Shown: positions 1 to 64,000 of the stretch, one piece after another
How positions within the stretch are numbered: the first letter of the stretch is position 1
Layout of the letters: each line of letters opens with the position of its first letter
Source of the DNA: Porphyra umbilicalis
Lineage: Eukaryota > Rhodophyta > Bangiophyceae > Bangiales > Bangiaceae
Reading direction: 5' to 3'
Length of the DNA stretch: 64,000 bases
NCBI GenBank assembly: GCA_002049455.2
Contig: KV919058.1
Location: 33,371-97,370, forward strand
Program-made: the position numbers and the translations under genes
Notes under the pieces: model-generated
Databases searched by the model: none
Told to the model about the DNA's origin: nothing
What the model saw: only the letters and a program-made list of their open reading frames with translations

Positions 1-1224
1 CCAAAAGCCAAAGCCAAACGTCACGAGTGCCCAACGTGTGGCCCTGTCACTGGCTCTCCAAACGTCGATCCAAAACAAAACAGGTCACGTCTCAATCTTG
101 GGCTCCCCTGGATGCTCACTATGGGTGGGCCTCTTTTGTGGCCGACAGACCATCCATGAATGCCCGGCAAAGAATCTCGGTGGATGGCCGATCGCAATAT
201 CACTGTTTGCATGCCACGGGTCACGCTTTCCATTGGCGTAGGTTGGCTCAAAATGGAACCAGGGGTTTGCCAAACGGTTGGAGTCGCTTCCAAACAGGTC
301 TGTTTGGAGTGGCGCGCCTCCAAACGGGCCCGTTTGGAGTGGCCCTGCCGTTGAAGATCCAAAACTAGAGCAATCGCGTGCCATGGACACGAGGTCGATT
401 AGGCGACTAGAATTCCAGGCACGTGCGTGCAACACCCTGGCCTTCAGGGCGGTGGCGCGCTCGACGACGCGTCGACACCGGGCACGCCGGCTGGCTCCAT
501 GGCCGCGAGCACGCCCGGGGGCACGTACAGCCACGTTGCCGTGGCGGGGGGGGCGTGGGCCGCGGAAAGGGGTGCCGCCACCGCCACCGCAGAGGGGGCA
601 GCCCGCCGGCGTCGCGCAACGCCCACTGGCAGGACCGTCACCCCGCCGCGCAGCGCATCTGCGCGCGGCGGGCGGGGCGGCCGACACAGCGCACGGGTGG
701 GCGGGTGGAATCGACCGCCGCGCGACGGGGCGCCTCTAACCGCGCCGTTAGATGGCGTCAGCAACCGCCGACGCGCCGCCGCAACAGAAGCCGGCGCGCA
801 GGCACGATCACCCGCGGGTTATCGTGAGCGCTTCGAACCCGGAAGTCGCTGAGCGCGGTCACCGCGCGCAACTCGGGGCGGTAGAGTGACCCCTGTGGCA
901 GGACAGTCCTTCTCAGGCACGTAACTCCATTCGCTTTTAGCGTCATCGCGACCATTCCAACGCTGACACGCCCTCAGATCCCTGAGGACACGAATGCAGA
1001 CTGCCACCTCTGAAACGGAGAGCAAGTCCTGTTATACAAGTATATGTGTGCATCACTACACTTTGAGAGCACCCTGTCCCAAAGGCCAGGGAATATGTGA
1101 GGATGGTCTATTTTTGGACCGTCACACCCTAGTTTTGGATCGCATCCCAGCCACCAATGCCCGTTTGGCAAAACAGTGCCACGTTTAGGCGTTTAGGTGT
1201 TTGGATCCATTGGTGGAGACGCTC
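1..1224 (+). mobile_element. Harbinger-type MITE family H548, copy 1, left end off the window, interrupted by R1
   Basis: Bases 1-410 and 1092-1224 match, in inverted orientation, a complete 548-bp element at 26856-27403. The right end reads CCATTGGTGGAGACGCTC followed by TTA at 1225-1227, the same end and trinucleotide as the complete copy. The first bases of the window fall a few tens of bases inside the expected left end. An R1 element (414-1091) splits it, so R1 arrived later. There is no coding capacity; it is a non-autonomous DNA transposon with a TTA target site, as in PIF/Harbinger. Confidence 0.75.
414..1091 (+). mobile_element. R1 repeat element, copy 1 (678 bp)
   Basis: This is a GC-rich interspersed element seen at least six times in the window (also 11448-12158, 14456-14757, 16208-16566, 23501-24039 and 55488-56186). 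It begins TCCAGGCACGTGCGTGCAA and ends CCTAAAGGCCAGGG (here with a variant CCCAAAGG). AAT lies on both sides (411-413 and 1092-1094), as also around copy 2, suggesting a 3-bp target duplication, although the ends could equally be an ATTCC/GGAAT inverted repeat. Long ORFs on both strands are composition artefacts: no recognisable domain is present and copies differ by frame-changing indels. Confidence 0.8.
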
Positions 1225-1677
1225 TTACGATGTGCCAGTTGGTGGCTGTGGCTTTCGCCGGTGATGCCAGGTGCAATTGCACTTGGGACGCTATCGGTCC
1301 CCTGAAGCCAGGTGAGAGACGATCTGATGGACGTCCTGACATCGGTCCACCTCGGCAAACGTTTGCACTCGCAAACATGCATGCTCCATTTCTCAGCAAA
1401 GCACCATAAATTGCTGTGATCGTTCTTGCCTCCCACAGAGCCATCCAGCATGCAAATTGAATTCAAAGCACAGTCACAGCACGGTCACAGCATGCTGTAA
1501 CTTGCTGTGGAACTTGTTCGGATCCGATCATTCTTTGGCGACGCGCCATAGCTCGCTTCATGTAAGCCCAACTGTAAATCCTCGTGCATGCCCATGTGAT
1601 TATAATCATCAGCCCCGTGATGTAAATTGATTATAAGCATTAAAGTCACCATGATTATAATCAAATAAAAATTACAT

Positions 1678-1721
1678 GGCATCACTACACTTTGGCAGCA
1701 CCCTGTCCTAAAGGCCAGGGA
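1678..1721 (+). repeat. Solo right-end fragment of R1
   Basis: The string CATCACTACACTTTGGCAGC followed by the R1 terminus CCTAAAGGCCAGGGA matches the last ~44 bp of complete R1 copies. No left part is present. Confidence 0.7.
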
Positions 1722-2067
1722 AATCGATGTTTATTCCTTCAATCGGCCGACGAATCGACTTCAGTACTAAAAAGTGGACATGTATTTCCGTCTATGTCTA
1801 AAACACCACGATTGGCGCTTTTCATGCCGAGCCTTTTGTTTCGTACAACAGCTTCGCAAGTGAACTCCATGTCGTTCGGGTATGTCTTGTTCGTTACTGT
1901 ACGACGCACAGCACCAGCGGGGCTCGCGATGCGGCCGCAGTCGGCTGAGTCACTACTCGTGACGCTCAGTCCACCACATCGCCGCCGTGTGTTCAGGCGC
2001 CTTGGTGCCCCCTCCACCAAGCTCCTCTGTTGGCAACTGTCCGCCGGCCTGCCCGACAGAGCTATTC

Positions 2068-2260
2068 GTGGCCGCTCGCCGTACAGCGAGTGGACGCGTC
2101 CGACGCGGACCACGTCAGCCCCCCTTCCGCTTCCCCTCCCTCATTCGATACAGGTGTCCGCTAGTGGCCGTTCGCCGTACGGCGAGCGAACGCGTCCGAC
2201 GCGGACCGCGTCCACCCCCCTTCCGCTTCCCCTGCCTCATTCGATACAGGGGTCCGCTAC
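2068..2260. repeat. Tandem duplication, unit about 96 bp
   Basis: Two head-to-tail units begin GTGGCCGCTCGCCGTAC (2068) and GTGGCCGTTCGCCGTAC (2164). Each continues through GCGTCCGACGCGGACC and a pyrimidine-rich tail ending ATTCGATACAGG. The units differ by scattered substitutions only. Confidence 0.8.
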
Positions 2261-2894
2261 ACAATTGATCTGACGCATATGTGTCTCGGGAAAACACGCG
2301 AGGGTGCGGAGCCTTCCCTGCGCCGCGCCCACATGGTACGTGCGCCGACTCCACGCCACCCCCATTCCCGCCTGTGCGGGAAACCATTGTGGGAGGGAGT
2401 GCAATGAAAACCAAAAAAGACGCATCAGCACCGTCGGTAATCCCCTTTGCGTACCGCGGCCGACTGGCGCCGAGCAGGGGGCTACCCCGCTCCTGACAGA
2501 CGGCGGCCACTGAAAGAGCGGACAGCACCGGCCGTGACTTTGCCAGCATCAATGCCTACGCCGTGACGGCGAAGTGGGCTGGCTGAGGGGGCGCAATCGG
2601 GGTACGTGGGCGCCTCGGCGGACGCCGCGCCGCACCGCTGGCATCCACAGCTGTAGCACTTGCCAGGCCCGACAAGGGCGGCCGGCCGTGGCGAGGGGGT
2701 CGGCCACCGCGGACGGTCGTCGGTCGGTCAGCGCTGTTGCCAAACACCAGAGGTCTGGCGATGCAAGGCTCCCCACGGGCGTCCCTACGCCCCCCCTGTT
2801 TGCGTGATGCCGGCGCTGCTGGGGGCGTGCGCGGCGGCACCACCCACGCGGTGAGGCGACAGCCGAGGTCCACCCACGGGCGCCGCCCCATGAG

Positions 2895-2900
2895 TATAAA
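2895..2900 (+). promoter_or_regulatory. TATA box of the PAN-like gene
   Basis: TATAAA (in GAGTATAAAAAGG) lies about 175 bp upstream of the ATG at 3074, leaving room for a 5' UTR of roughly 145 bp. The 5' UTR is C-rich and free of upstream features. Confidence 0.6.
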
Positions 2901-3073
2901 AAGGCAGCGCGGGTGGCCATGTGGGGCGCCCACATACTGGCCATCCACCACCACCACCCACCCCACTGGCACTGCTACTGCCCACCCACCCCCCGTCGCC
3001 CACCGCCAAGTACGAGCGCGTCGTCTCCCTCTGTCGCTGCGCGTCTCTCCCTCCGCCCGCTCTCTCCGCCGCC

Positions 3074-3406
3074 ATGGCACCGTCCGCCCGCTCCTTTGTC
3101 GGCGTCCTCCGCCTGATGGTGGCCGTTGCCGTCGCAGTAGTTGCTGTCATGGCGTGCCCCACCTCGGCGTTCCGCTGGGAAATCGGCTCAGGTGGCCGCG
3201 TCTACTACGCCCTCGACTGCGACTTTAACGGCAACGACTTGGTGCGCTCCTTGACGAGGGGCGAAGACTGTGGCGGCTTGTGCGCCAGCACGAGTGGCTG
3301 CACCCACTTTACGTGGAACCTCGGCAACTGCTTCCTGAAGAAGGGGGGGATCCGCTTCAGTGATGCCACCTACTACAAGGGCGCGGTGTGCGGCAAGCGC
3401 CGCTGA
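3074..3406 (+). CDS. Small secreted PAN/Apple-like domain protein
   Basis: This is a predicted 110-residue protein. The start is the ATG at 3074 in a good Kozak context (GCCGCCATGG); the frame is open further upstream but without a better start. Residues 1-34 form a signal peptide with a long hydrophobic core (VLRLMVAVAVAVVAVMA), so the product is probably secreted or displayed at the wall. The mature part is one PAN/Apple-like module: YALDCDFNGNDL, then DCGGLCASTSGCTHFTW, NCFLKKG and a final Cys, the spacing seen in DCG..C..T.GCTHF PAN modules. Such modules bind protein or carbohydrate in other systems; the ligand here is unknown. The second gene of this type lies at 7939-9222. The family is recognised from its motif; the function is inferred only. 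Confidence 0.75.
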   Translation: MAPSARSFVGVLRLMVAVAVAVVAVMACPTSAFRWEIGSGGRVYYALDCDFNGNDLVRSLTRGEDCGGLCASTSGCTHFTWNLGNCFLKKGGIRFSDATYYKGAVCGKRR

Positions 3407-4372
3407 TGGACTCCCAACGCCACGGGGGGGGGGGGGGAGGGCTCGTTGGCGGCTGCCTGGGAGGAAGTGCCCGAGTTTGGAGGCCGTGCCGGTGCGGGTC
3501 ACCTGCGTGCGGCGGGCGGGGCGCCGCTGGGTGGGGTGGGCGGGGTGTGCTTGGCTTTGTGGAAGGGCTATGTGTAGCGTGACGGTGACGTATGTAGGGG
3601 GCGGGGTCGACCCCCAGACCGCAGTGGCGGCTGGGGCAACACACCGCCCCGCGGTAGCGGTAAACGGTCGTACCACTCGCTGCGCCCACCAAACCGGTGG
3701 GCGGGGGCGGCACGGCGGTTTCCAATCCAAGACGGCGCCGCCGCGCACGCACCCGCGGCGGCTGCGGCGGCTGCGCACCGCATCGGCCGCTGGGCGCACC
3801 GGCCAGAAAAAAGGAGACGGTGGGCGCCCGCGCACCGCGCGCGCTGCGCGTCGCGCCGCAAGCGCCCGCAGCGCGGGCGGCCGCACCCCCGCGCGCCCGC
3901 GCGGCGCGCCGCGACGGCGGCGGAAAAAAAAAAAGAACAGTGTCCTTTCCGCAATAGAAATCGCCGACCAAACGGCGCCCTACAAAAAAAAAAAAAAACA
4001 TGGACGTCCGTCGCCCTCGGTGCCGTTGCGCGCGCTGCCGCCGCCCGCGCCGCGCCGCCACCCCCGCCGGGCGCGCGCAGAGCCCCCCGCCGCGGCACGC
4101 CGCCGCGCCCGCCGCCCGCGCCAGCGTCGGCGTCCGCGGCGGGTGCCCCCCCCCTCCCCCCTCCCCGCGCGGCGACCCTGAGGGCCGCCCCCCCCCCCCC
4201 CGCCGCGCACGGTCGCCGCCGCCGCCGCCGCCCCGCGTCGGCCGCCTCGGCGCACGGCGGCGGTCGCGCCGTCGCCGCCGCCGCAGCCGCCGCCGCCGCC
4301 GCGGCGCCCTCCCCCGCCGCGCGGGGGCGGCCGGCGAACAGACCGACGGCGCCGCGCGCGGCACCCCCGCCG

Positions 4373-4403
<31 letters not shown>

Positions 4404-4445
4404 ACCGCGCGCGGCGGCGGTGGGCGCGCCCCCAGCGCCACGACC

Positions 4446-4477
<32 letters not shown>

Positions 4478-4937
4478 CGCCACACGCCACCCCCCCCCCC
4501 CGCGTCGTGCGCCGCTGCTGCCGAGCGGGGGCGGCCGCTGCCGCCCGCTGCCTATCGCGTCGGCGGCGGCGGCGGGCGCGCGCGCCCGCCGTCTGTCTGG
4601 CCGGGACCGTTGCGGGCGCGGCGGGGGCGCACCACCGCCGTCGGCCGCCCCGCCGCCCGTGCGCGCGACGGGCGCGGCAGGCGGCGGCCGCCGCCGCGCG
4701 GCCGCCGAGCGCCGGAGGCCGCTGAAGGGGACACACCTGCAGCGGGCGCTCCGCCAGCAGAAAACGTGTGGGATTCATGGAGTAAAAGAACGTACCCATT
4801 CCGGAGAACGGAACGGCGATTTGACCAAAGGCGTGCCGTCCCCAGAGTACCGTCAGATCAAGTGGTTTTCGGCCTCGCCGAGGACTTGCAGTCAGGAAGA
4901 GTTTCCCTCCGACACCTGTGTGACATTCCAGATACTA
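3407..4937. other. Extremely GC-rich spacer with CCG repeats
   Basis: No supported gene is seen. About 3690-4720 is dominated by CCG/GCC runs and C or G homopolymers, which keep several frames open on both strands and give Arg/Ala/Pro-only translations. Two A-runs (near 3927 and 3986) stand out in this background. Confidence 0.6.
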
Positions 4938-5565
4938 TGGTGCGTGTCCCAAAAATGAGACATGCGCGTTTTCTGAAGGACTGACACATCACTGCACGGG
5001 GGCAGGCGGCGTGGGGTACGAGAAAATTCTCGACTGACCTCCATGGAAAGAGCCTCTCCCGACGCGTGCTTGGCTGACAACTCCCTAATACCCGCCTGTG
5101 GGCCCTGTTCTGTGGACCTCTCAGATAGCCCCGATCTTGGAGCCAGTTTTTTTCAGGTTCTTGGGGTTAAAGGTTTGCACCGCCAAAGCTCATGTGCTAA
5201 CTGGAGCTTCGATGAGGGGTGTCCTAAATCGTGTTTTCCTCACAGGGGGCTACATGGAGGTCTTTTTCACGTTTTTATTGGTAAGGTGGTGCCCTTTTCT
5301 TCGTGCACAAATTGTCAGCACATGCCTGCTCTAGTATCTGTGCATTTGATTGGGCCGCGTGATCGTCACCTGTCGAAGTTGCAATGAATGACACTTTCCC
5401 CCATGACACGTCAGGATGTGCCGCCTCTGCTCACACTGTCAGGGGCTGTTCTGGAAGCACAGTGGGACCGAGTGGGTCACATTACATTATCGGACCGTTG
5501 CAGAAGGCCAGTGGGCCGAGAAAAAAAGAAAAAACCGCCATGTCTGATTTTTGGGACACGCACCA
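4938..5565. mobile_element. MITE family M628, copy 1 (628 bp)
   Basis: The element is flanked by TA at 4936-4937 and 5566-5567. Its terminal inverted repeats begin TGGTGCGTGTCCCAAAAA and extend through ATGAGACAT. Two further copies (10487-11288 and 12180-12807) share nearly all bases. Removing the nested element from copy 2 makes all three exactly 628 bp. There is no coding capacity, so it is a non-autonomous Tc1/mariner-like element; its mobilising transposase is not evident in the window. Confidence 0.92.
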
Positions 5566-6388
5566 TAGCCAATGCGTTTTGAGCTTAATAGAGCAACTCG
5601 CTTGTCCGTGGTTTAGCCTCTCGCTCGTCTCCTTCCCCAGCTTCCTTCGCCCCCCCTCCTTCCCCCTTCCTCCCCGCTTTTTGTTTTTGGGCCATCGTGC
5701 CTGATCTGCATACTGTCTTGTGCTTTATCGAAGTATCCCTCGGCCCCCCTCACTCCCGCTCAGCGGCGACCGTGCCAGACAGCACTAATGTTGCCCCCCG
5801 CCGCAGCTCTCCGTCCCCACCCCTCCCCCACCTCTGCCCCCACAACCCCCACCACTACAACCAGCACAGCCGTAGTCATACGTGATCAGAGTCACAAAGG
5901 GAGCCGGGCAGCAAGAATTGCGGACGATCGGCAACGGGGGGGACGAGGAGGGTGTTGCAGGAGGGGAGAGACGGAGAACACTGGTGTTCAGCGTGGGTGT
6001 GGGATTCTCCCGGCATGACGAACACACATGGCGAGGTGACTGGGGGGCGGGCTGTTGCCACTCGTGAGGTCCCGAAGAATTCGGGTTTTTCGCTATGCTC
6101 TGGCGCGCGAACCGCTGGAACACACCGACCATTGGCCGCTCCATGAATTGGAGGGGCCACTCACAAGGCGCCACGAATCCTGTCGACAACGCCATACTAC
6201 TGGGGATGGCTCGAATCCTACATGCTCTTGAGGAGCTATCTGGCAGTAGAGAAGCGCCAACAAGCGCCATGCAAGAAAAAAACACATTGGGAGAATGCCC
6301 CTGAGTTTCTTGTTCACCTGTGAAAGAGGTTGCAAAAAAATACGAGGCACAGTCGTGTCGCGGCCGTCGATGTCCGTCTCGCGTCTTG

Positions 6389-6715
6389 CTATCTGAGGAA
6401 GCACAATCGGTTGTATTCATGACGACTGTCAGCCGGCGATTCTAGGCTTCTTATTGGCCCTTTCGGACGGCGCTGAGAGTGGCTCCGCCGACAGACCGGC
6501 GGACCCCGCCTCGACGGATCCGTCCCGAGCGCGCGCGCGACGAGGCCCTCAGAGAAGCCCAGCTGCCGCGCCGCCTGTCTCACCGCCATCTCACGCGCGC
6601 GCAGCAGAGATAGCCAGCTGTCCAGCAGTACCTCCTGGTCTTTGGTGAGACCGCGGGTAGGCTGGGCCATGACGGGCTGCCCACGGCGGGCAGTGTGCTG
6701 GCCGCCTGGAGCCAT
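6389..6715 (-). pseudogene. Possible transposase N-terminal helix-turn-helix fragment
   Basis: An ORF from the ATG at 6715 contains RGLTKDQEVLLDSWLSLL followed by AVRQAARQLGFSEGLVARAL, a helix-turn-helix pattern like the N-terminal DNA-binding part of Tc1/pogo-type transposases. A basic tail follows and the ORF stops after about 108 residues with no DDE domain. It may be a deletion derivative of a transposon. The assignment rests on pattern only and could be chance in a GC-rich stretch. Confidence 0.3.
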
Positions 6716-7204
6716 GGTGTCCAAAAGCACAGGGCAACGAGTGTGCGCCACACGCAGGTGGGTGGGGAAGTGAGAGGAGCCAAGGGAGGGGGGGGAAAGG
6801 AAGGAAAACTGCGGCATGCCGCACTCGCTGGAGCAGAGACGACGGTCGTGGCCACAACGGCGGATGATATGGGGCTCCACCTGCGCCTTGTCGAGCCAAC
6901 TGGACCCCAGCGGTCGGACCTCAGAGGGACGGGAGGCACGTCTGTCTCTCCTCTGAACTGGGGCCAGCCGACCGCCTGGGGAGGCTGGCTTCTGTCGTGT
7001 TGAGAACGAGACAGAAGGACGTCGGCGTGCTCATGCAGTCACATGAACAGCACGTCTGTGTCCGTGGAGGACGCAATACGGATGAGTGCGACGCAAAACC
7101 AAGTGCAACCGCAGCGGGAGACGTCAGGCAGTCTCATGAGCCCTTGATATGGCCGAATCAGCGACGCTCATGGTGACTTTTGTCTCTGTCATGAGCGACA
7201 TCGG

Positions 7205-7545
7205 GGTTTGGGCGGGCGTCGTCGTGGACGTCGTCGTGGGAGGGGGAGCCGTCATCGTGGGCGGGTAGGGCGTCGTCGTAGGCGGGTGGGTCATCGTCGT
7301 GGGCGTTGTCGTGGGCGAGCGGGGTGTCGTCGTGAGCGTCGTCGTGGGCGAGAGGGTGTCCTCTTGAGCGGGGGGGGCGTTGTCCTGGGCGGCGAGGGCG
7401 CCGTCGTGGGCGGGGGGAGCGTCGTCGTGCGCGAGGGGGGCATCGTCGGGGGCGGGGGGGGTCATCGTCGTGGGGCGGGGGGGGCGTCGCCGTGGGGCGG
7501 GGGGGGCGTCGTCGTGAGGCCGTCGTCGTCGCCGATGATGGTGCA
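7205..7545. repeat. GTCGTCGTGGGCG minisatellite
   Basis: This is a degenerate tandem array built on GTCGTCGTGGGCG with interspersed GGGGGG blocks. On the minus strand it would read as PT/PH/DD repeats in two frames, but nothing marks either frame as coding. Confidence 0.7.
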
Positions 7546-7938
7546 CCGCTCTGCGTCAAAAACTCACCTGCGTTTGGCCGGACAACTAAAACTTGAAGAG
7601 AAAAGGACGACTTACGTGACGGTATGAAAATTATATTTGAATATGAAAGTACCCCTTGTGTTCGTGTTCCTGTTCGGATCGGCCAAAATTGGGCATCCTG
7701 CAATATTTCTTGTGAAGAGCCTGTTGAAGCGCTCCGTTCAGTCTCCAGTCCACGAAATCTCGCTCGAACACATCGGAATCGCCGCTGTAAGGGGGCCCCG
7801 TGATTTGTCACACTCTCCAGGATTGCGTACACTCCCAGTATGGCGTTGGCGGGCCCCGCGGCTGGGCTCGCTCTAAACAAGAACAGTTGCTCCCCTGCGT
7901 GGCCTACCCCCCCCCCCCCCCCCCCCCCGCGTGCCACC

Positions 7939-9222
7939 TCAAAGGCGGTCGCGGAGCACCCCCCCCAGCCACGGCGAGTCGCGCATAAAGCTGCCCGCCT
8001 TGGTCGGCGGGTCCCCGCCCCCCTCCCACCGCTTCAACCAACACTGCAGATGGCGGGGCGACAGCGCCCCAAAGCCCCACACCCACACGTTGCAGTCGGC
8101 GGCCGCGCGGCACGCCGCCGCGCAGGCGGTGCAGTCGCCCTTTTTGTGCCCGTCGCCGGCCACCAGCACCCGCCCGTCAAAGTCGGCCGCCCACACGCCC
8201 GGGCACGCCGTTGCCTCGGCGGCGGGGAGCACGCCCGACACCCACGGCGACGGACCGCCGGGCGGCGGCGGCGCGGCCGCCGGCGGGGCGCCGCCGCCAC
8301 GCGCCTTTAGCCAACACTGGCGGTGGCGCGCGGGCACTGCCGCGTCGGCGCCCCACACCCACGTCGTGCAGCCGGGCATGCGCACGCAACCGACGCGGCA
8401 CGCCGCGCAGGTGGGGGTGGAAAAGGTGTCCCCGTTGGTGAGCACCCACCCGCCCGCGTCGCCGGGAGTGGCCTTGACCCGCGCGGGGCAAGCCGCCGTC
8501 AGGGGCGGCGCCCCCCCCGCCGCCGCAACGGGCGCGGACTGGATGGCGTCTGAGGAGATGCCGTGGTTGCCCCCACAAATGAGCGACGCCGTCGCGACGA
8601 CGCGCGCGCCGGGCGGGAAGGCCGACGCTGGCACCGTCACGCCCGCCTGGCGCTTGGGCAGCCCTGCGACGGTGCCGACGCCGCGGAGCGACGCGCCCGG
8701 CGGCCTTCCGTCGACGCGTGCAGTGACGAGGAGCCACCCGTCGGTCGGCGCCGCCGCCACCCACCGCCCCGTCGTGCCCGCCGGCAGCACCGGCGGGGGC
8801 GTCGCCACCCACACGGGCGGGGGCATGGTCACAGTGTCCCACACGGACGGCGCCGACGTGACGCACCCGTCGGCGTTGCACGCGCGGAGGCGGTAGCGGA
8901 CGGTAAAGCCATAGACGGGGCACCCGATGGGGGCCGTCAAGGAGGGTCCGACGCTCCCGACCACGTCCTCCCACCCTTCGGGGTGGTACGACCACGCGCG
9001 TTGCCACTGGAGGGTGGTGCCGCCGCTCGCGGCGGCGGTGATGGTCACGTCGGACCCGACCGCGCCGGCAATTTTCGCGGGGGGTTGCCGCGTAATGACG
9101 GGGGGGGCCCCCGCCGCGGCGGTCGCGCACGCCGACGCGACGGCGACGGCGGCGGCGACGGCGGCGAGGAGGGTGGGGGAGACACGCGCCGGGCGGCGGG
9201 GCGGGGCGCAACGGCCACCCAT
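7939..9222 (-). CDS. Secreted Ig-like plus two PAN/Apple-like domain protein
   Basis: This is a predicted 427-residue protein starting at the ATG at 9222 (ACCATGGGT). The open frame extends further upstream but without hydrophobic or domain content. Residues 13-38 are a signal peptide (TLLAAVAAAVAVASACATA). Residues about 41-130 resemble an Ig-like fold (VITRQPPAKIAGAVGSDVTI ... LQWQRAW). Two PAN/Apple-like modules follow: CAACRVGCVRMPGCTTWVWG ... QCWLK, and CTACAAACRAAADCNVWVWG ... QCWLK. The two modules match each other and, more loosely, the small protein at 3074-3406. A secreted or wall-associated binding protein is inferred. Just upstream, CCTCCCCTTGCAG looks like a splice acceptor, so a 5' UTR intron is likely. 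Confidence 0.75.
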   Translation of the reverse strand: MGGRCAPPRRPARVSPTLLAAVAAAVAVASACATAAAGAPPVITRQPPAKIAGAVGSDVTITAAASGGTTLQWQRAWSYHPEGWEDVVGSVGPSLTAPIGCPVYGFTVRYRLRACNADGCVTSAPSVWDTVTMPPPVWVATPPPVLPAGTTGRWVAAAPTDGWLLVTARVDGRPPGASLRGVGTVAGLPKRQAGVTVPASAFPPGARVVATASLICGGNHGISSDAIQSAPVAAAGGAPPLTAACPARVKATPGDAGGWVLTNGDTFSTPTCAACRVGCVRMPGCTTWVWGADAAVPARHRQCWLKARGGGAPPAAAPPPPGGPSPWVSGVLPAAEATACPGVWAADFDGRVLVAGDGHKKGDCTACAAACRAAADCNVWVWGFGALSPRHLQCWLKRWEGGGDPPTKAGSFMRDSPWLGGVLRDRL

Positions 9223-9887
9223 GGTCACGGGGGTGGGGGTGGGGAGCCCCACAGCCGCTGCAAGGGGAGGAACACAGAAGCTTAAGCAGAGAGGGGAGGG
9301 GGGGGGGGAAGCGAGCGGCCGACGGGGAGCAAAGCGCGAGCAAAGAGGACACGACCGGCGCGGGTCAGGAGACGTGAACTGGGGCGGATGCCCACCTCCA
9401 CGGCGCCGTGCGGCTCTGCGACCCGCCGTGAGGGACACCACCACCGCCACCGAGCAGCGGTTAAAACGTCACCACGGCGGCGCCCTCCTCCCCCCCCCCA
9501 CGCGCCGTGCCGCGGCGCCGCCGCCGCCCCCGCCTCTGCCGGCGCCGCCCCCGTGCGGCGCCGCACCGGCGGCGTCCCCGCGTGCCGCGCCGTGCCCGTC
9601 GGGGGCCAACCCCCCGCGCCGCCGCCCCCGCCCGGCGCGTCGGGGCGGGCGGCGGCAACGGGGCGCCGCGCCGCCGGCGCCACGGCCGACGGAGCGCCAG
9701 GCCTTCCAGCACCAACGCCGCGCGCGCGGGCGGGGGCGCCAAAGAAGCGTTGCCACGTGGTGCACTGTCAGCTGTCGCGAGAGAGGGACACAACGGGCCG
9801 CATGCGGCCGGGCGTTGGTGGGGCCGCGCCGGCCCTGCGGCGCGGGGGCGGTCCGCATTTGCCAAGCCGCCGCGGTCCGAACTTTGG
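9223..9887. other. Upstream region of the Ig/PAN gene
   Basis: On the minus strand, CTGCTTAAG and CCTCCCCTTGCAG (ending near 9258) look like a branch point and acceptor of a 5' UTR intron. The rest (about 9360-9880) is very GC-rich, with overlapping ORFs lacking domains. No TATA box was found. Confidence 0.4.
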
Positions 9888-9961
9888 TACAGTCAATATC
9901 CGCTTAGTTATCACCCTTGCGCACTTTTGTGTCAGCGTTTTCACATTCTCTGTGACAGATA

Positions 9962-10484
9962 TTGCTGATTTCCGAATTTTGACCTGGTGGACAGAGACTG
10001 ACTTGCGGACCAACTCTCTCCACCAATCAGATACACTCTAGGGACGGACTCTGTGCTCCTGCTTGCTTATTGTCGTTGCGCCAAAAAGTGGAGAGTCCAG
10101 GCCTAACCAAGAGGTGCTTTTCTGCGTTTGATTGGCCCAGACATCGATCGGCTTGACTGGGGCCTCTCCAGCTTTTGGCGTAACGACCATATATGTGCCC
10201 ATACAGCCTGGAAATCAACATCAGCTCCTCATTTTTTCTGCACTTCTGGCCAGGAGACAGAAGAAAATCTCAAGATCTCGCGTGGGCAGCTTGCTCCGTG
10301 CCAAAAAAAATGCGGATCAAGGGGCAAAAAACAGTGGGTTCCGCTGGATGCAAAGTCCTGGCACCGACTACGGGCTTTCTATTGGCTTCGATGCCATCCT
10401 ATTGTCGTTTTAGACCAATAGATTGCTTTTATTCACAGTCAGTCTCTGTCTCTGTCCCCCTTGACAAAATTCGGGGATCAGCAA
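9962..10484. mobile_element. MITE family L, copy 1 (523 bp with insert)
   Basis: TA lies at 9960-9961 and 10485-10486. The inverted termini read TTGCTGATTTCCGAATTTTG and, from the right, TTGCTGATCCCCGAATTTTG. Copy 2 (48513-48911) has the same ends and body but lacks a block corresponding to 10070-10189, showing a nested insertion here. The right-hand TA was then used as target by M628 copy 2. Confidence 0.88.
10070..10189. mobile_element. Small MITE S120, copy 1, nested in L
   Basis: A 120-bp block is present in L copy 1 and absent at the same place in L copy 2. TA lies on each side (10068-10069, 10190-10191). Its ends are inverted: TTGTCGTTGCGCCAAAAAG and, from the right, TGGTCGTTACGCCAAAAGC. 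A second copy lies at 49016-49135 in the opposite orientation. Confidence 0.85.
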
Positions 10485-10486
10485 TA

Positions 10487-11288
10487 TGGTGCGTGTCCCA
10501 AAAATGAGACATGCGCGTTTTCTGAAGGACTGACACATCACTGCACGGGGGCAGGCGGCGTGGGGTACGAGAAAATTCTCGACTGGCCTCCACGGAAAGA
10601 GCCTCTCCCGACGCGTGCTTGGCTGACAAATCCTTAATACCCGCCAGTGGGCCCTGTTCTGTGGACCTCTCAGATAGCCCCGATCTTGGAGCCAGTCTTT
10701 TTCAGGTTCTTGGGGTTAAAGGTTTGCAACGCCAAAGCTCATGTGCTAACTGGAGCTTCGATGAGGGGTGTCCCAAATCGTGTTTTCCTCACAGGGGGCT
10801 ACATGGGGGCCTTTTTCACGTTTTTATTGGTAAGGTGGTGCCCTTTTCTTCGTGCACAAATTGTCAGCACATGCCTGCTCTAGTATTGCTGTCTTCCCAA
10901 TTTTGGCCGATGTGGTCAAAGTCAAGAAGGGGTCTGGGTCAACTGCCCATTGGTCAATCAACTTTATCCGGCTGAGTGGATGGCTGAGACGCTGTTTCAC
11001 ACTGTTGATCTCCCCTCTTGACATCGACGGGATCGGCCAAAATTGGGAAGACAGCAATATCTGTGCATTTGATTGGGCCGCGTGACTGTCACCTGTCGAA
11101 GTTACAATGAATGACACTTTCCCCTATGACACGTCAGGATGTGCCACCTCTGCTAACACTGTCAGGGGCTGATCTGGAAGCACAGTGGGACCGAGTGGGT
11201 CACATTACATTATCGGACCGTTGCATAAGGCCAGTGGGCCGAGAAAAAAAGAAAAAACCGCGATGTCTCATTTTTGGGACACGCACCA
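10487..11288. mobile_element. MITE family M628, copy 2 (628 bp plus nested insert)
   Basis: It has the same termini as copies 1 and 3. TA lies at 10485-10486 (shared with the right end of L) and 11289-11290. The length is 802 bp; subtracting the nested N172 element and one TA leaves exactly 628 bp. Confidence 0.93.
10886..11057. mobile_element. MITE N172 nested inside M628 copy 2
   Basis: A 172-bp insert with inverted ends TTGCTGTCTTCCCAATTTTG is flanked by TA (10884-10885 and 11058-11059). The empty site reads TAGTATCTGTGC in copy 1 and TAGTATCCGTGC in copy 3, proving a TA duplication on insertion. The termini resemble those of family L, suggesting a shared transposase type. Confidence 0.93.
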
Positions 11289-11447
11289 TACGGTTTCTAT
11301 TCCACATATATTTAACCAATGAGCTACTTTCAGGGATTGTCACGGCCGCTTGGTGCCTTCTCGTGCACCCTTGTTCGAGGGTAACTCCCAGTTTTATCTC
11401 GACCTCATATATAACTGGAGCGTATGTAGACGGATATTGACTGAAAT

Positions 11448-12158
11448 TCCAGGCACGTGCGTGCAATACCCTGACCTTCAGGGCGGTGGCGCGCTCGGCG
11501 ACGCATTGACACCGGGCACGCCGGCCGGCTCTATGGCCGCGAGCGCGCACGGGGGCACGTACAGCCACGTTGCCGTGGTGGGGGGGGCGTCGGGCGGGGA
11601 AAGAGGTGCCGCCTCCGCCACCGCAGCGGCGGCGGCCCGCCGGCGTCGCGCGGCGCCCACGGGCGAGGCCGTCACTCCGCCGCGCAGCACACCTGCGCAC
11701 GGCGGGCAGGGCGGCCGACACGGCGCACGGGCGGGCGGGTGGGACTGATCGCCGCGCGACGAGGCGCCTGTAACCGCGCCGCTTGATGGCGTCAGCAACC
11801 GCCGACGCGCCGCCGCAACAGAAGACGGCGCGCAGGCACGATCACCCGCGGGCCATCGTGGGCGCGTCAAGCCCCGGAAGTCGCTGCGCGCGGTCACCGC
11901 GCGCAACTCGGGGCGGTAGAGGGGGCACGGGGGCAGGCGCCGTCCGGGCCCAGTGACCCTTGTGGCAGGACAGTCCTTCTCAGCCACGTAACTCTATTCG
12001 CTTTTAGCGTCATCGCGATCCTTCCAACACTGACACGCCCTCAGATCACTGAGGACACGAATGCAGACTGCCACCTCTGAAACGGAGAGCAAGTCCCTTG
12101 ATCTAAGTATATGTGTGCATCACTACACTTTGAGAGCACCCTGTCCTAAAGGCCAGGG
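11448..12158 (+). mobile_element. R1 repeat element, copy 2 (711 bp)
   Basis: This is a full R1 copy from TCCAGGCACGTG to GGCCAGGG, with AAT immediately on both sides (11445-11447 and 12159-12161). It sits directly against the right end of K copy 1. Compared with copy 1 it carries an extra GGGGGCACGGGGGCAGGCGC block near 11922. Confidence 0.82.
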
Positions 12159-12179
12159 AATGTATTACTAGCATTGATA

Positions 12180-12807
12180 TGGTGCGTGTCCCAAAAATGA
12201 GACATGCGCGTTTTCTGAAGAACTGACACATCACTGCACGGGGGCAGGTGGGGTGGGGTACGAGAAAATTCTCGACTGGCCTCCATGGAAAGAGCCTCTC
12301 CCGACGCGTTCTTGGCTGACAACTCCTTAGTACCCGCCTGTGGGCCCTGTTCTGTGGACCTCTCAGATAGCCCCGATCTTGGAGCCAGTCTTTTTCAGGT
12401 TCTTGGGGTTACAGGTTTGCAACGCCAAAGCTCATGTGCTAACTGGAGCTTCTATGAGGGGTGTCCCAAATCGTGTTTTCTTCACAGGGGGCTACATGGG
12501 GGTCTTTTTCACGTTTTTATTGGTAAGGTCGTGCCCTTTTCTTCGTGCATGAACTGTCAACACATGCCTGCTCTAGTATCCGTGCATCTGATTGGGGCGC
12601 GTGATCGTCACCTGTCGAAGCTGCAATGAATGACACTTTCCCCCATGACACGTCAGGAGGTGCCGCCTCTGCTATCACTGTCAGGGGCCGTTCTGGAAGC
12701 ACAGTGGGACCGAGTGGGTCACATTACATTATCGGACCGTTGCAGAAGGCCAGTGGGCCGAGAAAAAAAGAAAAAACCGCGATGTCTCATTTTTGGGACA
12801 CGCACCA
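12180..12807. mobile_element. MITE family M628, copy 3 (628 bp)
   Basis: TA lies at 12178-12179 and 12808-12809, and the termini are identical to the other copies. The exact length match with copies 1 and 2 and scattered point differences indicate separate insertions of one source element. Confidence 0.93.
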
Positions 12808-12809
12808 TA

Positions 12810-14455
12810 GGGATCCATCAAAGCCGGATCAAAGCGAACTGGAATATCTAAGTGGACCGGAAGATTAAACGCAGTCGCAGCTTCCTTGACCAATGAGAGC
12901 CTCTGATTTCACCGGCAGGCACACTCGTTTTCAGCCCCACTGCGGGGGAGACCTGACCATCCAGGCGCACGTCAGGGTACGAAGAAAGGCACTCCCCCCT
13001 GCCCCCCCCTGTTGCCGCCCCCCGGGCCACCCGCCCCCCTCCGCCACCCGCACCTCCCCGCCGCCCGCCCCCCCCGCCGCCTGCCCCCCCCGTTGCCGCC
13101 TGCAACCCGCGGCGCTGCTTCCCCCCCCCGCCACCCGGTGCGCCACAGACGTGCATTGCCGCTGGTCATCGCCGGCGGCGGCGCCACCCCCCCCACCGCA
13201 ACCGCAGACGCGGCTGCGGCGGCGGGGGCACCCCCCCCGCCGCCCTCCCCGGCGCTGCCGCCACACCCCCCGCCGCGGCCGGCGGCCCACCACGGGCGGG
13301 CGTGGCGGCTGGCAGGCGCACCCCCCGCCGCCCCCGCCGCCCCCGCCGCAGGCTATGACTGTGCGGCACCGCCCGGCTCGTCGGCGGACCGGTTGCACAC
13401 GACACGCCGGGACTGCTAACGCCCGGCCGTCCGCCGCCCGACGCGTTTAATGCCGTGCCCCGCGCCGCCTCCGCCGCCGTGTGGCCGTGCCGGTGGCAGT
13501 CACGGTGGAAGTAACGCCGCCGGCAACAGCGGCGGCACCGCCGCTGATGCCACGCCACTCGAGCTGTAGGGAAGTGGGGGGGGGATGGAGGGGCAGAGGC
13601 GTAGGGGGTGCGCATGGCACCGCCGCCACAGACGGCGACGCGGCGCCCGACGGCGAGCGGCCGCCGCGCGCCGCGCCACTAGACGACGCGCACGGCGCCA
13701 CCGCCGCGCACGTTTCCGCAGATGCGGCGCGCGTGTCCGACCCTTCCCCCCCCCGTGGCGCGGCCGTGGCCGCCCAGCGACACACGGGGGGGACACGCTG
13801 CGCGCTGCGTCGGCGACGGCGTCAGCGGCACACCCCGCCACGCCGTCACCGGCCAGTGGCCACCTACCGGTGGCCGTGGCGGCGGTGGCGCCCGCCCCCG
13901 GCGGCCGGTCGCCCGCGCCTTCGCCCGCGCGCCTGAGCCAGCCGACGCGCCGCCACCACGGCCAGACGCGCCGCCGCCGACAGCGAGCGAGCGCCACGCG
14001 TCCGACGCTGCCACCAGCGACGGCGGCGCGTGTGGCCGACGGTGGCCGCATCGCCGCCACCCACCCCGACCGGCGGCGGTCGCAGCGGCGGCCACGGCCG
14101 GCCGTGGTACGCGTGTGCGAGCCGACCGCGCGGGCGACGCCGGTGGTCACACCCCCGCGCGGCACGGAGGCACGGGCAGGGCACAACCACACGGCGGGGG
14201 CCGCCTGCACAGCTTCTCTCACTACTCCGAGGCGGTGCCTGCCCATGCACCGCCGCCGCAGCATGCCAGGCGCGCCACGCCTATCGCCGAGTGGTCGTGT
14301 CCGGACAGCGCGCGACGCACACCGCCGGCCATTCGCTTGGGAGCAAACGAACAAGTGTGACTGACCTCATGAGATTTCTACAGGGAAATTGTAAGAGGTT
14401 TCTTGAACACGTGTCAAATATACAAATACACTGAAACAACGCGGAAATCAAACTT
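12810..14455. other. GC-rich region without a supported gene
   Basis: Dense C-runs and CCG triplets keep frames open on both strands. The translations are Pro/Ala/Arg-rich without signal peptide, domain or consistent start. Nothing else was recognised. Confidence 0.5.
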
Positions 14456-14757
14456 TAGGGCTGCACGTACAGCCACGTTGCCGTGGTGGGGCGGGCGTCG
14501 GGCGGGGAAAGGGGTGCCGCCTCCGCCACCGCAGCGGCGGCGGCCCGCCGGCGTCGCGCGGCGCCCACGGGCGAGGCCGTCACTCCGCCGCGCAGCGCAC
14601 CTACGCACGGCGGGCAGGGCGGCCGACACGGCGCACGGGCGGGCGGGTGGGACTGATCGCCGCGCGACGAGGCGCCTGTAACCGCGCCGCTAGATGGCGT
14701 CAGCAACCGCCGGAAATCGTTGCGCGCAGTCACCGCGCGCAACTCGGGGCGGTATTG
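14456..14757 (+). repeat. R1 internal fragment
   Basis: It matches the middle of R1 from CGTACAGCCACGTTGCCGTG to CAACTCGGGGCGGTA. Both termini are missing and an internal block after CAGCAACCGCC is deleted. Confidence 0.8.
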
Positions 14758-16207
14758 TCCCTGACGCGATTCCGGATCAACGACGCCTAAAGTGGATCAC
14801 CAGAATCGTCGATTCCAGCTTGTTTGCCCATTGCTTTTTCTCCCCACGAACGCCGTTGCCTCGATATATAGCCGAACAGGGAATAAACATACCTGCAGGA
14901 AGCTCTAGGGAAGACGCTTCTTTTGGTGCCAGTTGCGCTCGTAGGCTCGAAAAAAAAGGGCAGTGATCGATGGGTTGAGCGCACATAGCGCTTCTCAGCG
15001 TCGAAGTGCCCGAAACATTACGGATCAAGTCGATCGATCGGGATCAAGCTCGCACCAGGTGGTGGCAGTCTGCGAGCGCGCGCGCTTTCTCGCGGCAGCG
15101 TCGGCCATAGTCTCTCAGCCGACAGGCAAAACGACAGTCCCGCCAGCCGCACCCTCCCGCTCCAACCTTCGCTCCCGCTCGGTCCTCCCCACTTGCCCAA
15201 CCTCCTCACTTGCCAAGCAGCGGCTCAACATGAAACGTGTATACGAAAAACCGCGGCCTATCCTGCCGGGAATGAGTCTCCCCCCCCGCCAGCACTGTCT
15301 CCCTCGCCGCCGCCGCTGCCTCCCTCGCCCTCACCGCCCCCCACACTGCCTGCACTCTCTTAGTCCGCACAAGATGGCTCGACGGCGGTAAAAACCAGCA
15401 TGCCGCCTCGTCGCCCGATGCCCCCCGCCCAAAACTCCGCCCCAGGTCCCACCTCATACGTCCCACCTCGTATCTACCCGCAACGCAGCACGGGGCAGCC
15501 GACACTGCAATTGTGGCTCCACCAACACCTGCAACACAGCACCGTCATCCCGCAACTGACGCCCCCCCATCGCCGCGGCCTCGCCCGCCCGTCGCCACCG
15601 CCTCGCCCCCCCGTCGCCACCGCCTCGCCTGCCCTTGCCAGACGCGTTTCCCCGCCGTCGCCGCCGCCTCGCCCCCCGTCGAAAGACGTCAAGGGGGGGC
15701 AGGGGGGAAGAAAGCGGAGGGGAGCCGCGCGAAAGGAAGGGGCGGAAGGAAGGGGAGGGGGTGTGGGCGGGGGGGCAAGAAAGCGGAGGGGAGCCACGCG
15801 GGAGGAAGGGACGGAAGGAAGGGGAGGGGGTGTGGGCGGGCGATGGCGCTTGGCGAGGAACAGCAGCAAAAACAGTCGGTGAGAAGGGCGCGGCGTCCGC
15901 GTGGTGGACCATCGATGCAGAGGACTCGATCGGACTGCTCAGAATCATGATCGCCATCAGTTATCAAGTAGCCCTTGTAATCAATCCAATTTTGAGTGAT
16001 CCATCTTCGCGTCGCTGGAGTAACAAAACGACGTCAGTGAAACACAACTTCGGCCTACAGAAAGGGCAAGAAGAACAAAGAAAAAGGCAGCACATGCCGT
16101 AGGCAAAAGAACGCTCTCCTCACGGCCTTCTCAGATCTGCCTTCAGATCTCTTTTCTGACAACATCCCACGACGCTATGCTCCATAGCGAGAAAAGTGAT
16201 CCAAACA
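14758..16207. other. Intergenic region with a tandem duplication
   Basis: No gene was recognised. Purine-rich DNA at 15690-15845 includes a two-unit tandem duplication. The remainder has short ORFs only. Confidence 0.45.
15709..15841. repeat. Two-unit tandem repeat, about 69 bp
   Basis: Units starting AAGAAAGCGGAGGGGAGCC occur at 15709 and 15778. Both end GGGAGGGGGTGTGGGCGGG. Confidence 0.8.
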
Positions 16208-16566
16208 CGCGTCAGGGACAATAGAGGGGGCACGGGGGCAGGCGCCGTCCGGGTCCAGTGACCCCTGTGGCAGGACAGTCCTTCTCAGCCACGTAACTCC
16301 ATTTGTTTTTAGCGTCATCGCTGTGAGATGGGCCTCCCGCGATTGTGAGATGGGGTCTGTAAGCCTCGGATTGATCAGGTGCTGGATCAATCCGAGGCTT
16401 ACCGGCCCCATCTCACAATCGCGACCCTTCCAACACTGACACGCCCTCAGATCCCTGAGGACACGAAAGCAGACTGCCACCTCTGAAACGGAGAGCAAGT
16501 CCCTTGATCGAAGTATATGTGTGCATCACTACACTTTGAAAGCACCCTGTCCTAAAGGCCAGGCAA
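16208..16566 (+). repeat. R1 right half carrying a hairpin insertion
   Basis: This matches the last part of R1 (GGGGGCACGGGGGCAGGCGC through GGCCAGG). Relative to the other copies, which read AGCGTCATCGCGACCCTTCC without a break, about 110 bp (16321-16430) are inserted after TCATCG. Confidence 0.82.
16321..16430. mobile_element. Foldback insertion in R1
   Basis: The insert is mostly one hairpin: GATTGTGAGATGGGG plus TAAGCCTCGGATTGATC pairs with GATCAATCCGAGGCTTA plus CCCCATCTCACAATC around an 8-base loop AGGTGCTG. Uninterrupted R1 copies give the empty site. Confidence 0.8.
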
Positions 16567-19520
16567 AACCCCATAGCCAGAGGGTTTGTGGCCCTGCTGT
16601 GCGGGTAGGGGGTTGGTGGCGGTGGTGCGCACGGCCCGCAAGGTCGGTGCGTCCACTCCGCCGACCAGTGCGCCGCGTTCCCCGCGCACCGGCGCGATTC
16701 ATTTTCGCAGCATCTGCAGCTACGCGTCATTGACGGTGCGGTAGCTGCTACTCGCAGTTCCCAGACAGCCGCACACCACTGCTGGTGCTCCCGGCGGTTT
16801 TCATGGGGGGGCGGGTCCCCCTCCACATGCGCGCACTGCCGCCACTGTGGGGGGAGGTGGCCGTGCCCGTCATTGCGCCCCGTCGCTGCTTGTGTGGTCG
16901 ACGCACGATGCACGCTTCTCTCCAGACCGGTGGGGGTGGTTTCGTCGTGCACCCGACGAACGGCATCGGACGCGGCAGGCACAGCCATGTACGAGCCACC
17001 CGTCTGGCGCGTCCCTGTGTCACCAACCCACTGTCTGCGGTGCGGCCTCCTCCACCCCGCCACGCTGTGGTCCGTGGGGTTGTCGGCACGAAACGAGGGC
17101 ACGGCAGACGCCTCGTCCGGCGACGACCCGCGGCCGCACGACCTTGCGTGCGTGCCAGGCCAGGCCCTCGATGGCAAACGACGAGAGCGTGACCGTGGCG
17201 ACGGGGGGGCACCCGACGCCCATGTGCGTTTCACTGCAGTGAGGCGCCAGCTTGCGCCTGCAAGGTGGTGGATGGTCGAGCCCGACGGTTCCCCGACGCC
17301 CGTCCAGACGGACGCTCTGACACACGACCGCGCCCGAGTGGCCGTCCACCAGCGCACGCCCGACGGGCCGGGCGATGGGGGCGACGACGGGCCGGCACGC
17401 GCCCGCCCCGCGCGACGGCGCCGCGCAGCTGCCCACCGTCGTGGCGGTGACGGCGGCGCGGCGCCCCGCCGAGCGCGTCGACGGCGGGCGCCACGGCGGC
17501 GACGAGGGCACGGCGGCGCGCGCGCCGCCGCTCCTCTGCCGCCGCTGCGCGCGTCGCAGCGGACGCTGCCGCGGCAGCCGCACGCCCTACGGGAAAAATT
17601 TGCTGGATATCCATCTTTTTTGGCCCCGGGATCCCGGAAAAAGCCGGATCCGGTGGCCTTGAAGTCCATTTCGGTCGGAAACAGAGGCCGTTCGACTGAT
17701 CCAGCGGCTCGCAGGAGCGGGCCAAACAGCAAGCATCATTCCAAGCCACCTGAGCGAGCCCCCACAATTGCAGCTGGTCAGAAAATCCAGGATCTCGGGC
17801 GGTCTGTCGCCCGACGCGCGCTGCACGTGAGGCGATCTTCCGCGCCGCAGTGTGTGGCCCAGATCGCCGGCGCTTGGGCAGCTTTCCCCCCCCCAGACGC
17901 CAATTCCTGATGTGTGCCGCCCGCCCCCCCGTCGTTTAACCAGATCGGCTGCTTCGGCGGCGTTGCAACGGATCTTGGTCGTCCCCTCCCCCCCTCGCGC
18001 ACACCTGTTGTTCCCGTCCTTGCCGTTGTCCCAGGCACGTATCCCTCCCCCCTTACTTCCTTGGAGCGTGCCCTATGTGAAGGTATGTGGACGCATGTGA
18101 GACGTCTTGCTGTGATTTTTTTTATGCCAACCTTGGAGCTGGATATGCTCGGGGGGACGGGAGGGGGGGACGGGAGAGAGGCGCGGGAGGAGTACGAGGG
18201 AGGTGGAAGAGGAGAGGGGATGGAGACAGGGGACGGGGGCATCTCTCGCTGCGCCGCGTCCGCACTATCGGCGTACAGCCGGACGCCGCCCCCGCAACCT
18301 CTCCCGTCGGATTGGCCCATTTGGACGCCGCCGTCACGACCACCCGCTTCACGACCACCCAGATCCCTCTCCGTTGGAGGGGTGAGTAAGTGGGGAGTGT
18401 CCGAATGCCGGGTTGTTTTGTTTGAACTGGCCACTGACCTGTACACGCCGCTCTGCTCTTGGCTCTGTTTCTGCACCTTATTCTGTGCTATGGTGTTTAC
18501 CGTATGTTCCTGTACTTTTTCTGTCTACATCTGTCTGCTCTTCTTGTGCCTTGCCTTTTCTTTGCAGGGGGGGGAAGCGGGCGGGGGCTCGGTGCGTTCG
18601 TGCCGCTCGCTTCACCGGCTCATGTTGATTTCCACTTGATTGATTGCACTTGACTGTAGATTCACATGGCAGCACTAATAAATACTATTCAAATCAACTA
18701 CTATAAGCAACAGTGTAAGAGGACACAGAGAACCAATCAGGTGTATGCTTACAGTGCAGTGAGGAGCGTTGTGAGCCAACCAAAGTCCCATCTGATCCAG
18801 CTTTTTTCCTGGATCCTTGACGACGGGAGGGCCCCCGCGACCGGAATACGGCGGGTCAACTTGGAGCCTACAGACGGAAATATTTCTCCTGTGAGTGTCA
18901 GATCGGCGCTTTTCAAAGTGGCTGGATATCCAGGAAAATGTTCCCGTAGGGACGGCGCGGTCGCCCCCGTCGGCGGCCGCCACCGCGCCCGTGGCGTCGG
19001 CGCTGTCGGGGCGGGGGGCGACCGCCCCGCACGCCGCGGGCGGGCGGGGTGCCGCCGACCGCGTCGACGCGCCGGCAATGGGCGTGGCGAGTGGCGGCGT
19101 CGGGCGCCGCCGCGCGTCGTCGGCTGTGCTGGGCGTTTGGGCGGCCGGCCGCTGCGCGCGGCGCGTGGCAGGGGGGGGGGCGTCGAGCGCGGTCGCGCGC
19201 CGCCGCGGCGCGCCGTGCGGGCAACGTGGGCGGGGTGCGCGCGTGCGGGATGGGGGCCCGCAGTGTACCCGCATGAGGCGGTGGGGAGGGCGGCGGGGCG
19301 GGCTGGCGCGGGCGGCGTGCCGCCCCGCACGGGTGGCTGTGGCTGCGGCGATGGCGGTGCCTGCTCTGACGGGCCCCGCCCGCTCGGGCGGGGCCGGGCG
19401 GGGGCGCGCCCAATCCAACGCGTGCCGTCCGTCGGGTCCGCCGCGCCTCTGGTTGATGGTTTCCCTCGCGTGCGCCCCGTTTGGGCCCGTCACCCCACGC
19501 GCAGCCCCCCCCCCCCCCCT
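16567..19520. other. GC-rich intergenic region
   Basis: No supported gene is seen. 16570-17580 and 18950-19500 are GC-rich with overlapping domainless ORFs. 17900-18660 is more mixed, with purine tracts (18140-18240) and pyrimidine tracts. AATAAA-like strings occur near 18680. Confidence 0.45.
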
Positions 19521-19857
19521 TTACCCCCCCCCCCCCCCCCCCCCGCCGCACCACCTCCGCCGCCGGCACGCGCCCGCCGCGGCGGGCGGCGGCGGCGACG
19601 GCGGCGGCGTCCCCCCCCCCCAAAAAGTCCATAAACACCACATTGACGGTCGCGGCGAGCGCGCGCCCGTGGCGGGCGGCCCACGGCGGAAAGGCCGCGT
19701 TCATCCCCGCCGCCGCCGCCGCCAGGGGCGGCGGCGCCCGGTTCCCACTCGCGAGCCGCCCCAGCACGTCGGCGCGGGAGGGCGTGAGCGTCCACCCAAG
19801 CACGTACAGGCTGTTGCGGTCGGACCGGGGGGCGTGGGCGCCGCCACGCCCCCCCGT

Positions 19858-19891
<34 letters not shown>

Positions 19892-20991
19892 GTGCGCCCC
19901 GCCCCCGCGGGCCCCACGGGCGCCGCCGCCCGCGCGCTGCCGCCGCGGGGGGGGGGGGGTGCCGCAGCCCGCACCGGCGGCGGCGGCGGCGACGCGCCGA
20001 CTTGGGCGGCGAGCGCGGCGAGTTTGGTGTCCCGGTCGTTGGTGTCGACCCAGGTGTCGACGCCCCAGCGGGCGGGGAGGGCGGCAATGGGGGGGACCCC
20101 AGAGATGACGTTGGGGGGGCGGTCTGCGCGGCGCCACGGCCGGGGGGTGTGACGGGGCGGCGGCAGGGGCGGCGGGGCGTCAGCCCGTGAAAGACGCAGT
20201 CAGAGGGGAAACCCGCACGCACCCGCAGCAGCAGTCCGCAGACGCGTCAGCCACTGAAGCAGGGCCAAGAGAAATCACGCGCGGACCGCACCAGCCGCCA
20301 CGCAGCTGCTGCTGCCACGGCAGCGCCGCCACCACGCTCCGCCGTCCCCATTCCCCCCACCGCCCCCCCCCCCCCCCCCCCCCCCCCGGCACGTACCTTC
20401 ATAGGCGACCCGCCGGAGCGCCGCGGCCCCCCCCGCCACACCCCCCCTCCAGCCCCCCCAGCAGCACCGCCGCCAGCTCCCCCACCTCCCCCGCACCCAG
20501 CGCCTCGAGCGTGACGCTCAACACGAGCGTCGTCGGCGCGCCGCGCGCCGCCGCCTCGGCGTGAAACGCATTCACATCCGCGAGCGCGTGCGCGAGCGGC
20601 ACGCACGCGACCATGCCGTGGAGGAGCCAAAAGGGGGCGGGGGTGCCACCCCCCGCCCCCTCCCCCCCGCCCCCCCCCCCCCCGCGCCCGCCGACGGCCA
20701 ACCCCCCCACCCCCCCACCGTGCGGCCGACGCGGAGGTCGAGGAAGCGCGCGCCGTGGCGGAGTTGCGTCAGCACGCGCCCCCCCTGCGTGCGCGTCATG
20801 GCGCCGAGCGCCGGGCCGGCGGCGGCGCGGAGGAGGGGGGGGGGACCCACCGGGTGGCCACCCGCAGCGCGGGGTGTGCCCCGCGCGCGGCCGCCGTCAT
20901 GTCAATGGCGTAGGCGCCCGAGTCGTGCGTGCCGGCAAAGAGCACGTCGTAGATGGTCGGGCGGCCGCCGAGGGGGGGGGGGCAGACGCCC

Positions 20992-21024
<33 letters not shown>

Positions 21025-21171
21025 GCCGCTGCTGTGGACGCCACCCCGACGCTGCCGCCCCGGTTGCGGGGGGCGGGGGGGCGCCGACGGCCCCACCGCC
21101 GGTCATGGTGTCCACGGTAGGACCCGCCGACGCGTGGCCCGCCGGCGCGGGGAGACGCACCCGCGGCAGCC

Positions 21172-21214
<43 letters not shown>

Positions 21215-21436
21215 ACCGCCGCCGTCGCCGCCGCCGCTGCCGCCGGCGGGCGCCCACGCCGCGGGCGCGACGGCGGCCGGCGCGCCACCCAGACGCACGA
21301 GCAGCGCGGCGAGGCCGAGCGCCGCCCCGACGGCGGCGGCGGCGCGGCGGGCGGCGCCGGGGGGGAGCCGCCCGCCGACGCGGCAGCCGCCGCGGCCGCG
21401 CCGTGCCCCCCGCCCCCCGTCGGGCGTCGCGCCCAT
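19521..21436 (-). CDS. PI-PLC X-domain (PLCXD-like) phospholipase with N-terminal membrane anchor
   Basis: The protein is recognised from X-domain motifs: the first catalytic His in LFAGTHDSGAYAID (His at 20925-20927), then LRHGARFLDLRVG, the second His in FWLLHGMVACVPLA (20618-20620), and a C-terminal exon with WGVDTWVDTNDRDTK, LYVLGWTLTP and NVVFMDFLGG. The proposed start is the ATG at 21436; residues 30-55 (AAAAVGAALGLAALLVRLG) look like a signal anchor. A 273-bp intron (20396 down to 20124, GTACGT...GCGCAG) joins VAYE and RPPNVISGV in frame. Other frame changes fall in C or G runs (near 20845, 20670 and 20435), and the stop is uncertain because the last codons run into a G-tract followed by TAA at 19523. 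PLCXD proteins are hydrolases of inositol phospholipids; activity is inferred. Low-complexity Pro and Ala stretches lie between the motifs. Confidence 0.8.
20124..20396 (-). other. Intron of the PI-PLC gene
   Basis: The donor is AAG|GTACGTG and the acceptor GCGCAG|ACC on the minus strand. Splicing gives codons for VAYE, a split Asp and RPPNVISGV, restoring a frame with clear PI-PLC C-terminal homology. The intron contains a C/G homopolymer of about 30 bases. Confidence 0.8.
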
Positions 21437-21883
21437 CGCCGCGGGGCGGGCGGGGCAGAGGGGGGGGGGAAGGGCAGGGGGGGGGGCGGGGGGGGGAAAC
21501 GTCCCCGCCAACAGCGCCGGCGGACCGTTGCGTCTGCAGCGACGCGGGGGCCCGTGGGGGGCGCCGCGGCGGCGGGCGGCGGCCCCGACTTTTTTAGGAG
21601 CTCCCGCCGCGGGCGCCGGGCGTCCCCGCTGGGCGCCCCCGCCGCCGGGTGCGGTGCCGTGACGGCCGCCGCCCGCCGGGCGGCCGCGGCCGCACGCGCC
21701 CGCGTGCCGCGGCGGTCGCGGCGGCGCGCTCGGCGGCAGCCGCCGCGCCCGCGCGCCCGCGCGCCCGGCCCCCCCCGCGCGCCGCATGCCGCGGCAGCGG
21801 CGGTGGCACCCGCCCCGCCGCGGGCGGGCGGGCGGGCGGCCGCACCGCCGTGGGAGTCGGCGGTCGACGGCGGGAGTGCCGCC

Positions 21884-21915
<32 letters not shown>

Positions 21916-22967
21916 ACCCCCCGCCAGCCGACGGTGGCTTTCACCCCCGACCGGCGCGGCGGCGCGGCGGGCGACGCCGCCCCACCCACCGCCCCGCCGC
22001 TGCCGCGCGTGCACGGCGCCGAGCGGCACCGTCGCGCCATCCCCACTCGCCACGCCGCCGCCCTGGCCGCCGCCCATTGGGGGGACCGACCCGCGCGCCG
22101 CCGCCGCCGTCGCCGGCACGGGGGGGGTGGGGCGGGATGCGCGCCGCACCGGCGGCAGCGCGTCGCATCATGCCATGATGGGTTGAGGTGCCGGGGAGTG
22201 AGGCCTTCCCCCGTGGGGGAGGGGGTGGGGGGTGTGGCGGCGGCGGCGGCGGCAGCGCGGCCGCGTTGCCACCGCGGACGCACCGGGGGCGTGCCGCACA
22301 CGCGCCGGCGCGAGGCAGAGGGCAGCCGCCCGGCAGCGCCGCGCGACAACGGGCGCCGCGCGCGGTTGCGCGCCGCGCGGGGCTCCTTTGTGGGCATTTG
22401 GCCTCTTGGGTCGGGATCACCCGCGCAGCGGTTGCGCAAGACCGTGTTTGGAAAATTCGTTCAGCCACATGCGGCGAATGGACAATGGTTGCTGAGGGCC
22501 AATGCAGAGGGAGTGGCTGAATCCACCCATGCGGGCGGTACTCATGGTTGGTACGGTACTGCGACTGCTGCGTCGCACAGTCGGCTTCCGCATCCTTGAT
22601 GGGCGAATATGCTATTTACAGGAGCACCTTGCAGTGTCTGAAAGGATGCGGCCTTGTTGCCATAGCTTGCGTGTCTTCACGGCGCTCCGGGTGTACTGTA
22701 CTGAAGCGTGCACTTTTCGAAAGACGGGGGTCCAACTACAGCATCCAAGAACAAAAAATCGGCGCGTACCGTACTGTGGGAGAGTACGGTCGGCAGACGA
22801 ATGTGGCGTCATTCTGCGAAAAAACGCCAAACGCGATCACCGCCCCTCACGTGAGGGGCGGTGATCACGAGCACAGCGCCGTGGCGAGAGATGCGGTCGC
22901 GCGAGCGGCACGCGCAACGCAACGAGCTGCCGCCGCACGAACGAATCTAGTCGCGATTCTGCATCTG
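21437..22967. other. GC-rich upstream region of the PI-PLC gene
   Basis: It includes the longest C-run of the window (about 21888-21915, with an A interruption) and probably the promoter of the PI-PLC gene. The palindrome CCGCCCCTCACGTGAGGGGCGG lies at 22842-22863. No gene was recognised. Confidence 0.45.
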
Positions 22968-23420
22968 CTGCGCAGTGCTCCTCAAGGCGTGGGCGCACGC
23001 CAGCCCATTTTCGCAAGAATTTCTTGTCAGACGACATGTTGCAGCACAAGATCTTCTGGTCGCGTGAACATGTGCAGCAAGTTCTTGTCTTTTCACGGTT
23101 GGTGGGTAGAGCCTGGATATGTGTTGCTGATCCCCTGATTTTGTCCTCATCGGCCAAGACCGGGACTGCTTTGTAAAATAGGCCATCCATTGGTCTAGAA
23201 AAGCTAAAACAGCTGCTGAGTGCGTATTTACGATAAGCTGCCAATCAGTGCTCCAGAATCTTGACCCGAAGAGCATGGCGCGCCCTCATCGCAAGTTTTT
23301 TGCTGGGTTCGATACGTGCGGTTCTTGACGCACTTTGAAGCGCAGTTCTGCAGCCAGAAAACGTGTTCTCTTGCACTCACAGTCTGCACCGCCGCGAGAC
23401 CCTTCATGTGATATGAACTT
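22968..23420 (+). repeat. Left part of a transposon related to 47217-48326
   Basis: It begins GCGCAGTGCTCCTCAAGGCG and continues CAAGAATTTCTTGTCAGACG and CTGCACCGCCGCGAG, matching the element at 47217 over several hundred bases. An insert at about 23115-23215 includes an L-like terminus (TTGCTGATCCCCTGATTTTG). The right end is missing. Confidence 0.7.
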
Positions 23421-23500
23421 TACAGTCGTTCCACACATTTTCCGACATTCGGGCGGCATCAACATTGACCAGCACATGTGACAAGTCGAAGATATTCCAT

Positions 23501-24039
23501 TCCAGGCACGTGCGTGCAATACCCTGGCCTTCAGGGCGCTGGCGCGCTCGGCAACGCATTGACACCAGGCACGCCGGCCGGCTCTATGGCCGCGAGCGCG
23601 CACGGGGGCACGTGCAGCCACGTTGCCGTGATGGGGGGGGCGTCGGGCGGGGAAAGGGGTGCCGCCTCCGCCACCGCAGCGGCGGCGGCCCGCCGGCGTC
23701 GCGCGGCGCCCACGGGCGAGGCCGTCCGTCCGCCACGCAGCGCACCTGCGCACGGTGGGCAGGGCGGCCGACACGGCGCACGGGCGGGCGGGTGGGACTG
23801 ATCGCCGCGCGGCGAGGCGCCTGCAATCGCGCCGCTAGATAGCGTCAGCAACCGCCTACTCGCCACCGCAACAGAAGACAGCGCGCAGGCACGATCACCC
23901 GCGGGTCATCGTGGGCGCGTCAAGCCCCGGAAGTCGCTGCGCGCGGTCACCGCGCAAAACTTGGGGCGGTAGAGGGGTCACGGGGGCAGGCGCCGTCCGG
24001 GTCCAGTGACCCCTGTGGCAGAACAGTCCTTCTCAGCCC
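23501..24039 (+). mobile_element. R1 repeat element, copy 4, right end missing
   Basis: It starts TCCAGGCACGTGCGTGCAAT and follows R1 to CAGTCCTTCTCAGCC, where similarity stops. The Tc1 element begins 72 bp further on. Confidence 0.8.
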
Positions 24040-24111
24040 TTTTGCGCCCCAAAAACGCCTGGCCGAGGCCAGAAAAGGCACGAAATGGAAGGGCCTGTCT
24101 CCATTGTTGTA

Positions 24112-25595
24112 CTGTCCCCTGCCAATATCGTTTGTCCACCCTAGATTTGGACCCTCTGGCTCATTGGACTTCGCGAAAATCTCCCAAGAATGTGATCGAG
24201 GAGCACCTGCAAGGCCACTTCTCCTGGCGAAGCGTTGCCACACGCTGCTATGGCTTTTTCACATAAAAGCAGTGCCCAAGGCGGCACACGACCTGGAAAA
24301 AAAAAGAGGAGCACCACGACACCATGGCAGGCCACAACCGCGTCTCCCTCACCCCCCAGCAAGTCTCATCGATTAAAGAGATGGCTGACAAAAACAACAG
24401 CAACGGCGTCATCGCGGCGGCGCTCGACATCAAGAAGAGCACGGTGGCCTACGTCGCCAAGCAGTTGCGGAGCCCCCCTGCGCCCCCCAAGATTCACGGC
24501 CGCGGGCGTCCCCGCCTCCTGACGGCTCGAGACTCCCGCTCGCTGGCCCGCATCGTCAAGGCCAACCGTTTCGGCTCCCTCAACGCGATTACGGAGCTGG
24601 TCAACACGAGCCGCACTAAGCGCGTCTCTGCACGGACCATCGAGCGGGAGATGGTACGCATGGGCTACAAGTCGATGGAGCCGGCTGTCAAGCCATGGGT
24701 ATCTCACAAGAACAAGGGCAAACGTGTCCAATGGGCGCTAGAGTGGCGGTCATGGGTGGAGGAGTGGTCATTTGTCTTCTTTACGGACGAGAGCTCTTTC
24801 GAGGTCCGCCGCCCCACCCGTGCCCGCATTTGGCTCGTGGAGGGCGAGCGCTACTCCCCTATCTGCCTAAGGCCTTCGTTCAAGAGCGGGCGCCAGTCGG
24901 TGATGGTGTGGGGCGGCTTCTCGGCGCGCGGTCGCACCCCGCTCTACCGCGTAAAGGGCTCGATGCAGTCCGACCAGTACGAGGAGGTGCTCGGAGACCT
25001 GGTCTACCACCACATTGTGGCCGACTTTGGGTCTCCTGGCGGTGCCTGGCTGCAGGAGGACCTGGCTCCGTGCCACGCCTCGAAGCGGTCGAAGGCAGCC
25101 AAGGCGGACCTGGGCTTTTACGTCCTCCCGTGCATAGGTCAGAGCCCGGACCTGAATCCCATAGAGAACACGTGGGGGGAGCTGGACAGGCGACTGCGGG
25201 AGCGCGCGGTGGCACCCACGAACAAGGATGACCTGAACCAGGCGCTGTGTGAGGAGTGGGAGGCCATGCCGGCCGACTTCTTCACCGCCCTCGTGGAGTC
25301 CATGCCGCGTCGGGTGGAGGCGGTCATCGATGCCAAGGGTGGGGGCATCAAGTACTAGGCCGTCAAAGAGAGGGGAGGGAGAAGGAGAAGGGAGGGGGGG
25401 CGGGGGGGGGAGCCGCATCTTGTGGATGCTGGGTAGCTTGGATGCATAAGGGAGGGAGAGAGAAACAAACGTGTCGACGCGCCCAAGTCGTGGCCGCTGC
25501 CTGCAGTATCGCTGGATAGAGGCCTGTTGGATTCTTGACAAAATGATTTTGGGACTTGACTTGTGAAATGGGCAAACGATACTGGCAGGGGACTG
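24112..25595 (+). mobile_element. Complete Tc1/mariner element (1484 bp)
   Basis: TA lies at both ends (24110-24111 and 25596-25597). The inverted termini are CTGTCCCCTGCCAATATCG on the left and, read from the right, CAGTCCCCTGCCAGTATCG, with 24 of 27 bases matching. The only gene is an uninterrupted DD34E transposase. Length, termini, target site and gene all fit a Tc1-like element, and the lack of damage suggests recent activity. Confidence 0.93.
24324..25358 (+). CDS. Tc1-family transposase (DD34E)
   Basis: This is a 344-residue protein, a normal Tc1 length. The start is the ATG at 24324 (ACACCATGG). Residues about 8-50 form a paired-like helix-turn-helix (LTPQQVSSIKEMADKNN ... KKSTVAYVAKQL), followed by a GRGRPR AT-hook-like motif near residue 60 and a second helical DNA-binding part (SARTIEREMVRMGY). 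The catalytic triad is Asp155 (FFTDESSFE), Asp246 (QEDLAPCHASK) and Glu281 (SPDLNPIENTWGELDRRL), with 34 residues between the last two. The usual DNAPCH motif is DLAPCH here. The protein would act in the nucleus, cutting at the element's own termini and inserting at TA. There is no stop or frameshift. Confidence 0.95.
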   Translation: MAGHNRVSLTPQQVSSIKEMADKNNSNGVIAAALDIKKSTVAYVAKQLRSPPAPPKIHGRGRPRLLTARDSRSLARIVKANRFGSLNAITELVNTSRTKRVSARTIEREMVRMGYKSMEPAVKPWVSHKNKGKRVQWALEWRSWVEEWSFVFFTDESSFEVRRPTRARIWLVEGERYSPICLRPSFKSGRQSVMVWGGFSARGRTPLYRVKGSMQSDQYEEVLGDLVYHHIVADFGSPGGAWLQEDLAPCHASKRSKAAKADLGFYVLPCIGQSPDLNPIENTWGELDRRLRERAVAPTNKDDLNQALCEEWEAMPADFFTALVESMPRRVEAVIDAKGGGIKY

Positions 25596-25783
25596 TACCC
25601 ATGGCGGAGAAACTGACGGCTCTCTCACACGTGCTGGGGACAATAGCTCCCTGCCGAGAACTCTTGCATCGATTGTTGCTCCCGTCCCGACTTGTCATTG
25701 GCCAGTCGAGTTAACTGAGAACTCCTTTTGAGATCCATCATGCGTCTTTCAATGGCAGTGCTTGATCGGGTCACTCTTCATAA

Positions 25784-26275
25784 GGCCCACTCTACACGGC
25801 GGCAGCACATGCACGTGTTGGTGCCCAAATCACAGCGGAAGTCCTGCACAAACACGTGATTTGACATCGGCCGTCTCGGCGGTACACGAGCAATATTGAG
25901 CACGACCAGCTGGAAACTTGAATTCTGGAACTGGCAGATCAGATCACACTTTGTCGCGAGGCACGTTGCCGGAGCTGGCGGCACACGCTTGTCCAATCAT
26001 TCGTGCGGAACCGTCAGCGGCCCAAACGAAATTCTCCTTTCCAAGCACGTTCACGTGTGCGAGATATAAAAAAAAATCTCGCACACGTGAACGTGCTCGG
26101 CCCAAAAGGGCCAAATCAGCCGGTTTTGGCTGATAATTCGTTCGTGCGCGAGATCCCGTAATCTCACTAGTACAGCCTAAAGTGGTCAAAGCGATTGGAG
26201 CGTGATTGGAACGACGCACTCCCATTGGCTAGCACGTGTCTGAGCACGCCGTGCACGCGCCGTGTAGAGTGGGCC
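25784..26275. mobile_element. Harbinger/Tourist-like MITE (492 bp)
   Basis: The inverted termini GGCCCACTCTACACGGCG are flanked on both sides by TAA (25781-25783 and 26276-26278), the 3-bp target duplication typical of PIF/Harbinger. There is no coding capacity. It contains the perfect hairpin at 26044-26097. Confidence 0.88.
26044..26097. repeat. Perfect 22-bp hairpin with A-rich loop
   Basis: The left arm (26044-26065) contains GCACGTTCACGTGTGCGAGA. The right arm (26076-26097) is its exact reverse complement, around the 10-base loop ATAAAAAAAA. It lies inside the 25784 MITE. Confidence 0.9.
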
Positions 26276-26296
26276 TAATAGACGGTCAACAAGATA

Positions 26297-26485
26297 CAGT
26301 CTTTCTCCATTTTTGTCGCTTCCGTTCTTGTCCAGGGGGGGATAGCAACGAACGCGGTCGACCGGCCTCTACGGTACAATCAATGGCGATCGTGTCTCCC
26401 GATCATCGTCTTCTGCACGAGAAATGTGGGCTACTTTCTGGTCGTACGATCGCCATAGAGGGTGGACAGCATTGGAGAAAGACTG
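26297..26485. mobile_element. Tc1-like MITE (189 bp)
   Basis: The inverted ends CAGTCTTTCTCCA are flanked by TA (26295-26296 and 26486-26487). The CAGTC start resembles the termini of the complete Tc1 element at 24112, so that transposase is a candidate mobiliser. Confidence 0.82.
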
Positions 26486-26639
26486 TACCCTGCCAATTTG
26501 GTTAGGCAGCGGCTCATTTTGTGCGAGAGACCAGCAGAGGTTGATCTCGTCTAGTGTCTATTCTACCACAGAATCGCATCAAATGATGCGGTGCTGCGCA
26601 TCAAATGATAAGAGGCCTTTCTGACGCACCATGAGATAG

Positions 26640-27487
26640 CCAAAATGTCCTCACAACGCCCCAAGTAGCACCCTCGATACGCGCAATATAAGTCATGTGG
26701 CACCCATACTATGCTCTCATATGGCATGTTTGTATTAAGACTGGGTGCCTGTCCCCAACCAAGGTGCACAGCCGCCACCTGCTGAATCACGTACACCCCC
26801 CTGAACACTTTCTCTTTGCGACGCCTTGCTGACGCCCTTTTGAGTTGGGGCGTTAGAGCGTCTCCACCAATGGCTCCAACCGTCCAAAGAGCCAAACGTG
26901 GCACCTTTCGGCCGTTTGGACGGTTGGAGCACTGGTGGCTGGGATCCGCTCCAAAACTAGGGTGTGACGGGGCTGTGACGGCCCAAAAATAGACCGGTTC
27001 ACATTTTCTAATCCCTTAGTGCATCTCGTGGTGGCCTCGCGGGATCGCCCTTCTTTTGGAGCTTGAACGGCAGCGCCACTCCAAACAGGCCTGTTTGGAG
27101 ACGCCCCGAGTCGTTTGGCCAACCCCTGGTTCCCTGTTCGAACCACGAAAGCCAATGGAAAGCGTGACCCGTGGCTTGCAGACAGTTGCGAGACGATCTG
27201 GCAGTCATGGAGATTCTCTGTAGTGCATCTGTGTGAATACTGGCGTGCCACAAAAGAGGCCCACCGCCAGAGACGTCGAGACGAGCCCAAGTTTGAGACG
27301 TGATCTGCTTAGTCTTGGCTCTGCGTTTGGAGAGCCAGTGACAGCACCACACGTTGTGCACACGTGGCCGTTGGGTTGGACGGTTGGCTCCATTGGTGGA
27401 GTCTTAGGGGCGGACGACGCCCAAATGACGCCCTAGTGACGCCCTTAACGACGCCCTTAACGATGCCCCTGGCGTTCTGGGCAACCC
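26640..27487. mobile_element. MITE family D378, copy 2, interrupted by H548
   Basis: Bases about 26650-26852 and 27407-27487 match 52360-52673 (CCCCAAGTAGCACCCTC, GGGTGCCTGTCCC, GACGCCCAAATGACGCCCT). The right end GCAACCC is followed by TA. The left terminus is diverged or lost. It is split by H548 copy 2 at 26856-27403. Confidence 0.75.
26856..27403 (-). mobile_element. MITE family H548, copy 2 (complete, 548 bp)
   Basis: The termini are inverted: GAGCGTCTCCACCAATGG on the left, GACTCCACCAATGGAGCC read from the right. TTA flanks both sides (26853-26855 and 27404-27406). The homologous empty site at about 52590 reads GGGGCATTCGGGGCG, so a single TTA-like triplet was duplicated. It is a PIF/Harbinger-type non-autonomous element. 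Confidence 0.88.
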
Positions 27488-27537
27488 TAATTTTGTCGGC
27501 TCGGAGAGAGATTCGAGGTTGAGGGGCTGTGCTGGTA

Positions 27538-27668
27538 CAGTGCGTTCTCGGTATTAGAGAATCGTACAAAAAAGAATATGAGTCGCGAGTCTTCCATTCC
27601 AGTCCGTGTGGGCCACTTTTTCTTCATATTGAGCCGAATCAGCTGTCTCTTATAACGAGAACGCACTG
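27538..27668. mobile_element. Short TA-flanked MITE (131 bp)
   Basis: The inverted ends CAGTGCGTTCTCG, extended by a GTATTAGAGA / TCTCTTATAA pair, are flanked by TA at 27536-27537 and 27669-27670. Confidence 0.85.
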
Positions 27669-27689
27669 TACAGTCATTGTACGCTTTTA

Positions 27690-27822
27690 CAGCCGATCTC
27701 TCAAAAACCTCGCACGCCAACTGTCACACAACTCTTACAAATCGGCCTGCAGGGGGTCGCAGAGGCCGATTTGTAAGAGTGGTGCAACAGTTGGCGTGCG
27801 AGGTTTTTTGCGAGAACGGCTG
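27690..27822. mobile_element. Foldback MITE FB133, copy 1
   Basis: Almost the entire 133 bp is one inverted repeat, with arms of about 58 bp beginning CAGCCGTTCTCGCAAAAAAC or close variants and ending AAATCGGCCT, around a short GGGGGTCGCAG-type loop. TA lies on each side (27688-27689 and 27823-27824). Confidence 0.9.
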
Positions 27823-27824
27823 TA

Positions 27825-29124
27825 AAGCAGGGTGACGCACTTTGTAGCCCACTCCTGTGAAAACAGTAGCCCCTAGGAATCTGGAGACATTGTGGGACGA
27901 TCGAGCCCGAATCCGACCAAGGAAGGACAGCGAGGCTCCTTCAATCGCCAGATCAGCCTGCTTACTAGGCAACGATCGCAGTCGATTAGACGCAATTGGA
28001 GTGGAGGACGGGCCAGCGAGGTCCGAATTGGGGTGCAGGGCACCCACCCGACGCCCAAGTCGCGCGCACGCTCTGCATGACTGGCCCGCACACAAGCATG
28101 CACGCCAGGGTGCGTGCCCACCACCACCATGTGCACCAGCTGTCGCCGAGTGTCGGCGTCTTCTGTGGTGTTGACCTACCGCGGCGCGCTCGCGTCGCGA
28201 ACGCACCCATGGGTGCACGCCATGCTACACGCAGCACGTACTGTACGCGTACAGCCCCTGCCTGCGAGTGTTAACACTTTTCACCGTAAGGAATGGAGCA
28301 CCACCGCACGCCCCACCGATCCCTCGTGTCCACTGCGTCGTACCGTTCCCCCTCGTGCGCATGGCACATGAGCGAGGCGAGGAGCACGCAAGATGCCAGT
28401 ACAATGAGCTTGTTCATCAAACCGTGCACATGTTAGACGCTGACCTGTCTTGCTCGTCTTTTTCTTGCTGCTTATGCCGTGCGTGTGCTATGGTGTGTAT
28501 GTTGTGCTGTTCATTCTGCTATATGTTCTCTCGATGCCAATGCGTCTGGAAGACGCACCTTGCGCAATCTCCATGACTCCCGGCCCCGTCGAGGTGGCGA
28601 CTTGCCCCGTCCGAGCTCTACCCTCCACTTTCCCACCTCTGTCACTTGACAGGGTCCTTCCCCAACGTTTGAGTTTTGACGTTTTTCTTTCCGTTTTCCG
28701 AGGGTAACCGCTGCCGAACTTTTCTGTCAGGTGGATCAAGAGGGGGTGGGAAGGGTGGCATGGGGTCGATGCTTGCACCGGTCTGTCCACTGGACTGCCG
28801 ATCGTTTGTCTGGTCGGGCAGGAGGGGGAGAGGGGACGGGTCGGGTCGGCGGTCGTCACGATCCGCCCGATGTGATGCGCAGCGTTTGTGTTCTCTTCTT
28901 TTCCACATATGGTGCGAAATCCAACAACTTGCCTGTCAGTGCTGCTTGGATGTGCGTTTACCGCCTCACCGACCGTGTCCTTCGCGTACGCGAGTTTTCT
29001 GTTCGCCGCCATTGCACGTGGACGAGACCCACTTCTCCAAGACTTTGCCACTGACTTGCAGCGACTGTCGCCACACCAGATACATACCTCTTGCTTCCTA
29101 ATCGATGCATGAGATGGTCCCACT
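27825..29124. other. Intergenic region
   Basis: No gene was recognised. Mixed-composition DNA has ORFs up to about 210 codons on the minus strand (28488-29123) without domain, signal or good start. Transposon-derived sequence is possible but no ends were found. Confidence 0.4.
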
Positions 29125-29605
29125 GCATATTTTTCTTGTGTCTCAGTTCTTGAGGAACGACTTCTCGTGGCTGGGTTTGTGGGGGACGACTGCCGGTGCC
29201 TCAGTTCGCGGAGGACGACTTCCGGTTGATCAAATGGTGCACTGCAGATTTTGCTTGTGCTTTAGTTCGTCGGTGACGACTCCTTGTGCCTGAGGTTTTA
29301 GGGGGCGACAGCTCGTGCCTTGGGTTTGTGAGCAATGACTGCTTGCTTGTGCTTTGGTTTTGCGAGCGATGACTGCTTGTGCCTTCGTTTTGTGAGCAAT
29401 GACTGTTTGTGTCTGAGTTTGTGGGGGACGACTGCTTGTGCCTTAGGTAGTAGGCAATGACTGCGGGTGCCTGGGTTTACAGGGGACGCCCGCTTGTGCT
29501 TTAGATCCTCAACTACGGCTGCTTGCGTCTGACTTTGTCAGGGACGAATGGTTGTGCGATGTTTCGCGGGCGACGACTGCTGTTGACTTGGTGCATGGAC
29601 TAAGA
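29125..29605. repeat. Degenerate minisatellite, unit about 33-40 bp
   Basis: At least a dozen loosely conserved units of the form GACGACTGCTTGTGCCTTAG followed by GTTTGTGGG are present. It lies just beyond the 3' end of the minus-strand pogo copy and may belong to that element. Confidence 0.75.
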
Positions 29606-29732
29606 CTGGGGGCCGGCTCGTGAACTATTCTATGCTCCTGCTTTATGTTGTCCGGGCCTGCGCTTATATGTCAGCCGCAGGAACCCTTTGCACGAAAATG
29701 TCTGTGTCTTTTACTCATTCGTCCTCTTCATC

Positions 29733-32533
29733 TTACTCTGGCTCATCCTCAGCTTCAGCGTCCGTCTCTCCCGCCGAAGACACTGCCCACAGCTCGGCGT
29801 CGGCAGTGTATAGGATGGCCTCTGCATCAATCTCTAAACCGAGCCACGTCTCCACCACACGCGCACGCTCCACCCCCCCAGCGTCACCAAAACACCGTGC
29901 ACCTAGAGAGCAGCCCTGGATGCTCGTCAACACTCGTTCTACGTCCTCTCCGACAGACCGTAAGGAGTGTCGATATGACCCGTGCATTGCCGTCACCGGC
30001 GCCTCCATGAACGTCGGCAAATTTTGCGCTTTTACCCAGCAGTGCAAAATGGTTGCAGGGTCCATCGCCTCCCATTCCGCTTGGACAATCTAGGACATGT
30101 CCTGGAGGTTGGCTTGCGAACCGTCGCGCACGCCGCGCACAGGTCGCGGCGAGGCGGCCCGCCTCCGCGCAGGACGCGACCTCCGCTTACTTGCGGGGTG
30201 AAGGGTGGTGGGCGTCTCGGCGGCGGCGGTCCACACGTTGGGCACCGGGGGAGCCGGGTCAGCCGGCAGCTCGGTCACAGTGGGAGGCGTGACGATTGGG
30301 GTGTCGGCCAAGACGTGGCCGACACTGGATCCACCGAGCCCGTCCGCCACGCGAGTTGCGCCCGAGATGCGTGTCTCGTTCGAGGTGGTCGATGGGGCAG
30401 CCGCTCGCGCGCTCGCCAAATCGCTCACCGGCTCGCCCGCCGGGGCACCCTCGGGGGGTACAGTGGAGACACCCGACTGAACTCCTTGCTCCACAACGCC
30501 TTGAGCACCCCCGGACGACAAAGATCCGGGACCGACCGGTCCCGCCCCAGATGACATACTGGGGCTAGATTCAGCCATATCACCCAATGGGAGTACTGGC
30601 GCTTCCCCCAGCCGAAAGGTGTACCTCCAGGAGAAGCGCGGCGTTGTCCGCGCCGATCTCGGGAGAAATTCCGCAGCCAGCGTGGCACCCCCTGCTTCCA
30701 TCCAGGCACCTGCCTCACCCAGGGCGCCCCCAAACGCATACCTGACGCGACCTGTGCCACCCCTCTCTGTGGAGCGCTCAAGCGGCACGCTTGTGGAGCC
30801 ACCAGGACCGGTACTTGGGGTCGAAGGGTTGGCGCCTCCAAACTCGGCGCCCTCAATCTCTTGGTAGGCGGTCGCGGCTGTGGCTGAACTCGTCGCAGTG
30901 TCGCTGCTACGTTTCCACTCGCGTGGGGCTGCGCCAGCCTCACTGGCGGCGGCATCGCCGCCAATGGTGGATGGGCTATCACTACAGCCAACACGGCCAA
31001 CAGGGGCGCACGCTGCTCCTCCGGCCGGCTCCTGGCCGCCACTGCTCCTGGAGCGGCACGAGGCAGCGCTGTCTGTACTGGATCGAGAGCCATACCGGCT
31101 TCCAGTGGGCCCAGGAGAGGGTGTAACTGCCTCGTCGCCCGCCGTGGCAACACCGCTGGCCGCTCAATCCGTCTGGATGGATTCAGGGCTAGCAGCTACC
31201 GACACGGGTCACCCTTGCCCACCTGAGTCCAGAGGCGGCCCATTCGCCCGAGCCACAGCGCTCGGAGCCAGCCTCGACCGCTCAAAAGACCCGAGAATCA
31301 AACTCAAAAGACTTCCTTTGTAGCACCTCTTCAGTGCGGGAATAATGCCAGCATCGAAAGGCTGATGCACGGACGTGACGTTAGGTGGAAGAGGGCATAT
31401 AGCGACTTGTGGGTGCCGTGTGCTCCGCAATAGTCGACGACAAGGACACGGGGTAGCCTCGTTCTTGCCCGGACGGCCGGTAAAAAGACGGTGTTTAACC
31501 GTTTCTGGTACACGTCGCCACCCATCCAGGCCGACGGTTGGGAGAAGTAGGGAAGGGGGCATGGGGCTCGTGGGGACTTCAAGCACAAGTGTACCGCCGC
31601 CTTGCCAATGATTGCCACTGGGATCTTGAGAGACCCCGTAGCGTTGACTGCAAGCACCAGGGTCACGCGATCCTTGTTCTTCACGGCCTTGCTGCCTCTA
31701 GCCCGGCGTCTGCTGCCCGCCGAAACATACGCACGATTTGGGAGACACCGAAAGTAGAGACCGGTCTCGTCCATATTATAAATCTGCTCCGGGTTGAACG
31801 CCTCGAGTTGAGAACAGATCTCTTCCATCTGCTGTCGCAAGGCCTCCACGTCAGCCGCTGCCGACCCGCCGGTACCCCAGAGGGAGATATTCACGAGGGT
31901 GTGCCGCTTCGCCCACCTGCGCACAAAACCCGCCGACGCGGAGAATCCTGTGACTCCGAGGTTGGCCGCAATCTCCTCTGCTCGCTGGCGCAACACCGCC
32001 ATCGTTAGGGGCACGGATTTTGCTCCCAGTCCGGCACAAATGTTGCACCACCGCCGCAACTCAAGGTCGACGTCCGAAAAGGAAGTAGATCGCCGAAGCC
32101 GCCTTGTGGTCCCGGGCTCCTTCCTATACCGCTTGCGGAGGATCTCACGTCGACTCCACGCATCTTGAATGGCCGACTCTGAGACGGACTTGGGAAATGC
32201 TTCTTTGATATCTGCCCACGTCCTATACGCGCCCGACTCCTTCATCTCAATCATCTTGAGCTTTTCGTCGATCGTTAACAATTGGCGCGGTTTGCACATC
32301 GTACCAGCGCCGCCCCTTGTGGCTCGAGGCGGAGGGCGAGTCGCGGTAGGCCCGATGATCTTGTTTGACGCCACGGCTGCGGCGGATGCCGCGGATGCGG
32401 CAATGTCGATCGAGTGCCGCGTCTCACGCGACGGGGACGGGTAGACCTCCTGCACTGCTGCTTGAGCTACCGCCTTGGCCGTAGCGCTTACATTTCTTAC
32501 ACGCTGGTGGCTTACGCCAGTTTGATCAGCCAT
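29733..32533 (-). pseudogene. pogo-type transposase, disrupted by one frameshift and one nonsense codon
   Basis: The start is the ATG at 32533. An Ala-rich N-terminus precedes a CENP-B-like helix-turn-helix (LLTIDEKLKMIEMKESGAY). The first catalytic Asp is in IYNMDETG (31769-31771) and the second in VDYCGAH (31433-31435). Immediately afterwards the frame shifts by one; in the other frame ICPLPPNVTSVHQPFDAGII supplies the third Asp. A long Ala/Pro/Gly linker then leads to RGVRDGSQANLQDMS, a TAG at 30090-30092, and in the same frame the conserved end (AEWEAMDPATILHCWVK ... ) to 29733. The + copy at 43943 has Glu where the TAG lies, so this is a GAG-to-TAG change. The protein is related to but clearly diverged from that copy, so both belong to one family. 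Confidence 0.88.
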
Positions 32534-33118
32534 CGGGGAGGCATACAGTGCTCTGATGGCGCTTGGGGGTGGTAGGGGGGGAGTCGGGGGTGGCGGTGTG
32601 CATGGCGACGGGGGGGCAGGACCTTGGGACACCATAGCGCCCGGGGAGAAGGGCGCGAGCAGTCGACGCGAGGTCCTGCGACAGTGACGGTGGGGAATGC
32701 GGGGACGAGGACGGCACACTGCGGAGGCCGCTGTGACCAGGCGACGAGGGCGGACCGCTCATTAAGAATATTCAGACCGTGTCTATCACAAATTTTAACC
32801 AATACGAAGCGATCGAGAGACCTCATCGGGGTCGATCGCATCGGACTGCGATCGAGTTGTGCTCACTTGTAAAGCAGGTTACCTTATAAGCGGGACACAT
32901 ATAAATGCGCAATGACTGTAGTTTCACCCCAGTGATTTGATATCGCAGCAGCGTGTGTGCCAGCTTACGTCCCCGAACGCCTACCGGAATCGGATTGCGG
33001 ACTTTCTGGGCTCGGATTTAGAAAGCAGTGGAGGATTGCGAGCGAGAATATGTGACGAGTCTCAGGGTGCTATTTAACGGTCGACGACCGGACGCTGTCG
33101 CATCTCGCCGCCACCGCG

Positions 33119-33240
33119 TCCCCCCCTCCCCCCCTCCCCCCCTCCCCCCCTTCCGCCCCCCGTCCTGCATCCACCGCCGTCGCTGTTGGTGCCGCCGACG
33201 ACTTCCGCCTTCCCCCCCCTTCACAGTCGACCGCTGCTAG
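33119..33240. repeat. C-tract block, inverted match to 37900-38040
   Basis: A run of CCCCCTCCCC units is followed by CATCCACCGCCGTCGCTGTT. The inverted counterpart near 37900-38040 is a much longer G-tract interrupted by single A bases, a strong G-quadruplex candidate. Confidence 0.75.
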
Positions 33241-34630
33241 TGCTGTCCGCGCTCTGGTGTGGTGAGCTGTGGTGTTCTTAGTAGTGGTGTGTCGAGCTCT
33301 TCCTACAGCCCTCTTGTCGCTATATCGCTCGGGCGCTGTTTCTCTACCCTGTTTCTGCTTCATCCTCTGCAGGTCACTCCCTGTCACGAATCGCAATCAA
33401 GGGAAGAGATGTGCGTGATGACAGCCTCGTCATACACAAGAACTCAAGTCCATGGACGAAAGTACGTACCAGCGTACAGAAAAAACACCTCAAGTCTGTC
33501 TCACTCTATAAGTCCTTTGAAGACCGCACTTTTTTTTGGAGAGACCAGAACTCCCCCGCTACGACCGCAAATGACAAGCAGCCCTCACACAAGAGATAGA
33601 GACCCCCCAAACCTTTTTACTGCAAGAAATGATACGCATTCTTCTGTAGAAAGCCCCGCAACGGCACACCTGTGTCGGACATATACGGCTCAGACGCTTT
33701 GTTTTCAGGCTTTCCGGCACACTGGGCGAGCCGCACGAGGTCACAGCACCGTTGCCGTCGCTGTCGCGCCTCCCGCGGTAGCAGTCGTAGGGTAGCGTGT
33801 TTGTGCCACTGCACCGGTGGCCGGAGCGGACTATTCGCTCCAGAAAACCGACGGCGCCGCCGGGGAGTCCTTTGTGGGGGGGGGCGGGGGGGGGGGGGGG
33901 GGATTGGGGGAGCAGTTGCTTTGCGTCGGCGGTGACGAGCGTCGCGCCGGCGGCGACAAGAGCCGCACTGCACTTCAGCGCGGCGGCTGACGCCGCCGGC
34001 GACGGGCGTGCTCCAACCGCCGACGTGGTCGCGTGCGCCGCACCCGCCGCGGCAAGCGGCGTCAGCGCTACGGCTGCACCCACCGCTGCCGGCGCCGGCG
34101 CTGCGATCGCAACCGTATCCGCCACAGCGCCTTTCCGTCTGACCCCAGTTGACAATCATTGACCCCAGATAGCAACCATACTGTAATGTGCGTTTTCCAC
34201 AGTGTCTACATATGAAGTGATTTATCTGATTTTTCAGAAGATGGCAAGAGACCACTTCATGCTCATATGACCGAGACGACAAAACTCGTTTGCCAAACTT
34301 CCACAGACCAACGCACTCGTCACCTCAATGGCTTTCCAACGGTGAAGGTTTAAAGTCGATCGGAGCACGTCCGGAGGAGAACCAGAAGCATCAGTGCATC
34401 CGCGCCCCAGAAAAAGAGGCGCCACGAATCAATCTCAATTGGGCAACTCCGGCCCTGGAGGCCCGATAGAGCGCCTGCGCCAGGCTTGCGCGCGTTCTGG
34501 TTGGCTTTTCTGCGGAAACCAAGCGTCGAACATGGCGCCCACCCCTCCATTCTCGCGGGACCGCCCTACGGTCTGACGAGCTTGTGGCCAAGCGGCCCCA
34601 GACCTTGCCTCCCCCACCCCCCTGCCAACC

Positions 34631-36493
34631 ATGGCTCCATCCCCCCCCCGGTGGTCGCGAGACTGCCCCGCGGCCGGCTGAGGCGTCCTTTTCTGGTGCC
34701 AAGCCAGGCAGAGCGCCGGTCATCGCCGAGCAACGGCCGCTAATTCTGGAGCTTTTAGCAGCTGGAAATACTGTGGTGGAGATTTCGGCTGTCACAGGTG
34801 TGACCTGCGGCGTCGCCCGGCACCTCAAGCAGAGCGGTGGCAAGAAGAGTCGCCCAGGCCCCTCTCCTTTTTTTTCGGTGGCGGAGGAGGAGTTGATGTT
34901 CCAGTTTCTACGTATGCGGGCTCTTATTGGACCGGGGCTGACGCGCGACGCGTTCTTGACGAGCTGTGAAGAGTACATCCTGACGCTGTCAGCCGCTAGC
35001 CAAGAGACGGCCAAGCTCTACTTTGGGGGAAAGACCAAGCTTGGTAAAGCCTTTTTTGAGCTGTTCATGCGTCGGTGGCCTGGGCTGAAGCGGTACCGCG
35101 TGGGGATGCTGGAGCAGGATTGTGCTGAGAACTCGCGACCGGAGGTCCTGGCTAAATGATACGTGGGTTTGGAGCAGTGCTGTGTTACCGGGACCTCGGC
35201 ATCAAATGTGGGCGGCAGATATTAAACATGGACGAGACGCACGTGCGCTCTCGTGACCTGACGATCGGCGACCGGACACACAATGTGGCGCCCAAGGACC
35301 TGAACAAGCCCGAGGTCGTGTTCCCCTCAACTGGCGCGGCCGCGTCTGGCTGCACTGCGGCTTTCACGGTGTCGCCTAGCGGCGTTGCCGCCCCGTACTT
35401 TTGCGTGGTTGACGGGGCAGCGAGTGGCCACGCCTTTGTCGTGGTAACCGACAATGGCAAGAAGCGGTACGTGCCCCTGGCGGCGCGCCTGCCCGAGGGC
35501 TCCGTCATTACGCGTCGTCGCCCGCCGGGTTTTGACAAGGGCATTTTCAACACGTACGCGTCCCACTTCTGTGTGTTTGCTGCTGGCTACTACCCTGACG
35601 AGAACAAGCTGCTGTCGGTGGACGGTGCTAAAGTCCACCTTTCCGCGCCGGGGCTGATCGAGCTGCTCAAGTCCAAGGTGAATGTTATTGCCGAGCCATC
35701 GAAGCTCAGCCATCTTATCTAGGCCCTGAACACGCCGAAACTGTTCGGGCGATTCCGGCCGGCCGCTCGCCGCTGCATCCGCGAACGGGCGACTGACTGC
35801 GTTGAGGCGAGCCAGCGATTCGACGTGCTAGACCTCATGGACTGTGTCAACGAGGCAGCAGGCGACTCGTTCACCCCAGCCAGCTTGGCGTCCGCCTTCC
35901 GGCGCGTGGGAATGTGTCCGATAGACCCTACGCGCGTGTCGGTCGAGGCGCTGAGTAAAGGCGCCGCCCGGCCAGTGTTGGACGTTGACCTCGCATTTTT
36001 TAAGGCGCGGCTCATTCCTGTCACGCACAAGGAGCTGGGCGCGTTGATCGTCGCCAACGGGACTCTATCCACGGCTGGGCGGCCGGTGGTACTCACGGCG
36101 CCGGAGATTTTGTCGGCTCTGCAGACGCTCGATGCGGAGAAGGAGCGGAAGGCAGAGGCCCAAAAGGTGAGCCGCCAGCTCCGGGAGAAGCGCGCCGCCG
36201 GGCTTAAGGCCCAGCGGGACGCAAGGACTGTGGCAGCTGAGCAGACGCGGGCCCGCAAGGTGTGGACGGCGATGTGCGACGATGCTTTGCAGGAAGCGCA
36301 GGCACGTCATCTGACGGCCGTCTCCGAACGCAAACGGGCAAATCGGCGGCGGGCGGCCAAGCAACGGCGGCGCGTGCAAGCGTTAGGGCGGCCATTGCCG
36401 ATGCGCGAGGCGTGGCACCTCGCCAGTTCAGAGGCGGACGCCATGGGGTTGTGGAAACTGACATGGGGGAGCCCCGCTAACCTGCTTCTGTAA
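34631..36493 (+). pseudogene. Decayed pogo-like transposase
   Basis: The likely start is the ATG at 34631, with a frame slip in the following C-run. An N-terminal helix-turn-helix (IAEQRPLILELLAAG ... ITGV-like) is followed by FRMRAL-type helices. A frameshift lies near 35157. The first Asp is in LNMDETHVRS and the second in LLSVDGAKVHL. A TAG at 35720-35722 then interrupts an otherwise continuous frame, and the expected third Asp is Asn in ALNTPKLFGRFRP. The C-terminal part (AFRRVGMCPIDPTRV, then a Lys/Arg/Glu-rich helical tail) is intact to 36493. Two breaks plus loss of a catalytic residue make activity very unlikely. It is a different lineage from the 29.7- and 43.9-kb copies and closer in layout to 49239-50884. 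Confidence 0.82.
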
Positions 36494-37973
36494 GACGCCG
36501 GTTCTCTTCGGTCTCGTGTGCCTTTTTTCATAGTCTCGTGTTTCAAATGCGTTGGACGCTCCTTCCCGGATCCCCTTTTCGACAACGGGCGCTTCACGCA
36601 ATTATCTCAAGCCCTTAGATGATCTGCCTCTCTCTCTATTCGCACCCACATGCATCGATGCAGATGACAGCGCCCGCGCTTCCGCAACCACCCCCTCTCC
36701 ACATCTGCTGACACGGGGTCGCTCTTTGTTCCCATTATCAGTGACCGGTCTTTTTTTTTTTGTCATCGATGACGACGGCTGGCGTGTCACGCTCGTGCCC
36801 GCCCCCCTCCGCCGCCAGGGCGTAAGAAATAACGCTGACAGCCACAGTGTTCCCCCCCTTCCCATCGAGGGGGGTGGTTTCGAGAGTGAAGTGGGAGGTC
36901 GGCGGCAAGAAGTCGATGTGCGATGCTGACTGGTTTTCTTCAGTTTTCTGAGAGCCAACACCTTGTGCGAATCAAATACGCAACCGCAACTACTTGGTCA
37001 ACAGTGAGTGGATCATCTGTTTTCATGTGAGAATGTGATGGTTGCTATCTGGGGTACCCCCCCAAATAGACCCACATACCTGTGGCAGGGAAAATAGAAG
37101 CGCCGTAAGCAGAAAAAAATACCGCTGAGCTCGTGAGGTGACCAGGTCTCCAACGGTGTGCTTTACGTCAACAACAGGCCGCGTAATCGTAATAAAAAAT
37201 GAATGGTTGTTATCTGGGGTCAGACGGATACACCCACCGCCCCGTTGCCGACCCCACAGCCCGCACGGGCCCACCGCCAGAAGGGCCCGAGCGTGGGCGG
37301 GTGGGGGGGGGGGGGGGCAGGGCACGGAGGCGGAAATGCGCTCAGACGGCGCGCGCGCGGGGGCGGTGGCAGCCGACGCCGACAGCCAGGGCAGCATGCC
37401 GCCATCGCCGGTGGGCGTCCACCTGTGCACATTATTCGGAGGCCGCTGCCAGTAAGTTGGTATGGCTGATGCTTTTCAAACTTGTTCACCATGAAATCTC
37501 CTCCTTTGGTCAGCTGTCACCGTCCTTGCTCCTTATCCGTGCGGCATCACAAGATCTCGCTCACGAGGCTGAAGACGTAGCCTCACTGTCCTTGCATCTC
37601 TCCAGATTTCGTCAGTCATAAATCGGGTGCTGTCGAGAATCGGGCGGATCGGATGCCCATGATCGATACGAATGCGGAAGTGGGCATCAACGGGTGGGAC
37701 GTGCTGCGCTTCGTGCTCCGTTTTTTCTTCTGATGACCCGAGGGCCACCCTCTGATACTTCTACAAAGTTTGGGGTCGCTTGATGTACATGCGCCGAAAC
37801 CAGGGCCGTTTTTCCATAGGACTAATAAGATGAGATAGACTTTAGTCACTTTATTTTCTATGCGTCAAGAGCTAAACAACAGAACAGTTACAAGACAGCA
37901 CCCGACGAGTGCGGGGAAATGAAGGGCAGGGGGGGTCTTCTGTGGCAGTAACAGCGACGGCGGGGGATGCAGG

Positions 37974-38036
37974 ACGGGGGGGGGGGAGGGGGGGGGGGGA
38001 GGGGGGGGGGGGGAGGGGGGGGGGGGGAGGGGGGGA
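37974..38036 (+). repeat. Long G-tract with A interruptions
   Basis: Blocks of 8-13 G separated by single A bases are present. They are capable of forming quadruplex structures and prone to sequencing error. Confidence 0.85.
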
Positions 38037-38689
38037 GGCGCCTCCTGCGTCGAGATGTACAGTCTGACGCCACGTTGTGTAATTTCAAGTGAAATTTTAA
38101 GACCCTCTCACTGACGCTTTCCTGCGCGTCTTTCATGTAACGTGAAATTCTTACGCCGTATTACAAACGTGGCTCACTCTGAGTGGAGCACGTCACCTGG
38201 AGGTGAAATCACCGTCGTCGTAGGCCGTCATCTGTCCGTCGTGGTGACATCGACAGGAGATCGCACGGGTCGATGCAGCAACGAGTACCCAGGACTGTCG
38301 AGAAATTCCCGGCTATGATCGGTGGGATGTCCGTCTGTCAAGCTACTGTCAGGTCTAAATGGTTGCTGTTCACGGACGGGGAAACGCCCTCGACGCCCTT
38401 CTGACGGCCTGACGCCCATCCGAAGAGAAAGGAAAGACGTAATTCTTCTCTTCGAATGACTGCATACCCCCACTCCTGCGACTCCCTAGGCGGACGCGGT
38501 GGCGGCGAGATGCGGATCGTCGACAGCGTCCGGTCGTCGACCGTTAAATATCACCCTGGGACTCGTCACATATTCTCGCTGGCAATCCACCACCGCTTTC
38601 CAAATCCGAACCAAGATATTCTGCACTCCGATTCCGGCGTTCAGGGACGTGAACTGGCACACACTTTGCTGCGATCTCAAATCACACTG

Positions 38690-40709
38690 TGGTGGAATTA
38701 CCAGCGCAGCCCCTCAACCTCGAATCTGACTCCCAGCCGACAAGATCAACCTCTGCTGGTCTCTGGCACGAAACGAGCCGCTGCCAAACCACATTGGCTG
38801 GTTGCCCGCCGTGGCTCCATCAACACAGCGCAGGGCTTTTAAATGCGAAGGTCACGCGAGGCCTGCATGCACTCGGAAACCAGGCGCCCGCATAAAGTCC
38901 ATAGAAAGTGGGGTTGTGGATGACACGGTGCGAGTTTCGAAGCACGTGTCTCCAGAAAGCGTCACTTGTGGTGTCACTGTTGCAAAGTTTGGAGTGCTGG
39001 GTTCTTTGTCAAACGACTGTACAGCCGTTCTCGCAAAAACCTCGCACGCCAACTGTTGCACCACTCTCACAAATCAGCCTTTACGGGGTCGCAGAGGCCG
39101 ATTTGTCAGAGTGGTGCAACAGTTGGCGTGCGAGGTTTTTGAGAGAACGGCTGTTCAAGTGCGATCCGTGCAAAACCTTGTTGCAAACCACTTGTATTGA
39201 AAATCGGGCCACAGGGTACTGTGAGGGGGGTGCCTACAAGTTCTTCAAGTCCAAACCGTGCTCTTTTGCTCCTTGCGTGCGCTCACGCTTTGAGGAGCAC
39301 TGCGCTTGCCCGGGCAGCGGTGGGGCATGCGGGCCGCGGCTCGTGTGGCGCGGCGCACCGCGCCACAGCGAACGCCAATTAAAAGTAGTTCAAATAAACA
39401 TGAAAGTATCGACAACTTTTCAGAAGCTTGTTAAAAGTGCACTGGTGTGGTCATCCGCGGTCGTGATGCGCACTGGTAGTGAAAGTGGCCATTTGCATTT
39501 TTTGCGCGGCAGGCGCGGGCGGATTGTTGATGTTCTTGTCCGAACCCCCCCCCCAATGAGTCGCGGCCGAGACGCGGTCGGGTCCGAGCCGGCGTGCGCG
39601 CCCGCCGCGGCGCGCCGCGCGCCGCCGCTGCGCCGCGCCGCGCAACCGCCCGCCGCCACCGTGGGGCGCCCGTGGCGCGGGGCGACCCTGAGCACGACAC
39701 GCAGCGTCGACCATGCTCTGCGGGGCGGGGGCTGGGACGGGGTGGGTGATGGGTAGGCGTTGGGCGCTGTGGCGCGCCGGCGCGCCGCGCGTGGCAAGGT
39801 GTCCGTCGCGCGCAGCGACGCCCGACTCGCCCGCGCGTGGCGGCACCGCGTGCGCACGCTCCCCGGCGTCGCGGTGTGTGGCGTGCGGCCGTGCGCCACT
39901 GGGCCAAACGTCGGCGGTCCAAGCGCATCAAGCGTGGGGCGTGCGCCCTGCCGGGGTGGGGCTCTGCCGCGGCGGCCGTCACGGCTGCTCGTGCGCCGGG
40001 GGGCTGTCGCCACGGGCAACGACGGGAGCCCGCGGGGCGCCGGCACCCGTCGCGCCGCACGTCGCCGACGGCGCTTGTGTGCGAGGCGACGTGCGCCCTC
40101 TGCGTGGCGGCCAAACCCGACCGACGTCGGACCGCGGGGCAGACGGCTGACGGTCGACGGTCGCGGCGCGCGCGGGCGGCGCTGCGGTCGACGTTGCCGC
40201 CCCGCCGCCCCGTGGCGGTGCGCAGCGGCGTCTGTCACGCCGCGTCCCTGTTCTGTGATTCTGCACTGGCGATGGCGCAGAAAACGCAGTTTGACAGATT
40301 GTGGGAGCGCTGGCGCCGGGGCGGCCCGTCCCGTGGTGGGCCTCGCGCCGCACTCGAAACGCAGGCGGGGAGGCGTCCCGAAGCGCTGGTGAGGGCGCAG
40401 CGGCGGGGCGGCGGCGTTTCCTCCTCCTCCTCATGTGGTCGGACCGGTGGCGCCCGGCTGGCCGTCGGGCGCCGGCCGCCACACGCTCCGCGCGGCGGGC
40501 CACCCGTCACGGGCAGGTTTCGGGTCCCGGCGCTGGACTTGACGGCACCCCCCGTCGTCGTTGCGGCGACGCGCAGCGCCGGGCGGTGACCCGCCGCCGA
40601 TGTCATCTTGGGTTTTCTCACGTCCCCCACCCCCCCCCCCCCCCCCTTCCCCCAATCCCCCCCCGGGACCCCCGCCGCACGCTGGGTGCGGCCACGCGTC
40701 GGGCGCGCC
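38690..40709. other. Repeat patchwork and GC-rich upstream region
   Basis: 38699-38830 matches, inverted, short segments at 27489-27537 and 26495-26550, indicating fragments of an older repeat. FB133 copy 2 is at 39022-39153. 39160-39320 matches the right end of the 47217 element. 39560-40700 is GC-rich and probably upstream DNA of the 40710 gene. Confidence 0.5.
39022..39153. mobile_element. Foldback MITE FB133, copy 2
   Basis: It is a 132-bp near-perfect hairpin with the same arms as 27690-27822 (CAGCCGTTCTCGCAAAAACC ... GGTTTTTGAGAGAACGGCTG). TA is present on the left (39020-39021); the right flank is TT. Confidence 0.88.
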
Positions 40710-42632
40710 ATGGCCCTCTCCGTCGGCACCCTCAACGCCGGCATCAACGCAACGATGCTCGCCGTGCACGTGGTGCTCGTGCTGCTCGCCGAACACGTCT
40801 ACGTGCTCGTCAGCCGCATGCAGCTGCACCGCCACGGGGCGACGGCGGCAACCGACGTGTCGCACTTGCACCTCAGCCACTGGGCGGGCGTCGGGCTGCG
40901 GCGCCTGTGGCGGCGCCGTGGGCGGCGGTCGGGCAAGACGGGGCGGGGGGGCGGCGTCGCGCCAGATGCGCTGGATGGCACTGGGAGCGCCAAAGGCGAC
41001 GCCGAGTCGCCGGCCGTGGTCGTTGCCGCCGCAGACGACGGGTGGGCGACCGCGGCCGCCGACGGCGCGCCCGCGTCCGCCGACCCCTCCCCCCCCGGCC
41101 CGTGTGCATGCCCTCCCCCCCCCCTTGACCCCCCCCCCCTCCCCACGGCCGTGACGACGCGCGCGCAGCACCTGTCAGCGGCGTGGATTGTGGCCCTCAC
41201 CGCCGCCCTCGTGGCCCTCATCCCCGCCGAGCTGCTGCTCGAGACGGGCCTCGAGGCGCGCCGCGACTGCACGCCCTCCCCCACAACCGTCGTCGACGGC
41301 GTGTGCGCGGCGCCGTGGGACAATGAAGCCGACGTGCCCGTCTCGACGGCGGCGGTGCTGACGGCGCGCCTCGACTGGGTCGACGCTGCCTGGGCCGCGG
41401 TCCCCGAAGGCGCGTCCAAGCGGATGAACCCGGCCGAGGTGCGCTCTGCCGATGCAGTAGCGGGGGGGCGCCGCGCCCTCGCCGCCGACTGCCGCCTCAC
41501 CGCCGCCCCGTGCGACGCTGTGGCGGGCGGCTGCGGGGCGGTGGTCGTGCAAAACACGGGTGGGCCGTCGGGCTTTGTGGCCGTGCGCAGCAGCTTAATG
41601 CCCAACGGGACTGGGGGGGGGCGGGGGGGGGGGGCACCGCCTTTGGCAACCTCGTCCTGACGAGCACGTTTTTGTTTTGGGAGGCGCCCGCCGCCGCGGC
41701 GCGGCGGTCGGCGGCACCCGACGGCGGGCGCTACCGCATCGCCGCGGGCGGGGTGGAGGTCGTCCTCGGCGCCACCGACACGCGGCGGCTCCTTGCCGCC
41801 TACCGCTCCCGGTCGACGGACCCCCTCACCTTCCCCGTCACGCCCGCCGCCAATGGCCGCGTCTACGCACTCGATTGCGCTACCGACGGCCTCACAGGCC
41901 GGGACCTCGCGCACGCGCTGAGCTTGTACCGGGGGATGCAGCTCGGCTCGCCCGGCGTGCTCACCTTTACGCCCGAAGCCGAGGTGCAGGCGCTGCCGCC
42001 GCCCCTGACCATCGACGAGGCGCTGCGGGCGGTGTTTGCGTTAAAGGCCGACGACTTTCGGTCGACGTGTGGGGGGGCGGTGCCCGTGTACACGGCGTGT
42101 GGGGCGATGGATTGGGGCAAGGCCGTGCCCCTGGTGGGGGTTGCAAGCCTGCTGGTGGCCGCGTGGCTCGCCGCCGCCGTGGCGGGGGGGGGGGTCCCCC
42201 GCACCGTCCGCGTGCCGACCGACGCGGCGGCGTGGCGGGCGCTGGCGGTGGGGGGGGGGGAGGGGGGGGGGGCGCCCCCCCGGCGGCGGCGGCGGCAGCG
42301 GCGGTGGCGGCGACGGCGGCAAGGCGGGTGGCGGCTCCCCCGCGTCGGCCGCCCGCAGCGCGTCGCCCGCGTCGACGTCAGAGGCGAGCGACGGGGGCGG
42401 GGGGTGGCCGCCGCCGCCCGTGGCGCCGCCCCCGCCACCGCCGGCGGGGGACGGCGGGGCCGACACGGGCGGCCCGCGGGGTCTGCGCGGCGCCTCACCG
42501 CCGTCGCCGCGCGGCAGCAGCGGCGGCGGCGGCGGCGCGGCGGCCGCCGACCGCTGGTGGTCGCCACGCGCGCGCGGGGCGCCGGCGCCGCGCGCGACGC
42601 CGCACGGCACGGTGTATGTGGTGCTCGACTGA
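40710..42632 (+). CDS. Membrane protein of unknown function, three predicted TM segments
   Basis: The start is the ATG at 40710 (GCGCCATGG), the stop TGA at 42630-42632. I do not recognise the family. Visible features are TM1 near residues 12-33 (MLAVHVVLVLLAEHVYVLV), a basic then Pro/Ala-rich linker, TM2 (WIVALTAALVALIPAELLL), a large Cys-containing ectodomain with NGRVYALDCATDGLTGRD and ADDFRSTCGG, TM3 (VPLVGVASLLVAAWLAAAV) and a Gly/Ser/Pro tail ending HGTVYVVLD. The frame changes at the G12 run near 41630 and changes back at the G-tracts near 42250, so the first and last parts share one frame. Either homopolymer miscalls or small introns explain this. One gene is the simplest reading. Confidence 0.65.
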
Positions 42633-43241
42633 CGCGCGGTCGCGGTCACGGCGGGCGGCGCGCGGGGGGACCGTGCGGCCGGGCGTCGTGCTCTCTTCTT
42701 TGTTATTTACTTTTGCTACTCCTCACAGCGTGAGCCGCTGTCCGACGGCGCGGGCGGCTCGTGCCCCCGCCCGACTGATAGACACAAGACAATTTAGGCA
42801 CGGTGTCGCCGGGCCTGGCCTCCCGATGTGCCACACCCGGCTGTGGGTCGGCTGGCGCCTGCTGGTGGGAGCCGCATGGCGTCGGCCAAAGTCAGCGCGC
42901 GCCGTGTCCAAATCGCCCCCTGCGCGGCATTGTGCCATTGCGTTGTCGCTGTCCCGCCGTGCTCGCCGACCGCGCCCCCCTCGCACACGGAGTGGCCGTG
43001 CTGGTGGCGGAGATGAGCAGGCAGGTGCTCGAGGTCCAGCTGGATGCTGCCATGAACAGAGAGAGCGACGAACATCGCGAGCGTTGCCTCTGTGTAGTAA
43101 GGAAAGAAGAGTTGAGTTGTGCTCGCTGCCCCCGAGACGCTGTCGCCCTCGCAGCCAAGTGCTCCATCTGTCCCAGGTCCTTGTGGCGTCCCTGGGCTTA
43201 CGCTCCATGTACTCACTTCTCTATCCAAAGGAAGCACTGTA

Positions 43242-43305
43242 CAGCCGTTCTCGCAAAAACCTCGCACGTCAACTGTCGCACCACTCTGACAAATCGGCCT
43301 TCACG
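43242..43305. repeat. FB133 left half only
   Basis: TA at 43240-43241 is followed by CAGCCGTTCTCGCAAAAACC through AAATCGGCCTTCACGGGGTC. The returning arm is absent. Confidence 0.8.
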
Positions 43306-43372
43306 GGGTCTGTACACTCCAGCTTCGCTCCGGCTGTCGAATAGTTCCGGGCTCCGTCAGTCCCGTCAAGTA

Positions 43373-46300
43373 CGGTCAATATCCGGATATATGCGCTCCA
43401 GTTATATGACCCCCTGTCATTTAAGTGGGAGGATCGCGATCGACAATCTGCTCGGGCTCGATCGCGCGATTGACCGATTGTCCTTGCAGCACCCCGATTA
43501 AGAGGAATTGAATTACCCAGATTAAGGGGGTACGACAAGGTGCGCACATTGGGGGGCCCTCGCCGTCGTAGACCCCATCGTCGTGGACATACCGTCGTGG
43601 ACCGCACCGTCGTCGACGTTACCCTCGTTGACCCCGCTAGTGCCGTGGTGCCGCCGTAGTGCCCGCTTTACACGACTGGGCGCTAACCGTGAGTACTACA
43701 GCTACCTGTGTTGGGAGCTTCTTACGCAGTGCCCAGGTTGCAGTTTCTTTCCTACTTTTTGTCGTCGTTTTCTGTGCTTTCGTGTTTTGGCGAGTGGTGT
43801 GGCGAGTCTGGTCCGTCGATGCTGTCTTGTTGTGCTTTTGTAGCTTCTTTTCTGTATGTCTTTACCTATGGATTGGAATCTGCTTGCTTTTGTTTTTGAG
43901 TTCGTCGTTTTGTGTGCTTGTGCTAGTTTGTGTGCTTCCGTCATGGTTATCCCTACTACAGCAAACCCCGATCAGGATAGCCCACAATGGCGGCGCTTAA
44001 GCGATGTGGCCGCTGCGGCTGCCGTGGCGGCGACGGAAGAGGCATACCCACGCCCCTCGCGCGAGACAGCCCAGGTCATCCAGATGGCTGCTCACGCAGC
44101 TACAGCCGCAACGGCCACGGCGCTCGGCGGAAATCCCGTACAGCTGTCGGATGTGCCGTGGCGGCCATCCACATCTCCAGGCGCTGCAGCCGCAAGTACG
44201 CAAGGGTCTGGTGGTGCAGCCAAAGACGTGGGCGCTCACGGTCCAGCGGGGCGTCGCTGGAGCCACAGCGTGGCGCGCGGACGGGGCGGCGCGCGGCGCG
44301 GACGGAACGGTGCTGGCCGGGCCGGGAGTGTGGCCGGTGAGGCCATTCGACGGCCGGGGTCGGGCGAGTGGGTCAAACCCCGTACGTCCATCCCGCTAGG
44401 TGACAAAATCGCCCTTATTGAGATCAAGGACGCTGGCCACTCGTGGGCACAGACCCTGGCCATCTTTTCACTCAACATTAGCCCGTCAGCCGCGCGGCAC
44501 ATCTACCGGAAGCGGAGCGAGTACAAGAGGCGAGCAGCGGCGTCGGAGGACTTGTCGGCGCCCCGCCTACGTCGGACCTACTTTGAGTCGGTATCCCAGA
44601 GTTTGTGGGATTGGTACCGTACCCTACAACGGGTGGGGGACGGCACCTACCGGTGTCAGGTGGCCTTTTAGAGGCCCGGGCACGGCGGATTGCGACCGAC
44701 CTCGGCGTTACGAGGTTCAAGGGTTCCCCACATTTCATCCAGAACTGGGCGGCACGGTACAAGCTGCACAACGTTGCCCTATGGGGTCAAGGAGGGTCGG
44801 CTGACATTGAAGCGGCGGCGACAAGCATCTCCGAGATCCGTTCGCAACTTGAGGCGTACCCTGCGGAACAAATCTACAACATGGACGAAACAGGGCTTTT
44901 CTACCGGTGCATCCCCAACCGAGCGTATGTGGAGGCTGGCCGAAGGCGGCAAACGCGGGGCACCAAAGCTATGAAAGCTAAAGATCGCATCACCCTTGTT
45001 TTGGCATGCAATGCAACCGGAACCCACAAGATACCGGCAGCCATCATCGGTAAGGCCAAGTTGCCGCTGTGTTTCATGCGTCCCCGTCAGCCGTGTCCAC
45101 TTCAGTACTTCTCCCAACAGAGTGCGTGGATGGACGGCGTGATCTTCAAGTCCTGGTTTGAGACCGTCTTCCTGCCGGCTGTGCGAGCCCGCACAAGTCA
45201 ACCAGTAGCCCTCATCTCCGACAATTGTGGGGCTTATGCGGAACTCGAGTGCGAGCAGGTCAAGTTCATCCCTCTACCGCCCAACTGCACGTCCGTCTAC
45301 CAACCGTTGGACCTGGGTATTATTGCCTGTCTCAAAAGACGGTACAAGCGACGATTACTGGACCTTGTTGTAAGTGCTTTTGAGAACACCACAAGATTCC
45401 GCGCGGCGGTAGGGGCCACGTCGGCCGCGGAAGCGGGCACACCGGCCACACTTCTGGCCCAGTCGGCCACCACGCGGTCAACCACTGGTGTGCTCCCTGC
45501 GGCGGCGGCGGGGGCGTCCGCCGCGCCGTCAGCAGAGAGCGCGACGGTGGGGCGCTTGGAGGGTGCGCCAACCGTCGCAGGCCCTGGAGAGGCGCCCATG
45601 GGGGTGGCGATCTCGGCGGCGACGGCGGGCCCGGCGGCGGGTCGGGCCCCCACGGGGTCTGTAGCGGGCGGTGCGAGCACCGGCGTGGGACAGTCCGGTG
45701 GCCCGGCATCGGGCCCGGTGCCGCGTGTACGCTCTATGGAAATCGCGGTGACGGGCCCAATGGCAGCCGACATGAGTGCTGCCCGCCGGGCGTCGGCCAC
45801 GGATGCGGGACCCCACTTGGGTGCCACGCCGGCAATGGATGGCGCTTTGGCAGGCGCCGCTGCGGTTGCGCCGCCTGTGGTGGTGTTTGGCAACGGCAGC
45901 GGCACACCTCCCGCGGCCCCTGGCCCGGGGATCTGGGGCTCACCGTCGGACGGGCCTGCGGCCGCAGATCCTGGGCAGCCAATTCGTCGCCGTTCACGCG
46001 CTCGAGCCCTCCCCGTGGTGATCCGTGGTGTCCGGGACGGTGCCGCGGCGCACTTGCAAGATGCGTCGGAGATTGTGAAGGCCGAGTGGGAGGCGGTCAA
46101 GCCGGCCACTATCGCGCACGGCTGGGTCAAGTCTACTATTTTACCTAACGGGCTTGCCATGGATGTCACCGCCTTGCACGGCGAGTACCGTGCATCATCT
46201 CGATCGATTGCCGAGGATGTCAGCTCGGTGGTGACTTTAATGGGGGGTTGTGGTTTTGGCGAGACGGCCTTTTCGGGATCTCCGATGGCTGTGAGGGAGG

Positions 46301-47026
46301 AGGCGGTGGAGAAGTGGTTAGCTGCGGAAGATGACGAAGGAGTGCTGGCTGCCTCGGCAGACCGGATGGTGTTTGACGAGGGAGACGGGGAGGATGCGTC
46401 GGAGGACGACGATGAGTGATTTTTTTCTTGCGGCCTTTTCTTGACGTCGACACGGATGGACAGCATTCGACACCACTGTGCCAGTGTCTCGCTCATTGCT
46501 ATCGTGGCACACATGATAATGGGGATGAGGCTAGGGGGCGTGACGGAAGAGGGAGGTGGAGGAGTGGATTTCTGTGGTTGCAGTGGCGGTTGTAGCGTCG
46601 AACCGGTCGCGACTACGGTTGTCTGGAAAAGAGGCGAGATAGCGCGGCGGATATGGCTTGGTCCTTGTTGAGCTTTTCCAGCTCCGGTGAGTACGACCGG
46701 CATTCCCTGCACGAGTCTGTCTCGACCTTGTCGTGGTGCAGACTCTTTCTGGACATGAGAGAAGGCTCTGGCAATCTCGAGTCATGTCAATTCCGTAGTT
46801 TCTCACGTCGGCGACAGATCAACCTCTGCCTAACCGGGCTCAATCCTGCGATTGAGTGCCCCCCCTGGCATTGAGCCATGCTCGGGCAGCACTGATCTGT
46901 CTCAGAAAGCGATCGACAGCAGGTGAATTGAGGAAGCCCTGCCCGGTGCGACACGAGAATGCATCGCTGAAACCGGGGCTACATGTGTCCGTAGGGGTGT
47001 CATATAAGCGGATATTGAATGTACTG
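43373..47026 (+). mobile_element. pogo-type element with family K termini (about 3.65 kb)
   Basis: On the left, TA (43371-43372) is followed by CGGTCAATATCCGGATATATG and GCGCTCCAGTTAT. On the right, GGATATTGAATGTACTG precedes TA (47027-47028). The termini match the K MITEs at 9890 and 55395. The right terminus has four extra bases, so the end assignment is reasonable rather than certain. It encloses one transposase gene. Confidence 0.65.
43943..46419 (+). pseudogene. pogo-type transposase with one frameshift
   Basis: The N-terminal part starts at the ATG at 43943 with a CENP-B-like region (IPLGDKIALIEIKDAGHSW). The frame shifts by one near 44655-44672 (GTGGCCTTTTAGAGG). The second frame carries LEARARRIATDLGVTRF and the whole catalytic domain: Asp at 44884-44886 (IYNMDETG), 45220-45222 (LISDNCGAY) and 45310-45312 (VYQPLDLGII), the DD29D spacing of pogo. 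After TRFRAAVG comes a roughly 200-residue Ala/Gly/Pro/Thr linker, then RGVRDGAAAHLQDASEIVK, AEWEAVKPATIAHGWVK and an acidic C-terminus ending at 46419. Apart from the shift everything is intact, so a sequencing error or a very recent loss is possible. Confidence 0.88.
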
Positions 47027-47030
47027 TAGG

Positions 47031-47135
47031 GGTTGCACGGATTCATACTCACATATTTACCCATTTGCCATACTATGGCAAGGGGGCCAAAATATGGCAA
47101 ATGGGTAAAAATGTGGGTATGAGTTCTGTGCAACC
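47031..47135. mobile_element. Foldback element, about 41-bp arms
   Basis: GGTTGCACGGATTCATACTC ... TTTACCCATTTGCCAT is inverted in ATGGCAAATGGGTAAA ... GAGTTCTGTGCAACC, with a central spacer of about 20 bp. It abuts the right end of the pogo element. Confidence 0.85.
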
Positions 47136-47152
47136 GCTACCGCACTTGACGT

Positions 47153-47189
47153 GGCCCTGCCATGGGTGTTTTGTACCCATGGCAGGGCC
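47153..47189. repeat. Perfect 15-bp hairpin
   Basis: GGCCCTGCCATGGGT, loop GTTTTGT, then the exact reverse complement. No T-run or coding gene is nearby, so a terminator role is not implied. Confidence 0.85.
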
Positions 47190-47216
47190 TGGTTGACAAG
47201 CATCCTGGTACATACT

Positions 47217-48326
47217 GCGCAGTGCTCCTTAAACCATTGGCGCACGCAAGCCCTTTTTTACAAGAATTTCTTGTCAGACGGCATGTTGCAGCACAAGAAC
47301 TTGTAGCAGGAGCATGTGCAGCAGCGATTTCTTGTTTGTTCATGATTGGTGGGTCGAACTTGGACACGTAAGCGGCCAATCAGTGCTCCAGAGCCTTGAC
47401 GCAAAGCGCACGGCGCGCCCTCATCACAAGATTCTTGCAGGGTTCGATACGTGCGGTTGTTGACGCACTCTGGAGCGCAGTTCTGCAGCATGAAAATGTA
47501 CTCTCTTGCACTGACAGTCTGCACCGCCGCGAGTCGCTCCTTATGGTACAGTACGGCCCCGAAGTTGGGCGCCCCCGAAGATGGTCTTCGCGACCATCGT
47601 CGAGTGGGTCCAGACCCGGTAGCCCCTCTGTCAGTGAGGCAACACTGGTTGAGTCAGATTTAGTTTCAGTTCGGAGAAGCAAAGAAATTGCAAGTGGCAG
47701 CAGCCGACCCGGCAATGAGCAGGTACTTCGAATTGAGCAGCCGACGGCGAGCCGCCGACGGCGTCCAGCTGGGCGCACCCCCCCAGCGGTCTTCTTTCTG
47801 GAGGCGCTGGACGCAAGCGCACGGCACACTCCTGATCGGACGCGGCCTCCCCTCCACCCCCCTCTCGCTCCAACCGCCGCCACCCCCATACGGCCACACT
47901 CATCCGAACGGGGTGTGGGGGGGGGGGGCGGTGGGGAGAGAGGGTGCAGTCGAGAATGGTTGGTGCGTGTGTGCTTTCAGACCATAAAATGCGTATTTCT
48001 TGGTCATCCAATTCATTTCCGAAAAATATAATCACGCAGCAGCCAGACTGTCGCGCTTGTCGAATCACGAATCCAAACTGCAAGTTCCAGTGAGGGTGCT
48101 ACGCCAATGGCATAGGAAGGGTGCTACGTTTCTGGCCTACCCCAGGCGTTCTTCGAGGCCGTACTGTATGAGTATTGCAAGTGCGATGCGAGCAAAACCC
48201 GGTTGCAAACCACTTGTATTGACAATCGGGCCAGAGGGTAATGTGAGAGAGGTCGAACAAGTTCTTGGAGCCCAAAACGCGCCGATTTGCTGCTTGCGTG
48301 CGCCGACGCTTTAAGGAGCATTGCGC
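47217..48326. mobile_element. Non-autonomous transposon (about 1.1 kb)
   Basis: The left end GCGCAGTGCTCCTTAAA followed by GGCGCACGCAAGC is inverted at the right end (GCTTGCGTGCGCC ... TTTAAGGAGCATTGCGC). Left-end relatives lie at 22968 and right-end relatives at about 39160-39320. No transposase is present; internal ORFs are short. Confidence 0.78.
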
Positions 48327-48512
48327 TGTGAGGCCCGTTCGCAGTTGCAAACCGTGTGACGGTATACCGGCGTGACGGCGGTATATATATGCGAACTAGG
48401 TACCCGTGGGCCGGCTAGCGCCTCGTGCTTCTGTGACTCGCATCCCAGCGGGCAAGGGTCCGCTCAATAACTGTCAGAGAGCTATGTTTCAATTGGAAAG
48501 AGATTGTTCTTA

Positions 48513-48911
48513 TTGCTGATCCCCGAATTTTGTCCTGGTGGACAGAGACTGACTTGCGGGCCGACTCTCTCCACCAATCAGATGCGCCCCTGTGACTGAC
48601 TTGGTGCTCCTGACTGCTGACATGTGCCCATACAGCCTGGAAATCAACATCAGCTCCTCTTCTTTTCTGCACTTCTGGCGAGAAGACAGTAGAAAATCTC
48701 AAGATCTCGCGTGGGCAGCTTGCTCCGTGCCAAGAAATGCGAATCAAGCGGCAACAAACAGTGAGTTCTGACGGATGCAAGGTCCCGGCTCCGAACGCGG
48801 GCTTTCTATTGGCTTCGATGCCTTCTTACTGTCGTTTTTAACCAATAGAGTGCTCTTATTCAGAGTCAGTCCCTGTCTCCGTCCCCCAGGACAAAATTCG
48901 GGGATCAGCAA
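48513..48911. mobile_element. MITE family L, copy 2 (399 bp, uninterrupted)
   Basis: TA lies at 48511-48512 and 48912-48913. The inverted ends are TTGCTGATCCCCGAATTTTG. It lacks the S120 insert found in copy 1 and so gives its empty site. Confidence 0.9.
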
Positions 48912-49015
48912 TATGAAAACTCTAAGTCACGCTCATTGACTGCGCCTCCAACACGCCAATTCCAAAATAGTACCTTACCGTACTCTCCCCGCTTCACCCC
49001 AACCCAGCCCACCTA

Positions 49016-49135
49016 TGATCGTTCCGTCAACAGCTGGAGAGACCCCAGTCAAGCCAATTGCTGCCTGAGCCAATCAAACGCAGAAAAGTGCCTCTTTGTT
49101 AGGCCTGGACTCTCCACTTTTTGACGAAAGAGTCA
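49016..49135. mobile_element. Small MITE S120, copy 2
   Basis: It is opposite in orientation to copy 1 and matches over the full 120 bp (CAGCTGGAGAGACCCCAGTC, AATCAAACGCAGAAAAG, GGCCTGGACTCTCCACTTTT). TA is present on the left; the right terminus is eroded. Confidence 0.8.
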
Positions 49136-49238
49136 CGCACGCAATTGAACAATTGGGTTCGATCTGAACATTCGCCGGCCGCCAACCCGTCCTTTTTTTT
49201 CCACGCTCCCTGCCGCAACACCCCCCATATCCCTCACC

Positions 49239-50884
49239 ATGAACACAGCTGACGCCCTGCCCCGGTTGGAGGAGCTGAAGAAGACCCACGGCAACCTGCC
49301 CGCAGCGCTTTCCGCGACTGCGGCCGACACTGGGGTGAGTGTCGACGCTCTCCGGATGGCTGACCGTCGATCCCCGTCGACGTCCCCCATGCCGCACGGC
49401 AACGCCGTGCTGTCGCGGGAGGAAGACACCGCGCTGGTTGCGCTGGCGCAGGCGTTTAGTATCAACAACATGCCCCTATCCGCCCTGCAGCTTCGCGATT
49501 TGGTGCTGCAGAGGTGGGGCCACAAGGTGTCGCGCGCCTGGGTCCCACGGTGGGTGAAGCGGCACAAGAAGGAGCTGTCCCAGAGGTCTTGCAAAGCCCT
49601 CGCCGAAAAGCGCGCGGGGCCTCAGGTGATGGAGTCGGTCGACGGCTTTTGTAACGAGTTGGACGACCTGCTCAAAACCCACCATTTCACCCCGGCGGGC
49701 ATCATGAACTACGACGAAACGCGTGTTGTCAACAAGGGGGGAAAGATGGTCACGAAGCGCATCCACATGACGGCCAAGGAGCGTTCGAACGCGCTGGCGA
49801 CGCGCCATAGCACGGTGGCCTCGCTACTGACGTTTATTGCCGCGGACGGTAGCGTCTTCCTCAGCGTGTACGTCATGAAGGCTAAGTTTGTGGAGGGGGA
49901 GGATGCGGACGTGCAGTTCCGGCTTCACGCCGCCCCACGGACGAGCCGGCGGTCGTGGCCGCGTTTTTACTGCTGGACGGAGACGGGCTTCCTGGACGGC
50001 GACACGTTTTCCAACGTGGTGGACCTGGTGGCCGCCGAGTGGGCTGTCCGTAACCCGTCAACCAACTTGCTGCTGTTTGGTGACCGTCTCGGCGCCCACA
50101 TGCGCCCGGCGACGCTGGAGAAGGCGCTGGAGCGCAAGGTGTACTTGTTCTTTCTACCCCCAAACGCTTCCCACTTCATCCAGCCCCTGGACGCCTCCCC
50201 CTTTGGTTCCTTCCACGTGGTGATGCGAGGCTCCAACGAGCAGCTGACAATTGACGGGATGATGACCAATACGGGCACCCGCGACTCCCTGCTGGCGTCG
50301 GCTTTCGTCGCCGAGCGCAAGGCCTTCGAGCCTCACATCGTACGGGAGGCGTTTCGGACGACAGGGCTTTTTCCCTTCGACCGCGCGGTGATCATTGCCC
50401 GGGCGAAGGAGAACCTCGGCGTGGGGGAGGACGCGACCCCCGTGGTCGACCAGGCGCGGGCAGCAGCCGCGGAGGTCATCCGGGCGTCAAGGGAGAGGGT
50501 GTCCGAGGCGGCGAAGGAGGTCAGAGCGGGCGAAGCGTCGGTACAGCGGGCGATACTGCACTCCCCCGAGGCCTTGCTGGAGCAAGACCGCCAGCGCACC
50601 GCGGAACGGCTGCGCAAGGAGAAGGAGGTGCGCCAGAGGGCGGTGGAGCGGGTCCAGAGGCGCGAGAATAAGGTCAAGAAGCGTGCCGAGAAGGCCGCGG
50701 CTCGCGTATCCCGCACCTGCCGTTCATGCGTCAAGAAAGAGCACCGGGGCGGGGGGGGTGGCACGAGTGTGCCTGCGGCTCTTTCCGCCTTTGCCCTGGC
50801 TGCAAGCGTGGTGCAGCTGCCGCGGTTGAAATTGCACAACACGGTGCCACCTGCAGCGCATCCGAGGAGCCGGCTGCGGCCTAG
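49239..50884 (+). CDS. pogo-like transposase with C-terminal Cys cluster
   Basis: The start is the ATG at 49239 (TCACCATGA). An N-terminal helix-turn-helix region (residues about 10-110, including SREEDTALVALAQAFSIN and LVLQRWGHKVSRAWVPRW) precedes the catalytic core: Asp159 (MNYDETRV), Asp282 (LLFGDRLGAH) and Asp318 (FIQPLDASPFG), a DDD triad with 35 residues between the last two. It continues with IVREAFRTTGLFPFDRAVI and a long Arg/Glu/Lys helix. In the listed frame the end degenerates. Shifting by one base in the G8 run at 50751-50758 instead yields CRSCVKKEHRGGGG, then WHECACGSFRLCPGCKR and a stop at 50882-50884, a Cys-x2-Cys / Cys-x-Cys / Cys-x2-Cys zinc-ribbon-like end. I regard that as the true C-terminus. 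Confidence 0.82.
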
Positions 50885-51039
50885 GTCCGATTGTTGCTTC
50901 CGCTCGATAATCCACTTTTATTTCTTTTCGGATGTGGTTCTTATTACTTCTGGCACCCGGTGGGATGTTCAAATCCGAACCAAATTGTTCAATTGCGTGC
51001 GTGACTCAAACGACAATATCTGTCCCAGTGCATCTCACT

Positions 51040-51345
51040 CCACCATAACTACGGCACCTGCACCACCCCACACACCCCGCCCACCCCGCCTTACCCACAC
51101 CCACCCCACCCCAACCCACCCACCTCGTACTCTCCCCGCATCACCCCAGCCCAGCCCACCTATCCGTCCCAGCGCATCTCACCCCACCATATCTACGGCG
51201 CCTGCACACCCCACCCACCCCACCCACCCCACCCTAACCACAACCACTCCACCCCAACCTACCGTGCCCCGCCCCTCACGCACCCAACGCACCCCACCCC
51301 ACCCACACCCACCCTCCCCTCACGCACCCCACGCACCCTAGTGAG
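51040..51345. repeat. CCACCC-rich low-complexity array
   Basis: Repeated CACCCCACCC and CCAGCGCATCTCACCCCACCAT units are present. A segment at about 51124-51165 (CGTACTCTCCCCGCATCACC) matches 48979-49014 as a direct repeat, placing the transposase gene between two similar blocks. Confidence 0.7.
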
Positions 51346-51754
51346 CAGCTTGTCGTAATTTGTTTTCTGTTGTCATTCGTCTGAAAAAGCGTCAATTGTT
51401 GGGTACATACTTCTATCATGGGGGCTGGAATGCCGACCGATCTGCACTTCATGTGCACGCCGTGTCATGAAATCCTCAAATACGTGTGAACACTGGCCCA
51501 CTGGCTGGAATCGGCGGTGAACACTGACACTGTTGAACGATCAGCAATCCGGGGTGGTCGCGGACGGACGGACAAAAGTAGCCTACAATCGTCTTTAAGA
51601 GAGTAGAAGACCTTTGGCGTATCGTCTCGCACATGAAATCAAGTACAAAATTGTTTTCGTCAGAGATGCAGGATTTCTATCGCCATCAGGCGCGGACCGT
51701 CGAACCATCCGCCGCGGCGCCAACCGCCATGCAGCTTGTCAACGCATGGCGACC

Positions 51755-52110
51755 ACCAACATGGACCCTTTCCCCATCCTACGCGCGGGTGCCTTCGTAA
51801 CGACGTTGGCGGAGGTGGTGCATTCTAGCCCCGGTATCTTTTTATCACCCACTCAATACACAACCACTCGCGTTTCTTTTTCCCAGGTGCGGGCTCGATA
51901 CAGTCCCCACTTTGAGGGCGCAGTGCGCATGTCTGACGGCGCGTTTCATGCATTGGTGGGCATCTTGCGTCCTCGCTTACCTCGCCCCGGTCTCTCCGCC
52001 GAGATCCGAACAGCTCTGGCCCTGCGCTACATGAGTGGCGGCAGCTACGTTGACATGTGCGCCGCCTTCGGTGTGCACTCGGCAAGTGTCTATCGCCATT
52101 GCGGTCAGCT
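51755..52110 (+). pseudogene. PIF/Harbinger transposase, N-terminal fragment
   Basis: After a probable intron ending TTTCTTTTTCCCAG (near 51887), the frame reads ARYSPHFEGAVRMSDGAFHA, LVGILRPRLPRPG, AEIRTALALRYMSGGSYVDM and CAAFGVHSASVYRH. This is the helix-turn-helix entry region of Harbinger nucleases (DDE_Tnp_4 type). Similarity ends at about 52108 and no DDE residues follow; a MITE begins at 52296. It is a truncated remnant and could once have mobilised the TTA- or TAA-flanked MITEs of this window. Confidence 0.65.
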
Positions 52111-52295
52111 ACCGTGTCGCGCGCCGGGATGGGTGTTTCCGACGGAGGGGGGGTGGGGGGGAACGGTGCGCAGTTTGAAAGGGCGGCAGGTGGGGAGGGT
52201 TGCAGCGAACAGTGCCATGCAGCGCGGTGCATCTCGAGTGGGCTGCGGTGCGCGGGTCAACTTCTCAGGCCCGTTCGCAGCGGCATGTGTCGCTA

Positions 52296-52673
52296 GGGTT
52301 GCACACGACGCCCCTATTTCGGGGGCGTCAGGGGCGCGCGACGGATAAGACGCCTTACCGACGCCCCATCAGGCAGCCAAAAAGCCCTCACGACGCCCCA
52401 AGTAGCACCCTCAATATTCGCGATACGGGCTCAAGTAGCACCCATATTTTGCTTTCTTATGTCATTTTTGTGTGAAGAATGGGTGCCTGTCCCTAACCAA
52501 GGTGCACAGCCGCCACCTGCTGAATCATGTAGACTCCATGAAAACTTTCTCTTCGCGACGCCTTGCTGACGCCCTTTTCTGTTGGGGCATTCGGGGCGCA
52601 CGACGCCCAAATGACGCCCTGTTGACGCCCTTAACAACGCCCTTAACGCCGCCCCGGGCATTCTGAGCAACCC
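52296..52673. mobile_element. MITE family D378, copy 1 (378 bp)
   Basis: The inverted ends GGGTTGCACA / GGGTTGCTCA are flanked by TA (52294-52295 and 52674-52675). The body is rich in GACGCCC motifs. It provides the uninterrupted site for the H548 insertion seen at 26856. Confidence 0.82.
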
Positions 52674-52690
52674 TATGTGCAATAGAGGTA

Positions 52691-55063
52691 ATGCCAGGGT
52701 TGGATCCAACCCTTAGGCGGATCCAACCCTTCATCCGCAATTCTTACTGGATGATAAATCGACTCACAGCATGTGCATGGAACTGCTGATCTGTACATTA
52801 CTGTTCCAGACCGGGATTGAGGGGGGGCCCCTCCCTAGCTAGCTAAAGCTAAAGCTTTAGGGAAGGCCCGCAAACGGCTACCCTCCCAGATGGGCTTCTG
52901 GGCTACCCTCCCACATGGGCTTCTGGCTGCCGCCCCCTTACAGAAAGCAAGATGTACACGTCATGGTCCATCATGGCTGCCGTGGTTTCACTGCCGAGAG
53001 AGCTGCTCCTAGACCGCTTCACGTTCGGCAGTTGGCTGGTCCCGTGTGCCCCCCGTAGACACTGCCGTGAGCAGGTCTCAACAGCAGCTATAGAAGAAAG
53101 GGGCGTAGGTGCTAAGTACAGATTTTTAGCAGCGCATGGGCTTTAACGGCCGAGCGGCGGTCTGGATGCTGCGGCGTGGTGACTTGTATGGCAGCGTCAG
53201 GGGGGGGAGCGGGGGGGCGAGGAGGCAAATTCTGAGAGCCTGGTAACTGCCGGGTGGGTCGACGCTGAGGATAGGTCCGTACTGTTGAAGATTTGTAGCA
53301 GCGGCTTCAGCGCCGTGCTGCAGCCGCAGCCCGGCCGCTACCGCCGCCACCGCGCTGCCGCCCGCCCCACCCCCCCGCATGTCGACGCGCCGCGTCCAGC
53401 CACCCTCACCGCAGCCCCCCCTTGCTGCCGCCGCACGTCTCCATCTCCGGTGCCCGCCGACGCCGGCGCTACCTCCAAGCCTCGGCCTGCGCCGGCTGCC
53501 TGGCGACGTCAACACCGCCCCCACCCCCCCTCTGACACGCCGACGACGGCTTCAGCCGCCCGCCTCTCCGGCCGAGTGCCGCTGCCTGGTTTCCACCCCA
53601 CCGCCAGGGATCTCTTTTCGGCCGCTGGCCGGCTGTGGCCGTTGTCAGGCTGCCGCCGCTGGTACCGCGCTCACCCCCCCCGGCCCTGGCTGTTGTTGCT
53701 GCCGCCTGGCTTCAGCCGCCTCTGACTGGTGGTGTTCCTTCAGCCAGGCTTCTCGTTTACCTCCCATGGTGGTTGGAGGCGGCAGTAGCCGATGGCGGAC
53801 GGCGGGCGGCGGAGGTGGCGACATCAGTCGCGTTACTTGATGGCGGGGCTGGGGAGAAGCTTGTGCTCGAGTATTTCGTATTGTGGCAGTCAGGTGCGTG
53901 TATTGGGGCTGCATATACAAGTTCCTAGAGGCTAGCGAGTGGAACATGGCCTGGGGGAAGCTGGTGTGAGTTGCAGCATTGGTCAAGTTGAGGGGCAGAA
54001 AAGGACATGATGCAGTCATCTATTCGCTTAGCCACGTAGACCACCGTTCACAGCGTAGTCGATAGGCCCAGGAACGACCGGAAAAAAAAATGGCGTCACT
54101 TATGTTTCTGGACGAAGTGTCGTACGCATCCCCCACATCTGGAAGGCGAATTGGGGCCATGGAAGAGCAATCGGAACGGAGCGGCACTGGCGCGCGTGAT
54201 GTATCATTGTGACATATGGACGTTTCATGATTTCTTCTCAGTTCTGTCAGGGCTTTCTGAGTGCGCTGGGAACATTGGTGCTACTGGCCAAGCTCGCAGA
54301 CTCTCCCTTCGCATTCTGTCTGCACACAAAAAGGCACCACTCTGGAAGTCACAGAGCGCCCATCCGGTAGCGGCAGCAGACAACAGCGACAGGCAGTGGT
54401 AATCAGAAAGACAGGGGTGGCCGTGCTTCAAAAGCTACATGGATGAGGCGGTGGGAGGGGTGGCGGCTGGTAGCAACGGCGGCAGCGGGCAGGCGGCGGC
54501 GGTGGGCAGGCTGTGGCAGTGGGGCGGGGGGGCGGGGGGTCGTGGCGAGCGGGCGGCGGGGGCAGGCGGGGAGTAGCTGTCGGGGGGGAGGGGGTGGGAG
54601 GACAGCTGCAGTGAGCAGGCAGCCGCACGGGAGGCGAGGGCAGCGGACAGGAGGCGGTGGGGGCGGGCGGCAGCCAGGGGGGGGGCCGCCGGCCGCGGGA
54701 GGTGTAGCTGAAGAGGGGTGCAGGGAGGCGACGACAGCCAGCCAGAGTAGAACAACAACCAGCGGGGGTAGCCGGGATCTGGAAGACACTGAAGGGGGGC
54801 AAGAAGAAGGAGCTCGGGTGCAGGAGCAGCCAGTTGCCTGCAGGGGAGAGGGGAAGCGTTATAGGGGCGCAGGACCTGCCACGGCCGCGGGGTATCACTC
54901 TGATTGGCTACTTGACCCCCCCACACGCGTGGGCAGACGCACTTCTCGCACCAACCTCGAACCTGCTGACAGCTGCGTTGCATTTCCTACATAGCTTAGT
55001 TAACGCCGATCCTACCCTTGGTAATGGATCCTACCCTTACTAATGTGGATCCAACCCTGGCAT
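52691..55063. mobile_element. Non-autonomous transposon, 2.37 kb, with subterminal repeats
   Basis: The termini ATGCCAGGGTTGGATCCA are inverted and flanked by TA (52689-52690 and 55064-55065). Each subterminal region holds further GGATCC next to ACCCTT or AAGGGT blocks (52710-52735 and 55010-55045). The interior is GC-rich with domainless ORFs (for example 53285-53840 and 54443-54994). Confidence 0.75.
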
Positions 55064-55394
55064 TACCCACACTCCTATGTGTCGCCACACCGACGAGGAG
55101 CTTCCGGATTGTCGACAATTCGTCTGACAGTTCTTGCAAGAGAGGAAATTTAAACACACAAGACGTGGAATTTCCCGTTCTCAGACGGAATACCGCGGTA
55201 TAAATGTACACGGGGATCCCGCGTATGTCTGTACCGGTATACCGCACGTGACGGGCTCGGCCAATGAAATCAACGTTACGTCGGTATACCGTCACACGGT
55301 CTGCAACTGCGAACGTGCCTGATGGATGCGATTCGATGCGATTTGATTGAGTTCTGTTCCGGCTCAGTCCGACAAAACTGAGCAGATTGCAATA

Positions 55395-56427
55395 CAGCCA
55401 ATATCCGCTTTTACGCGCTCCGGTTATTGTGCTTCTCACAAAATCTGGACTTCGGTGCATCAGCTTCCGTTACAAAATCACTGTTTTCCCTGGCCTTTAG
55501 GACAGGGTGCTCTCAAAGTGTAGTGATGCACACATATACTTAGATCAAGGGACTTGCTCTCCGTTTCAGAGGTGGCAGTCTGCATTCATGTCCTCAGGGA
55601 TCTGAGGGCGTGTCAGCGTTGGAAGGGTCGCGATGACCCTAAAAGCGAATAGAGTTACGCGGCTGAGAAGGACTGTCCTGCCACAAGGGTCACAGGGCCA
55701 AGACGGCGCCTGCCCCCCTGCCCCCCCCCACCGCCCCGAGTTGCGCGCGGCGACCACGTGCAGCGACTTCCGGGGTTCGACGAGCCCGCGATGACCCGCG
55801 GGTGATCGTGCCTGCGCGCCGGCTTCTGTTGCGGCGGCACGTCGGCGGTTTCTAACGCCATCTCGCGGCACGGTTAGAGGCGCCCCGTCGCGCGGTGGTC
55901 GATCCCATCCGCCCGCCCGTGCGCCATCTCGGCCGCGCGCAGGTGTGCTGCGCGGCGGGGTGACGGCCCCGCCCGTAGGCGTTGCACCACGCCGGCGGGC
56001 CGCCGCCGCCGCGGCGGCGGCGGCGGCACCCCTTTCCCCGCCCCACACCCCCCCCGCCACGGCAACGTGGCTGCACGTGCCCCCGTGCGTGCTCGCGGCC
56101 ATGGAGCCGGCCGGCTTCCCGGTATCTATGCGTCGCCGAGCGCGCCACCGCCCTGAAGGCCAGGGTATTGCACGTAGGTGCCTGGAATTATCGACTCAGG
56201 GGGCTGTTCATGATGCTGAAGCGGATGTTGCGGATCCAGTTTTTGTGGGAAGCACAATACATGACACCCTGCCATATGACTGGGAGAGCAATTATGTCCA
56301 GAATCGGTCCTCCTGCCACTGTGGAGCAGGAGAGAACTTATTTCTGGTCGCGGCGCGGACGTTTGAGACCACCAGTTCCTGCATGGCTGTACGCGCGCGG
56401 GGGTGATATATACGCGGATATTGACTG
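55395..56427. mobile_element. MITE family K, copy 2, containing R1
   Basis: TA (55393-55394) is followed by CAGCCAATATCCGC and GCGCTCCGGTTATT. The right end GCGGATATTGACTG precedes TA (56428-56429). It is about 331 bp without the R1 insert at 55488-56186. Confidence 0.82.
55488..56186 (-). mobile_element. R1 repeat element, copy 6 (699 bp, inverted)
   Basis: It runs from CCCTGGCCTTTAGGACAGGG to the inverted start GCACGTAGGTGCCTGGA, with the same internal blocks as the other copies. It is flanked by TTT and ATT (on the element's strand AAT and AAA). Confidence 0.85.
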
Positions 56428-56429
56428 TA

Positions 56430-57300
56430 GTGTACTGTGTTCCCTGTAATCTGTCACATATTTTTGGGACGAGCCCTCATTGGTCAGCTCTGCCAGATGG
56501 CTCATTTTCTCCGCCTCAAGAAACGACCTTGAAGGGGTTGTAAGCCATTCATTTTTTGCAACGTGGACTCTTCCAGCTCAGCACAATCACAGAGTACAGT
56601 AGTGATGCTGGATTAATTTCCTATGCTTCCAGGAGCAATTGTACGGCGAGCCATCCAAAGGTCCCCGCTGAAACGTCACTTGCGCGCTGCTGGGGCCATT
56701 CTGAGGGGATGCGGTCAGGCCTGTCTGCGCGGGGGGGTCTGCCTGTCTTCTGGCAGCCGCCCGCCGCCGGGGCGGCCGAGAGCCAGGAGCCAAGCGTGTG
56801 CCCCGTGCCTCGCTCGTGCGCGGCGCCAGCGCGACGCCCCCGGCGCGCTCGCCCCGCTCTCCACGCCCCACCGTGGCCGCCGCTGTCCCCCCGACGTGCG
56901 CGCCCGCCACCCTCCCAGTGTCCTCCCTCCTCTGCAGTGGTGGTGGTGGGTGCACCCCGCGGGGAGCTTGCTGCTTGTCCCGTCCCAACCGGCACACGTC
57001 GGTGGCGGCGGGGGGGTGGTGTGGGGTTGCGGCTCGCATTGCGTCTTGTTGAGTGGTGTCCCACGTGCTTTTTTTTCTCTTTTTTTGAGCGACTGTCGCC
57101 TTGTATGCCTCTTTGCTTGGTGCTATTTTCTCTGCGGCGGGTGGCTGTGGTGTGGGGGCTTGACGACGGTCGAGCGGGTTGGCGCTCCCAGCCGGTGGCG
57201 TGACGGTGTCGTTGCGCTTGGCGTCGCGGCGGTTGCCGTCTGGCGCGCGCCCGCCCGTGCCCCCCCACCACACGCGCCCGTGCTCTACGGGGCGATAACG
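56430..57300. other. Upstream region of the E2 gene
   Basis: No separate gene was recognised. 56690-57060 is GC-rich; 57070-57130 has T-runs. It probably holds the promoter and 5' UTR of the E2 gene. Confidence 0.45.
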
Positions 57301-59239
57301 ATGAGCTCCAGCAGCAGCGCCCCGTCGTCGGCCCCCCCGGCGGTGGCGGTACCGCCAGCGGCAGCGACGGCCACATCTGGCGGCCGCAGCACGGCGGGCT
57401 CGAGTGGCGGCGGTGGCGGCGGCGGCAGCGCGTCGGTGGCGGCGCCTGCGGTGGCACTGGCGGTCCCCGTAGTCTCTTCCAAGGGGAAGACCAGCTCCTC
57501 GGCGGGGGGAGCGGGTGGGTCAGCCCGCGCCGTGGCGGGCCGGTCGGGCACCAACCGGATCTCCAACAGCTGTATCCTGCGCATCCAGCAAGAGATTACG
57601 CAGCTGATACAGGAGCCGGTACCTTTTATCTATGTTGAGCCAGATGAGGAGGACATCACCCACATCCAGGCGCTGATCATTGGGCCGTTGGAGACCCCGT
57701 ATGCTGTAGGTTTTGCGGCCCATGTTTTTTTTTGTGGGGAGGCGTTGCCGCAAGGTGGGGCTGAGAGGTTTCGGCCGTCGCTGTTGGGAGCAAGGGGGCT
57801 GCGTACCGAGAGGATGGGGCACGTTTGCGCCAAACGCGTGGTGCCGCTGTTCGCGCATGCATATGCTGACATTGGGTCTTGACTGTTCCTGCTGCGGTGT
57901 GTTGTGCGGTACTCGTGTACACCCTTGCCTGCTTGGCCTGCCCCTCTCACTGCCGTGCACTGTCCGTCGCACTTGATCGCCGGTGGCTTCCTGGCTGCAG
58001 GGTGGCATGTTCCATTTCGACATCCGGGTGCCCCCCGAGTATCCGTACAAGCCCCCACAAGTGAACCTGCGCACAACGGACGGGGGGCGGGTGCGCTTCA
58101 ACCCCAACCTGTACGCCACTGGCCGGGTGTGCCTGTCCATCCTCGGCACGTGGGAGGGCCCCGCTTGGTCGTCGGCTGAGTCCCTCTCCTCTGTGCTGCT
58201 CTCTATCCAGTCGCTTATGTGTGCCAAGCCATACCACAATGAGCCGGGCTTTGAGAACGTGCGCGATGCGGCCGCCGTGACGCGCTACAACGAGTACATT
58301 TCCTACGAGACGCTGCGGGTGGCAGTAGTCGGCATGATTGACGCCCCAACCTGCGGCGACGCCTTTTCGGACGTGATGGAGCGCCACCTGTTGCTGTGGT
58401 TTGACATGTTCCATCATGCGTGTGTGGAAGCGGCGGGGCGACTGGAACACAGCACGTACAATGACAAGTTCTCCTCTGCCCGAGGCACATACAAGTTTGG
58501 GGAGGTGGCAGAGAAGCTGCTGGCTGCGCGGGAGCGCATCCTCACCCGCCTGACGAGCGTGCAGCGGCCGCGGCCGCTGTTCTCTGCGGCGTCTCAAGTT
58601 CCAGGGGTGGCGACCGCGGACGGCACGTCGGGGTCGCCCGCCCCCCCCTCCGGCTCCCCGGCACACCCGTCGTCTGCGCCCTCGGAGGCAGGCAATGGCG
58701 CCGATGGCGGGGCTGGCAATGGGGCCACGGCCACGCCCGTCGTGGTGGACCCGCACGCAACGGAAGTGTCGGCAGACGCGGTCGCCTACGCGACGGAGCG
58801 CCTCATCGACGAGCACCGCGCGCTGTCGGTGAACCCACCGGCGGGCGTGTCGGCATCGCCTCGCGACCCCGCATTCCCTTTCGTGTGGGACGCCACGGTG
58901 AGTGGCCCCGAGCGGTCGCCGTGGGAGGGTGGCCTGTTTGCACTCGAGGTCTATTGCGCCGCCGACCACCCTGCTCGCCCCCCGTTTGTGCGGTTCGCCG
59001 CTGGCAGTGAGATGCCCATGTTCCACCCCAACGTTACCCCCGACGGGATGATTCCGGCGCTCGCCTGCGTCAATGCGCGGTGGAACCCGGCGACGAAGCT
59101 ATCGGCTGTGCTTGTGGCCCTGCAGCAGCTGCTGGGAACGCCGGATGCGACGTACGCGGTCAACACCGCAGCGGCCAAGCTATTTGCCAATGACAGGAAA
59201 ACGTATGAGCGGAGGGCGCGGAGGATTGCACAGGGTTGA
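57301..59239 (+). CDS. UBE2Z-like ubiquitin-conjugating enzyme with a second UBC-like domain
   Basis: Exons are 57301-57705 and 58001-59239, giving 547 residues. The 295-bp intron (GCT|GTAGGT ... CTGCAG|GGT) is phase 0 and joins ETPYA to GGMFHFDIRV, as expected for the UBE2Z family (GPFDTPYEGGFF in animals). Residues 1-85 are a disordered Ser/Gly/Ala leader. Domain 1 (about 86-240) has RFNPNLYATG, catalytic Cys179 in GRVCLSILGTW, GPAWS and PYHNEPGFE, typical of E2Z, which in animals takes charged ubiquitin or FAT10 from UBA6. A Pro/Ser/Gly linker follows. Domain 2 (about 390-547) has PPFVRF, MFHPNVTPDG, WNPATKLSAVLVALQQLL and a C-terminal helix, but the catalytic position reads Pro487 in GMIPALAC; a Cys lies four residues later. 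It probably acts in cytosol or nucleus. Confidence 0.94.
57706..58000 (+). other. Intron of the E2 gene
   Basis: The donor is GT in ATGCT|GTAGGT and the acceptor GGCTGCAG|GGTGGC. Removal restores the E2 core exactly between TPYA and GGMF. Confidence 0.92.
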
Positions 59240-59737
59240 GGCACGCGCGCGCTCCCGCGGCCTGGTTTCGTTTTCGTGTTGCGTTGTGCGCATGCATGTG
59301 TGCACCGGCTCATGGTCGTCCCATCTGGTCGGTGCGAACCACGACTGGAGTTGCGCCGACTCGTGTTGCTGCGTTTTTTCTGTTTCCCACGAGTCCTCTG
59401 TTATGTTTCTATGTGCTCTTGTTTACGTGTGTAGCGTACGGCCGGAGCGTCACTGCGGGCGTGTCCAGCAACTGGTCACAACGTGGCCACCATCCTCGAG
59501 TTGCTTTGCCTTGTACTTTTTGGTTGGCCATCTGCGTGTGCCCCGCTTCCATAACTGCTGGACACTTCCTCTACACGGCTCTTGACTGGTGCCGCTCTGG
59601 GCTTGGAACGCGCCGGCCAACGAGCCGCCTATGTTCAAGTTTGTCGAGTGGCTCCCACCAATCATTCATGTGCTCTCCCCTCCCCGCCCGCTCCCACTGG
59701 CCCCAGTGTTCCCACACACCGCCGCTCCACACCGCAC
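59240..59737. other. Convergent intergenic region (E2 and D27-like 3' ends)
   Basis: 498 bp separate the two stop codons. It is likely made up of two 3' UTRs. No gene or repeat was recognised. Confidence 0.6.
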
Positions 59738-60628
59738 TCACTGCTTGCCTCGGTCCATCGCCGCCGCGTCGTTGCCTGTGCACCTCCGCCCCGCCTCCAC
59801 CCGCATGCGCTGTTGAGCCACCTTGCACTGGCCCATGCAGCCAGCGTCAAAGGCCGGGTCCTCCGCCACCGGCGGGGGCTTGGTACCGAACGAAAACTGG
59901 CACTCAAAGGTATCATAGTTGGGCTGCATCCACAGGTCCACGCCGAGCCCCTCCTTGAGGAACGTCTCGGTCGGCACCTTGCAACCGTTGACGCAGGTAC
60001 TCACGCAGCCGGTAGCTTCCAGGTAGCGGCAACGCTCGACGAGGACGCCCTTGCCGCCCTCGTTGAGCGTGTTGGGCCCCATCAACCAACGACTCGTCAA
60101 GGACGTGACGGCGGCGTTGAGACGCGCAGAAACGCCCGGCAGGGCAACCGCAAAGGAGTTGCGGAAGGCGACCAGAATCCACTCAGGGAAAAGGCTGTAG
60201 AGCACCCGCAGGGAGCCAGCAGTCAGGTCACGAGGGCGGTTGTTGTACTTGGCAGACAGGGCCGACACCAGCTCCATGGAGCCGTTAAAACCCGGTGAGA
60301 GGTTCGCGGGCGGGGGGACAGGCGCGAGCTCCTCGATGAGGGCGTTGCGAAAGGCCGACAACAAGACGCGGGAGCGGAGCTCCTCATCAATGGCCGTGTA
60401 GTCAGGGGGGGCGTCGGTCGGGCCCCGGACCTCCAACGGCGCGTTGGACGGCGTCCGCGGCACCCGCACCACGGGGGGTGGTGAGGAGCCGGCGGACGCG
60501 CTCATGGACGCGGCGTGCCGCCGGGGAGCACCACAGACGCGGGGCCTTCCAGCCAGCGATGTACCAGTGGAGGTCGCAACCAGACGCCGGGGGGTGACCG
60601 GCGCCGCGGCCGGGGCGAGGAACGCCAT
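59738..60628 (-). CDS. D27-like (DUF4033) protein, probable plastid carotenoid isomerase
   Basis: This is a 296-residue protein from the first ATG in frame (60628). The N-terminus MAFLAPAAAPVTPRRL and a Ser/Thr/Arg-rich stretch to about residue 45 resemble a plastid transit peptide with the early Phe typical of red algae. The family signature lies near residues 197-225: VERCRYLEATGCVSTCVNGC then KVPTETFL, followed by GVDLWMQPNYDTFECQFSFG, PPPVAEDPA and a final CMGQC, which is the D27 arrangement. Plant D27 is an iron-dependent beta-carotene 9-isomerase feeding strigolactone synthesis; other family members isomerise carotenoids at other positions, so the exact reaction here is open. The stop is TGA at 59740. 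It converges with the E2 gene and shares an 817-bp divergent upstream region with the Myb gene. No intron is needed. Confidence 0.9.
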   Translation of the reverse strand: MAFLAPAAAPVTPRRLVATSTGTSLAGRPRVCGAPRRHAASMSASAGSSPPPVVRVPRTPSNAPLEVRGPTDAPPDYTAIDEELRSRVLLSAFRNALIEELAPVPPPANLSPGFNGSMELVSALSAKYNNRPRDLTAGSLRVLYSLFPEWILVAFRNSFAVALPGVSARLNAAVTSLTSRWLMGPNTLNEGGKGVLVERCRYLEATGCVSTCVNGCKVPTETFLKEGLGVDLWMQPNYDTFECQFSFGTKPPPVAEDPAFDAGCMGQCKVAQQRMRVEAGRRCTGNDAAAMDRGKQ

Positions 60629-61445
60629 CGCTTCACTGGCTGCCACGGCAAAGTCCAGTGCTTGTTGAGCAGCCGTCCACAAAACGAGGACGAGGCGGAA
60701 GAGCGATAGCAGAGGCGACTCGAGACGGCAGGCGAGACACAGAGGGAGGTGAAGATGAACAGGTAGCGTATGAGGAGGTATTGTCCGTCCCTACAGGCCG
60801 CGTGTGGAGTGGCAGGGTGGAAGGATGATGGCGGCGGACGTGCCAGGTGCGTAGAGATGGGTGGCAAACAGGTCTCTTGCACGAGATCCAGAGACAAACA
60901 GATAGGGCGGGCTACAAGAAAAAGATGCTCTTCGCGCACCACTCGTCAGTTTGTGACGGATATGATGGAATTTGTGGTCGAACTCGCACAGATGCCTCAA
61001 TGGGGGGTGTCAGAGCAGGTGTGAGACGAACACGGAAAAAAACAGGGACCATCGGCGCTGCGAGACGACAGCGGGCCTGGCGGGACCTTCGAGAGGGTCG
61101 TGGCGCGACGCGAGCGGGTGGTGGTTCCGTTTTCTGGACCAACCAATTGCCTGTTGCTGCCTTTTTTTTTTCTGTTTCGGCGGCACCCAGGCGCCGCCGC
61201 TCGTGTGTGCCGCCAGCGCCAGTCGTGCGCGTGACCCCTGTCTGTGTGTTGTGTGTGCGCCGTCGGCGAGGGGCGCAGAGCGACGTGATATGGGGGCCGT
61301 GGCGCGCACCAGCGGGCTGCACGGTCGTGCGCGTGCGGTTGGGTCCGCGGCAGGCCGGTGGCCGGCTGCAGCATAGGTGGGGGGGGTGGTTGGCTTGGCG
61401 GCTGCGGTGGCCTCTCCCCGCCGCGTTGCCCCCTCGGCGGACGAG
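60629..61445. promoter_or_regulatory. Divergent upstream region between the D27-like and Myb-like genes
   Basis: These 817 bp lie between two outward-facing starts. They contain a T-run (about 61161-61170) and ordinary mixed sequence. No clear TATA box was identified. Shared regulation is possible but unproven. Confidence 0.5.
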
Positions 61446-62860
61446 ATGGACAACATGGAGCAGATGGAGCCAACGTCTTTGGCGGGGGCGACCGCCCAGG
61501 CGGCGGCGATGGCAGCGGCGGCGACCGCCGTCGGGCGGGGGGGCGGGAACGGCCGCGGCTCATGGGGTGGCGGCGGCCTCGGCGGATACGGGTCAATGGC
61601 GGGTGGCGGCGGCGGCGGCGGGGGCGGCGGCGCTGCCCACCGGGGCTTGGGTGGCTCGGCCGATGTGGCGTCTATGGCAGCGGCAATGGGCGGCGGTGGC
61701 CCGCCGGGCGTGCCCGGACACACCGATCGGCGAGACCGGGGGGAAGTGCTGCCCGACGGCCTCGGCGGCGGTGGTGGAGGCGGCGGCGGCGGCGGCGGCG
61801 GCGGCATGCTGCTCGATGACGGACTCGGCGGCGCGGGGCTGCATCACAGCGGCAGCGGGGGTGGATTACCCCCTGCCAGTGCCGCCGCCGGCGGCAGCGG
61901 CAATGGCGGTGGCGGCAATGGCGCTGGGGCGCCGAGCCCCCAGCTCATGGCCCGGCTCGTGGCGGAGAATAGCCGGTTGACGCGGTCCAACATGCACCTC
62001 CACAGCCAAGTTTCCATGCTCCACGCGCGGCTCGCCCGCGCCGAGAATGTCACGGCTCAAGCAGGGCGCTTGTTGTTCAAGTACCGCGAGCGGCTGCTGG
62101 TGACGTTTGAGTCGGACGCCCTCGATGGGGGCGCGGAGGCGCCCGGCCGACCCCGCTCGGGCGGCACCGCGTCGCCGGCGCGGGACGGCACGGGGGCGGG
62201 GGGTGCCCCCGACGGCCGCCGCGTGCCCGTCCACCCCTCTGCGCACGGCGGTGGCGGCGGCCACCCGTCGGCAGAGCCGACGACCGTCGAGCGGGCGGCC
62301 GCTGCTGCGGCGGCGGCGGCGGGCTTGCGCATCCCCATGCCCCCCCTCCCCCCGCCCGTCGCGTCGGCGGGCAGCACCGTTGCGGTGGCCGGCGGCGGCC
62401 GCGGCGATCGGGGCGGCGGGGAGTACATGGTCGCCACCGCCCCCGCGGTGCCGCCACCGCGCTACTCCCCGCGGGGCTCCGCGGCGGGCACGCCCGCGCT
62501 GCCGCGTAAGCGGCGGAGCGCCGCCGACAGGGCCGGCACCACCTCCGAGTCGTCCGACTCGCACCGCAGCCGCTCCCCGTCGCGTGGCGGCGGCGGCGGA
62601 CACGGCGGCGGCGGGAGCGGCGGACCGGCGGCGGCAGACGGCGGGCGTGGCAGCGGCTACACGTACCACTTTGGGGAGGGTCACGCGCCGTTTGCGCTCG
62701 CCGTCGGCTCGGGCGCGGGGGGGTACGCGGGGGAGGGCGACGCGGACGCGCCAGCGGCGCCGCCGCCGCCGTCGCGGCGGGCGGCCGACGGGGCGCCGCC
62801 AAAGCGCGGGCGCGGGCGGGGGCGCCCGCGGGGGAGTGGCAAGGCGCGGCTGTCGACAGG

Positions 62861-62901
<41 letters not shown>

Positions 62902-64000
62902 CGGGGCTCGCTGCTTATGGTCCGACCACCCCCGTTGGCGGCGGGCGGGCGGGCTCGGCCGCCTCTGCCGCCGCCGGTACCGCGTCGGGGGTGTCGTCGG
63001 CGGGCGTCGACGCCCCCCTGTCTGCGACGGGGGTCCCTGCACCCGGCGCCCTCGTGCCCGGCGTCACCCCTCCGACGCGGCGGCGGGTCAAGCGCTCCTC
63101 GTCTGTGTGGTCGGAAGCCGAGGAAGCGACCTTCCTCAGCCTCTACGCGACGCACGGGTGCCGGTGGCAGGTCATCCAAAAGTTTATGCCCCACAAGAGC
63201 CGCCAACAGATCCAAAGCCACGGCGCGTACATGATCCGCCTCGGGCGGGTGACCAAGCACAAGTCGGCCCGCAAGCGCGGGGGGGGCACCCCGGGGGGGG
63301 AGAGTCGCGCCGCCTCGGCGTCGGCGGCGGCGGCGATGGCGGCGGCGGCGGCGGCAGAGGGCACCGCCGCCGTCGGCGCGCGGCTCGACGCGGAAGCCGA
63401 CGCTGCCGCGCGGCTGGCGTCCGCGTCGGCCGCGTCCGCGTCGGCGGCGGCGGCGCGGCTGGCGTCGCGCGCGCTCCCGGGGGGGCCCCCGGCGGAGCCC
63501 CTCGTGCCCTGGTGGGAGCGCGACGGCGTGGCCGGCGACGGGGGTGCGGGCGCCGCTGCCGACGGCAGCGTCGTTGCCAATGGCGACGGCGGGGAGCCGG
63601 GCGGCGGTGGCGGGAATGGCGGCGGCGTTTTGGACGGCTTGGAGGACCCGGCGGCGGCGGACCCGGCGGCCGCGGCAGTCGCTGCCGCCGCGGGGCTCGG
63701 CACTCCTGGGCGGCAGACGCCGGGTGGCGTCAAGGTCGAGGGCGGCAGCGGGGGTGTGCGCGGCTCGGGAGGTCGCGGTGGCGGTGGTGGCGGTGGCGGC
63801 GGCGGCGGCGGCGTCGGGGGCGGTGGTGGGGGCGTTGCCGCCGACGATGGGCTGGGTTTGGGCGGCGGCGGGGAGCCGCCGGGGGTCCGACCGCCTGGCG
63901 TGGCGGGGGGCGCTGGCCCGCCTGGCGGTGGCGTCGGCGGCTTGGCCGGTCCGCACGGGGGGGGGTGGACGACCTGCACGCCCCGCTCGATGGGCGGGCC
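61446..64000 (+). CDS. Myb/SANT (SHAQKYF-like) regulator with coiled coil and AT-hook, 3' end off the window
   Basis: The frame is open from the ATG at 61446 to the window edge (851 codons, no stop). I read it codon by codon because it has no stop inside the window. The Gly/Ala-rich N-terminus is followed by a coiled coil at about residues 165-220 (LMARLVAENSRLTRSNMHLH, SQVSMLHARLARAEN), a Ser/Arg patch (SDSHRSRSPSR), an AT-hook near residue 452 (KRGRGRGRPRG) and a Myb/SANT domain at about 549-605: SSVWSEAEEATFLSLYATHG, CRWQVIQKFMPHKSRQQIQ and SHGAYMIRLGRV, where SHGAYM stands in the place of the plant SHAQKYF motif. Gly- and Ala-rich low complexity follows. It is probably a nuclear DNA-binding regulator; targets are unknown. 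Confidence 0.82.

Follow-up and report, generated by a model that had tools for sequence, protein, structure and literature searches.

The question raised by this locus is whether a single gene of the red alga Porphyra umbilicalis combines an E2 of the UBE2Z type with a second UBC domain that has lost its catalytic cysteine, and which role such a domain might play. The gene is located in the window, a stretch of 64,000 nucleotides that corresponds to positions 33371-97370 of contig C298 in an assembly of 83.8 Mb and 665 contigs. At 57301-59239 on the forward strand, two exons separated by one intron encode a product of 547 residues, with the stop codon included in exon 2. The residue numbers of Cys179, Pro487 and Cys491 given in a sequence-only reading of the locus are correct for exons at 57301-57705 and 58001-59239. 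Together, sequence and predicted structure support the presence of an active-looking UBE2Z and an apparently dead UBC domain in the same protein.

Gene structure and the UBE2Z-type domain

The features of the gene, all on the forward strand and in positions of the window, are:

57301..57705 (+): exon 1, encoding from the start codon an N-terminal extension rich in Ala, Gly and Ser (about residues 1-85) and, of the UBE2Z core, helix 1 and the first strands
57706..58000 (+): intron of 295 nt, GTAGGT...CTGCAG, phase 0, between TPYA and GG, at the same site as the intron of a paralogue on contig C20
58001..58555 (+): part of exon 2 encoding residues 136-320, the UBE2Z core with its C-terminal extension, including Cys179 and loop LB (GTWEGPAW)
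58130..58132 (+): codon of Cys179, the UBE2Z catalytic Cys, from sequence and PDB match
58556..58789 (+): linker of 234 nt (78 residues), open and devoid of an in-frame ATG
58799..59224 (+): second UBC domain (domain 2, residues 402-543), catalytically dead as judged by sequence, from its PF00179 match, RAD6-type PDB matches and predicted fold
59024..59032 (+): retained HPN motif of domain 2 (His477-Pro478-Asn479), from sequence, PDB match and alignment
59054..59059 (+): Pro487-Ala488 in place of the catalytic Cys, from PDB match and alignments
59066..59068 (+): Cys491, which pairwise alignments do not place opposite the catalytic Cys and which the loop of the paralogue lacks; one four-row MAFFT alignment speaks against the former
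59153..59155 (+): Tyr520, which occupies the conserved Ser/Asp (CES/D) site, where the C20 paralogue has a Trp

Within exon 2 alone (58001-59239), a single stop-free frame runs from the catalytic half of UBE2Z through its C-terminal extension and the linker and includes all of domain 2.

The first domain displays the hallmarks of UBE2Z that had been ascribed to it, including Cys179. Its exon-2 part finds human UBE2Z (5a4p) as best match in the PDB (E 1.8e-51, reaching across the C-terminal extension and the portion of the UBC core in exon 2), followed by BIRC6 (about 1e-27) and UBE2O (about 1e-17), with other E2s starting near 1e-11. Within the aligned part, the domain and human UBE2Z are 48% identical, and the match of exon 1 to PF00179 (positions 1-43, 19.3 bits) lies below the cut-off of 27. 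BIRC6 and UBE2O are large E2s of the UBE2Z class which share the conserved loop LB with the algal domain, and a second UBC domain is not known in either of them. The relationship is also reflected in the features that PMC4705383 describes for human UBE2Z, among them a catalytic Cys, loop LA, a Trp in loop LB and a Phe in LD: the algal UBC core contains the Cys in a VCLSILGTW context, GTWEGPAW in loop LB aligns with GTWTGPAW including the conserved Trp, the LA insertion ahead of the NPN/HPN motif aligns without gaps (TTDGGRVRFNPN compared to TTGNNTVRFNPN in the human protein), and the C-terminal extension can be aligned up to about residue 320, with the Phe of DKF opposite the LD-loop Phe of DPF. 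The disordered Ala/Gly-rich N-terminus of human UBE2Z (USE1), with 23% A, 20% G, 12% P and 10% S according to the same source, finds its counterpart in residues 1-85 of the algal protein, with 24% A, 20% G, 8% P and 24% S. By its sequence, the domain should be catalytically active and would presumably become charged with ubiquitin.

According to PMC4705383, human UBE2Z consists of 354 residues with only a disordered tail past the C-terminal extension, whereas the algal protein contains a second UBC domain in this place. A UBE2Z is characterized by one UBC domain and by the absence of anything folded past this extension, and the second UBC domain at residues 402-543 thus makes the whole protein an architectural variant. 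No other UBE2Z-type gene was found among the matches listed for the exon-2 protein in its own genome, where the best stretch per place was considered.

The second UBC domain and its active site

The second UBC fold that had been recognized after the linker is borne out by profile, PDB matches and predicted structure. Both checks proposed for the second half, a profile search and a structure prediction, identify this fold, the former with an end-to-end match to PF00179 (UQ_con, 100.5 bits, E 7.6e-29, positions 1-138 of 140) and the latter with a helix, four strands and further helices. Two models demand caution. A single-sequence prediction (pLDDT 48.1), whose 50 listed Foldseek matches are E2 entries with TM values of 0.35-0.40 relative to the model and rmsd of 10.6-18.6, was for this reason set aside as evidence of the fold. 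In a second model, where the first codon of the modelled stretch, GTG, was read as Met, the input was a four-row alignment with Cys-bearing E2s that places Cys491 under their Cys, and pLDDT in the blocks around the active site is 59-69; its active-site loop is for both reasons not used as evidence.

The description of the domain as UEV-like holds for its mechanistic class, an E2 fold without catalytic Cys as in UBE2V/MMS2 and TSG101, but not for its sequence family. A search with domain 2 returned UQ_con alone and no match to PF05743 (UEV) at E<=1, neither UBE2V nor TSG101 is among the best 60 of 304 PDB matches, and the HPN motif is kept; the UEV match of the other query protein falls into domain 1. 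UEVs are known as stand-alone proteins or fused to non-E2 domains, and domain 2 differs from them in being closer to RAD6-type E2s, which are its nearest relatives in the PDB search. It shares with RAD6/UBE2A the highest sequence similarity, the length of a class-I E2 and the terminal helix, whereas it lacks the Cys, contains a Tyr at the site of Ser120, four more residues before HPN, and Thr, Glu and Asp at three positions of helix 1 that are Arg in UBE2A. Presumably, such Arg residues contact E1. The four additional residues (in the stretch 58997-59020) are located where UBE2Z and BIRC6 have loop LA.

When domain 2 is aligned pairwise to each of 16 E2 rows that contain the catalytic Cys, using the first optimal alignment, Ala488 falls opposite this Cys in 15 cases and a gap in one, whereas Cys491 does so in none. 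The claim that Pro487 occupies the catalytic position with Cys491 four residues on thus stands with respect to the missing Cys, whereas the residue in its place is Ala488, which Pro487 adjoins. Cys491 was consequently rejected as catalytic residue in our main reading, although a single four-row MAFFT alignment places it under the catalytic column. The E2 signature comprises the Cys, HPN, an invariant Trp and a Ser/Asp site, the last of which is not strictly conserved in inactive E2s, as described in PMC4604453. Domain 2 keeps HPN, the invariant Trp (Trp496) and the W-x-P-A loop and contains Tyr520 at the Ser/Asp site of active E2s. That the Cys is missing through a sequencing error or an undetected frameshift was rejected in light of the C20 paralogue, which shares Pro-Ala and a Cys-free loop.

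Among 15 UBC domains of the same genome in the tree alignment, which are part of 25 exon matches, the Cys is present in 11 and missing in four, namely domain 2, both domains of the C20 paralogue and an E2-like domain at C367:8442-8774 (+; L048). The last is nearest to UBE2E1/UBE2D (8iya, E 1.5e-29) and has an Ala at the place of the Cys.

A diverged paralogue and the origin of the second domain

Besides itself, domain 2 finds its best match within its own genome at C20:25414-25830 (41% identity), with a second matching stretch at C20:24255-24530, about 1 kb before. They lie in the following locus:

C20:23794-25851 (+): diverged paralogue of the fusion, without Cys at either catalytic place and with a frame that changes twice as assembled

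In its sequence, TPYA is followed by an intron of matching site and phase, then by a UBE2Z-like domain 1, a linker and domain 2. At the catalytic place of its domain 1 we find Asp-His, with the nearest Cys just ahead of the Trp, and in domain 2 Pro-Ala. The two frame shifts of the assembled sequence, one beside a run of 10 C, are located between the domains and may reflect either decay or homopolymer errors, and codon-position bias remains in domain 2 (GC 0.827/0.604/0.906). In a tree, the two second domains are joined at 100/99 and the first domain of C20 groups with UBE2Z at 96/95, both C20 rows being long branches. Since they are common to both loci, fusion, intron and loss of the Cys in domain 2 predate the duplication. 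The only other example of the fusion found is broken as assembled and Cys-less at both sites, and the architecture may thus be tolerated rather than needed.

The origin of domain 2 is less clearly defined. Its place near RAD6-type E2s in the tree is weakly supported (72/82 for a group of seven rows), and neither a RAD6 group nor an internal UBE2Z duplication is rejected by AU tests (p 0.297 and 0.276, respectively, or 0.318 and 0.172 after removal of the C20 and C367 rows). The end branch of domain 2 is 0.049 compared to 2.17 for C20, which would fit constraint on the copy in the window, although weakly, since without C20 domain 2 is itself a long branch of 1.64.

Beyond the algal genome, domain 2 matched no stretch in the collection viral_contigs, and none of 28 stretches that the exon-2 protein retrieved from genome_contigs is a relative. 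A query with a UBE2Z pair alignment retrieved 67 stretches from viral_contigs, none of them a relative, and 11 from genome_contigs, with one relative:

L053:3842-4561 (+): UBE2Z-like E2 in one frame of 239 residues, with a single UBC domain as judged by eye

This protein provides a one-domain comparison for the algal fusion. The record is filed as an Opitutia MAG and a neighbouring gene resembles, by eye, a giant-virus primase-helicase; it is probably misbinned viral sequence.

Potential roles of the second domain

The second catalytic-Cys domain of E1 and the E1 UFD each have one match in the algal genome, both in a single gene on C503 (L043) that scores 924 bits to UBA1 compared to 674 to UBA6. 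This UBA1-like protein is the sole ubiquitin-type E1 found, and no UBA6-type E1 was seen in that genome. UBE2Z is best known as an E2 dedicated to UBA6. The selective pairing of human UBE2Z with UBA6 described in PMC4705383 contrasts with the alga, where only a UBA1-type E1 was found. UBA6 is reported from vertebrates and sea urchins only (PMC6539292), whereas UBE2Z homologues are widespread in a survey including Apicomplexa (PMC11354881). In light of these narrow and wide distributions, the function of UBE2Z without UBA6 is a general question that is not peculiar to the alga, and the gene described here permits asking it of a UBE2Z bearing a dead E2 domain. Since the genome also contains a gene matching the UEV profile (TSG101-type, C96) and another that looks like MMS2 by eye (C362), domain 2 need not replace absent free UEVs. 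Two E2 loci that resemble UBC13 and score equally, C63:145512-145799 (-; L003) and C63:148755-149042 (+; L004), are located about 3 kb apart in opposite orientation, as in an inverted duplication.

In our preferred reading, to which we assign a probability of about 0.55, an active UBE2Z carries a dead RAD6-like class-I UBC domain at its C-terminus, which would dock in cis on a flexible linker. The UBE2Z part would be charged by the UBA1-type E1 of the alga. The dead domain would be unable to accept ubiquitin from E1, with neither Cys nor Ser/Asp site and a more acidic helix 1, and would most likely hold an E3, ubiquitin or a substrate beside the UBE2Z~ubiquitin thioester. The steering of chain type or recruitment of substrate that the sequence-only reading proposed may be among its roles. 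Domain 2 looks like a binding module since it is near-canonical along its length and yet has lost the Cys and the Ser/Asp site, and its attachment to an active UBE2Z makes docking in cis the simplest role. The completeness of the UBE2Z domain, the end-to-end profile match of domain 2 and the same architecture and intron site in C20 all argue for this docking role, which, if true, would illustrate that an E2/pseudo-E2 pair, normally two proteins, can be wired as one chain. UBE2Z and Cys-less E2s are each known already, and their combination in a single chain, which may still have been described elsewhere, did not turn up in a search that covered literature with few subscription papers rather than protein-architecture databases. 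In the UBE2Q family, a noncatalytic UBC-related part is fused to an active UBC. This part is N-terminal and RWD-like, whereas the dead domain of the algal protein is C-terminal and a near-canonical UBC.

As an unlikely though plausible alternative, domain 2 would regulate rather than recruit, by folding back on or dimerizing with the UBE2Z core and thereby blocking or orienting it. Tethered by 78 linker residues, a domain with the predicted complete UBC fold could reach the core, and E2 domains can pack against one another. An extension of the docking role, in which the dead UBC holds acceptor ubiquitin or substrate in cis for the UBA1-charged UBE2Z and thereby gives the alga a self-contained chain builder that perhaps needs no E3, along with a UBE2Z pathway free of UBA6, appears speculative and quite doubtful. 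We consider it improbable that the fused E2 has lost its function and that domain 2 is drifting as its remnant; this would agree with the strong divergence (branch 2.17) and the two frame changes of the C20 copy, but not with a score of 100.5 bits over the full profile, 41% identity with an E2 of Naegleria across 138 columns and a retained codon-position bias (GC 0.678/0.550/0.785). A two-headed E2, where the active-site loop would have shifted and Cys491 would render domain 2 active, is very unlikely: its HPN motif and the four-row alignment would be in line with such activity, whereas the pairwise alignments, the missing Cys in the loop of the paralogue and Tyr520 contradict it, and such a shift requires both an insertion ahead of the Cys and a deletion behind it, when otherwise one extra residue is enough. 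Least probable by our estimate are two neighbouring genes read as one in GC-rich DNA that is open by chance, since, although 34% of base-shuffle trials leave the linker open before the frame is matched and all three forward frames are open, which makes its openness taken alone weak evidence of a fusion, the latter is better supported by the lack of an in-frame ATG between 58406 and 59012, the first past domain 1 and already inside domain 2, and by the same domain order in C20, with a gap of merely 234 nt that contains none of the four strings AATAAA, TATAAA, TGTAA and TATA. A single transcript would be expected to encode both domains of the protein.

Downstream of the gene, an ORF at 59738-60682 (-) encodes a D27-like C-terminal domain (PF13225, 99 bits). 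Transposase-like ORFs of the window are found at 44605-46419 (+; DDE_1), 31331-32719 (-; DDE_1 and HTH_Tnp_Tc5) and 24324-25358 (+; DDE_3 and HTH_Tnp_Tc3_2). In line with a red-algal genome, contig C665 of the same assembly holds 10 of 11 phycobilisome matches, as expected of a plastid genome.
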